This document shows positions 1-64,000 of a stretch of 64,000 nucleotides of DNA, piece after piece. A program made the position numbers and the translations under genes. The stretch covers positions 1-64,000 of the forward strand of contig JABXIS010000023.1 of assembly GCA_013372975.1 (NCBI GenBank), in the 5' to 3' direction. This stretch comes from Alphaproteobacteria bacterium (lineage in GTDB: Bacteria; Pseudomonadota; Alphaproteobacteria; Sphingomonadales; Kordiimonadaceae). Under the pieces are notes generated by a model. It made no database searches, was not told where the DNA came from, and saw only the letters and a list, made by a program, of their open reading frames with translations. How positions within the stretch are numbered: the stretch's first letter is position 1; each line of letters starts with the position of its first letter.

Positions 1-150
1 ATATGGCGGTTTGCTTTCTGTGGCACTTTCCCTGAGGTCGCCCTCGCCGGCCATTAACCGGCACCGTGTTTCCGTGGAGCCCGGACTTTCCTCCCCCAAA
101 GAACAGGTTCCCCTATCCTTTGGCGGCGGCCATCCAGCCATCTGCCGGGG
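1..150 (-). ncRNA. rnpB: RNase P RNA, 5' part (runs off window start)
   Basis: Read on the minus strand, this stretch carries the hallmark 5' half of bacterial type A RNase P RNA: GGGGAGGAAAGTCCGGGCTCC around 110-82, followed by the conserved block GTGCCACAGAAAGCAAACCGCC close to the window edge. This RNA is the catalytic subunit that matures tRNA 5' ends. The 3' half lies beyond the window start. The 5' end is estimated from the P1/P2 region and may be off by some 10 bases. A TTGACG hexamer at 182-177 (minus strand) could be a -35 element, but no clear -10 was seen. Confidence 0.93.
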
Positions 151-264
151 CGCACTCAATCACCAAGGCGGCGCGCCGTCAAGAATTTTGCGCCATAGAC
201 GCCTTGATACTGCCCTGATTTTAGGGCACAGTCCGGCCCAAATTCAGTTATCAAGGAAGTACCA

Positions 265-480
265 ATGAAAAAACTGGTCATGGCAACGGCTCTTCTTGCC
301 CTCGCAGCCTGTAGCGGCAAAGGCGATGAGATTGTTTTTGATACAACGCTTGGCCCACGCTCCGAGGCTCAGGCGGATAGCCTGCCCAATACCCTGGAAG
401 GGGATCGCGCCAATGCCCGCCACAGCGGTACCAGCGTAAAAGGTCAAGGCATGGAATCGACTGACGGCAGCGAAGACTAA
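265..480 (+). CDS. small lipoprotein, unknown function
   Basis: This 71-residue protein has a short charged N-terminus, a hydrophobic stretch and a lipobox LAAC with the acylated Cys at residue 16, so it should be an envelope lipoprotein. The mature part is polar, rich in Gly, Ser, Asp and Glu, with no recognisable domain. A ribosome binding site (AAGGAAG, 253-259) sits just before the ATG. The gene stands alone between rnpB and a bidirectional terminator. Function is unknown. Confidence 0.75.
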   Translation: MKKLVMATALLALAACSGKGDEIVFDTTLGPRSEAQADSLPNTLEGDRANARHSGTSVKGQGMESTDGSED

Positions 481-513
481 GCCGTCCCCCGTTTAGGTAC
501 AGTTCAAAAATAG

Positions 514-550
514 AAAAGCCGCCTTTCCAACATGAAGGGCGGCTTTCTTT
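514..550. terminator. bidirectional rho-independent terminator
   Basis: The stem AAAGCCGCCTT / AAGGGCGGCTTT (one mismatch) is flanked by T-rich sequence on both strands. It can end the lipoprotein transcript (plus) and the convergent TetR gene (minus). Confidence 0.8.
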
Positions 551-577
551 ATTGTGTCTTGATGGCGACGCCGCCGA

Positions 578-1252
578 TCAACCCTTGCGGTAAAGCTTCA
601 GGAAACAGTCCACCGCATCGGCGACATGTGCATTGAAGGCTGCTTCATCAAGGGTGTCATACAAGCCGATAGACATTTCAAAATGATATTTACCTTTAAG
701 CAGGGCAATCAGATGCGCCCCCGCTTTTTCCAGGTCATCGATAACCAGCTCGCCAGCATCCACCCACTTCTGCAGGAAGGCAGATAGCTTTACGATCATT
801 TCCGCAGGCCCAGCTTCCCAGAAGATTGTGGCAAGCTGTGGTCCACGTGGAGCTGCTGAAACAAGCACACGATGCATGGCCATAGCGTCCTTGCTCATCA
901 GCAGTGTGGCAAACTTGGCGGCTACGGCAGTCAGGTCCGTTTCCAGTGTATGAGTTTGCATGCCTTGAAGAGCCTGATCCGGGAAATATTTCTCGATCGT
1001 GATGTGGATCGATTCCGCAAAAAGCTGCTCTTTTGAAGAAAAATGGCTGTAAACCGTTTGCTTGGAAACACCGGCCCGCTTGGCAACTTCATCCATGCTG
1101 GTGCCGTCAAAGCCCTTCTCCAGAAACAGCATGCTGGCTGCATCAATGATTGCCATGTTCTTTTCAACATCGCGCGGACGGCCACGACTAGGCTTTTCGA
1201 TATTCTCTGGTTTGCTGGCAAGCGCAGTTTCAGACACAGTCTTCGCCTTCAT
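578..1252 (-). CDS. TetR/AcrR-family repressor of the adjacent RND pump
   Basis: This 224-residue regulator has the TetR N-terminal DNA-binding domain at about residues 28-75 with the helix-turn-helix TSMDEVAKRAGVSKQTVYSH, and an all-helical ligand-binding C-terminus of AcrR type. The first 25 residues are a polar extension ending in the GRPR motif common just before TetR domains. It is transcribed divergently from a membrane fusion protein/RND permease pair. The intergenic region holds two inverted repeats with the same half-site, so it very probably represses the pump and itself until a ligand binds. The ligand cannot be read from the sequence. Confidence 0.9.
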   Translation of the reverse strand: MKAKTVSETALASKPENIEKPSRGRPRDVEKNMAIIDAASMLFLEKGFDGTSMDEVAKRAGVSKQTVYSHFSSKEQLFAESIHITIEKYFPDQALQGMQTHTLETDLTAVAAKFATLLMSKDAMAMHRVLVSAAPRGPQLATIFWEAGPAEMIVKLSAFLQKWVDAGELVIDDLEKAGAHLIALLKGKYHFEMSIGLYDTLDEAAFNAHVADAVDCFLKLYRKG

Positions 1253-1330
1253 CTCTAGTTACAAATTCAGCCTTCCATAACCGCAATAAAGCCGGGATGC
1301 AAATTTCACATAGCTGTCATGCATATTTTT

Positions 1331-1346
1331 TAGACTGTTAAGTCTA
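1331..1346. promoter_or_regulatory. TetR operator dyad 1
   Basis: The sequence is TAGACTGTTAAGTCTA, a perfect 6-bp inverted repeat with a 4-bp spacer. It lies 79 bp upstream of the tetR start and matches the second dyad at 1434-1449. This size and symmetry suit a TetR-family operator. Confidence 0.7.
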
Positions 1347-1433
1347 CAAATAGCAGAATGGATATCCTATATGCAAGCAGACATTGGGTTACCCCAAATG
1401 TGACGTTACGGAACCATGGCCTTCATTATTTAC

Positions 1434-1449
1434 TGGACTAGGCAGTCTA
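1434..1449. promoter_or_regulatory. TetR operator dyad 2
   Basis: The sequence TGGACTAGGCAGTCTA has the same half-site (TAGACT) as dyad 1 with one mismatch and the same 4-bp spacer. It sits close upstream of the efflux operon and is the likely site for repressing the pump genes. Confidence 0.65.
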
Positions 1450-1539
1450 GTTTAATTATACAGGCGGGAAAGACGGGCTCGAATATTCATTGAAGCCCGG
1501 AACAAACAACCGGCCCCAGTGGCGACAGCGAGACTGAAA

Positions 1540-2685
1540 ATGCGTTCGAGTTTGAAAAACTTCACTTCCACTGGCGTTGCCAAGACTATTGGCGCCCTTG
1601 CCATAGTTGGCGTTATCAGCAGCGTAGCCGCCATAAGGCTGACTGCCCAGCCACAGACAGATGATGGCCTTTCGCGCGCACTGCCCGTTCGCACCGCAGA
1701 AGTGGTCATTGAACCCGGCTATCACGCACGCCGCAGTTTCACAGGCCGCGCCGTCCCTGGGCGTATCAGCCGAATGGCGTTTGAATTAGGCGGCAGCATC
1801 GAATCCATCCTGGTTGACCTTGGCAGCAAAGTCTTGGCTGGTGACACGTTGGCATCTTTGGATACCGCACGCCTTCAGGCACAAAAAGCACAGTTGCTGG
1901 CAGAGCAGGAAGAAGTGGATGCCCGCCTGTCGCTGGCGGAACGCACGCTCACCCGCGCGCGGGAAACCTATAACCAAGGGCATGCTTCTGCCCAACGCCT
2001 TGATGAGGCAGAGGCACAAGCCATTGCACTGAAGGCAAACAAAAAGCGCCTTGAGGCCGCACTTTCGGCCCTTAATGTAGACCTGGAAAAATCAAAGATC
2101 ACTGCACCCTTCGCGGGTGTCATCACTGCCCGCATGCTGGATGAAGGCACAGTCGTGGGTGCCGGCACCACCATTCTGGAAATCTCTGAAAACAGCCGTA
2201 TGGAAGCCCATATCGGCATGCCCCCGGAATATGCTTCTGCCGTATCCGCTGGCGCACCAGTTGAGCTGCGGGATGGCCGCAGGCAGGTGATCAGCGGTGC
2301 TACAGTTCGTTCGGTCGTGCCCTCGATCGAAGGGCAAACTCGCACCATGATGGTCACCTTCGATCTGCCCACCAACAGTGCTGCCCGCGGCGAACTTGTT
2401 ACTGCTGTGGTGGAAGACTGGCAGGAAAGTGAGGGCACCTGGCTGCCGCTTAGAGCGCTATCTTCTGATGTACGCGGCCTTTGGCGTGTCTATAAAGTGA
2501 TCGATGGCGCGAACGGCACGCAGGTGCGGTTTGAAAATGTGCAAATTCTCTATACTGAGGCAAACCGGGTCTTTGTTACCGGCACCATTTCCAATGGCGA
2601 CAAGGTAATCGCTGACGGCATCGAACGCCTTGCGCCGGGCCAAAGGGTGACTATCCAGCCTGCAACCGCTGACGTGCGTGGTTAG
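1540..2685 (+). CDS. RND efflux periplasmic adaptor (HlyD/MFP family)
   Basis: This membrane fusion protein of about 381 residues links an inner-membrane RND permease to an outer-membrane channel. An N-terminal hydrophobic segment (signal or anchor) is followed by a biotinyl-lipoyl half (GGSIESILVDLGSKVLAGD), an Ala/Leu/Glu-rich coiled-coil hairpin, the second lipoyl half (ITAPFAGVITARMLDEGTVV) and beta-barrel domains. An in-frame GTG at 1519 gives a longer form, but neither start has a strong ribosome binding site; ATG 1540 is preferred. It is followed 9 bp later by the permease gene. No outer-membrane TolC-like gene is visible nearby. Confidence 0.9.
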   Translation: MRSSLKNFTSTGVAKTIGALAIVGVISSVAAIRLTAQPQTDDGLSRALPVRTAEVVIEPGYHARRSFTGRAVPGRISRMAFELGGSIESILVDLGSKVLAGDTLASLDTARLQAQKAQLLAEQEEVDARLSLAERTLTRARETYNQGHASAQRLDEAEAQAIALKANKKRLEAALSALNVDLEKSKITAPFAGVITARMLDEGTVVGAGTTILEISENSRMEAHIGMPPEYASAVSAGAPVELRDGRRQVISGATVRSVVPSIEGQTRTMMVTFDLPTNSAARGELVTAVVEDWQESEGTWLPLRALSSDVRGLWRVYKVIDGANGTQVRFENVQILYTEANRVFVTGTISNGDKVIADGIERLAPGQRVTIQPATADVRG

Positions 2686-2694
2686 GGGGCTGAT

Positions 2695-5600
2695 ATGAAA
2701 GGTTCGCTCTATAACCACCCCCGTGTGGTGTGGCTTATCCTGTTGCTGATCATCATCGCAGGCTTCAACAGCTTCTACACCATGCCCCGCCTTGAAGATC
2801 CACATATGGAAAGCCGGGTTATTCAGGTAACCACCCTTTATCCCGGCGCAGATGCCGAGCGGGTGGAAGCCGAGATCACTGAAAAACTTGAGCGCAAAAT
2901 GCGTGAAATCCCTGAAGTGAAAGAAGTGTGGAGCGTATCCAACCCCAGCGTTTCCCTGATCACGGTTGAACTGGAAGACCGGGTGGACAACGCCAAACCG
3001 ATCACTGCGCGCCTGCGCGACAAGGTGGCCGAAGTAACTGACCTTCCGGCTGGTGCCTCTGCCCCTGATTTTTCTGACACCCGCATCTATGCGCATTCCG
3101 CCATCATGTCCCTTACATGGCATGCCGATGCACCGATCAACTATGCCATCTTGGGCCGCCACGCGCGCGAAATCGAAAGCCAGATCAGGAACCTGACAGG
3201 CACCGATTTTGTCGATGTACTCGGCCTGCCACAGGAAGAGATCCGCGTTAGCATTGATGATACCGAATTGGCCGCTTATGGCCTTACCATGGCCGACGTA
3301 GCCGCCCGCATCCGGGGCTCGGACGCGCGCGGCGCCGCTGGCGTGGTGTCAGACAGCGAAAACCGCTTGGTGGTGCAGGTATCAGGTGCGCTCGACAGCC
3401 TTGACCGCATTCGCCGTATCCCGCTCGGGCTGGACCGCACAGGCGCAAGCCTGCGCCTTGGCGATGTTGCAAAGATCGAGCGGGGCTTTGAAAACCCGCC
3501 CAGCCGACTGACTTATCTAGATGGCCATTATGGCGTGGTGATCGCCGCACGCATGTTTGAAAATTCCCGTATTGACGCATGGTCCGACCAGCTTGGCGAG
3601 TTGTTGGCATCGTTTGACGATAGCCTGCCATCGAGCATCAAACTGGATCGCATTTTTGACCAGCGCGACTATGCCGATGAACGCCTTGGTGGCCTGATGG
3701 GCAATCTGGCCGAAGGCGCCCTTGTGGTGCTGACCGTGCTTCTGGTTTCCCTTGGCTGGCGTGCGTCTCTTGTATCCGCTTCCATCTTGCCGCTTACGCT
3801 GCTTGCGGCGCTGGCTATCACCCACATGATGGGCCTCCGGATTGAACAGGTTCTGGTTACGGGCATGATTGTGGCGCTGGGCATCATGGTGGACAATGCC
3901 ATCGTGATCACAGATGAAATCCAGCATCTTCGTCTGATGGGAGAACGCCGGTCGGTGGCAGTTGCCAAAACTGTGCGCAAGCTGTGGTTGCCACTGATGG
4001 GATCTACGCTCACCACCATTATCGCCTTCATGCCGCTTGTGCTGATGCCCGGCAATGCAGGTGACTTCCTTGTGGGCGTGCCTGCAGCCGTGATCGCTGC
4101 GCTGATCTCATCTTATGTAATTGCATTCACCATCATCTCCGCCGTTGCTGGGCGTGTGGTGGAGGGCCGCACGCCGGGGCAAGCCCACGAACCGCTTTCC
4201 CGCATATGGTGGCGCGACGGCATTGATGGCAAGAGGGTTTCAGCCTTGTTCCGCAAAAGCCTGGAATGGTCTGTTCGCCGCCCTGTCAGGTCCATGATTG
4301 TAGCGACAGCTATTCCGCTCATGGGTTTCGCACTCGCGGGTCAGCTCACCGAACAATTTTTCCCGACAAGTGATCGGGATCAGTTCCGTGTGCAGCTTTA
4401 TATGCCGTCACAAACCTCGATTGAGGAAACGCGGCAGGTGGTGGAAGATGTATATGCTGATCTGGGCGCAATTGGCGAAATCCAGACCCAATATTGGTTC
4501 ATAGGTACCCGTCCGGCCAAATTCTTCTACAGCATGATGGCGCAAAACGATGGCCTCGTGAATGTGGCCGAAGGCCTGATCACCGTTGAAGATTTTGAAC
4601 AAATTCCCGATCTGGTTCCCCGCCTGCAGGAAGAACTCACTGAGCGCCTGCCTGAGGCATTAGTGCTGGTGCGTGAGTTTGGCACCGGCCCGCCTATCGC
4701 AGCACCGATCGAGGTGCGCGTGCAGGGCCCTGACCTTGCTGTACTGGAGGACCTTGGCGAGCAGGTGCGCGCTGTCCTGAGCCGCCTGCCGAATGTAACC
4801 TTCACACGCACAACCCTGAAAGCCGGGCGCCCCATGGTGGACGTGCAGGCGCGCGAAGATGATGTTTCCGTGACCGGCCTTACACTCAGCCAGGTGGAAA
4901 GCCAGCTACAGGCCCTTACAGGCGGCATTGTTGCCACCTATGTGATCGAGGAAACCCAACAGGTACCTGTGCGCCTGATCGCAGACCGCGCCAACTGGAC
5001 TGACATTTCCTCCATCGCCAATATGATGCTGATAGCGCCAATGGTTGAAGGCGGTACGGGGCGATTTGCCGAAGTGCCCGTATCTGCGGTGGCAGATGTT
5101 GCGCTCACTACCAAAGTGGGCACCATCGAACACCATGACGGCGTGCGCATGAACAAGGTTCAGGCTTATCTTGATTTCGGTATCCTGCCGGGTGATGCCT
5201 TCAAAAAATTGAAAGCAGCTATTGAAAAGGAAAATCTGGTGGTGCCGCCGGGATACCAGATCCAGTTCGGCGGCGAGACCGAAAAACGCAATGAAGCCAT
5301 GACCCAGCTTTTTGGCACCGTTGGTCTTTTGATGGTGATGATGCTTCTGGCCATTGTCCTCACTTTCAACAGCTTCCGCATGGCGTTTGTTACCTTCATG
5401 GCTGCTGTACAGGCGGCTGGCCTTGGGCTCTTTTCCCTCTGGTTCTTTGGCTATCCGCTCAGCTTCGTGGTAATCTTTGGCCTGATGGGTCTTGTGGGTC
5501 TGGCTATCAACGCCGCCATCGTGATCCTGTCGGAACTGCGCGGCATCAGAGAAGCGCGCGCAGGCAACGCTGATGCCGTGGTTGACGGCGTGATGAAAAC

Positions 5601-5847
5601 CGGACGGCATATTGTGTCCACCACAATCACCACTGTGGGCGGTTTCACACCACTCATTTTGGCTGGCGGCGCCTTTTGGCCACCCTTTGCAGTGGCCATC
5701 GCAGGCGGGGCCTTCCTGTCGATGATCGTCAGCTTCTATTATGCCCCGGCCGCTTTCCTCTGGATTACCCGCTGGAAACCCGTAACAGCACCGGGCGGCG
5801 AAACACCGGCACCGATACCCGCAACAGGGCCCAATCAACAGGCATAA
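2695..5847 (+). CDS. RND multidrug efflux permease (AcrB/HAE1-type)
   Basis: This 1050-residue inner-membrane proton antiporter has the full RND architecture: TM1 at about residues 10-28, a periplasmic pore loop, a TM2-6 bundle, a second large loop from about 560, and a TM8-12 bundle. The TM4 motif GIMVDNAIV keeps one of the two Asp residues of AcrB (VDD becomes VDN). The Lys of AcrB TM10 is replaced (GLAINAAIV), as in many divergent family members. The start has a good ribosome binding site (AGGGGG). It follows the adaptor gene directly and ends at a terminator, so the operon is adaptor-permease only. Confidence 0.93.
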   Translation: MKGSLYNHPRVVWLILLLIIIAGFNSFYTMPRLEDPHMESRVIQVTTLYPGADAERVEAEITEKLERKMREIPEVKEVWSVSNPSVSLITVELEDRVDNAKPITARLRDKVAEVTDLPAGASAPDFSDTRIYAHSAIMSLTWHADAPINYAILGRHAREIESQIRNLTGTDFVDVLGLPQEEIRVSIDDTELAAYGLTMADVAARIRGSDARGAAGVVSDSENRLVVQVSGALDSLDRIRRIPLGLDRTGASLRLGDVAKIERGFENPPSRLTYLDGHYGVVIAARMFENSRIDAWSDQLGELLASFDDSLPSSIKLDRIFDQRDYADERLGGLMGNLAEGALVVLTVLLVSLGWRASLVSASILPLTLLAALAITHMMGLRIEQVLVTGMIVALGIMVDNAIVITDEIQHLRLMGERRSVAVAKTVRKLWLPLMGSTLTTIIAFMPLVLMPGNAGDFLVGVPAAVIAALISSYVIAFTIISAVAGRVVEGRTPGQAHEPLSRIWWRDGIDGKRVSALFRKSLEWSVRRPVRSMIVATAIPLMGFALAGQLTEQFFPTSDRDQFRVQLYMPSQTSIEETRQVVEDVYADLGAIGEIQTQYWFIGTRPAKFFYSMMAQNDGLVNVAEGLITVEDFEQIPDLVPRLQEELTERLPEALVLVREFGTGPPIAAPIEVRVQGPDLAVLEDLGEQVRAVLSRLPNVTFTRTTLKAGRPMVDVQAREDDVSVTGLTLSQVESQLQALTGGIVATYVIEETQQVPVRLIADRANWTDISSIANMMLIAPMVEGGTGRFAEVPVSAVADVALTTKVGTIEHHDGVRMNKVQAYLDFGILPGDAFKKLKAAIEKENLVVPPGYQIQFGGETEKRNEAMTQLFGTVGLLMVMMLLAIVLTFNSFRMAFVTFMAAVQAAGLGLFSLWFFGYPLSFVVIFGLMGLVGLAINAAIVILSELRGIREARAGNADAVVDGVMKTGRHIVSTTITTVGGFTPLILAGGAFWPPFAVAIAGGAFLSMIVSFYYAPAAFLWITRWKPVTAPGGETPAPIPATGPNQQA

Positions 5848-5880
5848 AAAAGGCCGCCTCAGGAGGGCGGCCTTTTCTTC
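5848..5880. terminator. bidirectional terminator after the efflux operon
   Basis: AAAAAGGCCGCCT / AGGGCGGCCTTTT forms a strong GC stem with A/T runs on both sides. It separates the efflux operon (plus) from the convergent gene at 5913. Confidence 0.85.
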
Positions 5881-5912
5881 AGGACGTTGATTGTGCCTGT
5901 TCCCCGATTTTC

Positions 5913-7118
5913 CTATTCAAGGAGCGGCGCCATCAGCGCAAGTGCCAGTGCCTGATTATCGTCATCTTCCATGGCTTCCACGATCTGGCGGGCCAAATAA
6001 AGATCGGTGTTAAAAAGCGCGCCCTCAAGGAGCGTCAGGCGTACGATATCGCGCTCGTACGCACCCTGAAGCTCATCCACCTCAGCCATCAGCTCGCGCA
6101 CTTCGGCAGCAAAGATGCTCTGGTTTGAACTGGCGCGAAGATCAGAAAGATATTGGGCCTTTGCATCCACTTCCGTGAAATATTCAAGGCGCGAAAGCGC
6201 TGTTTCCACATCGCCCCGCGCAGCCTCGATCGGGCCCACTTTTCTGGCAAAGTCGGCCATCGCTGTATTGCCGCGCAAGCGACCACCATGCAACAGCGCA
6301 AGATCATAACTTTCGCGGATGAAGGCATCATCCATACCGGCATCGAACATAGCCCGCGCGCGGTTGGCTGCGGCTTCGGCGCGCGAAGTGATCCCGATAA
6401 TGGACAGGAACAATTCATCGGCCTGGGTCAGATAAACGTTGCGTTCACCCGGCATTCCCTTTTGGCCAGCAACGATCGCAAGCTGTACTAGCCCAAGATA
6501 TTGTTGCCCCGGATTGGATAGCGCCCGCACTTTCGCGTCCATTGGCGCCAGGTCAACTGCCTGCAAGGCTGCCTTAGGGGCACGTGCCAGCAGGCTCATT
6601 TCCCGCCAGAACGCCTTGGATTGGTTGGACATCTGCCCCAAGGCAACACGCGCATCGGCCAACTGGCCAGCATCAATGGCCTCTTCAGCAATCTCAGTGA
6701 GCACCACGTCCTTGATGCCGTCATTCTGAAGTTCGCCAGCCAGGGCCAGGCCGCCAGCTACGTCGCCAGCGCGCGCAAGCAAAGGTGCGATTTCGGTGAT
6801 TTTTTCCTGCGTTACCAGTGTCAGGCGCACAGACCTTGCTTCATCAAGCGCCAGCATCAAGGTCTGGATCGCCTGATCGCGTTGGCCCGTATCGATCATG
6901 GCGCGTGCCACACCGATCAGCACCTTCGACCGTTCAATCCCGAACTCTTCGCCAATCACAGTCTGCAGCGCGGCGGTAAAGGCACAATCGCGCGTTGGTG
7001 CCTCAAGGCAGGCAACGGTGTGCTCGTTCGGTCGGTGTTCGGTCGTCACGCTGTCTTCCTGCGCGAAAGCAGGTACAGCTAGAACGGCAAGAAAAGTGGA
7101 AAAAAGGAATTTATTCAT
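5913..7118 (-). CDS. secreted helical-repeat protein, unknown function
   Basis: This 401-residue protein starts with a signal peptide (MNKFLFSTFLAVLAVPAFA) ending in an AXA cleavage site. The rest is a long series of amphipathic Ala/Leu-rich helices typical of TPR- or SEL1-like solenoids, such as EKITEIAPLLARAGDVAGG. No catalytic motif is visible. The start at 7118 is chosen because the signal peptide begins there and because its ATG overlaps the stop of the upstream amidase gene (ATGA). A longer reading frame to 7214 lies inside the amidase gene. Translational coupling to the amidase suggests an envelope role, possibly as a binding partner. Confidence 0.75.
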   Translation of the reverse strand: MNKFLFSTFLAVLAVPAFAQEDSVTTEHRPNEHTVACLEAPTRDCAFTAALQTVIGEEFGIERSKVLIGVARAMIDTGQRDQAIQTLMLALDEARSVRLTLVTQEKITEIAPLLARAGDVAGGLALAGELQNDGIKDVVLTEIAEEAIDAGQLADARVALGQMSNQSKAFWREMSLLARAPKAALQAVDLAPMDAKVRALSNPGQQYLGLVQLAIVAGQKGMPGERNVYLTQADELFLSIIGITSRAEAAANRARAMFDAGMDDAFIRESYDLALLHGGRLRGNTAMADFARKVGPIEAARGDVETALSRLEYFTEVDAKAQYLSDLRASSNQSIFAAEVRELMAEVDELQGAYERDIVRLTLLEGALFNTDLYLARQIVEAMEDDDNQALALALMAPLLE

Positions 7119-7867
7119 AAACGTTCCCCAGTGTTGCGCATCTGGTTGGTGATATCTTCGAGCCTGGCTGCAGTTCCCGCATCGAATATACCAGATACTG
7201 TTTCGGGTCGCCAATGGGCCTGAAAGGCCCGGATGACATACTCTGTCGAACAGTCAAAACAATCTGTGTCAGAAACATGATAGCCAACGATGCCTAATTG
7301 TTTGTTAAGCTTGTTGATTATTGGCCCCTTATCCCCCTTTTGGGCGATTGGGCTGGCATCCCGGCCATCCACGCCTGACCATACCCCAAAACCTTCGCGC
7401 GCCAGCCTTTCCCAAGGGAACCGCTCGCCAGGGTCGGTTTTACGGTCCGGCGCGATATCGCTGTGGCCGAGGTAACGACTCGGCAAAATCGAATGGCGCG
7501 ATGCAATTCCCTTCAACATGGCCAAAAGTGTGTCGATTTGCGCTTTGGAAAAATCCCGATAGCCAAACTCGTGGCCGGGGTTCACAAGTTCGATCCCGAT
7601 GGAGGTATGATTGAGATTATCCCGCCCCGCCCAATGGGACACGCCGGCGTGCCATGCGCGCTTGTCCTCTGGCACCATCTGGAACAGGCGGCCATCTTCC
7701 TCGATCAGATAATGGGCTGACACCTTTGCATCAGGATCGCAAAGGCGATCAAGCGCGGCTTCGCCACTTTCCATCCCGGTATAATGGATAATCACCGCAT
7801 CAATGGTGCAGCCCTCGGGCCGTTCGTCCCAGTTGGGCGATGGGCTGTGATTTATTTCGGGTGTCAT
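7115..7867 (-). CDS. N-acetylmuramoyl-L-alanine amidase (AmpD/AmiD-like) with peptidoglycan-binding domain
   Basis: This 250-residue enzyme belongs to the amidase_2 family, which cleaves the amide bond between N-acetylmuramic acid and L-Ala. The zinc ligands fit HYTG (about residue 28), the later AWHAG segment, and GHSDIAPDRKTDPG (about 136-149), which has the conserved H...K...D pattern. The C-terminal 70 residues resemble a peptidoglycan-binding domain. There is no signal peptide, so it may act on recycled anhydro-muropeptides in the cytoplasm. It lies 33 bp after the EamA gene and overlaps the next gene by 4 bp. Confidence 0.88.
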   Translation of the reverse strand: MTPEINHSPSPNWDERPEGCTIDAVIIHYTGMESGEAALDRLCDPDAKVSAHYLIEEDGRLFQMVPEDKRAWHAGVSHWAGRDNLNHTSIGIELVNPGHEFGYRDFSKAQIDTLLAMLKGIASRHSILPSRYLGHSDIAPDRKTDPGERFPWERLAREGFGVWSGVDGRDASPIAQKGDKGPIINKLNKQLGIVGYHVSDTDCFDCSTEYVIRAFQAHWRPETVSGIFDAGTAARLEDITNQMRNTGERL

Positions 7868-7900
7868 CCTAACGCTCGTACCAAACAGTCTTGTCTCAGG

Positions 7901-8788
7901 TTAATTCTCATTTTCCGGGCTGGCAATCGCCTGCGCCCGCGCACTGTTCCTGAGGGTCACAACCAACACACCGATCAGGGTCAGCAAGCCACCCAGCGCC
8001 ATGCGCGAGGTAAACTCCTCATCGAGGATCACGATCCCACCCAACACGGCAAATACCGGCATCATCAGGAAGTATGGCGACACCACAGACACCTCATACT
8101 GCCGCAAAAGATAGTTCGCACCCCCGTGTCCAATGAGGGATGCAGCAATAGCAGAATAGATCACCCCGCCCCAGGCCAGGTCACCTGCATTCATCAGCGC
8201 ATCCACCTGCCCTGTTTCAAACGTAAGCGACAGGATACCGGAACCTATCACACCTGCCGCCCCAACCCAGGCTTGCGTGGTGACGGCGCGCACATCCTTC
8301 AACCGCCGCATCAGGATGGCCGACACACTATACATGAAGGCTGCAAACACGATGATCACAAGCGCATCAATATAGGCAAACACTTCAGGATCAAAGCCAA
8401 GCACCATCACGCCCGAGAAACTAAGGGCAATACCCAGCACCCGTTTCCAGCCCACCGTTTCCCCAAGGAACAGCACGGCCAGAAGCGTGGCAAACGGCAC
8501 ATTCAGCTGGGAGGCAATCGCCACTGCGCCCACACCATCAGCTACCTGCATGCCCAGGAACACGGCGCCAAAGTGGATCACCCCAAGGCTGACCGCGGCC
8601 AAAATCAGGTCGCGCATGCGCCCCTTGATGATTTTCAGGAACGGCGACAAAGCCACCAGAACAATAGCGAAGCGGATGGCGTTGGCCAGAAGCGGCGGGA
8701 AATCCACCACCGCCCATTTCACCGCGATGAAATTCAGCCCCCAGACAATGGTGATCAGGATCACCAGCAGGATATCGCGCTTTTTCAT
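7901..8788 (-). CDS. EamA/DMT-family transporter
   Basis: This 295-residue protein has ten predicted membrane helices arranged as two EamA repeats. The first begins at LLVILITIVWGLNFIAVKWA and the second at about residue 150. The family exports amino acids, metabolites or drugs; the substrate cannot be predicted here. Its ATG overlaps the stop of the DjlA-like gene (8785-8788), indicating translational coupling in one minus-strand operon. Confidence 0.87.
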   Translation of the reverse strand: MKKRDILLVILITIVWGLNFIAVKWAVVDFPPLLANAIRFAIVLVALSPFLKIIKGRMRDLILAAVSLGVIHFGAVFLGMQVADGVGAVAIASQLNVPFATLLAVLFLGETVGWKRVLGIALSFSGVMVLGFDPEVFAYIDALVIIVFAAFMYSVSAILMRRLKDVRAVTTQAWVGAAGVIGSGILSLTFETGQVDALMNAGDLAWGGVIYSAIAASLIGHGGANYLLRQYEVSVVSPYFLMMPVFAVLGGIVILDEEFTSRMALGGLLTLIGVLVVTLRNSARAQAIASPENEN

Positions 8789-9528
8789 CGGCTCATGCCT
8801 CCTGCCGCTTTGCGGTCGGCTACGATCTTGTCATAGGCGGCATTGATCTCGGCCGCGCGGCGGGTTGCCACCGCGATGAAATCATTGGGCACGCCCTCTG
8901 CGATCAGGCGGTCCGGGTGAGTTTCCCGCACCAGCTTGCGGTAATGAGATTTAAGCGCCGCGTCATCAATTGAGGGCTCAACACCCAGCACACCATAGGG
9001 GCATTCAGGGTCTGCCCCCACATGGCGATAGACAAACTGGTCAATCTCCGGCTTTGAGAAACCAAAAATCTTGGCAACGGCGCGGATATAGTTCAGTTCG
9101 TTGGGGTGCACCTCACCATCAGACTTTGCGATGAAAAACAACGCTTCCAGAAGGTCCGTCAAAACCGGGCGATTGTTGCGCATCAGCCCGGCGATTTGCT
9201 TGGCGTAAGCATCAAATCCCGCCGTTGCCTGCCGGGCCATATCAAACACACGGCCCACGTTGCGCATCTCTTCGGGCGGCACGCGGAACACCTGCTTGAA
9301 GGCATCCACTTCCTCACGCGTCACACGGCCATCTGCCTTGGCCATTTTGGCCGCCAGCGCGATCACCCCGATGGTGAAGGTAACCTGTTTGGTGGCTTCC
9401 GGGTCAGCCGAGGCGGCGCGCACGCCCGCGTCCACGGCGGCACCCGCCGCCACGCCCAGAAGCGCGCCGATCGGGCCACCCAATGCAAGGCCCGCCGCAC
9501 CACCAATGATCTTTCCCCAAACAGACAT
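8785..9528 (-). CDS. djlA: DjlA-like co-chaperone (TerB + J domain)
   Basis: This protein of about 247 residues has a Gly-rich hydrophobic N-terminus (GGAAGLALGGPIGALLG) that can act as a membrane anchor, a central TerB-like helical domain, and a C-terminal J domain with the HPD tripeptide (THPDRL) that stimulates DnaK ATPase. This order matches E. coli DjlA, a membrane-anchored DnaJ homologue. The frame is open to 9552, but MSVWGKIIGG at 9528 is the natural family start. It heads the operon continuing with the EamA transporter, amidase and secreted protein. Confidence 0.85.
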   Translation of the reverse strand: MSVWGKIIGGAAGLALGGPIGALLGVAAGAAVDAGVRAASADPEATKQVTFTIGVIALAAKMAKADGRVTREEVDAFKQVFRVPPEEMRNVGRVFDMARQATAGFDAYAKQIAGLMRNNRPVLTDLLEALFFIAKSDGEVHPNELNYIRAVAKIFGFSKPEIDQFVYRHVGADPECPYGVLGVEPSIDDAALKSHYRKLVRETHPDRLIAEGVPNDFIAVATRRAAEINAAYDKIVADRKAAGGMSR

Positions 9529-9713
9529 GCCATTTTCGTAGCATAGCCCCACCCGCTATCCTACAGAAAACTAAGCGATTTTTCGCATGGCTGATATAAC
9601 GGGAATGATTGGTTGGCTGTTGGGGCAAAAGGCAGTATATCTATGCGCCCATTGTAACAAGCCCGTCATAAATCGGCGTAGAGCGGGCGCGAAAAAACAA
9701 GGAACTGTTTGGT

Positions 9714-10844
9714 ATGGTTGATGTAGTAATTTCGGGTACTGGTCTTTATGTGCCGCCGCACAAAATCACCAACGAAGAACTGGTGAAAACCTTCAACGAA
9801 TATGTTGATGATTTCAATGCCCGCAACAAGGCCGACATCGACGCTGGCCTGATCCCGGCCAGACAGCACTCCAGCGCGGAATTCATCGAAAAGGCATCGG
9901 GCATCAAGGCCCGCCACCTGGTGGATGTTGAAGGCGTGATGGACCTTGACCGCATGATGTCCAAAATGCCGGAAGGCGGCCACGGCGACGATGAGCGCCC
10001 CTGCTTCCAGGCCCATATGGCCATCGAAGCGGGCAAGGTTGCCATCAAGAACGCGGGCCTTCAGCCTGAAGATATTGACCAGATCATCTGTTCCGCTGCC
10101 CTTGTGCAGCGCTTCTTCCCCGCCATCGGGATCGAAGTTCAGAAGCACCTTGGCACCAAAGGCAGCGCGCTGGATATGGTGATGGGTTGCTCAAGCGCAA
10201 CCTACGGCCTGATCGCAGGCGTGAACGCCATCAAATCAGGCGCAGCCAAGCGCGTGTTGATGGTGAACCCCGAGATTTTCTCCACCATGGTGAACTTCCG
10301 GGACCGCGACAGCCACTTTATCTTTGGTGATATTGCCTCTGCCGTGGTGCTTGAGGATGCGTCCATTGCCAAGGGTGATGACCTCTGGAAAGTAACGGGC
10401 ACAAAAGCCGAAACACAGTTTTCATCGAACATCCGCACCCATTATGGCCCCATGACCCGCCTTGATGACGACAGCATGTTCCGCGACGACATGTTCTTCG
10501 TGCAGGAAGGCCGCAAGGTGTTCAAGGAACTGCTGCCACTGGTGACCGAATTCATCTCAAGCCAGCTTGAAGACGAAGGCCTGAAGGTTGAGGACCTGTC
10601 GCGCATGTGGCTTCACCAGGCCAACATCAATATGAATATGTATGCCGCCAAAAAGCTTCTGGGCCGCGAGCCTGAGGCACACGAAGCCCCAACCGTGCTG
10701 GACCAATATGGCAACACCGCAGGCGCGGGCTCGATCGTGGCGTTCCATGAAAACCACAAGGACCTGAAGGCAGGCGACAAGGGCATTATCTGTTCCTTTG
10801 GCGCGGGCTATTCCATCGGCAGCCTGCTGGTGGAAAAGCTCTAG
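9714..10844 (+). CDS. beta-ketoacyl-ACP synthase III (FabH-like)
   Basis: This 376-residue thiolase-fold condensing enzyme has the KAS III triad: Cys in MVMGCSSATYG (about residue 159), His in MWLHQANIN (about 303) and Asn in GNTAGAGSI (about 337). These residues catalyse acyl transfer and decarboxylative condensation of an acyl-CoA starter with malonyl-ACP. At 376 residues it is longer than housekeeping FabH (about 320), with an extra segment near residues 25-90. It resembles the secondary FabH-like proteins that take medium-chain acyl-CoAs; that specificity is inference. It stands alone and ends at a terminator. Confidence 0.88.
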   Translation: MVDVVISGTGLYVPPHKITNEELVKTFNEYVDDFNARNKADIDAGLIPARQHSSAEFIEKASGIKARHLVDVEGVMDLDRMMSKMPEGGHGDDERPCFQAHMAIEAGKVAIKNAGLQPEDIDQIICSAALVQRFFPAIGIEVQKHLGTKGSALDMVMGCSSATYGLIAGVNAIKSGAAKRVLMVNPEIFSTMVNFRDRDSHFIFGDIASAVVLEDASIAKGDDLWKVTGTKAETQFSSNIRTHYGPMTRLDDDSMFRDDMFFVQEGRKVFKELLPLVTEFISSQLEDEGLKVEDLSRMWLHQANINMNMYAAKKLLGREPEAHEAPTVLDQYGNTAGAGSIVAFHENHKDLKAGDKGIICSFGAGYSIGSLLVEKL

Positions 10845-10870
10845 GCTTCACCCATACCAACCAATCACAG

Positions 10871-10900
10871 AAAAGCCCGGCCTCACCCGCCGGGCTTTTT
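10871..10900 (+). terminator. rho-independent terminator of the fabH-like gene
   Basis: AAAAGCCCGG / CCGGGCTTTTT forms a GC-rich stem with a short loop followed by five Ts, 27 bp after the stop codon. Confidence 0.85.
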
Positions 10901-10927
10901 CGTGGCATGGTGTTCGTTTAGACGCAG

Positions 10928-11563
10928 TCACCCATTCACTTTAATTTCAATAACGCTGCCGTCAGGAAGGTTTCGAATCTGGCTGGCAATAGGCCCTCGC
11001 GCTCTCATTCCTTCAATTGAATTGACCACTTTAAGGTTTGAAACGGAAAACTCGCCTCCTGCGAAAAATGGCTTCAATGGAAATAACCGACAGCCAGGCT
11101 CAAGCGGACCGAACTGTCTTTGCCATTCATGGGCAATAGGATGCCCCGTTACTACCTTGTAATCATTGATAACTTTTTCAGCCCAAGCCTCGAGTGTGTT
11201 GGAAAAAGGTTGTGCCTCTCCTGTTTCCGGATCGAAAATGAATATGGCGTCCTCTTTTGCACAGAACTGATACCCAAAAACATCTTCCGCGAAAAAAAGA
11301 TAGCCTTCTGCCAATCCCTCGTAATAGCGCCTCCACAAATCATGCGAATTCCAATCTGAAATTCCAATGACACCGCCTTCGTTCGTCATCGGGAAAACAT
11401 GTAACGCAGATTCAAACGCATAAAATCCATTTCGACAACTTAGGAGACACATCAGTTCCTCAAAGAAATGCGGCGCAAGAGGCCGAAGATGTTCTGCCCC
11501 AGCAGGACTTGAGGAAGCAAGAGGTTCGGAAGCAAGCGTTATGAGCTTTTCGATGTGTCTCAC
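10928..11563 (-). CDS. SUKH (SMI1/KNR4)-like protein, orphan immunity candidate
   Basis: This 211-residue soluble protein has the look of the SMI1/KNR4 (SUKH) superfamily: PHFFEELMCLLSCRNGFYAF, a following aromatic/acidic stretch with an SDWNSHDLWRRYYEG segment, and FAEDVFGYQFCAKED. SUKH proteins often neutralise contact-dependent or polymorphic toxins, though some act elsewhere. No toxin gene is adjacent: the neighbours are fabH-like (convergent) and a diguanylate cyclase. Its sequence is less GC-rich than its neighbours, which may point to transfer. Confidence 0.65.
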   Translation of the reverse strand: MRHIEKLITLASEPLASSSPAGAEHLRPLAPHFFEELMCLLSCRNGFYAFESALHVFPMTNEGGVIGISDWNSHDLWRRYYEGLAEGYLFFAEDVFGYQFCAKEDAIFIFDPETGEAQPFSNTLEAWAEKVINDYKVVTGHPIAHEWQRQFGPLEPGCRLFPLKPFFAGGEFSVSNLKVVNSIEGMRARGPIASQIRNLPDGSVIEIKVNG

Positions 11564-11637
11564 TTACAAATCGCCTTCATAAATATTGGAGTAATTTTGC
11601 TTCCCTATGGGTAGGCTTCTAAGTCCCAACAACGATT

Positions 11638-12837
11638 CTAACCCGCCGTGAGGTTGCTGGCCAGCTCGATGCGGTTTTTGCCTTCCTGCTGGGCGGCGCG
11701 CAGGGCCTTGTAGGCGGCGTCCATCATGCTGTCGGGCGTGAGGTCATCACCGCGCGCTGTCATCACCCCGAAGCTGACTGTCAGGCTGATATCCTTCTTG
11801 CCCACCTTGAAGGGATAGCCGGTGACAGCATCGCGCACCCGGTTGGCCACAAGGGCCGCGCCTTCTTCGTCTGTGCCCGGCAACAGAAGCAGGAATTCTT
11901 CCCCGCCAAAACGGCAGAACACATCCTGCGCGCGGCGGCCTTCCATAACACCCTCTGCAAACTGGGTGAGGATCATGTCCCCCACCATATGGCCATGGCG
12001 CAGGTTGATGCGCTTGAATTTATCAATATCCAGCATGATCATCGAAACCGGCTCGCTTGACCGGCGGGACCGCGCCAATACCGTGCGCACCACTGTCATG
12101 AACGCGCGGCGGTTAAGCGCTTGCGTCAGCGGATCCATCATCGCCTGGATGCGCAGGTCTGCCTGCACCCGTTCGGCAGTCATCACAATGGTGGTTACCG
12201 TAAGACCAATCGCGAAGATAATGCCTTCCATTTCGGTGAAGCCCGCCAGCGGCAGCTTGCCGGCGTCCAGAATATTGCCGTCCTGACAGGTCATGGATCG
12301 GTACAGATAGAAAATCGCATGCACAAGGAAAGTGGCGGTCAGAAGCGTGGCGCCAATGGTTTTGCGTTTGATCACACCTTTATATAGCCCGACGCGCCCG
12401 CCCAGTGCCTGCACCATCGAAAGTGTTGCCCCCAAAGCCATGCCCGCCACAAACAGTGAATAGGTAAGCGCCCGCGCTTCAATCGAGCCACCTTCCAGAT
12501 GATTATAGCCAAGGCTTGCAATGCCCATCAGCAACAGGCCGTATGCCAGAAAGCTGATGTTGCGCCCGCGCACACCCCAGAAATCTGCCACACCAAACCA
12601 GATGAAAAGCTGCCCAAACAGCAGAAGCACATCACCACTGAAAGCAAAAAGGGCACTGGCCGTGCGCACGTCCACAGGCTGCAGCATCATGCCCACAGCC
12701 CCCATGCTGGCCCCTGCCGCGATGCGGCCAAGCCCGATGAAGCTGATGTTCGCGATCCAGTGCGCCGTAAGGATTACAGCACAGGTCCCGAGCAGCAGTG
12801 TCGTCACCATCATCAAGGATGGGATATCAAAATCCAC
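11638..12837 (-). CDS. membrane diguanylate cyclase (GGDEF)
   Basis: This protein of about 399 residues has six to seven N-terminal membrane helices (residues about 8-205) followed by a GGDEF domain. The active site is FGGEEF, a functional variant of GGDEF, so it should make cyclic di-GMP from two GTP. Five residues upstream lies RAQD, matching the RxxD inhibitory site for product feedback. The start is the GTG at 12837, preceded by GGGGATCG at a good distance; the frame runs open to 12930 without a better start. The sensory membrane part is not a named domain I recognise. Confidence 0.88.
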   Translation of the reverse strand: MDFDIPSLMMVTTLLLGTCAVILTAHWIANISFIGLGRIAAGASMGAVGMMLQPVDVRTASALFAFSGDVLLLFGQLFIWFGVADFWGVRGRNISFLAYGLLLMGIASLGYNHLEGGSIEARALTYSLFVAGMALGATLSMVQALGGRVGLYKGVIKRKTIGATLLTATFLVHAIFYLYRSMTCQDGNILDAGKLPLAGFTEMEGIIFAIGLTVTTIVMTAERVQADLRIQAMMDPLTQALNRRAFMTVVRTVLARSRRSSEPVSMIMLDIDKFKRINLRHGHMVGDMILTQFAEGVMEGRRAQDVFCRFGGEEFLLLLPGTDEEGAALVANRVRDAVTGYPFKVGKKDISLTVSFGVMTARGDDLTPDSMMDAAYKALRAAQQEGKNRIELASNLTAG

Positions 12838-12963
12838 AAGCGATCCCCAATTCAATGCGCCCCGCGAACACCTTATTGGAACTTCTTTAAAAAGCAACTC
12901 CCACAAATCACTCCGCCTCAGAGGTGGCAAAAAGTTTAGGGGGGATTTTTCCGATTGACGGAC

Positions 12964-12981
12964 TTACTACACGTGTAGTAA
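12964..12981. promoter_or_regulatory. BlaI-type operator 1
   Basis: The sequence TTACTACACGTGTAGTAA is a perfect 18-bp palindrome matching the TACTACA-N2-TGTAGTA pattern bound by BlaI/MecI-family repressors. It lies 35 bp before the repressor start codon. Confidence 0.82.
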
Positions 12982-12987
12982 TCATTC

Positions 12988-13006
12988 TTCTACACATGTA
13001 GTAGAA
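12988..13006. promoter_or_regulatory. BlaI-type operator 2
   Basis: TTCTACA-CA-TGTAGTA repeats the operator-1 half-sites with one mismatch, 24 bp further downstream and next to the ribosome binding site AAGGTGA. Tandem dyads are typical of autoregulated bla/mec-type promoters. Confidence 0.78.
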
Positions 13007-13015
13007 GGTGACAGC

Positions 13016-13387
13016 ATGAGCGGAAACATCAAACTGAGCGACCAGCAATATCAAATGGTTCAGGCCCTTTGGCACTTGGGCGCGGGATCAGCAAAAGACG
13101 TGCAGCAGGCGCTGCAGGATGTATCGCTGGCCCACACCACCGTGGGCACCATCCTGTCCCGGCTGGAGAAAAAAGGTGTTCTGGCATCTGAACCCCGTGG
13201 TCGCGAGCGGGTATACCGCCCGCTGATCAGCGAAGGCGATGTGAAACGCTCGATGGTGTCGTCGCTGGTGTCCACCCTCTTTAAGGGCGACAGCAAGGAA
13301 CTGCTGGCGCATCTGGTGAAGGAAGGCGAACTTGATGGCGACGAACTCTCTGACATCAAGGCGCTGATCGACAAGGGGGCAAAATAA
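13016..13387 (+). CDS. BlaI/MecI-family transcriptional repressor
   Basis: This 123-residue protein has the Penicillinase_R winged helix: a helix-turn-helix around residues 20-50 (GSAKDVQQAL, TTVGTILSRLEKKGVL) and a C-terminal dimerisation tail with SMVSSLVSTLFKG. In this family the repressor is inactivated by proteolysis triggered by a BlaR1-type M56 membrane protease, and that gene follows directly (TAATG overlap at 13385-13389). The two operators upstream imply autoregulation of the pair. No beta-lactamase gene is nearby, so the controlled output is unknown. Confidence 0.92.
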   Translation: MSGNIKLSDQQYQMVQALWHLGAGSAKDVQQALQDVSLAHTTVGTILSRLEKKGVLASEPRGRERVYRPLISEGDVKRSMVSSLVSTLFKGDSKELLAHLVKEGELDGDELSDIKALIDKGAK

Positions 13388-16386
13388 TGTTGGACCTTTT
13401 TTCAGATACACCTTTCCTGCTGCTGTTTATCAAATTCATGGTGGCAAGCACGCTTCTCATCGGCGCCGTATGGCTGATGGAAAAGCTGGGCCTTCTGAAA
13501 TCGCCCGATCTGGCAGAGCTGGCGTGGAAGCTGGCGATTGCAGGCTCCTTCGTGGCCCTGTTGCCTGTGGGGGACTGGATTTCAAAACCCATCACCATCG
13601 AACACGCACGCACGGCCGAGCTGGTGCGCCAGTTCGATGAGGCCCGCCCGCTTGCGAACGATGCGGCGGAGGCTGCCCCCCAACGACAATTTGGCGAAGG
13701 CCCAATCTTCGCGCCGCGAGAGCTTCCCGCAATAACAACAGAAACAGTGGTTGAAGAACCACAAGAAAATACCGTGGCAAACACGGAACCAAGACCCCTG
13801 AGCGCGGGGCCGTTACGTCAGGAACAAGACACCGGCCCAGTCACAGACAGCGAGACTGACCCTATACTAGCAAATGAAAAGTCGGGCAGCTTCTGGCAAT
13901 ATGTGACGGCCCTGCGTACCAAGGATCTGGCGATCCTGGCCTGGACAACACTTGCCATCATCGCCGCCCTCTTCCTGATTGTCGCCTATATGGGGGCGAT
14001 CCGGTCGCTGGGCAGCCGCAAACGTGTGGGGGCGGAACATCCCGCCAACCAGACGCTGCGGGCCATCTGTGAACGCGCCGATATCCGCCACGTGCCGTAT
14101 CTTAGCCGCTCGTCCGACATCAAAAGCCCCATCTGCCTGCCACGCAAGGAAATCTGCCTGCCGGCGTGGGCCTTCGATGACCTGCCGCAGCAGGAGCTGG
14201 ACAGCCTTTTGGCCCACGAAGTGGCCCATATGGTGCGGCGCGATCCGCTGATGCTGATGGTGCTTCAGATTTTGTCACGACTGTTTTTCTTTCAGCCGCT
14301 TTTCATGCTGGCGCGCAAGCGGCTGACAGACCTGGCGGAACTTTCCGCCGACGAATGGGCTGCAACCCGGTTTGCAAACGCACACTCGGTTGCCGCCGCC
14401 CTCTATACATGCGCCACAAAAATACATGAAAACCGACAGATACAATGGGGATTAGCAATGGCTGGAAATAAATCCATGCTCCGGAAGCGGGTCGAGCGCT
14501 TGATAGGCAGCGACAGCGCACCCTTCAAAAAAACAAGCCTTGGCGCCAAAACCGCCGTCACCACAAGCCTTCTGGCCATCACACTTGGCCTGCCGAGCAT
14601 CCAGTTCGCCGATGCGCTCTATGCTGAAATGCCGCTTGAGACCATGGCGCTTGGCGCCGCCCACCCGCACGAGCCGCCAACCGAAGCGGAAGTTGAAGCA
14701 GAAATGCGCCGCGCCATCGCGCAGGCCCGCGCCGAAGTACAGGTACAGGCCCGTGAAATGGCCCTTGAAGCCCAGCGCATGATGGAAAGCATGCCCACAC
14801 CAACCGAGGAAGAGATCGCTGAAGAGATCCGCAATGCCCTCGCCGCAGCAGAGATGGAATTGGCGGGGCTAGGAGATGGAGCTTCTGAAGAGTCCCGCGC
14901 TGCGATCCGCCGCGCGATCGACAAGGCACGTGCGGAAATCCAGGTACAGGCCCGCGAAATGGCCGAGGAAGCCGAACGCATGATGCGGGAACACCCGGTG
15001 CCAACAGAAGAAGAAATCGCTGAGGAAATCCGCGAGGCCATCGCCGAAGCCGAGGCTGAAGTGGCGGAAACAGCGCGCGAAGCCGCAGAGGAAGCCCGCA
15101 TGGCCATGGCCGAAGCCAAGGCGGCGCTTGAAGAAAGCCGTGCAGAAATGGGGCGCCACAGGCACCACATCACCCACGAAGATGGCAGCGGCAACATCAC
15201 CTGGCATGATGATGACCGCGTTGTAAAAATGAGCTGGGACGGCAAGTTCGAGCTGACCGATGACGACCGCGGCATCAAATCGCTGGACGACGATGGCCGC
15301 ATCAGCATCCAGAGCCAGGAAAAAGGCATCAAGCGCAAGCTGCGCGTTGAAAGCGAAGACGGCAAGCTTGAGTATACCTACTGGATCGATGGCCAACGCG
15401 CTGACTTCGATAAAAAAGGTCAGGACTGGCTCGCCGACATGACATTGTTCATGGTGCGCGAAATGGGCCTCAATGCTGAAGAACGCATCGCCCGCTTCCT
15501 CAAGAAGGGCGGCGCCAAGGCCGTCATCAAGGAGATGAAAAACATCGAAAGCGAGTTTGTGACCCGCATCTATGTCTCCCATCTTGTTGATCAGGCTGAT
15601 ATGTCATCCGGCCAGCTTGAAGATATCGTGGACCTGGTCGCCAAATTCGACAGCGACTATGAAACCCGCCTCGCCCTTACTGCCCTGCTGAATGAAGACA
15701 AGCTGAACAAGAAAGTGCTGCCAAAAGTACTGAAAGTGGCAAAGAATATCGAAAGCGATTATGAGAACCGTTTGCTCCTGACAGCCTATATCGACCGCTT
15801 CGGTGTGGACGACAAAGCCATCACCATGCTGCTGGATGTAGCCAAGGAAATCGATAGCGACTATGAGCTGCGCCTGCTGCTCAGCTCAGCTCTCGCCAAC
15901 AGCAAAATGGGTGAGAAGAACCTGGAAACCTTCACCCGCATAGCCACCGACAATATCGATAGCGATTATGAGCTGCGCCTCCTCCTTGGGTCTGTGACGC
16001 ACCAATATGGTTCGTCCAAATCGGCAACCAATCTGGCGCTCAAGGCCATCGACCATATCGGTGGGGACTATGAAAAACGCCTTGCGCTTTCGGCCCTTGT
16101 GAACACCGGCGCGTTCGACAAGAAGAACTGGCTGACAGCCCTCGATGTGGCTGCGTCGATCGATGGCGATTACGAAAAACGCCTCGTGCTTTCCGCCATC
16201 AAAGGCCGCCTGCCAGACGACAAGGACCTACGGGAAGCGTTCGAAAAGGCCGTTTCCACCATTGAAGGCGATTACGAGCGCCAGCGTGTGGCAACGGTGG
16301 CACCAACACCACGCACCCCGCGTGTGGCCCGCACCCCGCGCGTGGCGCCAACACCGAAAGTTGCGCCAACACCAAACGGACGGTAA
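13387..16386 (+). CDS. M56 (BlaR1-like) sensor metallopeptidase with coiled-coil and SDYE-repeat C-terminus
   Basis: This 999-residue membrane protease has N-terminal membrane helices (about 8-60 and 180-205), a zinc metallopeptidase core with HEVAH at residues 277-281 and a downstream LSADEWA that supplies the third ligand, and a last helix near 393-412. After it, where BlaR1 carries a penicillin-binding sensor, this protein has an Ala/Glu-rich coiled coil with a duplicated block (about 440-590), a charged linker domain, and eight repeats of 33-36 residues from about 718 to 978. Their consensus is I-[ED]-[SG]-DYE-x-RL-x-L-[ST]. The tail is Pro/Thr/Arg-rich. It should signal by cleaving the upstream BlaI-type repressor. 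Confidence 0.85.
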   Translation: MLDLFSDTPFLLLFIKFMVASTLLIGAVWLMEKLGLLKSPDLAELAWKLAIAGSFVALLPVGDWISKPITIEHARTAELVRQFDEARPLANDAAEAAPQRQFGEGPIFAPRELPAITTETVVEEPQENTVANTEPRPLSAGPLRQEQDTGPVTDSETDPILANEKSGSFWQYVTALRTKDLAILAWTTLAIIAALFLIVAYMGAIRSLGSRKRVGAEHPANQTLRAICERADIRHVPYLSRSSDIKSPICLPRKEICLPAWAFDDLPQQELDSLLAHEVAHMVRRDPLMLMVLQILSRLFFFQPLFMLARKRLTDLAELSADEWAATRFANAHSVAAALYTCATKIHENRQIQWGLAMAGNKSMLRKRVERLIGSDSAPFKKTSLGAKTAVTTSLLAITLGLPSIQFADALYAEMPLETMALGAAHPHEPPTEAEVEAEMRRAIAQARAEVQVQAREMALEAQRMMESMPTPTEEEIAEEIRNALAAAEMELAGLGDGASEESRAAIRRAIDKARAEIQVQAREMAEEAERMMREHPVPTEEEIAEEIREAIAEAEAEVAETAREAAEEARMAMAEAKAALEESRAEMGRHRHHITHEDGSGNITWHDDDRVVKMSWDGKFELTDDDRGIKSLDDDGRISIQSQEKGIKRKLRVESEDGKLEYTYWIDGQRADFDKKGQDWLADMTLFMVREMGLNAEERIARFLKKGGAKAVIKEMKNIESEFVTRIYVSHLVDQADMSSGQLEDIVDLVAKFDSDYETRLALTALLNEDKLNKKVLPKVLKVAKNIESDYENRLLLTAYIDRFGVDDKAITMLLDVAKEIDSDYELRLLLSSALANSKMGEKNLETFTRIATDNIDSDYELRLLLGSVTHQYGSSKSATNLALKAIDHIGGDYEKRLALSALVNTGAFDKKNWLTALDVAASIDGDYEKRLVLSAIKGRLPDDKDLREAFEKAVSTIEGDYERQRVATVAPTPRTPRVARTPRVAPTPKVAPTPNGR

Positions 16387-16419
16387 GGCTACCCCTTACC
16401 GCCAACTGGAAACACAATC

Positions 16420-16452
16420 AAACTCCCCTATGTCATGGCGTAGGGGAGTTTT
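16420..16452 (+). terminator. hairpin overlapping the ribosome binding site of the dipeptidase gene
   Basis: AACTCCCCTA / TAGGGGAGTT is a perfect 10-bp stem (16421-16430 with 16441-16450) extended by A/T pairs and followed by a T run, so it looks like a terminator of the M56 gene. Its 3' arm contains GGGGAG, the only Shine-Dalgarno sequence for the ATG at 16456. Confidence 0.75.
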
Positions 16453-16455
16453 TAT

Positions 16456-17634
16456 ATGACCACCACACGCAAAATCCTGCTGGGCCTTGGTGCCCTTATT
16501 GTCGTTGCCTATGCGGGCCTGCGCCTTGTGGCGCCACCACTGGTGGAAGGCAGTATGAACCGTCAGGTGCCGCACCGGCCCTACACCGTGCCCACTGACG
16601 CGCAAGCTGTGCACAACACCCTCACGGTGATGGACTGGCACGCAGACACCCTCCTGTGGCAGCGCGATATGCTTGACCGCAGCGACCGTGGGCAGGTGGA
16701 CCTGCCGCGCCTGCAGGCGGGCAATTTTGCGTTGCAGATGTTCACCACGGTTACCAAAACCCCGCGCGGCCAGAATTATACCGCCAATGACGCCTCATCG
16801 GACAATATCACCCTGCTGGCCGTGGCGCAGGGCTGGCCCATGCGCACATGGGGTAGCTTGCTGGAGCGCGCGCTTTACCAGGGCCAGCGGCTGGATGATT
16901 ATGTGGCAAACTCGGGCGGCGCGCTCATGTGGGTGCGGTCCCGATCAGAATTGCAGGCCTTATTGGCTGCCCGCGCAGGCGCGCCCGACACCAAACCCAT
17001 CGGTGCCCTTCTGGGCACGGAAGGCGCCCATCCTCTTGAAGGCAATATCGAGAATATCGACAGGTTGTATGACGCTGGCTTTCGCATGGTGGGCCTGCTG
17101 CATTTTTTTGATAATGAAATCGGCGGCTCCCTTCACGGCACATCAAAGGCTGGCCTCACTGATTTCGGCAGGGCGGTGGTAAGGCGGCTGAACGAAAAAG
17201 AGATGATCATCGACCTTTCGCACGCATCCGAGCAGGTGGCATGGGACGTGCTGGCGATCACCAACCGCCCGGTTGTCATGTCGCACACAGGCCTGAAGGG
17301 CCACTGCGACACACCGCGCAACTTCCCCGATGACCTGATGAAAGCCATCGCAGCCCGCGGCGGCCTGATCGGCATTGGCTTCTGGAAAGCCGCCATTTGT
17401 GACGACACGCCCGACGCCATCGCAGAGGCGCTTCTTTATGGTGTCTCGCTTGTGGGGGCCGATCATATCGCCCTTGGATCAGACTGGGACGGAGCGGTGC
17501 AGGCGCTGACGGCAGAAGATGTGCCGGCCATCACGGCCGCCCTTTTGGAAAAAGGGGCAGACGCCCAATTAATCAGCAAGATAATGGGCGAAAACAGCGT
17601 TCGTTTCCTTAACAAATGGTTACCGAAAAACTGA
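16456..17634 (+). CDS. membrane dipeptidase (peptidase M19, renal dipeptidase family)
   Basis: This 392-residue zinc dipeptidase has an N-terminal signal anchor (KILLGLGALIVVAYAGL), so the enzyme faces the periplasm. Family motifs are present in order: the HxD zinc ligands in DWHADTL (about residue 61), the bridging Glu in GTEGAHPLEG (about 195), His ligands in DLSHAS and MSHTG, and GSDWDG near the C-terminus. The family hydrolyses dipeptides, including those with a C-terminal D-residue, and in some members beta-lactams, which is notable beside a BlaI/BlaR1-like pair. Translation may be limited by the hairpin at its start. Confidence 0.92.
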   Translation: MTTTRKILLGLGALIVVAYAGLRLVAPPLVEGSMNRQVPHRPYTVPTDAQAVHNTLTVMDWHADTLLWQRDMLDRSDRGQVDLPRLQAGNFALQMFTTVTKTPRGQNYTANDASSDNITLLAVAQGWPMRTWGSLLERALYQGQRLDDYVANSGGALMWVRSRSELQALLAARAGAPDTKPIGALLGTEGAHPLEGNIENIDRLYDAGFRMVGLLHFFDNEIGGSLHGTSKAGLTDFGRAVVRRLNEKEMIIDLSHASEQVAWDVLAITNRPVVMSHTGLKGHCDTPRNFPDDLMKAIAARGGLIGIGFWKAAICDDTPDAIAEALLYGVSLVGADHIALGSDWDGAVQALTAEDVPAITAALLEKGADAQLISKIMGENSVRFLNKWLPKN

Positions 17635-17744
17635 ACAAAATCAGAATTATAGGTAAAATTTTATGCATCTCTTCACAGCCGGAAAAACTTCTGTCAAAAA
17701 GGCCTCAACAAGATAAATCTTACCGGCTTTGTTAGGAGCAAAAC

Positions 17745-17921
17745 ATGATCGGAAGCGTTTCATCCGGCGCAGCACTTCAACTGAATACCGCAGGTATGGC
17801 CCCACACAAATCAAATGGCGGTGGCGCAAAGCTGGATCTGAATTCCGTTCCTGAAAGCAAGGTCAAGGTTTCGGCCCCGCACACCGAGGGCAAGGGCCTG
17901 AAGATCGACATCAAGGTCTAG
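17745..17921 (+). CDS. 58-residue small protein, unknown function
   Basis: An ATG at 17745 with a strong ribosome binding site (TTAGGAGC) opens a 58-codon frame ending at TAG 17919-17921. The product begins MIGSVSSGAALQL, is Gly/Ser/Lys-rich and ends in the amphipathic GLKIDIKV. There is no signal peptide or cysteine. A terminator hairpin follows 31 bp later, supporting a discrete single-gene transcript. I do not recognise the family. It sits between the dipeptidase and a convergent YaiI-like gene. Confidence 0.65.
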   Translation: MIGSVSSGAALQLNTAGMAPHKSNGGGAKLDLNSVPESKVKVSAPHTEGKGLKIDIKV

Positions 17922-17952
17922 AATTTGCCAAATCTGGCGAAGGATACGGCGT

Positions 17953-17980
17953 GGCGCAGGCTGCGCCGTTTTGCATTTTT
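17953..17980 (+). terminator. terminator after the 58-residue gene
   Basis: GGCGCAG-G-CTGCGCC is a perfect 7-bp stem (extended by flanking CGGC/GCCG pairs) followed by GTTTTGCATTTTT. The single-base central loop is tight, so the real loop probably opens one or two pairs. Confidence 0.65.
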
Positions 17981-17990
17981 GGGGCGCGCC

Positions 17991-18437
17991 TTAAAGTTTG
18001 CCACCCTTCTGCACCGCAAGTTCAAGCGCAGACAGGAAACGCGACCTGTCTTTGCCGGTGAAGCTGGCATTGAAGCCGCGATCTTCCCCCATATCCCGAA
18101 GCTGGGATTTAAGTTCCCGCATCGCCAGCGCCATGCCGATGTTATCAGGCGTGAAAGGTTTGCCGTTGTGCCCCAGCACGAGCGCCCCACCTTCAAGACA
18201 GCGGGCTGCAAGCTGGATATCGCCAGTAATGCAAACATCGCCCGCACCCGCGCGCTCTGCGATCCAGTCGTCCGCCGCATCAAAGCCGTCGCTCACCACT
18301 ACCTTGTTGATCTTATCGCCCACAGGGATGCGAAGCCAGCTATTGGACACCAGATGCACCACCAAATCATGCCGGTAGGCCACCTTAAGCACCTCTTCCT
18401 TCACCGGGCAGGCGTCCGCATCCACATAGATTTCCAT
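17991..18437 (-). CDS. YaiI/YqxD-family (DUF188) protein
   Basis: This 148-residue protein of the UPF0178/DUF188 family has the defining N-terminus MEIYVDADACPVK and the PIN-like acidic residues (DGFDAADDWIAE, ITGDIQLA). The fold is nuclease-like, but I know of no confirmed activity. The start at 18437 is the conserved family start and has a GAGGGAG ribosome binding site; the frame extends 10 codons further without support. Convergent with the small gene at 17745. Confidence 0.9.
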   Translation of the reverse strand: MEIYVDADACPVKEEVLKVAYRHDLVVHLVSNSWLRIPVGDKINKVVVSDGFDAADDWIAERAGAGDVCITGDIQLAARCLEGGALVLGHNGKPFTPDNIGMALAMRELKSQLRDMGEDRGFNASFTGKDRSRFLSALELAVQKGGKL

Positions 18438-18571
18438 TTGGGTTTGGCTCCCTCTTGGGCCGGACAATCCGGCAGGTCAAACATTTGCGCCCATTAGCAT
18501 GATTACGCCCTCCCCAACAATGGCCAAACAATGCTAAACTGAACAGAAAACATGTTAGAGTACTGATCACC

Positions 18572-19132
18572 ATGCACTTTTATAAAAAAATCCAATTCCT
18601 TTTCCCGCTGATGCTTGTCGCCGTTTCGCCTGTGGCCGCAGAGGAAACTAGCTCCGAAACCCAAGCCATGAAGTCCATGCAGCATGTGCTCAAAAGAGCC
18701 GAAGTGGTGCGCCTTCTGGCCGCAGAACACCTGAACTATCTGGAGGGCGAAGGCGCCACCGCCGATGTACGCATGATGGAAGACGGGGCCGAAGTGATGG
18801 CCTTCAGCCTGATCTGCGATAGCGCCGGGCTGGACCCCAAGATGCTGAACCGGATCGCCGCTGAAGCGACCATGAAAATTGCCCTCAAGGTAGAGACCTC
18901 CCCCATCAAGGACCGCATGACCCAGATCATGGGCGATATGCGCCCGGAAGACCGGCTCAACCTGGTGGCTGATGTATCCTCAACGGCGCTTATGTTCAAA
19001 ATCGGCCGCCGTCGTGGTTTGTTTGATGCACTCTTGACTGACTTCGGCACCGGGCGTTTCTGCCGCGGCATGGGCGGCGCCATCAAGAAACGTTACAATG
19101 ACCTTGCGGAATTCCTGAAGGACGAGGGTTAG
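18572..19132 (+). CDS. secreted protein of unknown function
   Basis: This 186-residue protein has a signal peptide (IQFLFPLMLVAVSPVAAEE) and a helical, charged mature region. Two cysteines (LICDSAG, GRFCRGM) could form a disulfide in the periplasm. No domain is recognised. It is followed five bases after its stop by the small zinc-ribbon membrane protein gene, so the two are probably co-transcribed. The ribosome binding site before the ATG is weak. Confidence 0.7.
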   Translation: MHFYKKIQFLFPLMLVAVSPVAAEETSSETQAMKSMQHVLKRAEVVRLLAAEHLNYLEGEGATADVRMMEDGAEVMAFSLICDSAGLDPKMLNRIAAEATMKIALKVETSPIKDRMTQIMGDMRPEDRLNLVADVSSTALMFKIGRRRGLFDALLTDFGTGRFCRGMGGAIKKRYNDLAEFLKDEG

Positions 19133-19137
19133 GTTTT

Positions 19138-19389
19138 ATGAGACGCAATAGGCTAGCGAATTTGGTGCAGATTGGTGGGCTTCTGACAGGACTTTCCTCA
19201 GCGGCTCTCTTCCCTGAGCTTCCTCCCTACACGCTATTCGCACCCCTCCTGATTGGTTTTGCTCTATCAAATGTTATTGGCAGATGTCCTCAATGCGGAA
19301 AAAGCCTCACCTATATATCGCGATTTTTTGTTAGCCCGGTGTTTAGGAGCAAATGTGCTCATTGTGGATTTGACCTAGCCAACAGTTGA
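19138..19389 (+). CDS. small membrane protein with two CxxC motifs
   Basis: This 83-residue protein has two hydrophobic segments (residues about 9-24 and 29-46) and a C-terminal zinc-ribbon-like part, CPQCG then CAHCG, 24 residues apart. The four Cys probably hold a structural metal ion on the cytoplasmic side. It starts directly behind the secreted-protein gene with AGG in front of its ATG. I do not recognise a named family, and the function is unknown. Confidence 0.65.
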   Translation: MRRNRLANLVQIGGLLTGLSSAALFPELPPYTLFAPLLIGFALSNVIGRCPQCGKSLTYISRFFVSPVFRSKCAHCGFDLANS

Positions 19390-19480
19390 AAACACCATCC
19401 GCTTGTCCCGCCCTTGCCTCCGCTTGCCGCAACCGTGGTTGACCATAGGAGCTGCCGCCTGTCTACTGCCGTGAATTAAT

Positions 19481-19496
19481 GGGCACATATATGCCC
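19481..19496. promoter_or_regulatory. inverted repeat upstream of the cytochrome c gene
   Basis: GGGCA-CATATA-TGCCC is a 5-bp inverted repeat with a 6-bp AT spacer, 31 bp before the start codon. It could be an operator, but no regulator can be assigned. Confidence 0.25.
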
Positions 19497-19526
19497 GACA
19501 TATAAGACAGCAGAGAGAACCCCGGC

Positions 19527-20648
19527 ATGCCCCTACGCGCACACCGCAAAAGCCTTATCATTGGCGCCGCAACCATGCTTGCCCTGTTCACCGGCACAGC
19601 GTTTGCGGCGGACTATGAAAAAATGCGGCCGCCACGGAAACTGACAAAAGCGCAAAGCGAGCGGGCGGCAGAGAATTATCAGAAATATTGCTCCCTGTGC
19701 CACGGCGTAAACCGCGAAGGCTATGCCAACGATCACGCACCTTCCCTCAGAAGCCAAAGCCTGTTCGAATCCGGTGTGCCACACGCCGTGTTGCGCCCCT
19801 TGTCCTATGGCCGCGAAGGCACGGCCATGGGCGGCTATCTGGATGAAGTGGGCGGCCCGCTCACGCTTGATGAAACATGGGACCTGACCTATTGGCTGTT
19901 CTGGCAAGCGGGGGTGGATCGCGTGCGGCTCTCCACCAACCCGGTAGAAGGTGATGTGGACCGTGGGCGTCTGCTGTATGCCGAAAATTGCGCCACCTGC
20001 CACGGCGAGAACGGCGAAGGCGTGGACGCACCAGCGCTTGGGAACCAGTCAGCGTTAGCGCACAATACGGATGAGGTGATCCGCTATGCCATCCGGCATG
20101 GGCGGCAAGGCACACCCATGCCCGCATGGGAAGACAAGCTCCCGTCTGACGATATCGATGCGCTTACGGCTTTCCTCAGGTCAAAAGCCAGCGGCTGGAC
20201 ACAACAGAAACCGGTCCTGAAGGCCATGCCAACGCCGGACCAGTATGTTTTGAACGCAGATGGCGAAAACCCGGATTTTGACCTGCGCGATGGCCGTTAT
20301 GTGATGGCAAAAGACCTGTTGGCTGCTATGGAAAGCGGCAAGCGCATGGTGCTTCTGGACACACGCGTTACATCCGTGTGGCAGCGGGTGCATCTCGAAG
20401 GCTCGATCCCTATCCCCTACTATACCGATTTTGACGAACTGACGGCAGAGCTGCCGAAAGATGTGATGATCATCGCCTATTGTTCCTGCCCGCGCGCGGC
20501 GGCAGACAGTGTAATCAACAAGCTCAGGCGGCGGGGATACACCAACACCGCCGTGATGTATGAAGGCATTTTTGGCTGGATGAATATGGGATACCCTGTG
20601 ATGCGCGGCGAAATCGCCGGGATGGCAGACAGTGGATCAGGCCACTAG
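19527..20648 (+). CDS. diheme cytochrome c fused to a rhodanese-like domain
   Basis: This 373-residue exported protein has a signal peptide (to about residue 28, AFA-AD), a first cytochrome c domain with CSLCH (about residue 56), a second with CATCH (about 157), and a C-terminal rhodanese domain. The rhodanese part starts near residue 250 (DLLAAMESGKRMVLLDTR) and contains YCSCPRAAAD, whose first Cys is at the expected catalytic position. This suggests periplasmic electron transfer coupled to sulfur chemistry, such as sulfane-sulfur or thiosulfate handling. That link is inferred from domain content only. The gene has no obvious operon partners. Confidence 0.85.
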   Translation: MPLRAHRKSLIIGAATMLALFTGTAFAADYEKMRPPRKLTKAQSERAAENYQKYCSLCHGVNREGYANDHAPSLRSQSLFESGVPHAVLRPLSYGREGTAMGGYLDEVGGPLTLDETWDLTYWLFWQAGVDRVRLSTNPVEGDVDRGRLLYAENCATCHGENGEGVDAPALGNQSALAHNTDEVIRYAIRHGRQGTPMPAWEDKLPSDDIDALTAFLRSKASGWTQQKPVLKAMPTPDQYVLNADGENPDFDLRDGRYVMAKDLLAAMESGKRMVLLDTRVTSVWQRVHLEGSIPIPYYTDFDELTAELPKDVMIIAYCSCPRAAADSVINKLRRRGYTNTAVMYEGIFGWMNMGYPVMRGEIAGMADSGSGH

Positions 20649-20714
20649 CGCCATTTGGCTGGCGCTGTGCCCTCGCCTAAGGTACCCTGCGCGCAACAGG
20701 GAGCGACGCAGACA

Positions 20715-21083
20715 ATGTTTACATGTGTGATCACCTATGAAGTGGCGCCCGGTAAAACCGAGGCCTTCCGCGACTATGCTCGCGCCTGGATCACGCTTGT
20801 GGAAAAATATGGTGGCACCCACCATGGCTATTTCAGCCCGCCGCTCGACCATGAAACCGCGCTCCTGCCCGAGGCTGCCTTCAGCTTTCAGGGGCTTGGG
20901 CACCCGGCACCGCCAAATCGGGGATATGCGCTTTTTTCCTTCCCCAACAGAAAGGCCTACGAAACCTATCGCACCAAGGTGGGTGAAGATGCCCTTTGCC
21001 AACAAACCACAGCCCGGTTCGAGGAAGACCCTTGCTTCCTGCGCTATGATCGCAGCTTCAGCATCCCGATCTCCTGCGCTTAG
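20715..21083 (+). CDS. NIPSNAP-family protein
   Basis: This 122-residue protein has the ferredoxin-like alpha+beta dimeric barrel features of the NIPSNAP family: FTCVITYEVAPGKTEAFRDYARAW, GGTHHGYF, and a later YALFSFPNRKAYETYR segment. The biochemical role of bacterial members is unclear. ATG 20715 is preferred because it starts the conserved first strand and has GGGAG upstream; the frame is open back to 20655. It lies between the cytochrome-rhodanese gene and the hydantoinase gene in the same direction. Confidence 0.8.
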   Translation: MFTCVITYEVAPGKTEAFRDYARAWITLVEKYGGTHHGYFSPPLDHETALLPEAAFSFQGLGHPAPPNRGYALFSFPNRKAYETYRTKVGEDALCQQTTARFEEDPCFLRYDRSFSIPISCA

Positions 21084-21164
21084 GCACCCTCCCGCTTTAC
21101 TTGAAGCACAGCTCCTGTAAAACATCCTTGAGCGATTTTTATGATCAAGGGTTCGGAGGGGCAT

Positions 21165-24100
21165 GTGAGCGGCAATTGGCAATTTTGGATCGATCGGGGC
21201 GGTACTTTCACGGATATTGTCGCCAGCCACCCTGACGGCACGCTCACCAGCCACAAATATCTGTCTGAAAGCCCTGGCCATTATAAGGATGCCGCTGTGC
21301 ATGCCATGCGGGATATCATGGGTGTGGCGGAAGACGCCCCCTTCCCCGCCGATCAAGTGGCCGCCATCAAGATGGGAACCACCGTTGCCACCAATGCGCT
21401 TCTGGAACGAAATGGTGAACCAACTCTCCTTCTGATCACTGAAGGATTTGGTGATGCCCTTCTGATCGGGCAACAACATCGCGCCGATTTGTTTGCGCTC
21501 AAGCCTGAACGGCCCGAGCCGCTTTATACCGACGTGGCCGAAGTGCCTGAACGCAAGGACGCAATGGGCACTACCATATGTGCCCTGTGTGAACTTTCTA
21601 CCCGTCGTGCCCTTGAAAGTGCCCACGCAAAAGGCCTCAGAAGTGTGGCCATCGCCTTCGTGCATGCCTACCGCTTCCCCGACCATGAAATCAGGGTCGG
21701 TGAGATCGCGCGCGAGGTCGGTTTCAGCCAAATTTCCCTCAGCCATCAGGTCAGCCCGCTGATGAAGCTGGTGTCCCGTGGCGATACAACCGTGGCAGAC
21801 GCCTATCTGACCCCGATTTTGAAGCGCTATGTGCAGCAGGTGGAAGATGCCACCGGCGGCGCCAAACTTTATTTCATGCAATCAAACGGCGGGCTTGCAG
21901 CCGCCCATGCCTTTGAAGGCAAGGATGCTGTGCTATCGGGGCCGGCAGGCGGCATTGTGGGGGCGGCCAAAACCGCAGAACGCGCGGGATTCAGCAAGCT
22001 GATCGGCTTTGATATGGGCGGCACCTCAACCGATGTTTCCCACTATGCAGGCGCTTACGAACGTGTGTTCGATACCATCGTGGCAGGCGTGCGCATGACC
22101 GTGCCGATGATGGATATCCACACGGTAGCGGCAGGTGGTGGGTCCATCTGCACGTTTGAAGACGGCCGGTTTCGCGTGGGGCCCGCGTCTGCGGGGGCTT
22201 ACCCCGGCCCGGCAGCATACGGACGCGGCGGCCCAATCACAGTCACTGACTGCAACGTAATGCTGGGGAAACTGTCACCTGAACTGTTTCCCACCGTGTT
22301 TGGCGAAGACGGAAAATCGCCGCTGGATGTACAGGCCACTGTGGCCGGTTTTGAAGCAATCCAAAAACAGATCGTATCCGAAACGAGCGCTGATTACAGC
22401 CTTGAACAGATCGCCGAAGGCTTCCTCGCCGTGGCCGTCGAGCATATGGCGCGGGCGATCAAACGTGTGTCCGTGGAACGTGGCCACGACATCAAAAAAT
22501 ACAGCCTTCTTTCTTTCGGTGGCGCGGGCGGCCAGCATGCCTGCCTTGTGGCCGATGCCCTCGGGATAGACCGCGTGATCGTGCCGCCTTTTTCGGGCGT
22601 ATTGTCCGCCCTGGGCATGGGCCTCGCCGACCAGCGCGTGATTGTGGACAAGGCGCTTGAATGTGGAACAAACGATTGGGACCTTGTCGCCACCGAAGCC
22701 GCCAATGTATCGCAACAGGCGCAAAACGCCCTTTCCGATCAAGGCGTTGGCCGGAACGCGCAGCAGCTGAACCTGCATCTGCGTGTGAAATACAAAGGCA
22801 CGGACAGCACCATCAGTGTACCTATGTGCGCCCGCGAAGAGCTGCGCCAAACCTTTGAAGCAGAGCATAAAATCCAGTTCGGCTTTACCGAGCCAGAGCA
22901 GGCAATCGTGATTGAGGCGGTTGAAGCCGAGGCCACGGGCGGCGGCGCAGCCACGGCGCTCAATCTGTCGGCATGTGGCACCGAAACCGAAGCACCCTTG
23001 TCACAGCAGATGTTTGCTGAAGGGTCTCGCACGTCTGTGCCTGTGTACCAACGGGAAACGCTTTGCCCTGGGCACCGGATCACCGGCCCGGCCACGATCC
23101 TTGAAAACGGTGGCACCACGACGCTTGAACCCGGCTGGACCGCTGTGCTGACGGTGAATGACACCCTGGTGCTGGAGCGCACAGAGGCCCGCTCCCGCAA
23201 GGCGGTGGATGCTTCTCGCCCTGATCCGATCATGCTTGAAATTTTCAACAACCTCTTCATGTCGGTGGCCGAGGAAATGGGCGGTGTACTCGCGAAAACA
23301 GCCCATTCGGTGAATGTGAAGGAACGGCTGGATTTCTCCTGCGCCGTGTTTGACGCAGAAGGCAACCTGATCGCCAACGCGCCCCATATGCCCGTGCATC
23401 TGGGCAGCATGGGCGAAAGTGTCTCCAGCATCATCGCTGCACGCGCAGGCACAATGCAGCCGGGCGATGTGTTCATGCTGAATGATCCGTTTGCAGGCGG
23501 CACCCACCTACCCGATATCACCGTGATTACACCTGTATTTATTGATGGGCGGGATAAACCGCATTTCTACGTGGCCTCCCGCGGGCACCATGCCGACATC
23601 GGCGGCATCACTCCGGGTTCCATGCCACCAGCCTCTCAAAAAATCGATGAGGAAGGCACCCGTTTCACGGACTTTAGGCTGGTAAGCGCGGGGCGGTTTG
23701 AAGAGGCAAAGGTACGGGAAAGCCTTGCGGATGGGCCCTACCCCGCCCGCAATCCCGACCAGAATATTGCCGACCTGAAAGCGCAGGTTGCCGCCAACGA
23801 ACGCGGCATCGCCCTCGTACGCAAACTTGCGGCCGATTTCGGCCTCAATGTGGTGGACGCCTATATGGGGCACGTGCAGGATAACGCCGAAGAAGCTGTC
23901 CGCCGGGTGGTGGACCGCCTCGCAGACGGGCACTACCGCTACCCGATGGACTGCGGCGCGGAAGTGTGCGTATCCCTTAAGGTGGACAGAGCGCACCGGT
24001 GCGTAACCGTTGATTTTACGGGCACAAGCGAGGTGCAGCCCAACAATTTCAATGCGCCACTTGCCGTTACAAAAGCTGCCGTTCTGTATGTGTTCCGGAC

Positions 24101-24752
24101 CCTCACAGGGGAAGATATCCCGCTCAACGCCGGTTGCCTCAAACCCATCAACCTGATCGTACCCGAGGGCAGTATGCTGAACCCAACACCGCCCGCCGCT
24201 GTGGTGGCCGGCAACGTGGAAACCAGCCAAGTGGTGACAAACGCCCTATTTCTTGCGGCAGGCACAATGGCTGCCGCCCAAGGCACTATGAACAATCTGA
24301 CCTTCGGCAACCAGACCTATCAATATTATGAGACCATCGCAGGCGGCACTGGCGCGGGGCCAAACTTCAAGGGCACGGACGCGATTCAGTCTCATATGAC
24401 CAATAGCCGCCTGACCGATGTGGAAGTGATGGAATGGCGCTACCCTGTGCGGATCGAAAAGTTTGGCATCCGCCCGGACAGCGGCGGTGAGGGCCAATGG
24501 GAAGGCGGCAACGGCGCAATACGAGCAATTCGTTTCCTCGAAGACATGGAGGTGTCGATACTTTCAGGCCACCGTACCCAAGGTGCACCCGGGCTCGATG
24601 GCGGAACGCCAGGCAGGCCTGGCAGCACCACTATTCGCAGGATAAACGGGGATGAAATTACGCTCGGGGCCGCAGATCATTCGAACGTTTCAGCTGGCGA
24701 TTTGGTGATCATCAAAACGCCGGGCGGCGGTGGATATGGCTCTCTATCTTGA
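21165..24752 (+). CDS. fused hydantoinase A/B (5-oxoprolinase-like) protein
   Basis: This protein of about 1195 residues joins HyuA (N-terminal, about residues 1-690) and HyuB (C-terminal, about 695-1190), as in ATP-dependent 5-oxoprolinase and N-methylhydantoinase-type enzymes. The HyuA part shows the ATPase motifs DRGGTFTDIV and GFDMGGTSTDVS and the hinge SFGGAGGQHA. The HyuB part shows MLNDPFAGGTHLPD and ASRGHHADIGG. It opens the ring of 5-oxoproline, a hydantoin or a related lactam using ATP; the substrate is not fixed. GTG 21165 has a strong GGAGGGG upstream and is preferred over the ATG at 21141. Confidence 0.9.
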   Translation: MSGNWQFWIDRGGTFTDIVASHPDGTLTSHKYLSESPGHYKDAAVHAMRDIMGVAEDAPFPADQVAAIKMGTTVATNALLERNGEPTLLLITEGFGDALLIGQQHRADLFALKPERPEPLYTDVAEVPERKDAMGTTICALCELSTRRALESAHAKGLRSVAIAFVHAYRFPDHEIRVGEIAREVGFSQISLSHQVSPLMKLVSRGDTTVADAYLTPILKRYVQQVEDATGGAKLYFMQSNGGLAAAHAFEGKDAVLSGPAGGIVGAAKTAERAGFSKLIGFDMGGTSTDVSHYAGAYERVFDTIVAGVRMTVPMMDIHTVAAGGGSICTFEDGRFRVGPASAGAYPGPAAYGRGGPITVTDCNVMLGKLSPELFPTVFGEDGKSPLDVQATVAGFEAIQKQIVSETSADYSLEQIAEGFLAVAVEHMARAIKRVSVERGHDIKKYSLLSFGGAGGQHACLVADALGIDRVIVPPFSGVLSALGMGLADQRVIVDKALECGTNDWDLVATEAANVSQQAQNALSDQGVGRNAQQLNLHLRVKYKGTDSTISVPMCAREELRQTFEAEHKIQFGFTEPEQAIVIEAVEAEATGGGAATALNLSACGTETEAPLSQQMFAEGSRTSVPVYQRETLCPGHRITGPATILENGGTTTLEPGWTAVLTVNDTLVLERTEARSRKAVDASRPDPIMLEIFNNLFMSVAEEMGGVLAKTAHSVNVKERLDFSCAVFDAEGNLIANAPHMPVHLGSMGESVSSIIAARAGTMQPGDVFMLNDPFAGGTHLPDITVITPVFIDGRDKPHFYVASRGHHADIGGITPGSMPPASQKIDEEGTRFTDFRLVSAGRFEEAKVRESLADGPYPARNPDQNIADLKAQVAANERGIALVRKLAADFGLNVVDAYMGHVQDNAEEAVRRVVDRLADGHYRYPMDCGAEVCVSLKVDRAHRCVTVDFTGTSEVQPNNFNAPLAVTKAAVLYVFRTLTGEDIPLNAGCLKPINLIVPEGSMLNPTPPAAVVAGNVETSQVVTNALFLAAGTMAAAQGTMNNLTFGNQTYQYYETIAGGTGAGPNFKGTDAIQSHMTNSRLTDVEVMEWRYPVRIEKFGIRPDSGGEGQWEGGNGAIRAIRFLEDMEVSILSGHRTQGAPGLDGGTPGRPGSTTIRRINGDEITLGAADHSNVSAGDLVIIKTPGGGGYGSLS

Positions 24753-24768
24753 GGTCCTTCTGATCTAT

Positions 24769-24796
24769 TTGACAGACGCCCAACTCGCTTTATAGT
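24769..24796 (+). promoter_or_regulatory. sigma-70-type promoter of the P450-GMC operon
   Basis: TTGACA at 24769-24774 and TATAGT at 24791-24796 are separated by 16 bp, a near-consensus housekeeping promoter about 70 bp before the P450 start. Confidence 0.6.
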
Positions 24797-24867
24797 TATT
24801 TTCTGGACTGACTAGTTCCGATTATATTGTCCTGGCTGTATCAATGTCCTTGGGGAGGGGTAAACAG

Positions 24868-26223
24868 TTGACGACACATGCAGGCGAAAGCGGTAACGGC
24901 GCCCCGCACATCACAGACATTCCGGGTGAACGAGGCCTTCCCATTATCGGCCATACCTTTGATATCATCCGTGATCCGGTAGCATTCGGCAACCGGATGC
25001 GCAGCAAATATGGCCCGGTTTATCGCAGCCACAGTTTTTTCCGCGACAGCATCACGCTTATTGGCCCTGAGGCCAACGAATTCATCTTGATGGACAGAGG
25101 CAAAAATTTTTCCAGCGAAAAAGGCTGGTGGCCCTACATCGGGAAACTGTTCCCTCGCGGCTTGATGCTGCTGGACTTTGACGAACATAAAGCCCACCGC
25201 CACATCATGACCGCAGCGTTCAAAAGCGGGCCGATGAAAGGCTATCTTGAGCGCCTGAATGACGATATCCCTAGCCGCATCAAAGCGTGGGGAGATAAAA
25301 AGAGTTTTCAATTTTATCCCGCCATCAAACAGTTATCGCTTGATATGGCCACCACAGTATTTCTTGGTCTTGACCCGGGCCCGGAAAGCCAGAAAGTCAA
25401 CAAGGCACTGACAGATATGGTTGCCGCCAGCATGGGCGTGGTGCGGGTGCCCGTGCCCGGCACCAAGATGGCGAGGGGCATCAAGGGCCGCCAGTTCATG
25501 ATTGAATTCCTGGGCTCATTGATCCCGGAACGCCGTGGTGGCGACGCTACCGATATTTTCAGCCAGCTTTGCCGCGCCGAAGACGAAAATGGCAACCGTT
25601 TCACCGATCAGGAAATTATCGACCACATGATCTTCCTATGGATGGCCGCACACGACACCATCACTAGTTCGGTCACAACACTTGTTTACGAACTCGGCCG
25701 CCATACCGAGTGGCAGGAAAAACTGCGTACTGAAATCAAATCCCTCGGCTTGAATGACGACAGGGTTCCTTTCGACAAATTGAATGACCTCACTCTTACA
25801 GAATATGCCTTCAAGGAAGCTTTGCGCATGAACCCGCCGGTGCCCGCGATGCCAAGGCAAACGGTAAGAGACGTGGAATTTTCCGGCCATATTCTGCCCA
25901 AAGGATCAATAGTGGGGATCAGTACTGTCGCGACCCACCGCGATGAGGAAACCTGGCCTAACCCGCAATCTTTTGATCCAATGCGGTTTTCTCCCGAAGG
26001 CGGCGCCAAAGAGCGGCACCGCTACGCCTGGATACCGTTCGGTGGCGGCGCCCACATGTGCCTTGGATTGCACTTTGCTTATATGCAGGCGAAGGTCATC
26101 ATGGCGCATCTGCTGCCACACTATGAGATTGTGTTGCCTGAGGGTTACAGCACACAATTCCAGATCATGCCCCTTATCAAGCCAGTGGACGGCTTGCCTG
26201 TAACATTGAAAGCGATCTCATGA
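24868..26223 (+). CDS. cytochrome P450 monooxygenase
   Basis: This soluble P450 of about 451 residues has all signature elements: an I-helix oxygen-binding segment WMAAHDTITSS, the K-helix ExxR in KEALR, and the heme-binding loop FGGGAHMCLG with the proximal Cys. The proline-rich start (GERGLPIIGHTF) resembles microsomal or CYP120-type enzymes more than ferredoxin-dependent camphor-type P450s. TTG at 24868 is chosen because a strong GGGGAGGGG lies 7 bp before it; ATG 24844 has no ribosome binding site. The stop overlaps the GMC oxidoreductase start (ATGA), so the pair is co-translated. No ferredoxin or reductase gene is adjacent. Confidence 0.9.
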   Translation: MTTHAGESGNGAPHITDIPGERGLPIIGHTFDIIRDPVAFGNRMRSKYGPVYRSHSFFRDSITLIGPEANEFILMDRGKNFSSEKGWWPYIGKLFPRGLMLLDFDEHKAHRHIMTAAFKSGPMKGYLERLNDDIPSRIKAWGDKKSFQFYPAIKQLSLDMATTVFLGLDPGPESQKVNKALTDMVAASMGVVRVPVPGTKMARGIKGRQFMIEFLGSLIPERRGGDATDIFSQLCRAEDENGNRFTDQEIIDHMIFLWMAAHDTITSSVTTLVYELGRHTEWQEKLRTEIKSLGLNDDRVPFDKLNDLTLTEYAFKEALRMNPPVPAMPRQTVRDVEFSGHILPKGSIVGISTVATHRDEETWPNPQSFDPMRFSPEGGAKERHRYAWIPFGGGAHMCLGLHFAYMQAKVIMAHLLPHYEIVLPEGYSTQFQIMPLIKPVDGLPVTLKAIS

Positions 26224-27845
26224 GCGAAAAGATATTTGATTATATTGTGGTTGGTGCGGGTTCTGCCGGATGTGCGATGGCGGCCCGCCTAAGCGAAAAT
26301 TCGAACATCTCGGTTCTGCTCGTGGAAGCCGGCAGCAAAGACAAATCCATGACAATCCACATGCCCGGCATGATTGCCAAGGTGGTGGCACCCAATAAGC
26401 ACAACTGGAACTATTGGACAGAGGCACAACCCCACCTGAACGGCAGGCGGCTATATTGGCCACGTGGTAAAGTGCTTGGCGGCTCTTCATCTATCAACGG
26501 GCTTTTATATGTACGTGGTCATGCTCGCGACTACGACGAATGGGCGCAACTGGGATGCAAAGGTTGGTCCTTTGACGATGTTCTACCCTATTTCAAGAAA
26601 TCCGAAGGTAGCGACAGGCCCGCAGATGACTTCCATTCCGATGACGGCCCACTAAAAACCACACAACACACATCGGACAGCCCTTTGAATGTTGCCTTCC
26701 TGAATGCCGCAAGCGAGATGGGCTTGCCGTTCACGGATGATTTTAACGGCCCTGCCCAAGAAGGCGTGGGCTGGTATGATCAGACCATCAGAGGTGGAAG
26801 GCGGCAGAGTGCAGCACAAGCCTATCTGCGCGAGGCGGAAAAACGCGAAAATCTGACGATCCTGACAGACGCTCAGGTACGCTGTGTTACACTTAAGGGT
26901 AAAAAAGCGACCGGCATAGAAGTAACCCGCAAAGACCGTAGGGAAACCTGGCATGCAGGTCGGGAGGTTATCCTTTGTGGTGGGGCCATCAATAGCCCTC
27001 AACTTCTGCAGCTTTCGGGGATCGGCGATCCAGCTGACATTCAGGCTGTCGGGTTGCCGGTCTTCCACGACCTTAAGGGTGTTGGCAAGAACATGCAGGA
27101 TCATTTGGACCTCACTGTCTATGCCCATTTGAAGGAACCCATTTCCTATCTGCGTTACAAAGCGCCGCATCGCGGCATCACCGAAATGGTGAAATGGATG
27201 CTGGGCCGCCCAGGCGTTCTTTCCGACTGTGTGACACCAGTAGGGGCGTTCCTGAAAACTGACAAAGCGCTTGAACGGCCCGATATACAATTCCACATTA
27301 TGCTGGCAATGGCAGACGAGCCCCACGGCTTCGCTGATCCGCACGAACATGGGTATGGCATTCATATTTGCCAGCTTCGTCCGCATAGTCGTGGGACGAT
27401 CTCGCTTACTTCCAGCGACCCACTTGCTCCTGCGAAAATTGATCCAAATTACCTGTCAGAATCAGAAGATCTTCGAGTGATGCGCGAGGGCATCAAGGTT
27501 GTCCGTCGCCTGATGCACCAACACGCCCTTTGGGATCTGACGGAGAAGGAAAAGGCGCCATTTGATGGCGTGGACATAGACGATGATGATGCAACGGAAG
27601 AAATCATCAGACAGAAAGCAGAGACCATTTATCATCCCGTAGGCACCTGCGCCATGGGGCCTGCAGACAATGCCCTGAGTGTGGTGGATCCAGAACTCAA
27701 GGTGATCGGCCTTGAAGGTCTGCGTGTTGTGGATGCGTCTGTAATGCCGCGCCTAATAGGTGGCAACACCAATGCGCCAACAATCATGATTGCCGAGAAA
27801 TGTGCCGATATGATCAAGGCTGGCTTGAAGCTGGAACCTGCTTGA
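26220..27845 (+). CDS. GMC-family FAD oxidoreductase (alcohol/choline dehydrogenase type)
   Basis: This 541-residue flavoenzyme has the Rossmann dinucleotide motif YIVVGAGSAGCAMAARLSE at its N-terminus, the GMC signature around WPRGKVLGGSSSINGLLYVR (about residue 80), and the catalytic His in YHPVGTCAMG (about 474) with Asn in GGNTNAP. Members oxidise primary or secondary alcohols to aldehydes, ketones or acids. Overlap with the P450 gene suggests a two-step route: hydroxylation followed by oxidation of the new alcohol. The substrate is unknown, with a terpenoid, alkane or steroid-like compound among the possibilities. Confidence 0.92.
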   Translation: MSEKIFDYIVVGAGSAGCAMAARLSENSNISVLLVEAGSKDKSMTIHMPGMIAKVVAPNKHNWNYWTEAQPHLNGRRLYWPRGKVLGGSSSINGLLYVRGHARDYDEWAQLGCKGWSFDDVLPYFKKSEGSDRPADDFHSDDGPLKTTQHTSDSPLNVAFLNAASEMGLPFTDDFNGPAQEGVGWYDQTIRGGRRQSAAQAYLREAEKRENLTILTDAQVRCVTLKGKKATGIEVTRKDRRETWHAGREVILCGGAINSPQLLQLSGIGDPADIQAVGLPVFHDLKGVGKNMQDHLDLTVYAHLKEPISYLRYKAPHRGITEMVKWMLGRPGVLSDCVTPVGAFLKTDKALERPDIQFHIMLAMADEPHGFADPHEHGYGIHICQLRPHSRGTISLTSSDPLAPAKIDPNYLSESEDLRVMREGIKVVRRLMHQHALWDLTEKEKAPFDGVDIDDDDATEEIIRQKAETIYHPVGTCAMGPADNALSVVDPELKVIGLEGLRVVDASVMPRLIGGNTNAPTIMIAEKCADMIKAGLKLEPA

Positions 27846-27855
27846 CCGTTGTCAA
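27842..27855. promoter_or_regulatory. FNR/FixK-like box before usp gene 1
   Basis: TTGAC-CGTT-GTCAA is a perfect 5-bp inverted repeat fitting the TTGA-N6-TCAA pattern of the CRP/FNR family, centred about 74 bp before the universal stress gene and overlapping the GMC stop codon. Confidence 0.5.
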
Positions 27856-27922
27856 GGTCCGGCTGATTCAAATAGCCTAACGTTAACCGTGTAGAAGTCC
27901 TGCACAGGAAACGGAGGGCCAC

Positions 27923-28363
27923 ATGAGCAAGAAACAACTTTATCTCGTCGCTGTAGATGGCAGTGAATGGGGAAACCGAGCCGCTGACCATGCCATTCGT
28001 CAGGCTTCCCTTACTGGTGCGGATGTTAAACTCCTGACGGTTATTCCCTGGTCTGGCTATCAACCGCTTACAGTAGAAGAGATTGTCAATCGCCCGCTCG
28101 AGAAAGAGCAGGAAGAAAAACGGGCGCAGGAACAAATTCTGGACCCGATCAAACAGAGACATGCAGGCACAGATGTCCATGTCGAGAGCGCCTATTTCTG
28201 GGGCCACCCCGTAGACGTCATTCGTCGCCTCTCGAAGGAGGAAGGCGCCGCTCAAGTTTTCATCGGTCGGCGGGGTCGCTCTCGCGTCGCCGACCTAATT
28301 TTGGGAAGCGTAGCCAACTCATTGGCCCATTCGCTGGGTGTACCGATTGTTCTCGTACCCTAG
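27923..28363 (+). CDS. universal stress protein (UspA family), single domain
   Basis: This 146-residue single Usp domain has the N-terminal strand LYLVAVDGSEWGNRAADHA and the ATP-binding-type C-terminal motif FIGRRGRSRVADLILGSVAN, close to G-x2-G-x9-G-(S/T). This implies the ATP-binding UspA subgroup. Such proteins help survival under oxygen limitation and nutrient stress; the FNR-like box upstream fits this. The last 104 bp are also read on the other strand as the tail of the hybrid kinase gene. Confidence 0.9.
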   Translation: MSKKQLYLVAVDGSEWGNRAADHAIRQASLTGADVKLLTVIPWSGYQPLTVEEIVNRPLEKEQEEKRAQEQILDPIKQRHAGTDVHVESAYFWGHPVDVIRRLSKEEGAAQVFIGRRGRSRVADLILGSVANSLAHSLGVPIVLVP

Positions 28364-29936
28364 TTGCAGGCCATTGCCGCACTGACTTTCTGGCATTTAT
28401 TGCGCGGGCCATTGCTTCCAGCAGGGTTTCAGGATTTACCGGTTTGCTTTGGTAACCATCCATACCGGCGTTCAGGAAAATCTCACGATCACCTTCTAGG
28501 GCATGTGCGGTGAGCGCCATAATCGGCGTATTGCCGCCTTTGCCAGACAAGGACCGAATAAGCGCTGTTGCCTCAAGGCCATCCATGACCGGCATAGCAA
28601 TATCCATCACTATAATATCGAACGGTTCTTGGATTTGGACTGCGTTCACAGCTTCCTGCCCATTTGAAACCACGACCACTTCGTGCCCCTTGTTGGCCAT
28701 GATGCTTCGGAACAATTCCTGATTGACAGGATTGTCCTCTGCTAACAGCACGCGCCATTTGCCAAAATCTCTTTGCGTGCTTTTGTTTGCTGAAGGCTTC
28801 AGGTCTGTGACCTTCTTTTGCGCAGCTTCCATAGGCAATCGAAGAGTAAACTTCGTGCCCTTACCAATTGCGCTCTCCACCTCAATATCACCGCTAAATA
28901 ATTCGACGATTTCACGGCATATATAGAGGCCAAGGCCTGTGCGATTATAATAGTGTGCGCCTGCCTCACTTTGATTGCCTTCAAAGAGCAGGCCGAGCCG
29001 GTTGGTCGGTATACCGATTCCGGTATCAGAAATCTGCACTTCCAAACAATCACTATTCCGCCAAGTTACAAAATCAGCAGTCAACGTAACCGCGCCTTTG
29101 TGCGTAAATTTGAATGCGTTGCTCAAAAGAATAGTCAGAAGCTGGCGGAGCTTCTGGTGATCGACCTGCACATAGTCCGGTATCGCTGGACCAAGCTCAA
29201 CAACTGTGCCCAACCCCTTGTTCGCAGCAGTGGTTGCATAAAGGTCGACGACATCCTGAATCAGATCGGGAAGTTGTGTAGGTTCGGCTTCCAGCGAACT
29301 ACGCCCTGCCTCCAGATAGGACAAGTCGGTCAGTTCGTTCACAAATGCCAGAAGGGACTGCCCGGACCGGACCAAAAGGTCTGCATATTTACGCTGCTCA
29401 TTTGATAAAGCCGTTTCGCGCAGCAACTCAGCTACGCCCAAAACGCCATTTACCGGCGTCCTTATCTGGTGCCCTACTGTCGCCAGGAAGTTGAGTCGCG
29501 CAGCTTCCTTCTCACTATCTTCGGATTCTGCATGCTGTCGATCATTGCGAGGAGCCTGATGCCCGGCCTGCAATCGCCTGATCTGAATTAGGCAAAGTGT
29601 GTCGGCCACTTCTTCTCGCATTGGCCGCAGGGAATGTACATAATGGCGCCCTTCAAGCGGTTGAATGGTGATATCTACCGGCTCAGACAATAGGGAAAGC
29701 CCATCTTCCGATTGCGGTACATTCGCAGCAACCCCCTTTTCGATCGCATTCTGCACACGTCCAATCAACTCGGGCGTAAAGGTGTGCGGCAAAATCTTGT
29801 TGGCCGCCTGATTGCAGGCTGTTTCGGCTTCGATGCCGGTCGCCCGTTCCATCCATTTATTCCAAAGCCTTACATCCAAGTCGGGGCCAATGACAACAAG
29901 CCCGATATTGGCGGAATTGACAATTTCCTGCAGCAC
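28260..29936 (-). CDS. PAS hybrid sensor histidine kinase/response regulator
   Basis: This protein of about 558 residues has a PAS domain (IVNSANIGLVVIGPDLDVRL), a HisKA domain with the phospho-accepting His in ATVGHQIRTPVNG, an HATPase with the N box SNAFKFTHKG and G boxes DTGIGIP and RTGLGLYI, and a C-terminal receiver (LLAEDNPVNQELF, phospho-Asp in IIVMDIAMPVMDG). No membrane helix is seen, so it is a cytosolic phosphorelay kinase. GTG 29936 with GAGGAGAGG upstream is preferred over TTG 30074. About 40 residues after the receiver are antisense to the usp gene and do not look like a domain. Confidence 0.87.
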   Translation of the reverse strand: MLQEIVNSANIGLVVIGPDLDVRLWNKWMERATGIEAETACNQAANKILPHTFTPELIGRVQNAIEKGVAANVPQSEDGLSLLSEPVDITIQPLEGRHYVHSLRPMREEVADTLCLIQIRRLQAGHQAPRNDRQHAESEDSEKEAARLNFLATVGHQIRTPVNGVLGVAELLRETALSNEQRKYADLLVRSGQSLLAFVNELTDLSYLEAGRSSLEAEPTQLPDLIQDVVDLYATTAANKGLGTVVELGPAIPDYVQVDHQKLRQLLTILLSNAFKFTHKGAVTLTADFVTWRNSDCLEVQISDTGIGIPTNRLGLLFEGNQSEAGAHYYNRTGLGLYICREIVELFSGDIEVESAIGKGTKFTLRLPMEAAQKKVTDLKPSANKSTQRDFGKWRVLLAEDNPVNQELFRSIMANKGHEVVVVSNGQEAVNAVQIQEPFDIIVMDIAMPVMDGLEATALIRSLSGKGGNTPIMALTAHALEGDREIFLNAGMDGYQSKPVNPETLLEAMARAINARKSVRQWPATRVREQSVHPANGPMSWLRFPKLGRRRESDPADR

Positions 29937-30284
29937 AAACCTCTCCTCTTCTCGCCTGACCGCCTTTTGGCAAATCAGGTTTTGCCTGCAAAAATACGCC
30001 TCCCCAGCTTTTCCATGCAGCGCACTGCATGCCCAATTTTCCCAACGCCCCCCATTGACGTTTTTGCGGATCAATAATCACCACTCGGAAACAATGATAT
30101 AACCACAACTAATGATAGGATATATTAGTAAAAAAACAACTAATAGTATTTTCTTCTGACATTTTTATAGTTTCTTGAATAATGGCGAAGATGCAGGAAG
30201 GAAATATTTCATGCCGTTTCTTTTATCTGCTGCCTAAAAATTCTATAAAACCAAGAAATTGGATCAAAGCGTCTGGAGAAATTT

Positions 30285-30683
30285 GTGCATAAAGGCCAAA
30301 TCATAATGCTCGGTGCCGCCAACGGCATGATAGCAACCGGTTTATCCGCTATAGGGGCTCATGCCCTGCCCGCCACCATGACGGCATTTGACAAAGCCAC
30401 TTTCGCACTGGCCACCGACTTTCATCTCTTCCACGCCCTGGCGTTGCTTTTAACCGGCATGCTCGCAAGCGTGCGACCAAACACCAGGCCCTTTTCCATC
30501 GCGGCATGGCTCTATCAAGTGGGTATCATTGCATTTTCTGGTAGCTTGTATTTGCGAACCGCACTCGGGCCAGGCAGCCTCGGCTTTTTTCACTGGGTAA
30601 CGCCGATTGGTGGATTAGCTTTGATCGCAGGTTGGGGGGCGCTGATTTTGGCGGGATACACTATCTCACAAGAAAGAAGCTGA
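30285..30683 (+). CDS. DUF423-family membrane protein
   Basis: This 132-residue protein has four predicted membrane helices and the DUF423 pattern: LGAANGMIATGLSAIGAHAL at the N-terminus, a central FHLFHALALL, and a Gly-rich final pair of helices. The function of this widespread inner-membrane family is unknown. The start is GTG with GGAGAA upstream. Its stop is 3 bp from the convergent sensor kinase gene. The 200 bp upstream are AT-rich and hold no gene that I can see. Confidence 0.88.
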   Translation: MHKGQIIMLGAANGMIATGLSAIGAHALPATMTAFDKATFALATDFHLFHALALLLTGMLASVRPNTRPFSIAAWLYQVGIIAFSGSLYLRTALGPGSLGFFHWVTPIGGLALIAGWGALILAGYTISQERS

Positions 30684-30686
30684 TCT

Positions 30687-32024
30687 CTATTTAGCCGGAA
30701 GCCGCAGGATAACGGCAAGGCCGCCGAGCCCGGATTTTTCGATTGAAGCTGAGCCTCCATATAACTCTACTATATCACGGACAATTGCCAATCCAAGGCC
30801 TGTCCCCGGCGTTTGCTCATCCAACCTGCGACCTCGCTCAAAAAGCTGCTCCATTTCGCTTTCCGGCACCCCGGGACCATCATCGTCCACTCTGAGCACG
30901 AGGAATGGTCTTCTGCCCTCGCCATTCAGGCGCTGGACGGTAATTGCAATCTGGGTATTTGCCCATTTTCCAGCGTTTTCGACAATATTTCCAACGACTT
31001 CGTCGAAATCCTCTTTTTCACCATCAAACTTTATGCTCGCCTGCACCGAAACAGAGACTTTTAGCCCCTTTTCCTGATTCAATCGTTCAATAGCGCGGGC
31101 AATTTTCTCAACACGGTCCTTTACTTCGAGGCCAGGCCCACTACCCCCACCCGCAATTCTGGCGCGCTTTAGATGGTGATCAATATGCCGCTGAATATTT
31201 GCTGCCTGAGCGCCTATTGCCTTGCCACTGGCATCTTTCGCGCCTTCCACCTCATTCAAGATAACGCTTAGTGGTGTCTTGAGCGCATGCGCCAAATTGC
31301 CTACATGAGTTCGGGCTCGCGCCACCAATTTCTCGTTCTGGTCAATAAGGGCGTTTATTTCCAGCGCCAGAGGTCGTAAATCCTCCGGCCAATCGCCTTC
31401 GATACGCGATGCACTTCCAGACCGCACGTTCACAAGAACACGGCGAAGGTTTCTAAGCGGCCGCAGTCCATACGCAACTTGAATAACAAGGGCCAGTGAC
31501 ACCGTCAGCATGATAAGCCCCAAGGCGCTAAGGAGAAGCCAGTTGAACTCCTTTATAGCCTCGCGGACCTCAGCGGTATCCGTTGCCACCTGATACCGAA
31601 AAATTCTGTCTGCTTCGGGCAAGATGATGTCCCGCTCGGCGACACGCACAAGCTGTCCATCCGGCCCTTCAACTTCCGATAGCCTTAAAGAAAAGGCTTT
31701 TGCCGAAAGGTCGGGAGAAAGTTCAAAATCCCAAAGCGACCGAGACCGAAAAGCCGCGTCCCCTTCCTCCGATATCTGCCAGTACCATCCCGAATAGGGG
31801 GTCGCGAACCGTTGATCGAGGAGAGGCTGGTTAAACCTGAGAACGCCTTCAGGAGAAATTTCGCTAATGCCAACCATTGTGTCGATCAGCATCTCAAGCT
31901 TTTCATCGATATCGGACAGGACATAGTTTCGAAAAGCGAGAGACAGCAGGAAGCCACCAGCAACCAACGCAGCGCCCGACCAAAGGATAGCAGAGAGCAA
32001 CAAGCGCCCTGTCAGGGTTTTCAT
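30687..32024 (-). CDS. PhoQ-like sensor histidine kinase
   Basis: This kinase of about 445 residues has two membrane helices (about 5-28 and 160-185) flanking a periplasmic sensor loop, then a HAMP-like linker, a HisKA with NLAHALKTPLSVI, and an HATPase with DDDGPGVP and GTGLGLAIV. The LAHALKTPL H-box and order match PhoQ-type sensors of divalent cations, antimicrobial peptides or envelope stress; the signal here is inferred. ATG 32024 has a GAGGG ribosome binding site and begins the first helix. It is the third gene after PepSY and the response regulator. Confidence 0.88.
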   Translation of the reverse strand: MKTLTGRLLLSAILWSGAALVAGGFLLSLAFRNYVLSDIDEKLEMLIDTMVGISEISPEGVLRFNQPLLDQRFATPYSGWYWQISEEGDAAFRSRSLWDFELSPDLSAKAFSLRLSEVEGPDGQLVRVAERDIILPEADRIFRYQVATDTAEVREAIKEFNWLLLSALGLIMLTVSLALVIQVAYGLRPLRNLRRVLVNVRSGSASRIEGDWPEDLRPLALEINALIDQNEKLVARARTHVGNLAHALKTPLSVILNEVEGAKDASGKAIGAQAANIQRHIDHHLKRARIAGGGSGPGLEVKDRVEKIARAIERLNQEKGLKVSVSVQASIKFDGEKEDFDEVVGNIVENAGKWANTQIAITVQRLNGEGRRPFLVLRVDDDGPGVPESEMEQLFERGRRLDEQTPGTGLGLAIVRDIVELYGGSASIEKSGLGGLAVILRLPAK

Positions 32025-32096
32025 GAACCCTCGAGGCAGCAATCCCTGTCTTACGTCATTACCGGAAACCATATCAATTCAACAGCCTCAGAAGCC

Positions 32097-32762
32097 TCAG
32101 CTTTTTTCCCATTCCAGGCGATACCCAAGGCCACGCACTGTATGTATCAGTGGGACATCCAATTTCTTCCGCACTCGGTTCACGAACACTTCGATGGTAT
32201 TGGAATCGCGATCAAAATCCTGATCGTAAATATGTTCTGTAAGCTCGGTTCTGGAGATCACCTTGCCCTCGTGATGCATCAGATAGGAAAGCAACTTGAA
32301 TTCCTGAGCCGTAAGCTTGACGGCACTACCGTCCACAGATACCCGGCCATTGCGAGTATCCAGCATAACTGGGCCGCATGTAAGCTGAGGGCTGGTCTGA
32401 CCGGCAGAACGGCGAATCAACGCCCTGAGCCGGGCCAGAAGCTCTTCCATAATGAAGGGTTTGGTTAGATAGTCGTCTGCACCTGCGTCCAAGCCTTCAA
32501 CTTTTTCGGTCCAGCCGTCGCGCGCTGTCAGTATCAACACAGGCATGGCTTTGCCGGCTGCACGCCATTTCTTCAACACGCTTGTGCCGTCCATGATAGG
32601 CAAGCCCAAATCCAGGATTATGGCGTCATATGGTTCCGTATCGCCAAGAAAATGACCGTCTTCACCGTCTGACGCATGGTCAACGGAATATCCAACATCA
32701 ACCAAGCTGGATTTCATTTGCCCTGCCAGCGCCTCATCATCTTCCACAATCAACACACGCAT
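32097..32762 (-). CDS. OmpR/PhoB-family response regulator (PhoP-like)
   Basis: This 221-residue regulator has an N-terminal receiver (acidic pocket VEDDEA, phospho-Asp in IILDLGLPIMDG, Lys in LTKPF) and a C-terminal winged-helix Trans_reg_C domain with RTELTEHIYDQDFDRDSNT and VNRVRKKLD. It pairs with the downstream histidine kinase (72-bp gap) and follows the PepSY gene by 3 bp. A GAGGAAA ribosome binding site precedes the start. The targets are unknown, though self-control of the operon is usual. Confidence 0.93.
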   Translation of the reverse strand: MRVLIVEDDEALAGQMKSSLVDVGYSVDHASDGEDGHFLGDTEPYDAIILDLGLPIMDGTSVLKKWRAAGKAMPVLILTARDGWTEKVEGLDAGADDYLTKPFIMEELLARLRALIRRSAGQTSPQLTCGPVMLDTRNGRVSVDGSAVKLTAQEFKLLSYLMHHEGKVISRTELTEHIYDQDFDRDSNTIEVFVNRVRKKLDVPLIHTVRGLGYRLEWEKS

Positions 32763-32765
32763 ATT

Positions 32766-33116
32766 CTAGTTTCCTCGCTTTTTTGGTTTTGAAACATCCA
32801 GAATGTCACCTGTCTTGGCATCGAGGACAGCTGATATCACAGTGCCACCTTCCTGACGCAGGCGCAGGAAATATTGCCATCCACGGTTAGTACGTCGGAG
32901 CCGTTGGCTCACCACCACACCTTTCAATCTCGATTGTGCGATATTCTTGATTCGCGCCAATGACATGATTTCACCACGCCGAAGCGCCTGCATGACATCA
33001 TCATGTTCGTCGCGAGCAAAGGCCGCGGGCAGCAAGCCAAGCGTAGTAGAAGGCGGCGCCAAGGAGACAGCCACCCAAACAACGATCAAAAGTAGAATAC
33101 TAACAATAGGTTTCAT
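32766..33116 (-). CDS. secreted PepSY-domain protein
   Basis: This 116-residue protein has a signal peptide or N-terminal anchor (MKPIVSILLLIVVWVAVSL) and a mature PepSY domain of about 65 residues, including QRLRRTNRGWQYFLRL and a final VISAVLDAKTGDILDV. PepSY domains are periplasmic and often accompany PhoPQ-like systems or inhibit proteases; here the gene is first in the operon with the regulator and kinase. ATG 33116 begins the signal peptide; the open frame to 33182 has no support. Confidence 0.85.
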   Translation of the reverse strand: MKPIVSILLLIVVWVAVSLAPPSTTLGLLPAAFARDEHDDVMQALRRGEIMSLARIKNIAQSRLKGVVVSQRLRRTNRGWQYFLRLRQEGGTVISAVLDAKTGDILDVSKPKKRGN

Positions 33117-33162
33117 AAGGTATAGTTCTATAGATCCGGCGGTGAATGCTTGATGAACCAAA

Positions 33163-33176
33163 TTGACCCTGATCAA
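33163..33176. promoter_or_regulatory. FNR/FixK-like box before usp gene 2
   Basis: TTGACCCTGATCAA keeps TTGA-N6-TCAA and lies about 66 bp before the start of the tandem usp gene, in the divergent region shared with the PepSY-PhoPQ operon. Confidence 0.55.
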
Positions 33177-33235
33177 GGACATAAATCAAGCCTGTCGCCA
33201 ATATAATCTGAGCAAATTCCACGGAGGCTCCTGAT

Positions 33236-34087
33236 ATGAAATCTATATTGCTCCCGCTAACTGCACAGATTGAGACTGACTCGATCGCACGGATATCAGC
33301 AACACTTGCAGGCCAGTTCCAAGCCAGCCTCACAGGGCTTTTTGTGCGCACAGATCCGCGCTCTGCTATTCCATTCATGGGCGAAGGCCTCACCGCTGAC
33401 ATGATCCAGACACTTTGTGACGGAGCAGAAAAGCAAGGATGCGATCAGGCCGACAAGGCAAGGGCTGCGTTCAAAGAAGCTCTTGAGGGATCCGGTGTAA
33501 CATGGGCGCCCGAGGCTAGCACAGGTGCTCGAGCATCCTGGACAGTCGTGGTAGGTGAAATAAGCGATCATGTCGGCCGACGTGCCCGCACAGCAGACGT
33601 GGCCATTTGCAATAGTCCCTGCAGTAAATCGCCGGATGCGCAGGACATATTCCTGGAATTGATATTCAGGTCGGGGCGTTCGGTATTGATGGTGCCTGAA
33701 AACTATAGAGGTACCGTTGGAAAACATGTGATGATTGCGTGGAATGGACGCGCAGAAGGGGCAAGGGCAGTTACTGGCGCTCTGCCGATGCTGCGCGACG
33801 CCCAGAAAGTGACCATTGTTCAGGTTGGAGACATCGGGGAGGACCGACCTCAGCTATCGGCAATTGCCCACTATCTTGCAGAACACGGTATAAATGCCGC
33901 TACGCAGGCCATTGACGCAGCAGAAAAGTCAGTAGGCGCAGTTTTGTTGGAAACTGCTAAAAGCATTAATGCAGATACTTTGGTTCTTGGCGCATATTCA
34001 CATTCTCGTTGGCGCGAGATGGTCCTGGGTGGGGTAACAAAATATGTAACCAACAAAAGCTGCCTTCCTGTTTTCATGAGCCACTAG
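33236..34087 (+). CDS. tandem-domain universal stress protein
   Basis: This 283-residue protein has two Usp-like halves. The N-terminal half (MKSILLPLTAQIETD) is degenerate; the C-terminal half begins near residue 162 (HVMIAWNGRAEGARAV) and ends with LVLGAYSHSRWREMVLGGVTKYV, which has the Gly-rich phosphate-binding loop. Two-domain Usp proteins are common among oxygen- or redox-controlled genes. An FNR-like box lies upstream and GGAGGCTCC serves as the ribosome binding site. Confidence 0.88.
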   Translation: MKSILLPLTAQIETDSIARISATLAGQFQASLTGLFVRTDPRSAIPFMGEGLTADMIQTLCDGAEKQGCDQADKARAAFKEALEGSGVTWAPEASTGARASWTVVVGEISDHVGRRARTADVAICNSPCSKSPDAQDIFLELIFRSGRSVLMVPENYRGTVGKHVMIAWNGRAEGARAVTGALPMLRDAQKVTIVQVGDIGEDRPQLSAIAHYLAEHGINAATQAIDAAEKSVGAVLLETAKSINADTLVLGAYSHSRWREMVLGGVTKYVTNKSCLPVFMSH

Positions 34088-34164
34088 CAGGGGAAAGTGG
34101 AACCACTCTTGACCTTGCCTCCACTCGCCAGTAACCCTTGAAGAACTGGCGCGGGAGCAACCAT

Positions 34165-35292
34165 GTGACGAATCCTTTGAAACTACTGCATGTTTTTCCT
34201 TCTTTTGAGGTGGGAGGGGCACAAAGGCGTGTGGTGAGCTTAATTAACGCCAGAACGGGTAACTTCACTCATTCTGTGTATGCCATGGATGGCTGCTATG
34301 ATGCCTTGCCACTCATTCGTGGCGCCGAAAACCCGCCCGAGCTACCTGAAGCTTTTGCAAAAGCTGGGATGCCAAAATCCATATTCGGATGTAGAGCTCT
34401 ATTGAAAGACTATGCTCCTGATTTGCTGGTTACCTATAATTGGGGCTCTGTGGAATGGGTTCTTGGAAACCGCTTCTTCCCGCTGTGCCCCATGGTTCAT
34501 GTACAAGACGGATTCGGGGCAGAAGAACAGGAACATCAAATAGCCCGGCGCCGGATTATTCGCTCCTTCGCTTATCGCGGCTGTGACGCAGTTGTGGCTC
34601 CGTCCCGCAAGCTGGAAGTGTTGGCCAGAAATCGCTGGGGCATTTCGAAACGCAAACTGCACTATATTCCCAATGGAATTGACGTCGATCGCTTCATACG
34701 ACCGGCAGACAAAAGCATACTCACTCACTTTGGGCTTACCCCTGAAGACAGGATCATTGGAACGGTGGCAGCACTGCGGCCAGAGAAAAACCTTGGGAGG
34801 CTGATCGAAGCTTTTCATCAGGTTGCGGAACTCTATACCAACACCAAACTGGTCATTGTGGGTGGCGGTATGGGGCGATCGGCCCTTCAGATGCTGGCAG
34901 AGCGCATCGGCCTGAAAGACCGGGTGATCTTCACCGGCCCGATGCCGGAACCCGAAGCCATCATACCGGCATTCGAGATTTTTGCCTTGTCATCCGATAC
35001 AGAACAGATGCCGCTTTCCGTTGTCGAAGCCATGGCCGCGGGCCTACCTGTCGTCAGCACTGATGTGGGCGATATAAGAGCCATGGTTAGCGAAGGAAAT
35101 GAGGATTTCATCGAAGGGAAAAGTGCCGCATCCCTTGCCAAATCACTTTCCGCCATGCTCGACAGGCGTGACACCGGGCACCGCATTGGTGCAGCAAACC
35201 AGCACAAGGCAAAGAGCGAATATTCACTGAAGACGATGGTAGAAAAATACGACACCCTGTTTCTGGATGTTCTTAAAGGCTTCAGAAAATAG
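34165..35292 (+). CDS. GT4-family glycosyltransferase
   Basis: This enzyme of about 375 residues has the GT-B fold of family 4: an N-terminal LLHVFPSFEVGGAQRRVV acceptor-side motif, a central GTVAALRPEKNLGRLIEAF at the start of the nucleotide-sugar domain, and the E-x7-E-like segment SVVEAMAAGLPVVSTDVG near the C-terminus. It transfers a sugar from a nucleotide donor, probably to a surface polysaccharide or lipid. GTG 34165 with GGGAG seven bases before it is preferred over TTG 34138. Its end overlaps the convergent kinase gene by 11 bp. Confidence 0.88.
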   Translation: MTNPLKLLHVFPSFEVGGAQRRVVSLINARTGNFTHSVYAMDGCYDALPLIRGAENPPELPEAFAKAGMPKSIFGCRALLKDYAPDLLVTYNWGSVEWVLGNRFFPLCPMVHVQDGFGAEEQEHQIARRRIIRSFAYRGCDAVVAPSRKLEVLARNRWGISKRKLHYIPNGIDVDRFIRPADKSILTHFGLTPEDRIIGTVAALRPEKNLGRLIEAFHQVAELYTNTKLVIVGGGMGRSALQMLAERIGLKDRVIFTGPMPEPEAIIPAFEIFALSSDTEQMPLSVVEAMAAGLPVVSTDVGDIRAMVSEGNEDFIEGKSAASLAKSLSAMLDRRDTGHRIGAANQHKAKSEYSLKTMVEKYDTLFLDVLKGFRK

Positions 35293-36283
35293 CTTCTTCA
35301 TACCCAGGCACCATGCGGTCGATGGTTGCACGAACATCCTGAAGAGCATCATTCTCAAGGCACTTTTTCATCAAACGCAACACGCGCGGCATATGCTTCA
35401 GATAGATGGGTTTTGCATCCCGTTTGCTCAGGCGAATGAAAATTCCCGCCACTTTGGCATGCCTCTGCGCGCCCAACAGGGCCATATCCAGCCGAAGCTT
35501 TTCCTGATCCTGAAGGGAAAGCCCCTCCGAATAACGGGTGACACAGGCCTCATAGACGTGAGGCGAAACGTCACGGCGGGCATCTTCAACCAGTGAGACA
35601 AGATCATAGGCCCGCGATCCAATCAGGGCATCCTGATAATCGAGGAGACCACAGGACTCAACGCCCCCCAAACTGCCTGTTATCATCAAATTGTCCACGT
35701 GATAGTCACGCAGCACCAAAGCATCTCGCGTAAGGGAAATTCTCTCCAGTGCTTTTTCCCACGCGTCCATATAGGCTTGCTTTTCCGTTGGCGTAACATT
35801 GCTGCCACGGCAGGCGGGTACAAACCAATCCACAAACAGCTCAACTTCACGCAACAAGGCCACCATGTCATAAGGCGGCAGGTCTAGGTCAAGCGCCCGG
35901 TCGTGGGTATGCAGTTTCTTGAGCACGTCCACGGCCAGAAGATAGAGCGACAGTTCGTCATGCCCTGCATTCAAAAGCCGGGTGAAGGTGTCGTCGCCCA
36001 TATCTTCAATCATGGCAAAACCATTTGGTTCATCCACACCGAATGTATCAGCGACCCGAAGCCCAAGGCTCCGCAAATGCGATGTCACATCAAGGTAGGC
36101 ACGCAAATTTTCGTGGCTCGGCGGCGCATCCATCAGCATGCGTTTCTCTTCGCCTCGCTCAAGACGGGCATAACTTCGGAACGAGGCATCTGGCGTCAAC
36201 GGGAACACATTTGCGTCTCCCCAGCCCTCACCCGCCAGATAGCTGGTGCGCTCAATCGCCCTTTCCTTGGATATTCCGGTCAT
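35282..36283 (-). CDS. amgK: AmgK-like N-acetylmuramate/N-acetylglucosamine kinase (APH fold)
   Basis: This kinase of about 333 residues resembles AmgK of the cell-wall recycling pathway: DASFRSYARL near residue 33, MLMDAPP, IEDMGDDTFTRLL, the catalytic HxDxxxxN loop as LRDYHVDNLM, and the metal-binding DYQDA. AmgK phosphorylates the anomeric hydroxyl of MurNAc/GlcNAc before MurU makes UDP-MurNAc. No murU or tsaE gene, its usual companions, lies beside it. ATG 36283 has a GGGAGGA ribosome binding site and is the family start; an open frame continues to 36349. Confidence 0.8.
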   Translation of the reverse strand: MTGISKERAIERTSYLAGEGWGDANVFPLTPDASFRSYARLERGEEKRMLMDAPPSHENLRAYLDVTSHLRSLGLRVADTFGVDEPNGFAMIEDMGDDTFTRLLNAGHDELSLYLLAVDVLKKLHTHDRALDLDLPPYDMVALLREVELFVDWFVPACRGSNVTPTEKQAYMDAWEKALERISLTRDALVLRDYHVDNLMITGSLGGVESCGLLDYQDALIGSRAYDLVSLVEDARRDVSPHVYEACVTRYSEGLSLQDQEKLRLDMALLGAQRHAKVAGIFIRLSKRDAKPIYLKHMPRVLRLMKKCLENDALQDVRATIDRMVPGYEEAIF

Positions 36284-36380
36284 ATGTCCTCCCAAACACG
36301 AAACATGAGGCTGATCATATTCAGATTTCAGCACAGGTAAAGAAAGCAATGGCGGAGGAAACCCTCCGCCACCACAAAGC

Positions 36381-36821
36381 CTATGACGGGAATGAAAGCC
36401 GCGTCATCATTTGGCCTGTTGCTTCGTGAAAATATTCGTGACGATGGCGGAAGCCATATTGGTCGTAGAAGCGACGGCCCACCGCATTGTTTGAAAAGAC
36501 ATCCACAAACACCGCCGGGTACAGTGAGATAACCTTGTCCATTAGGGCTCTGCCATGCCCCTTCCCATGGGTATGGGGTGCAAGGAAGATAGCCCCTACT
36601 TCGATAGTTCCATCCTCGTGATGTATCAGGCTTGTGAAGCCTTTAACTTGCCTTTCAAGTTCTAATACCCAGGTTTCAGTGTTGGGTAGATACAGGTTAC
36701 GGATATTTTCTTTTTCCTGAGCGAGAAATTCCTCACTGAGAAACGATGTTGCCAGTTTGCTGGCTTTATACCAGACAGCGATTACTGCGTCGGCATCTTC
36801 AGGTTTATATTTTCGGATCAA
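36381..36821 (-). CDS. GNAT-family acetyltransferase (YjaB-like)
   Basis: This 146-residue GCN5-related N-acetyltransferase has an N-terminal MIRKYKPEDADAVIAVWYKAS, the acetyl-CoA loop HTHGKGHGRALMD (R/Q-x2-G-x-G/A type) and a C-terminal FYDQYGFRHRHE. Overall pattern and length recall YjaB-type enzymes; the acceptor substrate is unknown. The start is TTG at 36821 with AGGA eight bases before it. That ribosome binding site is buried in the closing stem of a large structured leader (36822-36962), so translation may be RNA-controlled. Confidence 0.85.
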   Translation of the reverse strand: MIRKYKPEDADAVIAVWYKASKLATSFLSEEFLAQEKENIRNLYLPNTETWVLELERQVKGFTSLIHHEDGTIEVGAIFLAPHTHGKGHGRALMDKVISLYPAVFVDVFSNNAVGRRFYDQYGFRHRHEYFHEATGQMMTRLSFPS

Positions 36822-36962
36822 TTTTCGTGTCCTGATAGCCGGGCTGGACGCCCGGATTTAATAATAATGCGAGACACAGAAAACCCCGCGCGAAAGGCCG
36901 CGCGTTATTGGTTTCGAATCTGTGGTGGGTGTCAGCTTCCCGACACCGGCATTATCAGGACA
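36822..36962 (-). ncRNA. candidate structured cis-regulatory leader RNA of the GNAT gene
   Basis: On the minus strand a 10-bp closing stem (TGTCCTGATA at 36962-36953 with TATCAGGACA at 36837-36828) encloses three hairpins. They are GGTGTC/GACACC; a long arm CACAGA/TCTGTG continuing through AAACC/GGTTT to CGCGCG/CGCGCG; and CCGGGC/GCCCGG. The 3' strand of the closing stem carries AGGA, the Shine-Dalgarno of the GNAT gene (TTG start 36821). The fold is a four-way junction of riboswitch size. It matches no class I recognise. A short inverted-repeat element (10-bp termini) is the alternative. Confidence 0.55.
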
Positions 36963-37015
36963 TAAAATCTCATATTGATTTGATGTTCTACTTATAGTGA
37001 TCTTCAAAAGCCGTT

Positions 37016-37411
37016 TCAATGATTGTCAATGGCATTTCTGACCCTGCGGTAGTCCAGCCCAATCGCCACGGCAAGGAGAACAACAGCTACCGCATCAATG
37101 GTTGCCACGCCAGCCAATCGGCCTGATACCCCGGGGACAATAAGATACAGAACATCAAACCCCACCATGCTGGCCATGCCCGCTATTGCAGCCATTGGCC
37201 TGAAAGCTGGGTGAAATGCCGCGACCAGCAGGAAGGCACCGACAATACCCAGCAACAGGGCGCGATGTTGCATCAGAAGCAAAAGGTCAGCAGAAGAGAA
37301 GGAGGCGCCATAAAGCGCCTCCAGTTTTGCTCGTCCGGTCACACCAAGAATGGGAATGAAGTTGATGAGCCCCACAAGCAGATACAAAAAGATTATTGCT
37401 TTCGCCCGCAT
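37016..37411 (-). CDS. four-helix small membrane protein, unknown function
   Basis: This 131-residue inner-membrane protein has four predicted helices, the first beginning AIIFLYLLVGLINFIPILGV, followed by LEALYG and a helix-leading MQHRALLLGIVGAFLL. The HRA(L/V)L-hG-hhG-hhL pattern occurs in a widespread family of small membrane proteins, some carrying the misleading name phosphopantetheine adenylyltransferase; no such enzyme motif is present. It starts 3 bp after the DUF4345 gene and is probably co-transcribed with it. Confidence 0.75.
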   Translation of the reverse strand: MRAKAIIFLYLLVGLINFIPILGVTGRAKLEALYGASFSSADLLLLMQHRALLLGIVGAFLLVAAFHPAFRPMAAIAGMASMVGFDVLYLIVPGVSGRLAGVATIDAVAVVLLAVAIGLDYRRVRNAIDNH

Positions 37412-37414
37412 GTT

Positions 37415-37792
37415 CTAAGCCCCCGCTGCCGGGCTAAAATCCATGACGCTATAGAGAAGGCCTGCGCCCAGGAGTTCCGTCGCCAGAAAGGCAAGGGGCA
37501 AGGCACCGGGGCGCTCGACCACAAGGCTGATAATCCGGCCCATAGCCATCCCAAGCAACAGCACCATTGCCGTCAGTAAAATGCCTTGATGCAGGGCACC
37601 CAGGAAAGGCGCTTCAACAAGCAGGACCGCGAGGGCAAGGCACATGCCGCCATAAACGGCACGCACTTCATTGCGGCTGTCCGGGGTTTCAAGGGAAACA
37701 CCGAAGTGGGCAAAGACCCGCCGAGGGGCGAACAGGCCATAGATGCCTATAGCGGCAAAAACCAGTGCAACAATGATAATCTGGGCCGACAT
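37415..37792 (-). CDS. DUF4345-like membrane protein
   Basis: This 125-residue protein has four predicted helices and the family motif RNEVRAVYGGMCLALAVLL in the second, preceded by a short GLFAPRRVFAHFGV segment. Function is unknown. A strong GGAGG ribosome binding site precedes ATG 37792. It is followed directly by the other four-helix membrane protein gene, so both may act in one membrane complex; this is inference. Confidence 0.75.
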   Translation of the reverse strand: MSAQIIIVALVFAAIGIYGLFAPRRVFAHFGVSLETPDSRNEVRAVYGGMCLALAVLLVEAPFLGALHQGILLTAMVLLLGMAMGRIISLVVERPGALPLAFLATELLGAGLLYSVMDFSPAAGA

Positions 37793-37912
37793 GATATCCT
37801 CCGGGTTGGATTAGCGTTCATGTCGAACAGCCTGCAAAAACAGGCCTGCCTGCGCAATTACGCGGCAGGTAATATTGGGTACTTTTCTGAAAATTTCGCA
37901 GTTTCGCCAGTG

Positions 37913-38668
37913 TCAGGCAACAGCTTCGCGCAGCAAGCTCTCAATAAAGGCGGCAGCTGCGGCATTGGCTGGAAAGAAAGTCTCCACCCTTATTTCGCCG
38001 ATCTGGGCATCCCGCGCGGTGCCTACTGTCACCAATGTGGTCTCAAAAGCTACTTCCACGTCACCGCGCCGCAAAACCAAAGGCAGGTGTGCGGTGGGGC
38101 CGTCCTCGTCCCTGTCCAGCACCCGCGTCGGAAGCGGCGTTCCCGACGCATCAAACTTCAGTTGCGACTGCATATAGGCCATGATTTCGTCCATATTGAC
38201 GATTGCATCCTTCAGGAAACGGTCTTCCATGATCATCTGGATTGTGGACAGGCCTTTCATAGAAACTAAATCCGGGCCTGGCGAAAAGTAATTTACCAAG
38301 CGCCGGGCGGCATCATTTGCGCCCATCAGCGTCCAGTCTTCCCGCAGGATCACGGCAGGCGTTGGCATTTGCCATCCCAGCATGCGCTCTGCCGCGTCCA
38401 GCATCTTCTTGGCGGCCGGGTTGGTTTCCGCATCTCTTTTAACGGGCGCAAAACCCGCGGCAATAAGAAGCGCATTGTGATCCAGCTGCCCAAGCGACAG
38501 GGTTTCCGCAATCAGATCCAGGAGCTCGCGGCTGGGGCCGGTACGCCCCGTTTCCACAAAGCTCAGGTGCCGCTGAGAAATATCTGCCTCACAGGCAAGG
38601 TCTAACTGGCTCATGCCCGCTGCGGTGCGGTAGTCCTTGATCAATGATCCTGCTGTCGGCTTGTCCAT
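37913..38668 (-). CDS. Xre-family regulator with MmyB-like ligand domain
   Basis: This regulator of about 251 residues has an N-terminal HTH_3 domain (residues about 8-65: AAGMSQLDLACEADISQRHLS then TGRTGPSRELLD) and a C-terminal domain of about 160 residues of the MmyB-like type. Members of this kind can bind lipid or aromatic ligands and often control neighbouring transporters or dehydrogenases. ATG 38668 has GGAGAG upstream; the open frame to 38698 is unsupported. The MFS carrier gene lies directly upstream on the same strand and is a likely target or partner. Confidence 0.88.
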   Translation of the reverse strand: MDKPTAGSLIKDYRTAAGMSQLDLACEADISQRHLSFVETGRTGPSRELLDLIAETLSLGQLDHNALLIAAGFAPVKRDAETNPAAKKMLDAAERMLGWQMPTPAVILREDWTLMGANDAARRLVNYFSPGPDLVSMKGLSTIQMIMEDRFLKDAIVNMDEIMAYMQSQLKFDASGTPLPTRVLDRDEDGPTAHLPLVLRRGDVEVAFETTLVTVGTARDAQIGEIRVETFFPANAAAAAFIESLLREAVA

Positions 38669-38716
38669 ATCGCTCTCCTCGCCCCTGTATTTAAGCACAG
38701 CTTATGGAATGCGTCA

Positions 38717-39925
38717 TCATTCCGCTGGCATAGGCGCAGGCACCTTGCCCCAATTCACTTCATTACCAGGCTCTGGTTGGTCAGGCACATTGAAGGATAG
38801 TATGAGCGAAACAGCAGCCATCAGGGCGCCTGCGATGAAAACGAGCGATGGGGATATCGGCCACAGGACCGCACCGAACACTGCGGGGATCACCACCGCC
38901 GCAATATGGTTGATCGAGAAACTGACACTTGATGTAGCCGCAATATCTTTCGCGTCCGCGATTTTCTGCAGGTAGGTTTTCTGCGCGATCGCAAAGGAGA
39001 AAAACAGGTGATCAAGCACATAGAGAACCGCCGCGACTTCCGCCGTCGTCGTTAACGCATAGCCCATAAACACCACGATCAGTCCAATATATTCAACGAT
39101 CAGGGCACGCTTCTCACCAAACCTGCTGATCAGGCTACCCAGCTTTGGTGCAAACCAGGTGGTAACAATGTGGTTCAGAAGGTAAAGGGCCGTCACCTCC
39201 TCGGCAGCATAATCGAACTTCGTAACCAGCAGAAAACCGGCGAAAACCACAAAGATTTGACGGCGCGCCCCGCCCATGAAAGTGAGCGCATAGTAAAGCC
39301 AGTAGCGCTTCCTAAGAACCATATGTTTATGCTGGACTTCGTGGCCATCGATACGCGGGAACGCCGCCCAGATGAACAGCGCCATTGCCATGGTCACACC
39401 GCCACCAAGGGCATATAGCCATTTGAACTCTACCCCAAAAAATTCAAGCATAAGCCAGATCAGGCTGTATGCCAGAATAGCACCAACTGATTTGGCAGAC
39501 ATCTGTCGCCCCATCGCCTTCGGGGCTACGTCCTTTGGTAGCCACTGCAGAGACAAAGACATCTGCATGGTCTCAAGATAATGAAACCCCACAGACATCA
39601 AAACGGTGGTGAAATAGAGCCCGTACTCCGTTGGGAAAAAGCCGGTGATAGAAACACCAAGCCCGAGAACCGCGAGCGACAAGACAGCAAAAACCTGTTC
39701 CCGCAGCACCAGCAAGATGAAGACCGCAGTGAAAGCAAGGAACCCCGGGATTTCCCTCAAGCTTTGCAAGATGCCGATTTCACGGCCGGTAAATTGCGCC
39801 GCTTCAACAGTGAAGTTGTTCAGGAGGGCCATCCAGATGGAAAAACTGAACGGGGCAGCCGCCGCAATCAGGATCAGGCAAAATTCAGGTGTACGCCAAG
39901 TGGTTTTATCTGCTGTCGGTATCAT
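38717..39925 (-). CDS. MFS transporter
   Basis: This protein of about 402 residues has 10-12 membrane helices in two halves joined by a polar loop (FPRIDGHEVQHKHMVLRKRY). The loop-2/3-like segment SLREIPGFLAF and the later LGSLISRFGEKRAL fit the major facilitator fold. The substrate is unknown. ATG 39925 is preferred because upstream codons add a Cys/Lys-rich stretch unlike transporters. An Xre/MmyB-like regulator gene follows 48 bp downstream. Confidence 0.82.
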   Translation of the reverse strand: MIPTADKTTWRTPEFCLILIAAAAPFSFSIWMALLNNFTVEAAQFTGREIGILQSLREIPGFLAFTAVFILLVLREQVFAVLSLAVLGLGVSITGFFPTEYGLYFTTVLMSVGFHYLETMQMSLSLQWLPKDVAPKAMGRQMSAKSVGAILAYSLIWLMLEFFGVEFKWLYALGGGVTMAMALFIWAAFPRIDGHEVQHKHMVLRKRYWLYYALTFMGGARRQIFVVFAGFLLVTKFDYAAEEVTALYLLNHIVTTWFAPKLGSLISRFGEKRALIVEYIGLIVVFMGYALTTTAEVAAVLYVLDHLFFSFAIAQKTYLQKIADAKDIAATSSVSFSINHIAAVVIPAVFGAVLWPISPSLVFIAGALMAAVSLILSFNVPDQPEPGNEVNWGKVPAPMPAE

Positions 39926-40078
39926 ATGGTTCTTTCGGCAAGAGGCTTTCGCCCAGAAATACAGGATTTCGGGCACAATATCTATTTTTGAAAGATTTTT
40001 CTATATTTATTATTGCATGACAGCAATGCGCCAGGCGGGCAGCAGGCGAGAGGCTTCCACCTCTCGCCCGGAGGTCAA

Positions 40079-40837
40079 TTACCCAAAATTGGGTTCACGT
40101 TTTTGCATAAAAGCCATCACAGCTTCCGCAAGTTCTGGCGATACCAGTTGCTCGCCAAAATATTTGCCTTCAAGCGCCATCCGGTCACCGACCGCAGCGA
40201 TATCCCCGCGCATCAATTCCTTGGTGCGGCGAACGGATTGTGGGGCTTTCTTCGCCAATGCCAGCGCAGCTTTCTCAGCGGCAGGCAACAGGTCATCTGC
40301 TTTGAAGACACGGGAAACAAGCCCCATCTCAAGCGCCTCAGCTGCACCAACCTTGCGGCCAAGCATCACAATTTCCGCCGCGCGCGCATGACCAACACGG
40401 GCAGGCAGCAAGAGCGACGAGCCAGCTTCAGGCACGAGCGCCAAGTCAACAAATGGCGCTGTCAGCACTGCATTTTCAGAGGCATAAATAATATCGGCAT
40501 GCAACAACATCGTCAGCCCTACGCCCACGCCTACGCCGTTCACTGCCATAACGATTGGCTTCTTGGCCGTCAGCAGGCAGTTGAGGAACTGCGCTACCGG
40601 GGAATCTGCTGCAAGGGGCGGATTATCGCGAAAGTCGATCAGGTCATTGCCTGCAGTGAATGCTTCGCCAGCCCCTGTAAACAATAGCGCCCGCACACCA
40701 TCATCCTCTTCCGCCGCCTTCATCGCTTCTACCACTTTGGCATACATGGCGTGGGTCAGCGCATTCTTCTTATCTGCCCTGTTGAAGGTAATCTTCAACA
40801 CGCGGTCCTTGATCTCTGTAATGATATGGTCTGTCAT
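40079..40837 (-). CDS. crotonase-family enoyl-CoA hydratase/isomerase
   Basis: This 252-residue crotonase has the N-terminal ITFNRADKKNALTHAMY, the oxyanion-hole segment AFTAGNDLIDF, and AVNGVGVGVGLTMLLHADIIYA. In the active-site region the PEAGSS Glu, equivalent to the second catalytic Glu of mitochondrial crotonase, is kept, while the first (PE in hydratases) reads FVDLALVP. That pattern is more like delta3,delta2-enoyl-CoA isomerases than true hydratases. It probably acts in beta-oxidation. The upstream MarR gene on the same strand likely regulates it. Confidence 0.88.
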   Translation of the reverse strand: MTDHIITEIKDRVLKITFNRADKKNALTHAMYAKVVEAMKAAEEDDGVRALLFTGAGEAFTAGNDLIDFRDNPPLAADSPVAQFLNCLLTAKKPIVMAVNGVGVGVGLTMLLHADIIYASENAVLTAPFVDLALVPEAGSSLLLPARVGHARAAEIVMLGRKVGAAEALEMGLVSRVFKADDLLPAAEKAALALAKKAPQSVRRTKELMRGDIAAVGDRMALEGKYFGEQLVSPELAEAVMAFMQKREPNFG

Positions 40838-40869
40838 CGTCCTCTCCTCATCCTCTTCTCATTGCGCGG

Positions 40870-41322
40870 CTATAGGTCCAGCGCGCTTCGCCCTGTGTCA
40901 TACGCATTTGATTTCTCGATCACGCCCTCGAGGAACCGGGCGATTGTTTGCCGTTCCTCTGGCGTGAAACCCTCCAAAAGGTGATCATTGGTTGCCCTGA
41001 TCAGGGCATGACTTTGTTCGGCGATCTCCCGCCCCCGCGGTTTGAGTTCCAGTTCAAAAGAGCGACCATCGTTGGCGCTTGGACGCCGAGCAATCAGCTC
41101 GCGCTTTTCCATCCTGTCCACCAGCCCTGACGTGGCCGCATTCTTGAGCCCCAGGGCCGCAGCCACGGAGCTCATGCTCGCCCCCTCGTTCTTCTCAAGA
41201 TACAAGAGCAGAGCATTCTGCGACGCTGTTATATCGTGACGAACTGCAAGCAAACGGTCCGCAGCCCGGAACAGCGCCCGATGCGCCATATGAAGCAAAT
41301 GGAAGATTTTTGGCTGAGTCAT
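40870..41322 (-). CDS. MarR-family transcriptional regulator
   Basis: This 150-residue winged-helix regulator has the DNA-recognition helix region MSSVAAALGLKNAATSGLVD, the wing KRELIARRPSANDGRSFELE, and the flanking dimerisation helices of MarR proteins. It lies 32 bp upstream of the crotonase gene on the same strand. Two copies of a 12-bp dyad precede its start, implying autorepression. An acyl-CoA or phenolic acyl ligand would fit the neighbour, but this is inference. Confidence 0.9.
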   Translation of the reverse strand: MTQPKIFHLLHMAHRALFRAADRLLAVRHDITASQNALLLYLEKNEGASMSSVAAALGLKNAATSGLVDRMEKRELIARRPSANDGRSFELELKPRGREIAEQSHALIRATNDHLLEGFTPEERQTIARFLEGVIEKSNAYDTGRSALDL

Positions 41323-41338
41323 GGTCCCTCAAAACTAT

Positions 41339-41370
41339 TTCGTATCCGAATTATTTAGTTCGTATGCGAA
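41339..41370. promoter_or_regulatory. twin MarR-type operators
   Basis: TTCGTATCCGAA (41339-41350) and TTCGTATGCGAA (41359-41370) are near-identical 12-bp dyads (TTCG-N4-CGAA) 20 bp apart centre to centre, two helical turns, immediately upstream of the marR start. Confidence 0.75.
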
Positions 41371-41411
41371 ATATATGGCAGACGCAAGGTATTTCTGATG
41401 GTGGCAGAAAG

Positions 41412-42035
41412 TTAGCTGCGGAAAAGAGCTGTCAGGTGGGCCGCCAATGTTGCTTCAAAGTCGTGGCACATGCCCTGCAGTTCCGGTTCGGTTTCCAGAA
41501 CTTCACGCATAGCGCCAACTGGATGGGTCATGTGCCAAACACCGATCAGCGCTTGCTGGGACTGCATCAGCACTCCTTCTCGATCCCCGTCGAACTGAGG
41601 TCCTAACCACCCCTGCATGACTTCCCCCAAATGAGTTGCGGCGGCTTTCACATTAAGCTTAAAGGCCAATGCCTCGGCATAGGTCAGGTCTTTCTCAAGC
41701 ACCGTATGCAAGATCGCACAAAGGCGGCAGTAAAGTGGGTTGGACGCCAATATACCGGCAACAGCCTCTCCAACCTTTTCAGGCTTTGGCGCTTTCAGGA
41801 AAGCCTGCATAAGATTTCCGATCTCGCGCTCAAACAGCGCAAGAAACAAAACCTCCTTGCCACGAAAATACCGGTAAAGTGCAGGTTTTGTTATGCCGAT
41901 AGCCTTGGCAACATCGGCCATATTTACGGCTTCATAGCTGCGCGCCATAAACATCTCCGCCGCCGTATCCAGCATTTGTTGGCGGCGGTAGGCTTTTTGT
42001 TCGGGGCTAATCGCGCGTTTTTTGATTTCAACCAT
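41412..42035 (-). CDS. TetR-family transcriptional regulator
   Basis: This regulator of about 207 residues has a TetR N-terminal domain (residues about 12-60) with NMADVAKAIGITKPALYRYFRGKE and a helical C-terminus with several Cys/His near LYCRLCAILH. ATG 42035 has AAGGTG eight bases upstream and is preferred over the ATG at 42050. It is transcribed divergently from the DUF4139 gene, which could be its target. The ligand is unknown. Confidence 0.88.
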   Translation of the reverse strand: MVEIKKRAISPEQKAYRRQQMLDTAAEMFMARSYEAVNMADVAKAIGITKPALYRYFRGKEVLFLALFEREIGNLMQAFLKAPKPEKVGEAVAGILASNPLYCRLCAILHTVLEKDLTYAEALAFKLNVKAAATHLGEVMQGWLGPQFDGDREGVLMQSQQALIGVWHMTHPVGAMREVLETEPELQGMCHDFEATLAAHLTALFRS

Positions 42036-42187
42036 CTCAACACCTTGCATCTACACTGTTAGATAGCATGCATGGCTGGCGATGGGAACGAATTAGGCTG
42101 TCACAATCCTGCCGCGATATTGCGCCACCCTTCAAAAGCTGCCTTAATAACCATCGCAAACAATTGCGCATCAGGATGGGGGATATC

Positions 42188-43792
42188 ATGAAATATAGAA
42201 ATATTGCTCTTCTACTTGCTGGCGTCTCAGGCCTTTCCATCGCTTCAGCTGCGGAGGAATTTACAGCTATTCCTGCCATCACAGACGTAGCCGTTTATCG
42301 CGATGGGGGCGCGACTGTCACCCGGCGCGGTACCTTGAAGGTGCCTGCAGGCAGGCATACTCTTATCCTCGATCAGCTAACGGAATCGTTGGATGAAGAA
42401 ATGCTGTCTCTCAGTTTCGAGGACGGCGAAGTCCGTGTCTACAGCCAGGAGATATCACCATCCTATTCCACAACACCTGCCTCTGAGAGGCAGGCGGCGA
42501 TTGAAGCGCAAATAGCTATTCTTCGTGCCCAGGACAAAGACCTGCAGGCGCAGGAACGAGGCCACCAGATGCAACTGGATTTTATCCGGTCACTGAGTCA
42601 GAAGCAAAATACCGAAACCTCTCTCAGCTTTACAGATTGGCAAAATGCTTTGGCCTTCGTAGGCCAACAATCTGTTGATCTTCTGCGTAAAATCGAGGCG
42701 CTCACCCTGAAACGCACAGAGATCGGGCAGGAAATTCGGAAACTTGAGCGAGAGCTTCGAGACACTGGCCCGGACAGAGAAGATTTCACCAGCGCACGTT
42801 TTGAATTGATGGTACCAACAGAGCGCGAGGTTACATACAGCTTGAGCTATTTTGTCGATGATGCTGGTTGGTCACTGGCGACAGAGGGCGCACTGAATAC
42901 CACCGAGAAAAACCTGACAATCCGAGCGGCGGCAATCGTTGAGCAAACCACGGGAGAGGACTGGTACAATGTTCGCCTTTCCCTTTCCAACAATGCGCCG
43001 ACAGACGAGTTAGGCAACATTGATCAAAATCCGCACATCCTAACACTTGTAGAACCAAACCGGATGGAAAGAAAAGCTTACTCAATGGCACCGGGGCCGG
43101 AAATGGATGTCGCCATGGACGCGGAAGAAATTGTCGTGACTGGATCCCGCGTTACTGCCAATTCCTCGGCGTTCGATCGCATGTATCATATTGCAGGCAC
43201 AGTATCGCTTTCCTCTTCGGGAGAAAGCGAAATCATTGACCTCAATGAAACGACATCAAAGGCAGCGCTGGTCGTCCGGGCAATTCCTGAGCGGGATACC
43301 ACAGCCTACCTTTTCTCGGATACCAAACTGGATAACTTCCCGACACTCAGGAACATTAGCCCTACACTCCGGCGCGATGGCCATTTTGTCGGCACCGGTG
43401 ATTGGCCGGATCTTGTCCAGGGCGCAGACCTAAAGCTGCCCTATGGTCCCGACTATGCGGTCACAGTTGATTATATCGAAGAGGCGCCAGAAGACGGCGA
43501 CAGTGGTTTTTTCGGCAAAAACAACGCGCAGGAAAAGCGAGCACTAATCAAAATAACAAATAGCCACACAGAACCTGCAACTGTTGAGATATTTGATCAG
43601 ATCCCCGTTTCAGGCCATGAAGACATCAAGGTCCGCACGCTATCTGATGCCACAACGCCTACGGAAACGGATATGGGCGGAAAACAGGGCCTGATGATGT
43701 GGCGAAAAACGCTAAAGGCGGGCGAGACGTGGACGATCCGGCATCAGTATCGGATCACCTACCCGTCTGACATGCAATTGATCAGCCGCTAA
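42188..43792 (+). CDS. secreted DUF4139/DUF4140 protein with an internal TonB-receptor-like motif
   Basis: This protein of about 534 residues has a signal peptide ([22 protein letters not shown]), an N-terminal DUF4140-like beta domain ([18 protein letters not shown]), a coiled coil (about 100-210) and a C-terminal DUF4139 domain. Near residue 311 it carries EEIVVTGSR, the sequence usually found at the start of TonB-dependent receptor plugs. The function of DUF4139 proteins is not established. ATG 42188 has GGGGGA four bases upstream; ATG 42176 is an alternative. Its stop overlaps the convergent cold-shock gene by 4 bp. Confidence 0.83.
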
Positions 43793-44004
43793 TTAGCGGA
43801 AACAACGGAAAGGGACCCTGCAGTCATTCGGCCATTGGGGCCTTCGACAAGTTCAAATCCGATCTGCTGGTCTTCCTGCAGGTCGGCAAGCCCGGCAGCC
43901 TTCACGGCAGAAATATGGACAAACACATCGTCGCCTCCCTCATCAGGGGCAATGAAACCAAATCCTTTGGCTTTGTTGAACCATTTCACTGTGCCTATAG
44001 CCAC
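43789..44004 (-). CDS. cold-shock domain protein (CspA family)
   Basis: This 71-residue single OB-fold RNA/DNA chaperone has the RNP-1-like KGFGFI and RNP-2-like DVFVHIS motifs that bind single-stranded nucleic acid. The start is GTG 44004 ([14 protein letters not shown]) with GAGAGGT in front; the open frame to 44079 adds 25 residues foreign to the family. It has a long upstream region, as usual for cold-shock mRNAs. A perfect FNR-type box lies about 140 bp upstream. Confidence 0.93.
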
Positions 44005-44144
44005 TTTACCTCTCGCTGCGCTTATCTGTTTGGCATTGCAGGCCAATTCACCACCCAACAGCCCTGCCGTCAACTCCATTTTGCATTACTGCTTCCGGTT
44101 TCAGCCGCCTGCCCCGCCACTTTTTTTCAGAAAAAATACATCGC

Positions 44145-44158
44145 TTGATCTTCATCAA
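44145..44158. promoter_or_regulatory. FNR-type box upstream of the cold-shock gene
   Basis: TTGAT-CTTC-ATCAA matches the FNR/ANR consensus TTGAT-N4-ATCAA exactly and is a perfect inverted repeat. It lies about 140 bp upstream of the csp start codon. Confidence 0.6.
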
Positions 44159-44497
44159 GTAAGCAGCCCACCCAGAACAGTAAAAAGAAAAGGCCTTCAC
44201 GGATCGGGCGTTTAGGAACAGAGGGCAGAAACTGTTCCACAAGCGCATGGCAGAACCAAGGCCCTGAAGAAGCGGCACTAACCATCTCTCCCGCCGTTTT
44301 GGACGGAACAGTATTTTGGCCCTGTTGCACATTTCGCTTCCCGCTGTGATGTGGCCCGAATACAGCCCCTTGGTAAACCGGCCCGATTGCCGAAGGTTAC
44401 TGTTGGCGCCAGGTTTGATGCTCCCCCGCAAGAGCCTGCGCGCCAGCCGCAACCAACGCCCGTGACGGTGGATTAATATCCTCTTTTGTTCCAGATT

Positions 44498-44648
44498 GGG
44501 CCTGCACCGACTTCCCTGTTGGTCGCAGGCCCTTTCCCATTGTTGTTTTGGCACGAAATTCTTGAATGTTTGGCTTGGCCTGAGCGCCATTCTGAGTTAG
44601 GAGTGATCCTCAATTTTTGTGGAGGCCCTGCCCTTTTCCGGGCTTCCT
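44498..44648 (+). other. thrS leader region with two hairpins; no gene seen from 44005 to 44720
   Basis: The 716-bp stretch 44005-44720 holds no convincing gene; a 180-codon minus-strand frame (44048-44590) looks random. On the plus strand, two stable hairpins precede thrS. GGGCCTGC/GCAGGCCC (44498-44532) contains an inner stem ACCGAC/GTTGGT and is followed by a T-rich stretch. GGAGGCCC/GGGCTTCC lies at 44621-44648. They could be a terminator or attenuator in the thrS leader. Confidence 0.45.
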
Positions 44649-44720
44649 CCGTGAATAAGGGCAAGTTGCTCGACCAAACAATCAGCTACGAAGACAAGAC
44701 AGAGTTAAGGTGAAGTAGAA

Positions 44721-46751
44721 ATGAGCGATAATCTGGCTGCAAACGACAGCATCAATATCAAGCTCCCCGATGGTTCCTCGCGTGTAGCTGAGCGGGGCAC
44801 GACACCACTTGATATTGCCAAATCCATCGGCCCAGGCCTTGCCAAAGCAGCCATCGCTGCCAAGGTTGATGGCGAGCTGCGCGACCTGACTTTCCCGATG
44901 GACGCAGATGCTGATCTGGCCTTGATCACGCAGAAGGACGAAGCCGAGGCGCTTGATCTGGCGCGCCATGATTTCGCGCACGTTCTGGCCGAAGCCGTTC
45001 AGAACCTGTTCCCAGGCACACAGATCACGTTTGGCCCATCCACAAGCGATGGCTTCTATTATGATTTCGCGCCAAAGAACCGCCCGTTTACCGATGCCGA
45101 CCTCCCCGCGATTGAGGAAGAGATGCGCCGCATCATCAAGGCGAACAAGCCGCTGGTGCGTGAAGTTTGGGAAAAAGACCAACTGATCAGCCGCTGGCGC
45201 GACATGGGCGAGCATTTCAAGGCCGAGTGGGCCACAGAACTGCCGGATGATGCGGAGCTGACTGTTTATTGGGCCGGCGAACCGGGCAAGGATGGTTCAT
45301 GGATGGACATGTGCCGCGGGCCGCATCTGGCGTCCACTGGCAAGCTAGACCCTACGGCCTTCAAGCTCACTCGTGTTTCCGGCGCCTACTGGCGCGGCGA
45401 TCAGAATAATGAGCAACTGAGTCGCATCTACGGCACAGGCTGGCTCAATAAAAAACAGCTTAAGGAACACCTGCACCGTCTTGAGGAAGCCGCCAAGCGC
45501 GACCACCGCAAGCTTGGACAAGAGATGGACCTGTTTCACCTGCAGTCGGAAGCGCAAGGCTCAGTATTCTGGCACCAGAAGGGCTATATCATCTGGCGCC
45601 AGCTCGAATCCTATCTCCGCCGTCAGCAGGACACGTCCGGCTATAGCGAGGTAAAAACCCCGCAGCTGATGGATGTGAACCAATGGGAACGCTCCGGCCA
45701 CTGGGGCAAATATAGCGAAAACATGTTCGCTGTACCCGACGAAGTTCCGACAGCAGATGGCGAAAGCCCGGTTTTCAAAGGCGATGGCGACATGATGGCG
45801 CTCAAGCCGATGAACTGCCCGGCCCACGTACTGATCTTCAAGCAAGGCATCAAGTCATATCGTGATCTGCCGATCCGCATGGCCGAATTTGGCTGCTGCC
45901 ACCGAAACGAACCTCACGGTGCCCTGCACGGCATCATGCGCGTTCGCCAGTTCACACAGGATGATGCGCATATCTTCTGTAGTGAAGACCAGTTGATCGA
46001 TGAAATCGTTCGATTCTGTGACCTGTTGCACAAGGTCTATAGCGAGCTTGGCTTCGAGAAATATGAAATCAAACTGGCCCTGCGCCCTGAAAAGCGCTTT
46101 GGCTCTGACGAGGATTGGGACCGCGCGGAACAAATCCTGCGCGATGCTGTAGCAAAGGCTGGCCGCGACACAGAAGAGTTCGGCTGGGAAGAACTGGAAG
46201 GTGAAGGCGCTTTCTACGCACCCAAGCTGGAATTCCACCTGACAGACGCCATTGGCCGCACATGGCAGGTGGGCACCATTCAGGCTGATACAGTTCTGCC
46301 AGAACGCCTCGGTGCCACTTTCGTGGGTGAAGACGGCGAGCACCATCACCCTGTGATGTTGCACCGCGCCATCATCGGCACGTTCGAGCGCTTCATCGGT
46401 ATCATGATCGAACACTATGCTGGCAAGCTGCCGCTTTGGCTTGCGCCCGTTCAGGCGGTTGTTGCCACGATTGTTTCAGAGGCCGATAGCTATGCCGAGG
46501 AACTGGTGGCGAAACTGCGTGCTGCAGGCGTTCGTGTTGAAATCGACCTCCGGAACGAGAAGATCGGCTATAAAGTACGCGAACACAGCCACACCAAGGT
46601 GCCAAACGTTCTTGTGGTTGGCCGTAAGGAAGCCGAAGAAGGCACAGTAGCCCTTCGCCAGCTTGGTTCTGACCAGCACCAGAAGATGATGACGGCCGAG
46701 GAAGTGATCGAATATCTGTCTACCGAGGGCACCGCACCTGACCTTCGCTAA
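44721..46751 (+). CDS. thrS: threonyl-tRNA synthetase
   Basis: This 676-residue class II synthetase has an N-terminal TGS domain (residues about 8-70), the editing-domain-like SAD region with HDFAHVLAEAVQ, the catalytic core with the zinc Cys in MNCPAHVL (about residue 364), motif 2 region FGCCHRNEPHGALHG, motif 3 HHPVMLHRAIIGTFERFIG, and an anticodon-binding C-terminus (VVATIVSEADSYA). It charges tRNA-Thr with threonine and clears mischarged Ser. The leader upstream has two hairpins and the gene ends at a strong terminator. The family motif is MNCPGH, so the Ala variant is minor. Confidence 0.97.
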   Translation: MSDNLAANDSINIKLPDGSSRVAERGTTPLDIAKSIGPGLAKAAIAAKVDGELRDLTFPMDADADLALITQKDEAEALDLARHDFAHVLAEAVQNLFPGTQITFGPSTSDGFYYDFAPKNRPFTDADLPAIEEEMRRIIKANKPLVREVWEKDQLISRWRDMGEHFKAEWATELPDDAELTVYWAGEPGKDGSWMDMCRGPHLASTGKLDPTAFKLTRVSGAYWRGDQNNEQLSRIYGTGWLNKKQLKEHLHRLEEAAKRDHRKLGQEMDLFHLQSEAQGSVFWHQKGYIIWRQLESYLRRQQDTSGYSEVKTPQLMDVNQWERSGHWGKYSENMFAVPDEVPTADGESPVFKGDGDMMALKPMNCPAHVLIFKQGIKSYRDLPIRMAEFGCCHRNEPHGALHGIMRVRQFTQDDAHIFCSEDQLIDEIVRFCDLLHKVYSELGFEKYEIKLALRPEKRFGSDEDWDRAEQILRDAVAKAGRDTEEFGWEELEGEGAFYAPKLEFHLTDAIGRTWQVGTIQADTVLPERLGATFVGEDGEHHHPVMLHRAIIGTFERFIGIMIEHYAGKLPLWLAPVQAVVATIVSEADSYAEELVAKLRAAGVRVEIDLRNEKIGYKVREHSHTKVPNVLVVGRKEAEEGTVALRQLGSDQHQKMMTAEEVIEYLSTEGTAPDLR

Positions 46752-46770
46752 TAGGCAAAACCAGAAAAGC

Positions 46771-46808
46771 AAAACACCCCTTACCCCCGTGGCTTGAGGG
46801 GTGTTTCT
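46771..46808. terminator. bidirectional terminator between thrS and hrpB
   Basis: AAAACACCCCTTA / TTGAGGGGTGTTTC forms a strong stem followed by Ts on the plus strand and T-rich sequence on the minus strand. Confidence 0.85.
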
Positions 46809-46831
46809 TTAGAAAACTCCTACTTGCCAAT

Positions 46832-49312
46832 TCAGCCTGACAGTTTTCCTTTTGGTTTGGCACGCGCTGTCGCTTGTGCTCCCGCTGGATCATCTGGCCA
46901 AAAATGGCGCGGATACCGTCCCTTCATTTCTTTGGCTACTGCAGCCCATGAGCCGCGCCAAAACCCGGGCAAATCCCTGGTCATCTGTATCGGGCGATGC
47001 GCTGGCGAGAGAAGAATTACCAAAAGTGGCGTCTTTCCTCCCATGATAGTCGGGTGTTTAATCAGCCCAAAGAGTTCCTGTACGCGAACCTCAATGGCCG
47101 GTGCTGTCTCATGGCCATAATTGATTGGAAGGCGGGACCCGGTAGGTGCTTCAAAATGAGATGGTAGCAAGCTATCGACCTGTGATCTTAATTCCCACGG
47201 TAACAACGCCGCGAGGGCGCCTTCAAGCATATCATGGGTGACCTTCGAAACTGCGGTGACGTCATATATAGAGGGTAGCAACCAGTTCGAAACATCGTTT
47301 CCCAAGGCACGATCGCTCAGGTTTGGCCATGGCGCGCCCAGCGCTTCATGCAAATAGGTTACACGAGCGCGTAGCGCCAACTGCGTTTTGGTCCACGGCA
47401 AGGCATCCGGGCCAAGTTCTTCGATGCCGGTACACAGAAGTGCTGCTGCCGCTTCTGTGTCCTTGATCTTGGCCGAAGCATCCGAAAGAACCACCTGTTC
47501 AAAGGCCCGCACCCTGCGTGCTCGTACACTGCGAGAGCCGCGATCAAATTCAAGACGCGTTTCCTCGACAATTTGGCCTGAGAATGCCTCTTCAATCTCC
47601 CCAATGTCTATTGGTGCAGCGGCACGAATTCGCCCACTTGCCGCCTGCCCGCCAATATCAGTCACCACAAGGAACTTGTGTTTTGCCAGCGCATCTGTTG
47701 CAGGCAGGATAGCCGCACGGCCATTTGCAAGACGGTAACGACCGGGTGCTCCCGCCGCTTGCGCGAGGCGATCAGGATAAGCATTGGCAAGTATCTGTCC
47801 GATACTCATCTTCCCACCACCCGAGTTCATGCCCGGTGCACGCCCCGCCAGCTTCACCCACCGGCTTGCCAGCGCTCTGGCGTCCCGGGCTCTGGGGGTT
47901 TTATCACTACGGAAGAGGTGCAATCGGTGTTCAATGTCTATGGCCTCGCCCCCCAACCCATGCTCGGATAACAGCGCTGCAATTTCAGCCGCCTCCTTTG
48001 CCTGTCCACTGGCGTGCGCGCGAAGGATCATATGCGCCAACCGCGGATGGATGGGAAAAGCCGCCAGTGCACGCCCCTCTTCCGTTATCTGTCCGTGGCT
48101 GTTTATGGCATTCAATTTTCTGAGGAGCGCCCTGGCTTCTGCCCAAGCCGGCCCAGGCGGTTGGCTGGGGAATTGCATCTGCGTGGGGTCAGCAACGCCC
48201 CAAGCCGCCAAGTTTAGCGCTAGCGCCGCGAGGTCCGCTGCAAGGATTTCAGGCGTATCGAAGGCCCGCAAGGCTGCGGTCTGACCCTTGCCCCATAGGC
48301 GATAGCACACGCCGTCTTCCGTGCGGCCAGCGCGGCCCTGCCTTTGCGTAGCAGCCGCCTGTGAAATGTTTCTGGTCTCCAACCGCGTGAGCGCAGTGGC
48401 GGGTTCGAATACCGGTACCCGTGCAAGCCCACTGTCAATCACTACGCGGATACCCTCAATGGTCAGGGAAGTTTGCGCAATCGTTGTTGCCAGAACAACC
48501 TTGCGTCGACCTTCTGACGCGGGTGCAATGGCCCGGTCCTGTTCCCTTGGAGAGAGGCGTCCAAAAAGCGGTACAACATCCACAGTATGCGGAACCTTGC
48601 CGGAAAGGCGTTCCGCGACACGACGAATTTCCGCTTCACCCGGTAAAAACACAAGGATTGACCCGCGTTCGTCTACGAGCGCCTTGTTCACTGTGAAGAC
48701 TATATGGTCCTCAATCCGAACGTCAGCTTTTGCTGGCACATAACGCGTTTCCACCGGGTAAGCACGTCCTTCGCTTTCCACAATAGGTGCATCTGCGAGC
48801 ATCTCTGATATCGCTGTGCCATCAAGCGTTGCCGACATGACAAGAATGCGCAGGTCCGGCCGCAGGACGGCACAATCAAGCGCTAGGGCTAACCCCAGAT
48901 CGCCATCCAGGCTACGTTCGTGAAACTCGTCAAAGATCACCGCCGCGACCCCATCCAGCTCAGGGTCGTCAAGGATCATACGGGTAAAAACACCCTCTGT
49001 TACCACTTCGATCTTTGTCTTTGGGCCTACACGCGCATCCAGCCGCACACGATAACCAACCGTTTCGCCCACATCTTCACCCAATGATGCCGCCATCCAG
49101 TGCGCTGCTGCCCGCGCCGCAATGCGCCTAGGCTCCAGCATAATGATACGCCCCTCTGCTCGCCAGCCTGCATCCAGTAGATACAAAGGCACACGTGTGG
49201 TTTTACCAGCACCCGGTGCTGCCACCAGAACAGCAAAACTGTTATCACGCAGCGTTTGGGCCAGCTCCGGCAAAACGGTATCAATCGGGAGAGGAGAGCC
49301 AATGTTGGTCAT
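46832..49312 (-). CDS. hrpB: ATP-dependent RNA helicase HrpB (DEAH-type)
   Basis: This 826-residue DExH-box helicase of HrpB type has Walker A as APGAGKTTRVPLYLL (about residue 35), motif II as FDEFHERS (about 125), motif III MSATLDG, and motif VI QRQGRAGR. These are followed by the HA2-like domain and the C-terminal HrpB domain (ending PRHFWPDDP). Length matches the family (about 820). The cellular role is not well defined; such helicases act on RNA. It is transcribed convergently with thrS. Confidence 0.95.
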   Translation of the reverse strand: MTNIGSPLPIDTVLPELAQTLRDNSFAVLVAAPGAGKTTRVPLYLLDAGWRAEGRIIMLEPRRIAARAAAHWMAASLGEDVGETVGYRVRLDARVGPKTKIEVVTEGVFTRMILDDPELDGVAAVIFDEFHERSLDGDLGLALALDCAVLRPDLRILVMSATLDGTAISEMLADAPIVESEGRAYPVETRYVPAKADVRIEDHIVFTVNKALVDERGSILVFLPGEAEIRRVAERLSGKVPHTVDVVPLFGRLSPREQDRAIAPASEGRRKVVLATTIAQTSLTIEGIRVVIDSGLARVPVFEPATALTRLETRNISQAAATQRQGRAGRTEDGVCYRLWGKGQTAALRAFDTPEILAADLAALALNLAAWGVADPTQMQFPSQPPGPAWAEARALLRKLNAINSHGQITEEGRALAAFPIHPRLAHMILRAHASGQAKEAAEIAALLSEHGLGGEAIDIEHRLHLFRSDKTPRARDARALASRWVKLAGRAPGMNSGGGKMSIGQILANAYPDRLAQAAGAPGRYRLANGRAAILPATDALAKHKFLVVTDIGGQAASGRIRAAAPIDIGEIEEAFSGQIVEETRLEFDRGSRSVRARRVRAFEQVVLSDASAKIKDTEAAAALLCTGIEELGPDALPWTKTQLALRARVTYLHEALGAPWPNLSDRALGNDVSNWLLPSIYDVTAVSKVTHDMLEGALAALLPWELRSQVDSLLPSHFEAPTGSRLPINYGHETAPAIEVRVQELFGLIKHPTIMGGKTPLLVILLSPAHRPIQMTRDLPGFWRGSWAAVAKEMKGRYPRHFWPDDPAGAQATARAKPKGKLSG

Positions 49313-49453
49313 AGACTCTACATAGGTGAAACATAAGGTAAAGCCAACGACATTTGCCTACCTCATGACTGTCGTTGCCCGAAAGTAAGCCGGAAGGATA
49401 TCGATCCTCATAAAAAGCGAGAAATCAGGCACTCATTCAACAAAGCAAAGGGA

Positions 49454-49466
49454 GCGCTTTCTGACC
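49454..49466 (+). repeat. 13-bp direct repeat, left copy (possible island edge)
   Basis: GCGCTTTCTGACC occurs here and again at 59797-59809. It lies between hrpB and the last gene of the D-peptide operon and is followed by a small GACCA/TGGTC hairpin. A 13-mer repeat alone is not significant in 64 kb; its position is what is suggestive. Confidence 0.35.
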
Positions 49467-49474
49467 AAGAGTGG

Positions 49475-49828
49475 TCATCGGTTAATCGAAATGACAGTTG
49501 AAAAAGCCTTAAGCACTTCAATTATTTCCCGCGCATGCGAGGGGCTGCCATCCCATACCTCCTCGCAAGCCCGATGGATATCTGCCAAGCAAAATGCGGC
49601 ATGCTCTTTCTCTTGCCTCTCGGCTTCCGCTAGAAACCGGAGCAAGGAAAACACACGCGGTGTGACCTTTGTAATACGGCCGTTCTTGATCTTGTTCACC
49701 CAGCCCTGAGATACGTTGCAGCGCCTGGCAAGTTCCTGCTCAGTCAGTCCGAGGCGTTTCAGATAACGCACCATGAGGTCGCTCGCATGCTCAATTTCTT
49801 GATTGCCTGTTTGACCATATTTCCCCAT
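49475..49828 (-). CDS. small HTH (Xre-like) protein
   Basis: This 117-residue protein has a helix-turn-helix at about residues 25-55 (RYLKRLGLTEQELARRCNVS, WVNKIKNGRI) and a helical C-terminus. It resembles Cro/C1-type DNA-binding proteins. It starts 17 bp after the deacylase gene on the same strand, so it is probably the last gene of the D-peptide operon and may act as a local regulator. The target is unknown. Confidence 0.8.
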   Translation of the reverse strand: MGKYGQTGNQEIEHASDLMVRYLKRLGLTEQELARRCNVSQGWVNKIKNGRITKVTPRVFSLLRFLAEAERQEKEHAAFCLADIHRACEEVWDGSPSHAREIIEVLKAFSTVISINR

Positions 49829-49845
49829 GTCGGCAAATTGCTGCG

Positions 49846-51384
49846 TTAGTGCTGTCGCGCCAAAGAATTTCCTGCAAGATGACCGGTCAGTTGCCCCTGC
49901 CGAATGGCGAGTTTTCCGTTCACGAGCAGATATTGTACGCCTACAGAAGGCTTTGCGGGTTGCGCATATGTCGCGATCGGCCCGAACACTTGCGGGTCAA
50001 ACAGCAAGACATCTGCAAATGCTCCCTCGGAAATCACACCGCGGTTGACCAGCCCAAAGGTACGGGCAGTCAACAATGTTGATTTGTGCACAAAATCCTC
50101 AAGTGGCAACAAGGAAAGTTCGTCAACATACCGCCTGAATTTGTTTGGGAAACTGGCATATTTGCGGGGGTGTCCTGCCCCGCCATCCGAACTGGTCATG
50201 ACCCAAGGTTGCGCCATAAACGCCTGAATATCATCTTCATGCATATTGAAGGATGCAATACCAGCATCTCCTTCATGCAGAATATAGTCGGCCGCTGCGA
50301 TGGCGCTTTCCCCTCTGACTTCGGCAAAATGGGCAAGCGTTTGACCCCGCCACTCAAACTTGCCACCGGTAAGCAATATCGCCTCAGCGCCGCCACGCCT
50401 GCGAAGATTTTCCCACATTTGTTCGTGGATCCGACCTTTGCTTTCTGGTGCCTTCAAGCGCGCCAGCATCTGAATGCGCCCTCCAGCCATCGCCCAACGC
50501 GGCACCAGGGCATTACTGATGCGTGTCCCAGACGCCCGCCACGGATATTGATCAGCTGTAACACGGATGCCTTCTGCCCGGGCAGCATCAATGCGGGCAA
50601 TAACTTCATTGCTTTGCCCCCACACATCCACACCAAGGGCCTTGATATGCGCGATATGAACCGGTACGCCAGCAATCCGCCCCACTTCGATCGCTTCCTC
50701 AATCGCCGCTTGAAGCCCGATCGAATAGTTGCTTTCGTCACGGATGTGAGTTTCATACACGCCGCCGAATCCTGCTGCGACACGTGCCAACTCAACCACT
50801 TCTTCCGTTTTGGCAAAACTGCCCGGTGCATAGAAAAGCCCAGAGGAAACCCCTAATGCCCCAGCCTTCATGCTGGTGATAACCAGTTTTTTCATTTCTG
50901 CCAGTTCTTGTGGGGTTGGCTCTCGCGCATCCATCCCCAGTACCTGCCGACGCACTGTACCGTGGCCCACGAAGAGCGCCATGTTTGCCCCCAGCCCTCG
51001 CTGTGCAAGTTCACCCAGGGCCGCGCCCACATCCGATGGGCCCTTGCCGTCATTCCCGGAAAAAACTGTTGTAATGCCCTGTGTCAGGTAGCTTTCAAGG
51101 AGGATGCCCCCCTGTGCTCCGCGCTCGTCCCAGGCGTGGGTATGGGGATCGATGAAGCCGGGCGTGACGACCAGCCCCTCCGCATCAATAACGTCTTTGG
51201 CGTCGAAGCCTTCTCGATCAGGTCCTACATAAACGATCCGATCTCCCTCGATACCTATGACAAGGCGCTGGCCCGCAGCCCCGGTGCCGTCAATGACCAA
51301 TCCATTTCGGATCAATAAATCCCACTTGTCGTTGGCATGAAGGGATGAGGAGATGAAAATCAATAACAGCAGGAAACACCGCAT
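49846..51384 (-). CDS. secreted N-acyl-D-amino-acid deacylase (D-aminoacylase)
   Basis: This amidohydrolase of about 512 residues has a signal peptide (MRCFLLLLIFISSSLHA), so it acts in the periplasm. The metal-site pattern of the D-aminoacylase subgroup is visible: HTH in FIDPHTHAW (about residue 86), a His in YETHIRDES, HIAH, and the Asp in SSDGGAGHP. The family hydrolyses N-acyl-D-amino acids to D-amino acids. The start at 51384 has a GGGGGA ribosome binding site and is 1 bp from the stop of the M14 gene. Together with dadA it forms a D-amino acid catabolic route. Confidence 0.88.
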   Translation of the reverse strand: MRCFLLLLIFISSSLHANDKWDLLIRNGLVIDGTGAAGQRLVIGIEGDRIVYVGPDREGFDAKDVIDAEGLVVTPGFIDPHTHAWDERGAQGGILLESYLTQGITTVFSGNDGKGPSDVGAALGELAQRGLGANMALFVGHGTVRRQVLGMDAREPTPQELAEMKKLVITSMKAGALGVSSGLFYAPGSFAKTEEVVELARVAAGFGGVYETHIRDESNYSIGLQAAIEEAIEVGRIAGVPVHIAHIKALGVDVWGQSNEVIARIDAARAEGIRVTADQYPWRASGTRISNALVPRWAMAGGRIQMLARLKAPESKGRIHEQMWENLRRRGGAEAILLTGGKFEWRGQTLAHFAEVRGESAIAAADYILHEGDAGIASFNMHEDDIQAFMAQPWVMTSSDGGAGHPRKYASFPNKFRRYVDELSLLPLEDFVHKSTLLTARTFGLVNRGVISEGAFADVLLFDPQVFGPIATYAQPAKPSVGVQYLLVNGKLAIRQGQLTGHLAGNSLARQH

Positions 51385-51385
51385 C

Positions 51386-52573
51386 TCATTCCCCCACAGC
51401 TTTGCGTTCAAGAAGGTTTTTCATCAACTCTTCCGCAAATATCCGGGCAGAGTTGGCAATTGCCTGTCGATCGGTCTCGTCCCCCACTTCATAGGTGATG
51501 GCTGGCACACCAAATGTCGTGAACACATAATTTTTGGAGGTAGGCGTTTCAGTGACCGGCCGTTCAGCATATTCAAAGGGATACACCCCTTCTCTTGCTT
51601 CAGCGTCTGAGAGCCAAGCCCTCGTCAATCCTTCAGGGTTTGTCCGTTCATTGTCTGCCTGAACGTAAAAGACGTTCCGCCTTGTGGAATGAAAATCCGA
51701 GAAAAACCAAATCCGATCATCCTCATGGAAACGCTCAAGCTCACGCCGGATGGCTTGTGTTTCGGGCTGGGTAAACTTCACCCAGTCTCGGTTAAGGTCG
51801 ATATCACCAAGGCTATGACGCCAATGCCCCTGCTGTACGCCATCGGGGTTAAGTTCTGGTACGATGATAACGCCAAATTGCTGCCTGAACATCCGCGCAG
51901 TTTCGGTGTCGCTCATGATGGTTTCACTGAATGCAAGAAGGGCCAGCGCACCGGTTACCTCAGGTGGGTGCTGCCGACCGATCAGGACGATATAGTCACG
52001 CGAACCATCTTCGGCCGAGGATTCCAGTTTGTAGAGCGGCAGCCCCCCTTTTGATTGCCCCAACACAGACAGTTGCATCTTTGCATTTTCTGCCATGGCT
52101 GCAGCCCATGCCTGATGTCCTTGATGTGTGAAAACCTCCTGAGCAGACACGTGCAAGATCTGGGATTGCGTGCCCAATGACAAACGGATCACCCTGTCGT
52201 TTAATGATTTCACGGCTTCAGAAGCCAGAAAATACCAGTGTATGCCGTCCCGACTGACCTTGGGCCAATACCGGTGTTTTGCATGCTGGTAAACTAGATC
52301 CAGGGTAACCTCTACCTGTTGGTTTGGTTCAATCCGGAAGCTATACCATGGACTAGGGTTTATGGGCGGTTCATCCTCGGGGGTGATCAACAGACGGACA
52401 GTTCCGTCACCTTGCATTTCACAGCCATTGATCCGACCCGCATCGAAGTCAGAGCGCACCACAAACTGGTCATACGAACACACACGCTGAGGCGTGTCTT
52501 CCGCCTGAATGCCCGCAAGGCCGATCAAACCCGCTATCAATGCACCCAAAATTCCTCGCAGATTAACAATCAT
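51386..52573 (-). CDS. secreted M14-family zinc carboxypeptidase
   Basis: This 395-residue metallopeptidase starts with a signal peptide (ILGALIAGLIGLAGIQAE). An N-terminal beta domain resembling the one of cytosolic-type M14 carboxypeptidases precedes the catalytic domain with the zinc ligands HxxE in GRQHPPEVTG and His in SDFHST, the DLNRDW substrate-binding segment, and the catalytic Glu in TYEVGDE. It removes C-terminal residues from peptides. It is translationally linked on both sides: ATGA overlap with dadA and 1 bp from the deacylase gene. A role in trimming imported peptides is inferred. Confidence 0.88.
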   Translation of the reverse strand: MIVNLRGILGALIAGLIGLAGIQAEDTPQRVCSYDQFVVRSDFDAGRINGCEMQGDGTVRLLITPEDEPPINPSPWYSFRIEPNQQVEVTLDLVYQHAKHRYWPKVSRDGIHWYFLASEAVKSLNDRVIRLSLGTQSQILHVSAQEVFTHQGHQAWAAAMAENAKMQLSVLGQSKGGLPLYKLESSAEDGSRDYIVLIGRQHPPEVTGALALLAFSETIMSDTETARMFRQQFGVIIVPELNPDGVQQGHWRHSLGDIDLNRDWVKFTQPETQAIRRELERFHEDDRIWFFSDFHSTRRNVFYVQADNERTNPEGLTRAWLSDAEAREGVYPFEYAERPVTETPTSKNYVFTTFGVPAITYEVGDETDRQAIANSARIFAEELMKNLLERKAVGE

Positions 52574-53811
52574 GCGGCCACTCCCTTTTCGTTATTTCGA
52601 CGTTTCTCAAGCATGAGATCTGCGAGCCGGTCAGCACTGCCACAGGCGAAGGTCCAGCCGAACATGCCGTGGCCGCAATTCAGATAGAGGCCTGCCATCC
52701 TGCTTTTGCCAGTAATCGGCAATCCATCGGGTGTCATTGGGCGAATGCCGGCCCACCCAGAACAGGCATGATCGTAATCACCCACGAACGGCAATGCTTC
52801 CTGGGCAGTCTGCTTTAGCAACTTCAACCTATCTTCCTTCAGCGACGTGTCTGTGCCATCGAAGTCGGCCAATCCTGCCACTCTTATTTCATTGTCAAGC
52901 GGCGCGAAAACTATTCTTTTGTCGGCGTCCGTCAAACTAAGCCCTAAGCCCATGCTCTCTGAAGCGGGCATGGAAAAACTATAGCCTTTTACCGGCATGA
53001 TTGGCGCATGGATGCCATATCTCTCCAGAAGCGGCCTGGCTCCAGCACCCAATGCAACGACTACTGCATCGGCCGTAAAGTCACCCCCGCTTGTGGTGAC
53101 CCCAACAGCACGATCACTGTCCGTAAGCAATCCGCGGATGCGACGTTTCAGTTTGATCTCAACGCCATATTGGCTACTGCAAATCATGGCCAACGCTTCC
53201 GTAAAGCGGCGCGCATCCCCGACGGCATCATCAGGGGAATAGATACCTCCGGCAATTGTCGGTAACTGGTCATCTAGGCCTGATGCCAGACCATGACATT
53301 CGCTTGGTGACAGAGCATAGACGTTTAGCCCTGCCCTTTTCTTGATCTCGGCCTTGGCCCGCATAGCATTGAAAGCACGAAGGCTCCTGGTCACAACGAG
53401 CTTACCAGCAACCCGGTGCCGAAAAGAAATGTTATGCTTGCCCAACAAAGAATTCAGGGCTGCACGCGATTCAAGAGCCAAGGTAATTGCGGACTTGAGG
53501 TCGCGTGTTCGAAAGGGAGCAAAACTATGCCCCAACAATTTGATGCCCCACCGCATCAGTTGGCGATCGAACGGACAGTTAAACCGAATAGCCGAATTCC
53601 GGCCCAACAATATCCCAGGGAGGGATGCCACCATCTGCGGCGAGGCGAGGGGGTCAACAAAACTGTAGGAAAGTTGGCCGCCGTTTGCGAAACTCGCGCC
53701 GGCCGCGACCGAGCAAGCCTGGTCAACAACCGTAACCTTGCACCCTTTTCGGGCCAACTCATATGCCGTGGTTATTCCCACAACACCCGCACCAAGAACG
53801 AGAATACGCAT
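52570..53811 (-). CDS. dadA: D-amino acid dehydrogenase (DadA-type)
   Basis: This 413-residue FAD protein of the DAO family has the N-terminal Rossmann motif VLGAGVVGITTAYELA, the DadA-like GASFANGGQLSYS, and a C-terminal FAD/substrate segment GYSFSMP...WAGIRPMTPDGLP. DadA-type enzymes oxidise D-amino acids to 2-oxo acids and ammonia and pass electrons to the respiratory chain. It directly follows the TonB receptor and overlaps the M14 gene (ATGA), placing it inside the D-peptide operon. No alanine racemase gene (dadX) is adjacent. Confidence 0.93.
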   Translation of the reverse strand: MRILVLGAGVVGITTAYELARKGCKVTVVDQACSVAAGASFANGGQLSYSFVDPLASPQMVASLPGILLGRNSAIRFNCPFDRQLMRWGIKLLGHSFAPFRTRDLKSAITLALESRAALNSLLGKHNISFRHRVAGKLVVTRSLRAFNAMRAKAEIKKRAGLNVYALSPSECHGLASGLDDQLPTIAGGIYSPDDAVGDARRFTEALAMICSSQYGVEIKLKRRIRGLLTDSDRAVGVTTSGGDFTADAVVVALGAGARPLLERYGIHAPIMPVKGYSFSMPASESMGLGLSLTDADKRIVFAPLDNEIRVAGLADFDGTDTSLKEDRLKLLKQTAQEALPFVGDYDHACSGWAGIRPMTPDGLPITGKSRMAGLYLNCGHGMFGWTFACGSADRLADLMLEKRRNNEKGVAA

Positions 53812-53883
53812 AATCCTGATCCTGCCTGCTATTGGTATGAAAACCGGGGCCTGTGACCAGCCCCGGCCTCAATCACTCAGGGC

Positions 53884-56800
53884 TTAGAACTTCTTGCTGA
53901 TATCTACATAGAAGAACCTGCCGGTGCCGCTATGCATGGAGCCGTAGAAGCCAAAGTACTCGTCAGCCAGTGGCGGATCACGATCAAACAAATTGTTCAC
54001 ACCCACCCGAATGCGCGAGCCATCAAGCAAACCGTCTTCGAAGCGATAGGAAACATTGGCGTTCATCACAAACCAGTCGTCTACCCGATATTCAACGGTT
54101 TCGCCGTCAACTTCCATATCGACGCTGGTATCATAGAAGCCACCAACATAGCGCGCGAACAACCCTGCGCCCCAGTTGGCATTTCGCCATGTCAGGCTGG
54201 AAGAGAAACGCCAATCCGGGCGGCCATTCTGCTCACGCAGATCACCAAGCCCAGTCACTTCCACGGAAGCTGGCAAATCCCCGGCTTCGATCGCATCCAG
54301 AAGCTGTTGGCCAAGTTCACCAGCATCCTGCTGGAATTTACTCAGTTTCGCAGCATTGAACTTGAAGCGGAAATCACCAAGCTTGTCAGCATTCCAGTTG
54401 TAGACGAGCGCAAAGTCATAGCCTGCAACCGTCCGGTCATCCAAATTGGTATAGGGATCATGCACTTCAATAATTTCCCCCGCTGCACTAAGGCTGCTTT
54501 GGGCAAACAGGTCGATTAGGTCCTGATCAGGCGTATCCCGCACCACATTCGGGTTGGAGCTTCCCTGGCTGCGCAGCAGCAGATCAAGCGCAATCTGGTT
54601 TTGATCACCAAAGATGCCGACCACACCACTCTGTTCAACACGCCAATAATCAGCGGTCAGCGTCAGTCCTGGAATAGCGGCGGGCTGCAACACCACACCA
54701 ACATTATACTGTGTGGTATTTTCGTTCTTCAGCTCTTCCGTACCGGTACGAACGCTTTGCGTGCCCTGCCCTGAACAATCGCCCAGATCGGCAATCTGGC
54801 CGGCATCGACCTGCGCCTGGCAGATGACAAAGTCATCACGGCTATTGGAACGCGTGGTACCCGGATCAAAAATCTGCACAAGGTTTGGCGCCCGGAAACC
54901 TTCAGACCATGCGCCTCTGAACATCAGGCCATCCACTACGGTCCAGGCTGCTGCCACTTTCGGCTTGAAGGCCGATCCCGAATAGTCGAAATCCTCAAAA
55001 CGGCCAGCAATCTGCAAATCCAGGCTTTCCATCAAGGGAATATCCATGTCCGGGCTAACAAGCGGCACCGAAAATTCTGCGAACGCTGATTTCACCCAGC
55101 GGCTACCTGACGAATCTGGTGTCGGACTTGAACCAAGAACGTCGCTTTCCGAGACCAATTCACCTGTAACAGAGTCAGTGAAAGTGATTGTACCATCAAG
55201 GCGATCATCACGATCATCCTCAAAGCTTTCCCGGCGGGCCTCCACGCCCACGGCGAACCCGACATCACCTGCTGGCAACGCGAAAAGCTCAGCATTGGAC
55301 ACTTTGAAGTCTGTCAGGAAAAGAGTGGTCTTGCCGTCACGCGAGACATCAATGCGGAAGCTGTCGATTGTGCTTTCGCTATTTGGTGTGTTGGTGCCTA
55401 CGCCTGTCAAATCAGTCAGGCTACCACCGGCAAACGGGTTATAGGCATCAGCCGTATTGCGAGAGATTGCTTCCTGAAATAACGTCATGGAAATCCGGTT
55501 ATTGGTCAAATCTTCCGTAGTTGCTTCAGAATACAGCACTGCTGTATCCCAATCCCAGACACCCCAATTCCCGCGCAGGCCACCAAGGACACGGAAACTC
55601 TGGTCGGTTACCGTTGTAATACGAGGTCCTGCATCCACGGGGCGCAGGTTGCGGACTTCAATATTATAGCCTTCATCAGGCACATCCGTCAGGCCTGCGA
55701 TACGGTTCGGATTTGGCGAGCCATCAAGAAGCGTTGTCGCACCAAACGGATTATAATAAGCCGTTGTCGGGATCATGAACCGTTGCGCTGTTAGCACCTG
55801 CCCCTGGAAGGAATGCCTAACAGACTTGGCATGGTAGTAGGCCGCTTCGGAATAAAATTCCATTCCGCTATCAAATTCGTGCGTCAGGATACCGAAGAAG
55901 TTGAAGCGATCCCGAGCCGAATGCAGCGTATTGCGCGCGTCGAAATCGAAACGCAGTTCGTTTTCAAGCGACGTGCCGTTATCAAAGCAAACCCCGTCCC
56001 CCCGATCCAGCAAACAACTTGATGCATAATCACCGGACGCTGGCTGAACGTGGAAATCATCGTCACCAAGCTCAGCAATACGCTCATCCGCCCGGAAGCG
56101 ACCAAACGGCGAGTTTACAGACGAGTTGAAAAACTGTGAATCACCTTCCCACTGCGTACCAACCACAAGTGGAAGCCTGTCTGAAGTTGCAGAGAAATCA
56201 CGTTCAGAAGCTGGTGTACGATTGCGGTTATAGTAAGAGCCGAACACCGCAAGATGGGTAGCGCCACCATTGAAATCAAACCCGGCCTTGCCTGTAAGCG
56301 TCAGGTCCTGGCGGCCTGTGTTTTCAGCAAAACCATAACGGCCCCGAAGCGTGATACCTTCAAAATCATCATCAAGAACCGTATTCACCACACCGGCAAC
56401 AGCGTCAGCGCCGTAAAGTGCCGCAGCGCCATCGCGCAGCACCTCAACACGTTCCACACCAAAGGTCGGGATGGTATTCGTGTTTGGCGTAACCACCGGA
56501 ACAAGATTTTCAGTTTGGAAGCCAGGGTGTAAAACCATACGGCGCCCATTCAGAAGGGCCAGGGTGTTGCCTGTTCCCAATGCGCGCAGGTTGATGGAAT
56601 TGACGTCACCGCGGGCTGCATTCACACCTGCGCCAACAGCACCTTCATTAAAGGCCACAAAGCCAGCTTGCGGAATCGACCGGAAAAGCTCGTCACCGGA
56701 AACCGCACCAGTAGCCACAATGTCGTCTGTGCTTACTACAGACACAGGCAAGGAACCAGAAATGCGAGCGCCCTTGATCTGCGATCCGACAACGATGATT

Positions 56801-57243
56801 TCCTCAAACATCATGTCATCGTCAGCAGATGCATCGCCTGAGGCATTATTTCCGGGCGCCGCCGCTCCTGCCCCGGCTTGCCCCACATTTGCCGTGGCAG
56901 TCCCGTTCTTTTTTTGGACGACATACACCTTGTCTGAGACCTTGCGATATTCAAGATCACTGCCCGCCAAGATTTTTGCTAGCGCAGCCTCAATACTCAT
57001 GGTGCCGGAGATGGCGGGTGACATGGCGCCGTCAGTGAGCGATGGCTCAAACATAATCTGTACAGATGCCTGCTCAGCAAGGGTCAGAAGCGCGTTTTCG
57101 GTTGCCTGCTCTGCTACATTCAAACGCACATCTTCTGCAAGCGCACCTGTGGTCGAAAGAGTAAGCGCAATCGCTGTTGCACCCAAAAGTCGGCGTGCAG
57201 TTTTTTGATATGACTGGTGTTTTCCCTCTAGGCGCATTTTCAT
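53884..57243 (-). CDS. TonB-dependent receptor with STN signalling domain
   Basis: This outer-membrane receptor of about 1119 residues has a signal peptide (ending ALAE), an STN secretin/TonB signalling domain (about residues 45-110, LLTLAEQASVQIMFEPSL), a polar linker, a plug with EEIIVVGSQIKGARISGS and VERVEVLRDGAAALYGADAV, and a 22-strand barrel ending in an aromatic residue (YVDISKKF). The STN domain lets a ligand-bound receptor signal to FecR in the inner membrane. ATG 57243 has GGGAGG upstream. It is preceded by a promoter-like element matching the one before the sigma gene. Confidence 0.95.
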   Translation of the reverse strand: MKMRLEGKHQSYQKTARRLLGATAIALTLSTTGALAEDVRLNVAEQATENALLTLAEQASVQIMFEPSLTDGAMSPAISGTMSIEAALAKILAGSDLEYRKVSDKVYVVQKKNGTATANVGQAGAGAAAPGNNASGDASADDDMMFEEIIVVGSQIKGARISGSLPVSVVSTDDIVATGAVSGDELFRSIPQAGFVAFNEGAVGAGVNAARGDVNSINLRALGTGNTLALLNGRRMVLHPGFQTENLVPVVTPNTNTIPTFGVERVEVLRDGAAALYGADAVAGVVNTVLDDDFEGITLRGRYGFAENTGRQDLTLTGKAGFDFNGGATHLAVFGSYYNRNRTPASERDFSATSDRLPLVVGTQWEGDSQFFNSSVNSPFGRFRADERIAELGDDDFHVQPASGDYASSCLLDRGDGVCFDNGTSLENELRFDFDARNTLHSARDRFNFFGILTHEFDSGMEFYSEAAYYHAKSVRHSFQGQVLTAQRFMIPTTAYYNPFGATTLLDGSPNPNRIAGLTDVPDEGYNIEVRNLRPVDAGPRITTVTDQSFRVLGGLRGNWGVWDWDTAVLYSEATTEDLTNNRISMTLFQEAISRNTADAYNPFAGGSLTDLTGVGTNTPNSESTIDSFRIDVSRDGKTTLFLTDFKVSNAELFALPAGDVGFAVGVEARRESFEDDRDDRLDGTITFTDSVTGELVSESDVLGSSPTPDSSGSRWVKSAFAEFSVPLVSPDMDIPLMESLDLQIAGRFEDFDYSGSAFKPKVAAAWTVVDGLMFRGAWSEGFRAPNLVQIFDPGTTRSNSRDDFVICQAQVDAGQIADLGDCSGQGTQSVRTGTEELKNENTTQYNVGVVLQPAAIPGLTLTADYWRVEQSGVVGIFGDQNQIALDLLLRSQGSSNPNVVRDTPDQDLIDLFAQSSLSAAGEIIEVHDPYTNLDDRTVAGYDFALVYNWNADKLGDFRFKFNAAKLSKFQQDAGELGQQLLDAIEAGDLPASVEVTGLGDLREQNGRPDWRFSSSLTWRNANWGAGLFARYVGGFYDTSVDMEVDGETVEYRVDDWFVMNANVSYRFEDGLLDGSRIRVGVNNLFDRDPPLADEYFGFYGSMHSGTGRFFYVDISKKF

Positions 57244-57300
57244 GCGAACCTCCCTTTTCCTCTGCCCGCTAGGGGCGAAATGGAACAATGTTTCCAAGGG

Positions 57301-57330
57301 TGATTACGCACTGGGGAAATACTCCCTCCA
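57301..57330 (-). promoter_or_regulatory. ECF-sigma promoter before the TonB receptor operon
   Basis: On the minus strand TGGAGGGAGT-N10-TGCGTAATCA follows an A/T-rich tract. The same two decamers with the same spacing (one mismatch in 20) stand before the ECF sigma gene (59009-59038). GGAGGG and CGTA would be the -35 and -10 elements of the local FecI-type sigma factor. Confidence 0.78.
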
Positions 57331-57346
57331 ATTTTTCATGAAAAAA

Positions 57347-58408
57347 TTACTTTGATGCGAGAGCAATCTCGATCCGGTCATCATAGCGGGTAACTGAAAT
57401 CGGCAACATGGCTTCAAGCCCCGCCAAAGCGCCATCAAGGTCATCGTGATGGAACACACCGCTGATGTTCATGACTGCGGCCCGTTCATCTTTGATTGTT
57501 ATTGGCGTTTCTGTATAGCGGCCAAGCTCACCCACCACGGATGCCAGTGACTGATCACTAAATCGCACAACCCCCTGCCGCCAGGACTGATGGCTCTCGG
57601 CATCCGCCACTTCCACTGACCCTACCAGTTCAGCGCTCTTCTCAAACGTTCCGACTGATCCGGCCTCTAGCAGATAATGTTGAAAACCAACGGCATCGGT
57701 CGCTTGCTCTGACGTTGCAAACAGCGTGCGCGCATCTTCTTCAAGCCTTTCAGGCGCAATATTTTCATGCACGGCAACCTTGCCTTCAACTACGGCCACA
57801 GTCAGCTTCACGCCCTTGCGTTGTACATTGAAACGAGTACCCAAAACCGTCACAGACTGGGAGCCCGCTGTCACGACAAAGGGTCGCGATGGATCTTTAG
57901 TGACGTCAAAGAAAGCTTCGCCACTATCCAGGATAGCCCGTCGCATATTATCGTTGAAATCCACAAATAGCTTGGTCCCCGTATTGAGGGTAACAACAGA
58001 ACCGTCCTCAAGCCTTAACTCACGCGTTTCACCGACACGCGTTGCATAGGCTTCCACTGCCTCATTGCGGGCCTCAGGGTTGTCTGGGCTTATCAAATTC
58101 AAACCAAACACCGAAAGCATCAACATCGCGGCTACGGCCATTGCGGGTCTGAACCATCTGCTAACGATCGAAGCGCGGCGTGCCTGTCCTCTCGGCGTTA
58201 CCAATTCATCCATGGCATCTCTGCCAAGCTCGTCCCAAACCTCAAGCATATGGAAATATTCAGCCTGGTGCCGCGCATCTGCTGCAAGCCACTTTTCAAG
58301 AGCTTCTTCATCGGATTGGGATGCATTGCCGGAATAGGCCCGCGCAACCCATTCCGCCGCTGCCTTCCGAATTTCTTCATCCACAATATTTTTTTTATTC
58401 TTCGTCAC
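57347..58408 (-). CDS. FecR-type anti-sigma/signal transducer
   Basis: This 353-residue inner-membrane protein has an N-terminal DUF4880-like domain (EEIRKAAAEWVARAYSGNAS), one membrane helix (about residues 93-108, AMAVAAMLMLSVFGL), and the periplasmic FecR domain (ATRVGETRELRLEDGSVVTLNT) with a C-terminal DUF4974-like end. It relays the state of the STN-bearing receptor to the ECF sigma factor. Its ATG overlaps the sigma gene stop (58405-58408), the usual fecI-fecR coupling. Confidence 0.93.
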   Translation of the reverse strand: MTKNKKNIVDEEIRKAAAEWVARAYSGNASQSDEEALEKWLAADARHQAEYFHMLEVWDELGRDAMDELVTPRGQARRASIVSRWFRPAMAVAAMLMLSVFGLNLISPDNPEARNEAVEAYATRVGETRELRLEDGSVVTLNTGTKLFVDFNDNMRRAILDSGEAFFDVTKDPSRPFVVTAGSQSVTVLGTRFNVQRKGVKLTVAVVEGKVAVHENIAPERLEEDARTLFATSEQATDAVGFQHYLLEAGSVGTFEKSAELVGSVEVADAESHQSWRQGVVRFSDQSLASVVGELGRYTETPITIKDERAAVMNISGVFHHDDLDGALAGLEAMLPISVTRYDDRIEIALASK

Positions 58409-58983
58409 CGATCCAGCTCCTGGCGAAGCGCCAATAATACTCTACAAATATATTTTTCAACAGTGCTTACCGACACTGCGAGGTCGTCCGCGATTTCGCG
58501 ATAGCTCTTGTGTTCAAAACGGCTCAACATAAATGCACGACGGTGATGTGCCTTCTGTTGCCTAAGCGTTCTCTCTACCACACCAATATTTTGGCGGCCG
58601 GATACTTCGCGCTCCGGCGAAATAGCCACCGACAGATCATGATCATCTATGGACTGATGCTTGTCTGCTGCCCTCACCTTGGCTCTACGCCCGCGGTCGC
58701 GGATAACATTGCTTGCTATCACAAACAGATAACTTCGCACCGTATCTGGGCTTTGGCTAAGGCGCTCAACCAGGTCATCTATCTTGGCAAGCTTCAGATA
58801 GACGTCCTGCAAAACATCTTCCTGGTCATGGGGCGACAATTGCCGCATGCGTAGAAAGCGCCTGAGTGCACTGTCATGCTCAGCAACGATTTCTGACAAC
58901 ATACGATCCCGCGCCGAAAACTTGCGGACAGGAAAACGTAATATGTTCGCTTTGGAAACCACCATTTCTCCATGCAAAGTCAC
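58405..58983 (-). CDS. ECF sigma factor (FecI-like)
   Basis: This protein of up to 192 residues has sigma region 2 (LRRFLRMRQLSPHDQEDVLQ, SYLFVIASNVIRD) and region 4 with a helix-turn-helix (KSYREIADDLAVSVSTVEKYI). It directs RNA polymerase to dedicated promoters and is probably held and activated by FecR. The frame opens at GTG 58983; ATG 58965 or GTG 58962, near a GGAGAA sequence, are plausible shorter starts. The promoter-like element at 59009-59038 suggests autoregulation. Confidence 0.92.
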   Translation of the reverse strand: MTLHGEMVVSKANILRFPVRKFSARDRMLSEIVAEHDSALRRFLRMRQLSPHDQEDVLQDVYLKLAKIDDLVERLSQSPDTVRSYLFVIASNVIRDRGRRAKVRAADKHQSIDDHDLSVAISPEREVSGRQNIGVVERTLRQQKAHHRRAFMLSRFEHKSYREIADDLAVSVSTVEKYICRVLLALRQELDR

Positions 58984-59008
58984 AGATTGCTACACTACCA
59001 CACAACCA

Positions 59009-59038
59009 TGATTACGCACACGATGCCGACCCCCTCCA
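59009..59038 (-). promoter_or_regulatory. ECF-sigma promoter before the sigma gene (autoregulation)
   Basis: On the minus strand TGGAGGGGGT-N10-TGCGTAATCA, preceded by an A-tract, copies the element before the receptor gene at identical spacing. Confidence 0.78.
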
Positions 59039-59078
59039 TTTTTTTTGGAAAGTTGATCAATTGTCTGCACTTGGCGAG

Positions 59079-59104
59079 AGAGCGACCACCGGAGTGGTCG
59101 CTCT
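59079..59104. other. perfect 11-bp hairpin next to the recombinase gene
   Basis: AGAGCGACCAC-CGGA-GTGGTCGCTCT is a perfect inverted repeat just downstream of the recombinase stop. There is no T run on the minus strand, so it is a poor terminator; it may be a recombination or att-like site. Confidence 0.5.
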
Positions 59105-59116
59105 GAGTGTCTGCTT

Positions 59117-59743
59117 TTAGATTTCCAGCTGCTCCGCAACTTCAAGGGCATCATCAACATCGATACCCAGATAGCGAACAGTGCTTTCCATCTTCGAATG
59201 GCCCAACAGTAGTTGAACTGCCCTCAGGTTCTTTGTCTGTTTGTAAATCAGTGAAGCCTTGGTCTGCCTGAGTGAGTGCGTTCCATAACTGCTAGGATCT
59301 AGACCGATGTCTCGGATCCACGACTTCAAAGCCCGAGCATATTGTCGCGTGGAGAGATGCCGATTTCGATCGCCCCTGCTGGGAAAGAGGTAGCCTGAAT
59401 TCCCCAATCCAGATTTCGTGATCCACTTCAAAATCGATTCCCGAGCTTGTTTCGAAACTTCAAACCGGACCGGGTTGCCTGTCTTTTGCTGTAGAACCAA
59501 TGCGCGGTGCTTCACCTCCGATCCGTCACACACATCAGAGACCTTCAGCTTCACCAAATCGCAGGCCCTTAGCTTGCTGTCGATCGCCAAGTTAAACAGG
59601 GCAAGATCACGAACCGCAGCCTTCATCTGCAGGCGAATGCGGATCGCCCAAATCTCCTTCAGTTTGAGAGGTGGCTTTTGCCCAATCAGCTTTCCCTTGT
59701 TCCAGGGCTGATGGAAATTTTCATGTTGAAAGAAGAGTTTCAT
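59117..59743 (-). CDS. short tyrosine recombinase/integrase
   Basis: This 208-residue protein consists mainly of the catalytic domain of tyrosine recombinases. Visible residues are Arg in SKLRACDLVKL, HSLRQTKA (HxxR), LLGHSKMES with the second His, and the nucleophile Tyr in TVRYLGID. It lacks the full N-terminal SAM-like core-binding domain of phage integrases, but this short form is common in Proteobacteria as an orphan element. AAGGAGA precedes the start. It lies at the upstream edge of the D-peptide region with the hairpin on one side and the repeat at 59797 on the other. Confidence 0.9.
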   Translation of the reverse strand: MKLFFQHENFHQPWNKGKLIGQKPPLKLKEIWAIRIRLQMKAAVRDLALFNLAIDSKLRACDLVKLKVSDVCDGSEVKHRALVLQQKTGNPVRFEVSKQARESILKWITKSGLGNSGYLFPSRGDRNRHLSTRQYARALKSWIRDIGLDPSSYGTHSLRQTKASLIYKQTKNLRAVQLLLGHSKMESTVRYLGIDVDDALEVAEQLEI

Positions 59744-59796
59744 GATCTGTCTCCTTTTTGATCAGGAAACGGTCATTCTACTCCTATCAACTGAGT

Positions 59797-59809
59797 GCGC
59801 TTTCTGACC
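59797..59809 (+). repeat. 13-bp direct repeat, right copy
   Basis: GCGCTTTCTGACC, the second copy of the sequence at 49454-49466. It lies 54 bp upstream of the recombinase start. Both copies are preceded within 30-50 bp by ATCAGG and TCATTC. Confidence 0.35.
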
Positions 59810-59840
59810 CTTCGCTGCCATTACCTCTCCGTGACCACCA

Positions 59841-61982
59841 CTATTTTCGCACTCTTCCTTGCGCCAAGAACGGAAAGACAACCAATGCCAGAAACACCGC
59901 AAGCCCGGCACCATAGGCAATCTCCAATCCAAAACGGCGGGACGGTGGAAAATCCGATAGTGCGAAAACCGAAAACCCTATCATGATGGCCAGGGTGGAA
60001 ATGACAGCTGGCCAGCTTTGGCTATCCAGTGCAGCACGCCACACCGCCCGTTCTGTCATCGAACTGCCTTTGCCTGCCTCTACATATCGCCTGGCCGTGA
60101 CCGTAAGGTGAATCATATCGTCAACGATAAGCCCCAGACAGATATTGATTGCCGGCGAAGAAATAATATCTACCGGGATACCGAAAACGCCGAGAGTTCC
60201 GAGGACAATTGCAGATATGACGCCTGCACAAACAACCAGCGCAGCAGTAACACGCAAGTTTCGGCTCACACCATAGGCGACACAACCAAAAATGATCAGC
60301 AACATAATGACGCCCACTGTCATGCTGGAAGCCACGGCACTCGCGAGCTCCCCCTGCAGGTAATAAGTGCCACCTGTTATGGTTAGCTCAAAATCGTGAC
60401 CCGAAGGGATCTTTTGGATATCCTCCATAATTTCCAAACGAGTTCGTTCTCGTTCACCTTCCCGCATCCTGAGCATGAACAGTGCGTGCGTACGGTCAGG
60501 CGTCACAAAGCTCTTTGCCACGCTCCCAAATTCCGGCTTGGACAGAATGTCGAGCAACCAATCCCAGGGCAGCAGTCCACCCAGCCAGTGACTGTCCCCC
60601 TCCGCCATAATCACGGGTAAGGAAATTACGGATCCAACGGCCTCATGGCTGTCCAGCGCTTTTTGGAGCTGCCACAAAGCCTTGTAGGATTCCTCATTGT
60701 CCAGTTTTTGAGCAGCTTTACGCCGGACAACAAGTAAAAGAGGATTGCTGCCCCCATTCTCATCTACGTAATAGAGCCCCTTGTGCAAAGGCGTATCCTC
60801 GTCAAAATACGCGAGCAGAGAGGGATCTGTGTTCAAGCGCATGAACCCTGTTCCGCCGATGACAATGGCTCCGAGCAGCGCTGCACCAACAATGATTTTC
60901 ACGCCCAGCCCGCGGCGCGGCAAAAGGGACGCCAATCGCTTGCTGGCGTTACTGGGTTTTACCTTCGACAGACCAAGAAATGCAGGGAAAATCAGATAGG
61001 CACACAAAAGAGCAGCCGCCGCACCAATGGTACCACCTATCCCCAACTCGTTGAGCGGTTTGGCTTCGACGAATATCAAGCTTACAAATCCCAGAAGCGT
61101 GGTAATACCAGCCCAGAATGAAGCCTTGAATGTGTGCCTCACTGTTGCAGCCAGACGTTCTTCGGTATTGTCTTTTTCAGATTGCACCCAGTTGGACACC
61201 AGAAAAATCACATGGGTCAAGGTCAGGACAAAGATGATCGTACCCAGGTTTGCCGTCAGCACACCAATGGAAATGCCCATAATGCTTTGAACGGCCAAGG
61301 TAAGCATGGCTGCAGAAATACAGGCAATCAAGGCGCCCGCGACAACAGCGAGGGATCGGAATACAAGCAGGAGCACAATTGCGCTGAGACCGATAGCACC
61401 CAGCGTGAAGCTTTTCATATCAGCTGTGAGGTTGCGCCTGATCTGTTCAACAACATAGGGCAAACCGGAAATCCGGACCTTGAACCAAGAGGGTTCCTCC
61501 GCCGCCGCGGCCAAGTCTTCGACATCGTACACAAGAGCCGAAAAGTCATTTGTGTCAACAAAAGCGATAATGAAACTCGACTCTTCGTTGTTACCAATCA
61601 GTATGCGACGCCAAAGCGGGTTTTCTCGGGCTGTCTTCAGGCTCGACGGCCCCCTTGTAACACTTTGCACTTCTGTAATGCCGTCGAGGCCGAGCAAGCT
61701 CTGTGTCAGGTCATCAATTTTTCCAATATAGCCTTTATCATCCAGTCCCCTTTCGGCAGATATGTTCAGCAAAATCTGTTGCTGGGAAGGAAAGACATCA
61801 GTGACCCGTTTATTGGTGTGATAGATTTCGCTGTCGGATGCAAAGAAGAAGTCCGGTGTAATTTCCGGCTCCAAATCCACATACGTGAAAAAAGCACACA
61901 GGACGGCGGCGACCAGCATGGCCGCAACGCCGCCACGGGTTCGCACAAGCAATTTGAAACCATCTGTGCTGAAGCTAATCAC
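59841..61982 (-). CDS. RND-superfamily exporter (MMPL-like)
   Basis: This 713-residue membrane protein has about 12 helices in two halves, each with one helix, a periplasmic loop of 130-160 residues and a five-helix bundle. This matches short RND exporters of MMPL/HAE3 type, which move lipids, hopanoids or other hydrophobic molecules. Helix-4-like segments are LTANLGTIIFVLTLTHVIFL and NICLGLIVDDMIHLTVT, the latter with the paired Asp typical of proton coupling. The start is GTG 61982 with GGAGGGG upstream. No adaptor protein gene accompanies it; the FNT gene lies upstream. Confidence 0.87.
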   Translation of the reverse strand: MISFSTDGFKLLVRTRGGVAAMLVAAVLCAFFTYVDLEPEITPDFFFASDSEIYHTNKRVTDVFPSQQQILLNISAERGLDDKGYIGKIDDLTQSLLGLDGITEVQSVTRGPSSLKTARENPLWRRILIGNNEESSFIIAFVDTNDFSALVYDVEDLAAAAEEPSWFKVRISGLPYVVEQIRRNLTADMKSFTLGAIGLSAIVLLLVFRSLAVVAGALIACISAAMLTLAVQSIMGISIGVLTANLGTIIFVLTLTHVIFLVSNWVQSEKDNTEERLAATVRHTFKASFWAGITTLLGFVSLIFVEAKPLNELGIGGTIGAAAALLCAYLIFPAFLGLSKVKPSNASKRLASLLPRRGLGVKIIVGAALLGAIVIGGTGFMRLNTDPSLLAYFDEDTPLHKGLYYVDENGGSNPLLLVVRRKAAQKLDNEESYKALWQLQKALDSHEAVGSVISLPVIMAEGDSHWLGGLLPWDWLLDILSKPEFGSVAKSFVTPDRTHALFMLRMREGERERTRLEIMEDIQKIPSGHDFELTITGGTYYLQGELASAVASSMTVGVIMLLIIFGCVAYGVSRNLRVTAALVVCAGVISAIVLGTLGVFGIPVDIISSPAINICLGLIVDDMIHLTVTARRYVEAGKGSSMTERAVWRAALDSQSWPAVISTLAIMIGFSVFALSDFPPSRRFGLEIAYGAGLAVFLALVVFPFLAQGRVRK

Positions 61983-62039
61983 ATTCCCCTCCTGCCTCGC
62001 TGGCGGTCAGCTTTGTATTTCCCACCAGCGAACATATCC

Positions 62040-62846
62040 CTATTCCACCTCGCTTCTCACCTGGGCATAGCTCACGAGCGCAAAGATCGCACTACCTCCA
62101 ACAATATTGCCGGCCAGGGTGGGCAGGAAGAAGCCGAACACCATCTCTGCCAAGCCAATATGCCCAAGAAACACCAAATGAAACGCCTCTACCGATCCGG
62201 CAACAACGTGTGTAAATTCACCGAGCGCTATCAGCCACGTAAAGAACAGGATCGGCCAGAATTTGCCCGCCCGAACAGTCGGCAGCACCCAAACCAGCGC
62301 TGCGATCAACCAGCCAGCGGCTATGCCTTTGAAAAACATCTGCGACACACTAAACGCCATCATGTGTTCGCTAACATGTGTGACGCCCTCGGCAATATCT
62401 GGCGAGAGAAATACCGATGACACCGTTGCCAAGGCAAACAGGGCACCCCCTATCAGGTTGGCTAAGAGCACAATCGACCACAACCTCAGCATATGCCTGA
62501 CACCAGCCCAAGACCTGCTGGTAATGACAGGCAACAGCGCTGTGATGGTGTTTTCAGTAAACAGCTGCTGCCGCGCCAGAATTACGATGAGAAAGCCCGC
62601 CGCATATCCGAGAGAGATTATCGGTTTTGAAGAAGCCTCAAAGCCGAGAGCTGTTCCGATTGCTGCCGTTGCAACAACCGAAAATCCAATCGAAAGGCCC
62701 GCTGCAATCCCTGACCACCATAGAGCTGAAAAACTACGACCAAGCTCTTCCTCGCCTTCGCGCATCACCGCGTCATAGACCTCGGCGGGGCGTGCAGGTT
62801 TATCAATGCCTTCAGGCTTTTCACTAGTATCGGAATTCTTGGGCAT
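62040..62846 (-). CDS. formate/nitrite transporter (FNT) family protein
   Basis: This channel-like protein of about 268 residues has six membrane helices and FNT features: SALWWSGIAAGLSIGFSVVA in the first helix, the loop FTENTITALLPV, and a later GFFLPTLAGNIVGG. The polar N-terminal extension (about 40 residues) resembles YfdC-type members more than FocA. It may pass formate, nitrite, acetate or another small anion. ATG 62846 has AGGAGG upstream; the open frame continues to 62879. Confidence 0.88.
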   Translation of the reverse strand: MPKNSDTSEKPEGIDKPARPAEVYDAVMREGEEELGRSFSALWWSGIAAGLSIGFSVVATAAIGTALGFEASSKPIISLGYAAGFLIVILARQQLFTENTITALLPVITSRSWAGVRHMLRLWSIVLLANLIGGALFALATVSSVFLSPDIAEGVTHVSEHMMAFSVSQMFFKGIAAGWLIAALVWVLPTVRAGKFWPILFFTWLIALGEFTHVVAGSVEAFHLVFLGHIGLAEMVFGFFLPTLAGNIVGGSAIFALVSYAQVRSEVE

Positions 62847-62868
62847 CACAGCCTCCTGACCAGGGAAT

Positions 62869-62906
62869 GAAAACGCCAACCCGTTACTCAGAACATATGG
62901 GTTGGC
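62869..62906 (-). terminator. terminator of the lipoprotein gene
   Basis: GCCAACCC / GGGTTGGC (62875-62882 with 62899-62906) followed on the minus strand by GTTTTC, 30 bp after the lipoprotein stop. Confidence 0.6.
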
Positions 62907-62936
62907 GCCGCTCCGCAGAGCAAAATGGTGGTAAAT

Positions 62937-63452
62937 TTATGAACGGTCGCGAATGGTGTTTGCCAACGTCTGTGCATCATAATAGCGGCCACCATCTGGC
63001 TTCTCGCCATCGCCCATCACAAACTCGAGAATGGTTGCAGTGGACTCTGTGCCGCTCGGGCGGTTTTCAGCATGTGCGCTGTCGATATAAGTCGGGCGCG
63101 TCACAGTGCGGCAGGTCAATACACCACATTCACGATAGGTCGTTGCATACACCCGTGTCGTTACCATGCCACGGTCTTCGCGCTGCTTGGACGTTGTGTC
63201 ACGATCAACCACTTCAAACCAATCGTAACCGTTTTGGAGCGTAATTTCAGAAGCACGCAACAATGCATAATCACGGGCTTTTTCCGGGTTATCACCACGC
63301 GACTTGTAAACAACACGATAGCGCTCATCACCTAGTGCGGTCTCGTAATATCCATAGTCGCCTTTGGAATCTGCGGCCATGTAGTTATCGCCAGATGACG
63401 CACAGGCAGCCAACAGCAAAGCAGATGGGATTAAATATCTAGCGGTCTTCAT
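62937..63452 (-). CDS. CC0125/CC1285-family lipoprotein
   Basis: This protein of about 171 residues has a lipoprotein signal with the lipobox LLAAC (Cys at residue 17). The mature domain has the pattern of the CC0125/CC1285 family: YRVVYKSRGDNPEKARDYALLRASEITLQNGYDWFEVVD. This fold family is widespread in alphaproteobacterial envelopes; the function is unknown. Two further Cys (ECGVLTC) could form a disulfide. ATG 63452 has AAGGAGG upstream. Confidence 0.85.
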   Translation of the reverse strand: MKTARYLIPSALLLAACASSGDNYMAADSKGDYGYYETALGDERYRVVYKSRGDNPEKARDYALLRASEITLQNGYDWFEVVDRDTTSKQREDRGMVTTRVYATTYRECGVLTCRTVTRPTYIDSAHAENRPSGTESTATILEFVMGDGEKPDGGRYYDAQTLANTIRDRS

Positions 63453-63657
63453 TTTCGCCTCCTTCGGCATTCAAATAAATCATGATCAAACTACGAAGGA
63501 GTTAGTGAATTCTCGATATGGTTGATGCGACATTGGTATAAAGAGCCCATAAAAACCCATGCTCTTTATGGACAATTTATAGCGATCTTGGGGCAACCGT
63601 CTCTCGCTCTGACATGTTTGCCAATATTATCAGGCAAACCTTTTGGGAGCATGACCG

Positions 63658-64000
63658 ATGAACCAGACGCAAGAACAAGCGCCACAGCCTGCAGAGCCAC
63701 CAATGCAACCAGAGGAGCAAGCTATTGCCTACGTCGAAACGGCAATAGAGGAGACGACCGACTTCGCCAAATGGGCGATCGACTATCTCCAACAAGACGG
63801 TACATATGCCCAACTGGGAATGGTTGGTGCCATCCTGCTAGTTGCGATCGGTATAAGAGTCTGGATCGCGCAACGCGTCAAAAGTGTCGAGACGGAAAAA
63901 ACACAGACACCAAGCACGCTGCGGACCTTGCTTCAGAAAATAACCCAGCTAACTGCGCCGTGTTTCGCACTATTGCTTCTGCTTCCTGCAGCGCGGCTCA
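63658..64000 (+). CDS. N-terminal part of a membrane protein (possibly MscS-family), cut by window end
   Basis: An ATG at 63658 with GGGAG upstream opens a frame of 114 codons that stays open to the window edge. The product has a Gln/Pro/Glu-rich start, then a segment FAKWAIDYLQQDGTYAQLG followed by a membrane helix VGAILLVAIGIRVWI, and a second helix starting at the edge (CFALLLLLPA). Such an arrangement is seen at the N-terminus of some mechanosensitive channels, but no channel domain is visible yet. A 7-bp inverted repeat (GTTTGCC/GGCAAAC, 63616-63639) precedes it. Confidence 0.65.
   Translation, partial: MNQTQEQAPQPAEPPMQPEEQAIAYVETAIEETTDFAKWAIDYLQQDGTYAQLGMVGAILLVAIGIRVWIAQRVKSVETEKTQTPSTLRTLLQKITQLTAPCFALLLLLPAARL

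Follow-up and report, generated by a model that had tools for sequence, protein, structure and literature searches.

Gene content of the locus

The window analysed here, a 64,000-nucleotide stretch of a Kordiimonadaceae genome (GCA_013372975.1, contig JABXIS010000023.1), carries on its minus strand a run of seven genes whose coordinates agree with the first-pass annotation and whose Pfam domains match the names given there. The run opens with a FecI-type ECF sigma factor (58405..58983; Sigma70_r2 and r4_2 above the Pfam cut-off) and a FecR-type anti-sigma regulator (57347..58408; FecR and DUF4880), which overlap by 4 bp, followed after 103 bp by a TonB-dependent receptor (TBDT) with STN, plug and barrel domains (53884..57243; ATG start, with an alternative longer TTG start at 57297). 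A gap of 72 bp separates the receptor from a DadA-like FAD D-amino acid dehydrogenase with a Pfam DAO domain (52570..53811), which we propose to be a D-glutamate dehydrogenase. The remaining genes encode a putatively secreted M14 metallocarboxypeptidase (51386..52573; Peptidase_M14 with a CCP N-domain), a putatively secreted D-aminoacylase-like amidohydrolase, hereafter the deacylase (P0001, 49846..51384; Amidohydro_3; ATG start, alternative TTG start at 51411), and a small XRE-type HTH protein (49475..49828; HTH_3). Spacing among the enzyme genes is as tight as first described (a 4-bp overlap or gaps of 1-17 bp), with 4 bp shared by the DadA-like and M14 genes, 1 bp between M14 and deacylase, and 17 bp between deacylase and HTH gene. 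Signal-peptide-like N-termini were read by eye on the deacylase and M14 proteins and none on the DadA-like protein. The HTH gene had been counted as part of the set, an assignment that was not supported, as it has no counterpart in any of 20 related loci. The GC content of the locus is not distinct, and scans of it for promoters and terminators returned no more matches than shuffled sequence.

The ECF sigma factor, FecR protein and STN receptor in a single run make up a FecIR-type signalling gene complement, as in the FecI-FecR-FecA cell-surface signalling system, but with catabolic enzymes in place of the iron transport genes. In the comparison with 20 related loci, FecIR genes turned up in just three places: the window, L038 (FecR and an ECF counterpart of 57% identity) and L043 (FecR; the contig begins there). 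Relatives mostly have a LysR gene instead (23/39 deacylase loci), which is why the FecIR sensing of this locus looks like a local rewiring, and eight of nine relatives' receptors scanned have no STN domain. FecIR-TBDT loci are also known from lasso-peptide catabolism, a role that we rejected since no S9 peptidase was detected by Pfam among the nine window proteins scanned.

Conservation of the receptor and enzyme block

Conservation extends to a block of three genes, those of the TonB receptor, the M14 peptidase and the D-aminoacylase-like enzyme, and the linkage of receptor and enzyme genes exceeds chance. Among 197 genomes of the order searched, 25 have both M14 and deacylase genes, which are adjacent in 17 and apart in eight; in one relative (G041) the two are fused in a single 961-aa frame. 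A receptor gene adjoins the M14 gene in 27 of the 30 loci with room for one, leaving out four Fodinibius loci, and counterparts of 37-75% to the window receptor are found in this position in related loci; M14 stands without a receptor in L069 and L086, and beside no more than a short receptor remnant in L085. The linkage in relatives on which the first-pass annotation depended thus held across genera and families. For neighbourhood counts we used 39 loci whose deacylase reaches the 44% identity line (L095, with a deacylase below it, was left out); seven of these loci are shorter than 13 kb, two of them shorter than 4 kb, and neighbours may be missed there. Twelve of the 39 have no receptor. 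Searching genome contigs for M14 returned the four Fodinibius loci, with nothing else of the gene set beside them, and searching plasmids returned only distant M14 genes (9 records).

Active sites of the two predicted periplasmic enzymes

D-aminoacylase structures are the top matches of the deacylase by both sequence and fold. It shares its TIM-barrel fold, four metal-site histidines, the Lys, Tyr, Tyr and Arg residues that contact the alpha-carboxylate, and the catalytic Asp with AfDam (1m7j), the N-acyl-D-glutamate deacylase BbDam (3gip) and Klebsiella D-acylase (9gv8). In contrast to these enzymes, the window protein has a signal peptide (by eye), an insert region that cannot be aligned, and, like its orthologs, an Asp where they have a Cys as metal ligand. 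The latter residue (Asp121) is invariant in 16 aligned orthologs and occupies the Cys column in 41/41 ortholog copies of at least 44% identity (38 by pattern, 3 by eye), while more distant copies have Asp (three), Cys (two) or neither (one). A Cys/His/His metal site is part of the definition of subtype V amidohydrolases and D-aminoacylases (PMC12017989), and neither the window deacylase nor any of the orthologs examined has it. An Asp ligand at this site would, to our knowledge, be a metal-site variant new to the amidohydrolase superfamily. Because of the unalignable insert, the counterpart of BbDam Arg295, which holds the side-chain carboxylate, can be named only as a candidate, Arg305 of P0001, which is not invariant. 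The best NCBIfam model of the deacylase is PRK09061, scoring under its cut-off. For the bond that the enzyme cuts, a peptide bond to D-Glu (e.g. L-Ala-D-Glu) is more probable than the link to a lipid acyl cap.

The M14 protein has a CCP-type fold, like the cytosolic-carboxypeptidase-like enzymes 4b6z, 3l2n and CCP5 (8v3m), the last solved with glutamate analogs. The equivalents of His69, Glu72, Arg127, Asn144, Arg145, His196 and Glu270, in the customary M14 numbering, are retained in 19/19 aligned sequences. Unlike its CCP relatives, the window enzyme has a signal peptide (by eye), a linked receptor and, at the position of CPA residue 255, a Lys that does not vary (Lys347 in the window; 19/19 sequences). 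This column aligns with CPT residue 262, presumably equivalent to CPA position 255 and, judging from structure titles, the site of the engineered mutants T262G and T262S. A basic residue at position 255 confers acidic specificity (PMC9925722), and because the invariant Lys occupies this specificity-pocket position we predict that the M14 protein cleaves acidic or anionic residues off the C-terminus. The C-terminal trimming step proposed at first is thereby retained and given a predicted specificity.

D-glutamate modules and peptidoglycan-related neighbours

Two alternative modules accompany the deacylase. A DadA-like gene lies beside it in 12/39 loci, the window included, and dgcN/dgcA in 13/39, Pseudoalteromonas sp. 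CF6-2 among them; no locus has both and 14 have neither, giving P 0.0025 for mutual exclusion on the assumption of independent loci, although the compared loci are related and the counts not independent. Since one or other module is found in 25/39 loci, the D-residue released is very probably D-glutamate, which narrows the earlier, broader assignment to peptides with D-residues, itself consistent with the enzyme chemistry. The window DadA-like protein scores 360.9 bits against the NCBIfam D-amino acid dehydrogenase model PRK00711 (cut-off 383), and clusters with weak support with DadA of other loci in a tree built without L035, L001-L004, L010 and L016 (partial or duplicate). In L047 and L057, DgcN and DgcA exceed the cut-offs of their NCBIfam equivalogs, and in L065, L066 and L068 DgcN is present by annotation; no DUF1611/DgcN match was obtained in the window genome. 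Annotated dgcN-dgcA genes adjoin the amidohydrolase in Sphingobium yanoikuyae. The distant paralog loci L109, L110 and L113 carry both Dgc genes plus a DadA-like gene of another lineage.

The DgcN/DgcA/DgcR pathway is said to have been worked out in CF6-2 (by Yu et al. in ISME J, 2023). In that strain, as in P. donghaensis, annotated dgcR-dgcN-dgcA genes lie downstream of TBDT, amidohydrolase and M14 genes, in CF6-2 with one antiporter gene between. The CF6-2 amidohydrolase is 51% identical to P0001, but its M14 belongs to another type with a longer protein, and the window genome has the DadA-like dehydrogenase in the place of DgcN. The Dgc proteins are cited as a described D-glutamate pathway in PMC12363236, and CF6-2 grows on peptidoglycan as sole carbon and nitrogen source and uses D-Glu as sole nitrogen source (PMC6962226).

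AmpG-like and PBP4-like genes each occur in 7/39 deacylase loci and favour peptidoglycan stem peptides as the source of D-glutamate. The AmpG family model TIGR00901 is over cut-off in L053 and just under it in L057 and L058, and PBP4 (TIGR00666) is over cut-off in L057; however, the window locus has neither kind of gene, nor does any of the 17 loci in the 39-locus set that carry this M14, so that both kinds are confined to loci lacking it. An SDF-family (dicarboxylate/amino acid) symporter gene is present in 12/39 loci; that of L048 reaches no curated cut-off, its DctA score being slightly above its GltP score. The window genome encodes a single SDF symporter and a single AmpG family protein, both on other contigs.

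Proposed function and alternatives

Based on gene content, linkage, the M14-deacylase fusion, active-site conservation and the exchange of D-Glu modules, we propose, at about even odds (probability roughly 0.5), that a TonB receptor here stands at the centre of a utilisation locus for D-glutamate peptides, most likely peptidoglycan stem peptides such as L-Ala-gamma-D-Glu-diaminopimelate. Import through the outer membrane would be the task of the receptor, which, via STN, FecR and the ECF sigma factor, may also switch on the operon that encodes it. Once in the periplasm, the peptide would lose its anionic C-terminal residue to the M14 enzyme, after which the amidohydrolase would cleave the amide bond on the D-Glu nitrogen. 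D-Glu could then enter the cytoplasm by a symporter encoded elsewhere and be oxidised to 2-oxoglutarate by the DadA-like enzyme, with DgcN/DgcA performing this last step in relatives. Every activity, like the substrate, the transport and the induction, is here a prediction from sequence.

A locus for poly-gamma-glutamate or similar glutamyl polymers, in which oligomers would enter by the receptor, M14 would trim Glu from the C-terminus, gamma-Glu-D-Glu would be split by the amidohydrolase and PGA_cap (perhaps an epimerase) would assist in relatives, appears unlikely. All seven long-form PGA_cap proteins (682-781 aa frames; 59 genomes) are encoded within 10 kb of an M14 ortholog, in G014 by deduction since a contig break intervenes. 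Two of the seven weakly match the NCBIfam model of MslH, the lasso-peptide Trp epimerase (45 and 54 bits; cut-off 700), and the CCP5-like fold and Lys 255 of M14 would suit such a substrate. However, no PGA_cap match was obtained in the window genome and only 4/39 deacylase loci have one, the AmpG and PBP4 neighbours point to murein, and ordinary M14 enzymes are known to require an L C-terminal residue. An equally improbable reading is the original one, a locus for D-amino-acid peptides or N-acyl-D-amino acids in general (lipopeptides, nonribosomal peptides) with no glutamate preference. It gains from the fact that some members of the D-aminoacylase family act on N-acetyl-D-Met and on further hydrophobic D-residues (PMC12017989), from the sub-threshold PRK09061 match and from the loci with no D-Glu module, whereas the presence of Dgc genes and of a basic S1' residue speaks specifically for glutamate or some other acidic residue. 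Deacetylation of N-acetyl-glucosaminate in an oxidative-chitin type locus, as by OngB, is highly improbable and was rejected on profile search ranking: PpOngB is a structural neighbour of the amidohydrolase, but AfDam, BbDam and the Klebsiella deacylase outscore OngB, and it is hard to see what M14 and Dgc/DadA would do in such a pathway.

Implications for the proposed D-glutamate peptide use

We found no paper on a D-deacylase or D-aminoacylase with TonB and a carboxypeptidase or DadA, and none linking DUF1611 and D-glutamate; judged by title, none of the matches listed for TonB, D-glutamate, peptidoglycan and amidohydrolase concerns such a locus, and, by the same criterion, nothing relevant was returned for poly-gamma-glutamate and TonB. 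We know of no answer to how D-Glu peptides cross the Gram-negative outer membrane. More tentatively than for the window itself, Gram-negatives may possess a dedicated receptor locus for stem peptides or gamma-D-glutamyl chains, combining a periplasmic M14 peptidase, sometimes fused, and a new Asp-ligand D-aminoacylase subtype with interchangeable modules for D-Glu, either DgcN/DgcA or a dehydrogenase specialised on it. In the deep sea, D-amino acids make up an important share of the dissolved organic matter that resists degradation (PMC12363236). With a receptor, a pair of predicted periplasmic enzymes and two options for the final step named by the locus, the uptake of peptidoglycan-derived peptides can be tested directly, and CF6-2, as a grower on peptidoglycan, is the obvious test strain.

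Gene content and linkage

The seven minus-strand genes at 49475-58983 encode an ECF sigma factor, FecR, a TonB receptor, a DadA-like D-amino acid dehydrogenase (52570-53811), an M14 metallocarboxypeptidase (51386-52573), a D-aminoacylase-like amidohydrolase (the deacylase; 49846-51384) and an HTH protein. Re-derived coordinates and family scans agree with the gene set and names of the first-pass annotation, as do the overlaps and gaps it described among the enzyme genes. The receptor gene lies 72 bp from the dehydrogenase gene and 103 bp from fecR. Visual inspection suggests an N-terminal signal peptide on both the M14 protein and the deacylase, whereas the DadA-like protein is an FAD-binding fold from its start. 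Immediately upstream of the ECF gene is a short tyrosine recombinase (59117-59743, 208 aa, Phage_integrase domain), possibly marking a mobile boundary, although GC content hardly changes there. A MuiA family protein (TIGR02231 above cut-off) is encoded at 42068-43792 of the window.

Receptor and enzymes proved to be linked in relatives as well. M14 orthologs (at least 200 bits) were found in 15 of 59 related genomes, plus one (G009) in which a contig end cuts the gene, and the order receptor-(DadA)-M14-(deacylase), all in the same direction, recurs around them, with the deacylase adjoining M14 in 11 genomes. Profile searches of 197 Sphingomonadales genomes matched the deacylase (E 1e-150) in 50 and M14 (E 1e-60) in 47; 25 genomes have both, and coordinates place the two genes as neighbours in 17 of these. 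Both families are uncommon across the Alphaproteobacteria, M14 occurring in 9 and the deacylase in 4 of 386 genomes (window counted; best few candidates per genome scored). A receptor adjoins M14 in 27 of 30 loci, comprising the window, 14/14 first-set loci with room for one, 6/7 class-level loci and 6/8 later ones. Of the other three loci, L069 and L086 show no receptor, and in L085 a receptor remnant of ~45 residues immediately precedes the M14 gene (8782-8922, genome G572). Four Fodinibius loci, not counted among the 30, also have no receptor. The strongest single sign that M14 and deacylase act jointly is their fusion in genome G041 (L047, 7930-10815), a 961-aa open frame with both Pfam domains. 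The locus is real, conserved and catabolic.

D-glutamate as the probable common product

Neighbours of the deacylase were scored with one script in 39 loci (deacylase identity at least 44%). DgcN and DgcA of the described D-glutamate pathway (NCBIfam N-acetyltransferase DgcN and N-acetyl-D-Glu racemase DgcA) are present in 13 loci and a DadA-like gene in 12; no locus combines the two modules and 14 lack both. For independent loci this zero overlap would have a chance probability of 0.0025, although these loci are not entirely independent of one another. Of the DgcN/DgcA pairs tested, those of L047 and L057 exceed curated NCBIfam cut-offs, as does that of paralog locus L062; a DgcA-like protein encoded in paralog locus L060 falls below (369 vs 400). 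When 29 DadA-like proteins were placed in a tree, the 12 encoded in such loci, which come from a Novosphingobium plasmid and from two families of the order, fell on one side of a branch with low support (73/51; 75% of bootstrap trees); a well-supported set (97/93) contains the same 12 and one further protein. The neighbour pattern makes D-glutamate the likely common product of these loci (probability roughly 0.8), and the window's DadA a predicted D-glutamate dehydrogenase.

By annotation, Pseudoalteromonas sp. CF6-2 and P. donghaensis have the order TonB receptor, amidohydrolase, M14, NhaC antiporter, dgcR, dgcN, dgcA, and Sphingobium yanoikuyae has symporter, dgcA, dgcN, LysR, amidohydrolase, TonB receptor. 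SDF-family symporters occur in 12 of the 39 loci; the one tested (L048) scores below every curated cut-off, slightly higher for DctA than for GltP. A single SDF gene is present elsewhere in the genome of the window. Five paralogous loci with distant amidohydrolases (L109-L113) encode DgcN and DgcA, and three (L109, L110, L113) also a DadA-like gene, so the Dgc/DadA exclusion is limited to the present ortholog group. These five probably represent another D-amino-acid system, of the same genus.

Enzyme specificity

The deacylase resembles D-aminoacylases in sequence and predicted fold (pLDDT 87.7), and retains the catalytic Asp, the histidines of the metal site and the substrate residues Lys, Tyr, Tyr and Arg. 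A Cys ligand is described as the defining feature of subtype V (PMC12017989); the corresponding column is Asp in 16/16 aligned orthologs and in 41/41 ortholog copies, and this Asp may serve as metal ligand. The more distant paralogs of L061 and L062 keep Cys. The equivalent of the glutamate-specific Arg295 of BbDam is not placeable in the deacylase.

The M14 protein has a CCP-type predicted fold (pLDDT 87.7) with all catalytic residues. A Lys is invariant (19/19 sequences) at the site of carboxypeptidase T residue 262, which we take to be position 255 of carboxypeptidase A. A basic residue 255 signifies acidic C-terminal specificity (PMC9925722), and the Lys would fit either a Glu side chain or diaminopimelate with its distal carboxylate. 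Another M14 type, longer at roughly 800-870 aa, occurs in 7/39 deacylase loci, for example L039 (12157-14727), L047 (5293-7896) and L065 (15656-18046).

Source of the peptide

Two sources can be weighed. AmpG-like permease, PBP4-like and penicillin-acylase-like genes neighbour related deacylases in 7, 7 and 8 of 39 loci, respectively, with NCBIfam AmpG above cut-off in L053 and just below in L057 and L058, and PBP4 above cut-off in L057; M14 of the window type is absent from all loci with such genes. CF6-2 is reported to grow with peptidoglycan as its only source of carbon and nitrogen and to use D-glutamate as its only nitrogen source (PMC6962226); neither TonB nor amidohydrolase turned up in a term search of the article. 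Poly-gamma-glutamate would also suit as substrate, since each of the seven long PGA_cap proteins in the 59 genomes is encoded no more than 10 kb from an M14 gene of the window type, in one case across a contig break; two of these proteins weakly match MslH epimerase. PGA_cap has no match in the window genome and occurs in 4/39 deacylase loci. Given the AmpG and PBP4 neighbours and the growth of CF6-2 on peptidoglycan, we prefer peptidoglycan stem peptides. Of three long PGA_cap proteins (L036 15794-17824, L044 15990-18056 and L047 16098-18377), two have an N-terminal carboxypeptidase-regulatory-like match, below its cut-off, and two weakly resemble the peptide epimerase MslH.

Regulation and wider context

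The FecIR-sensed receptor of the first-pass annotation is present in the window, as FecI/FecR with an STN receptor, but is uncommon in relatives. In L043, FecR occurs with an STN receptor; L038 encodes ECF and FecR, and its receptor gives no Pfam match to STN. STN is detectable in 1/9 relatives' receptors scanned (L043 only; one was scanned ~35 residues short at its start), and LysR genes are found in 23/39 deacylase loci. FecIR sensing is therefore probably a local replacement and not a feature of the system.

We found no report of this gene combination in the literature searched, which did not extend to the key paper on DgcN and D-glutamate. The substrate class originally proposed, D-peptides in general, can be narrowed to D-glutamate peptides; the locus is a variant among TonB-receptor utilisation loci.
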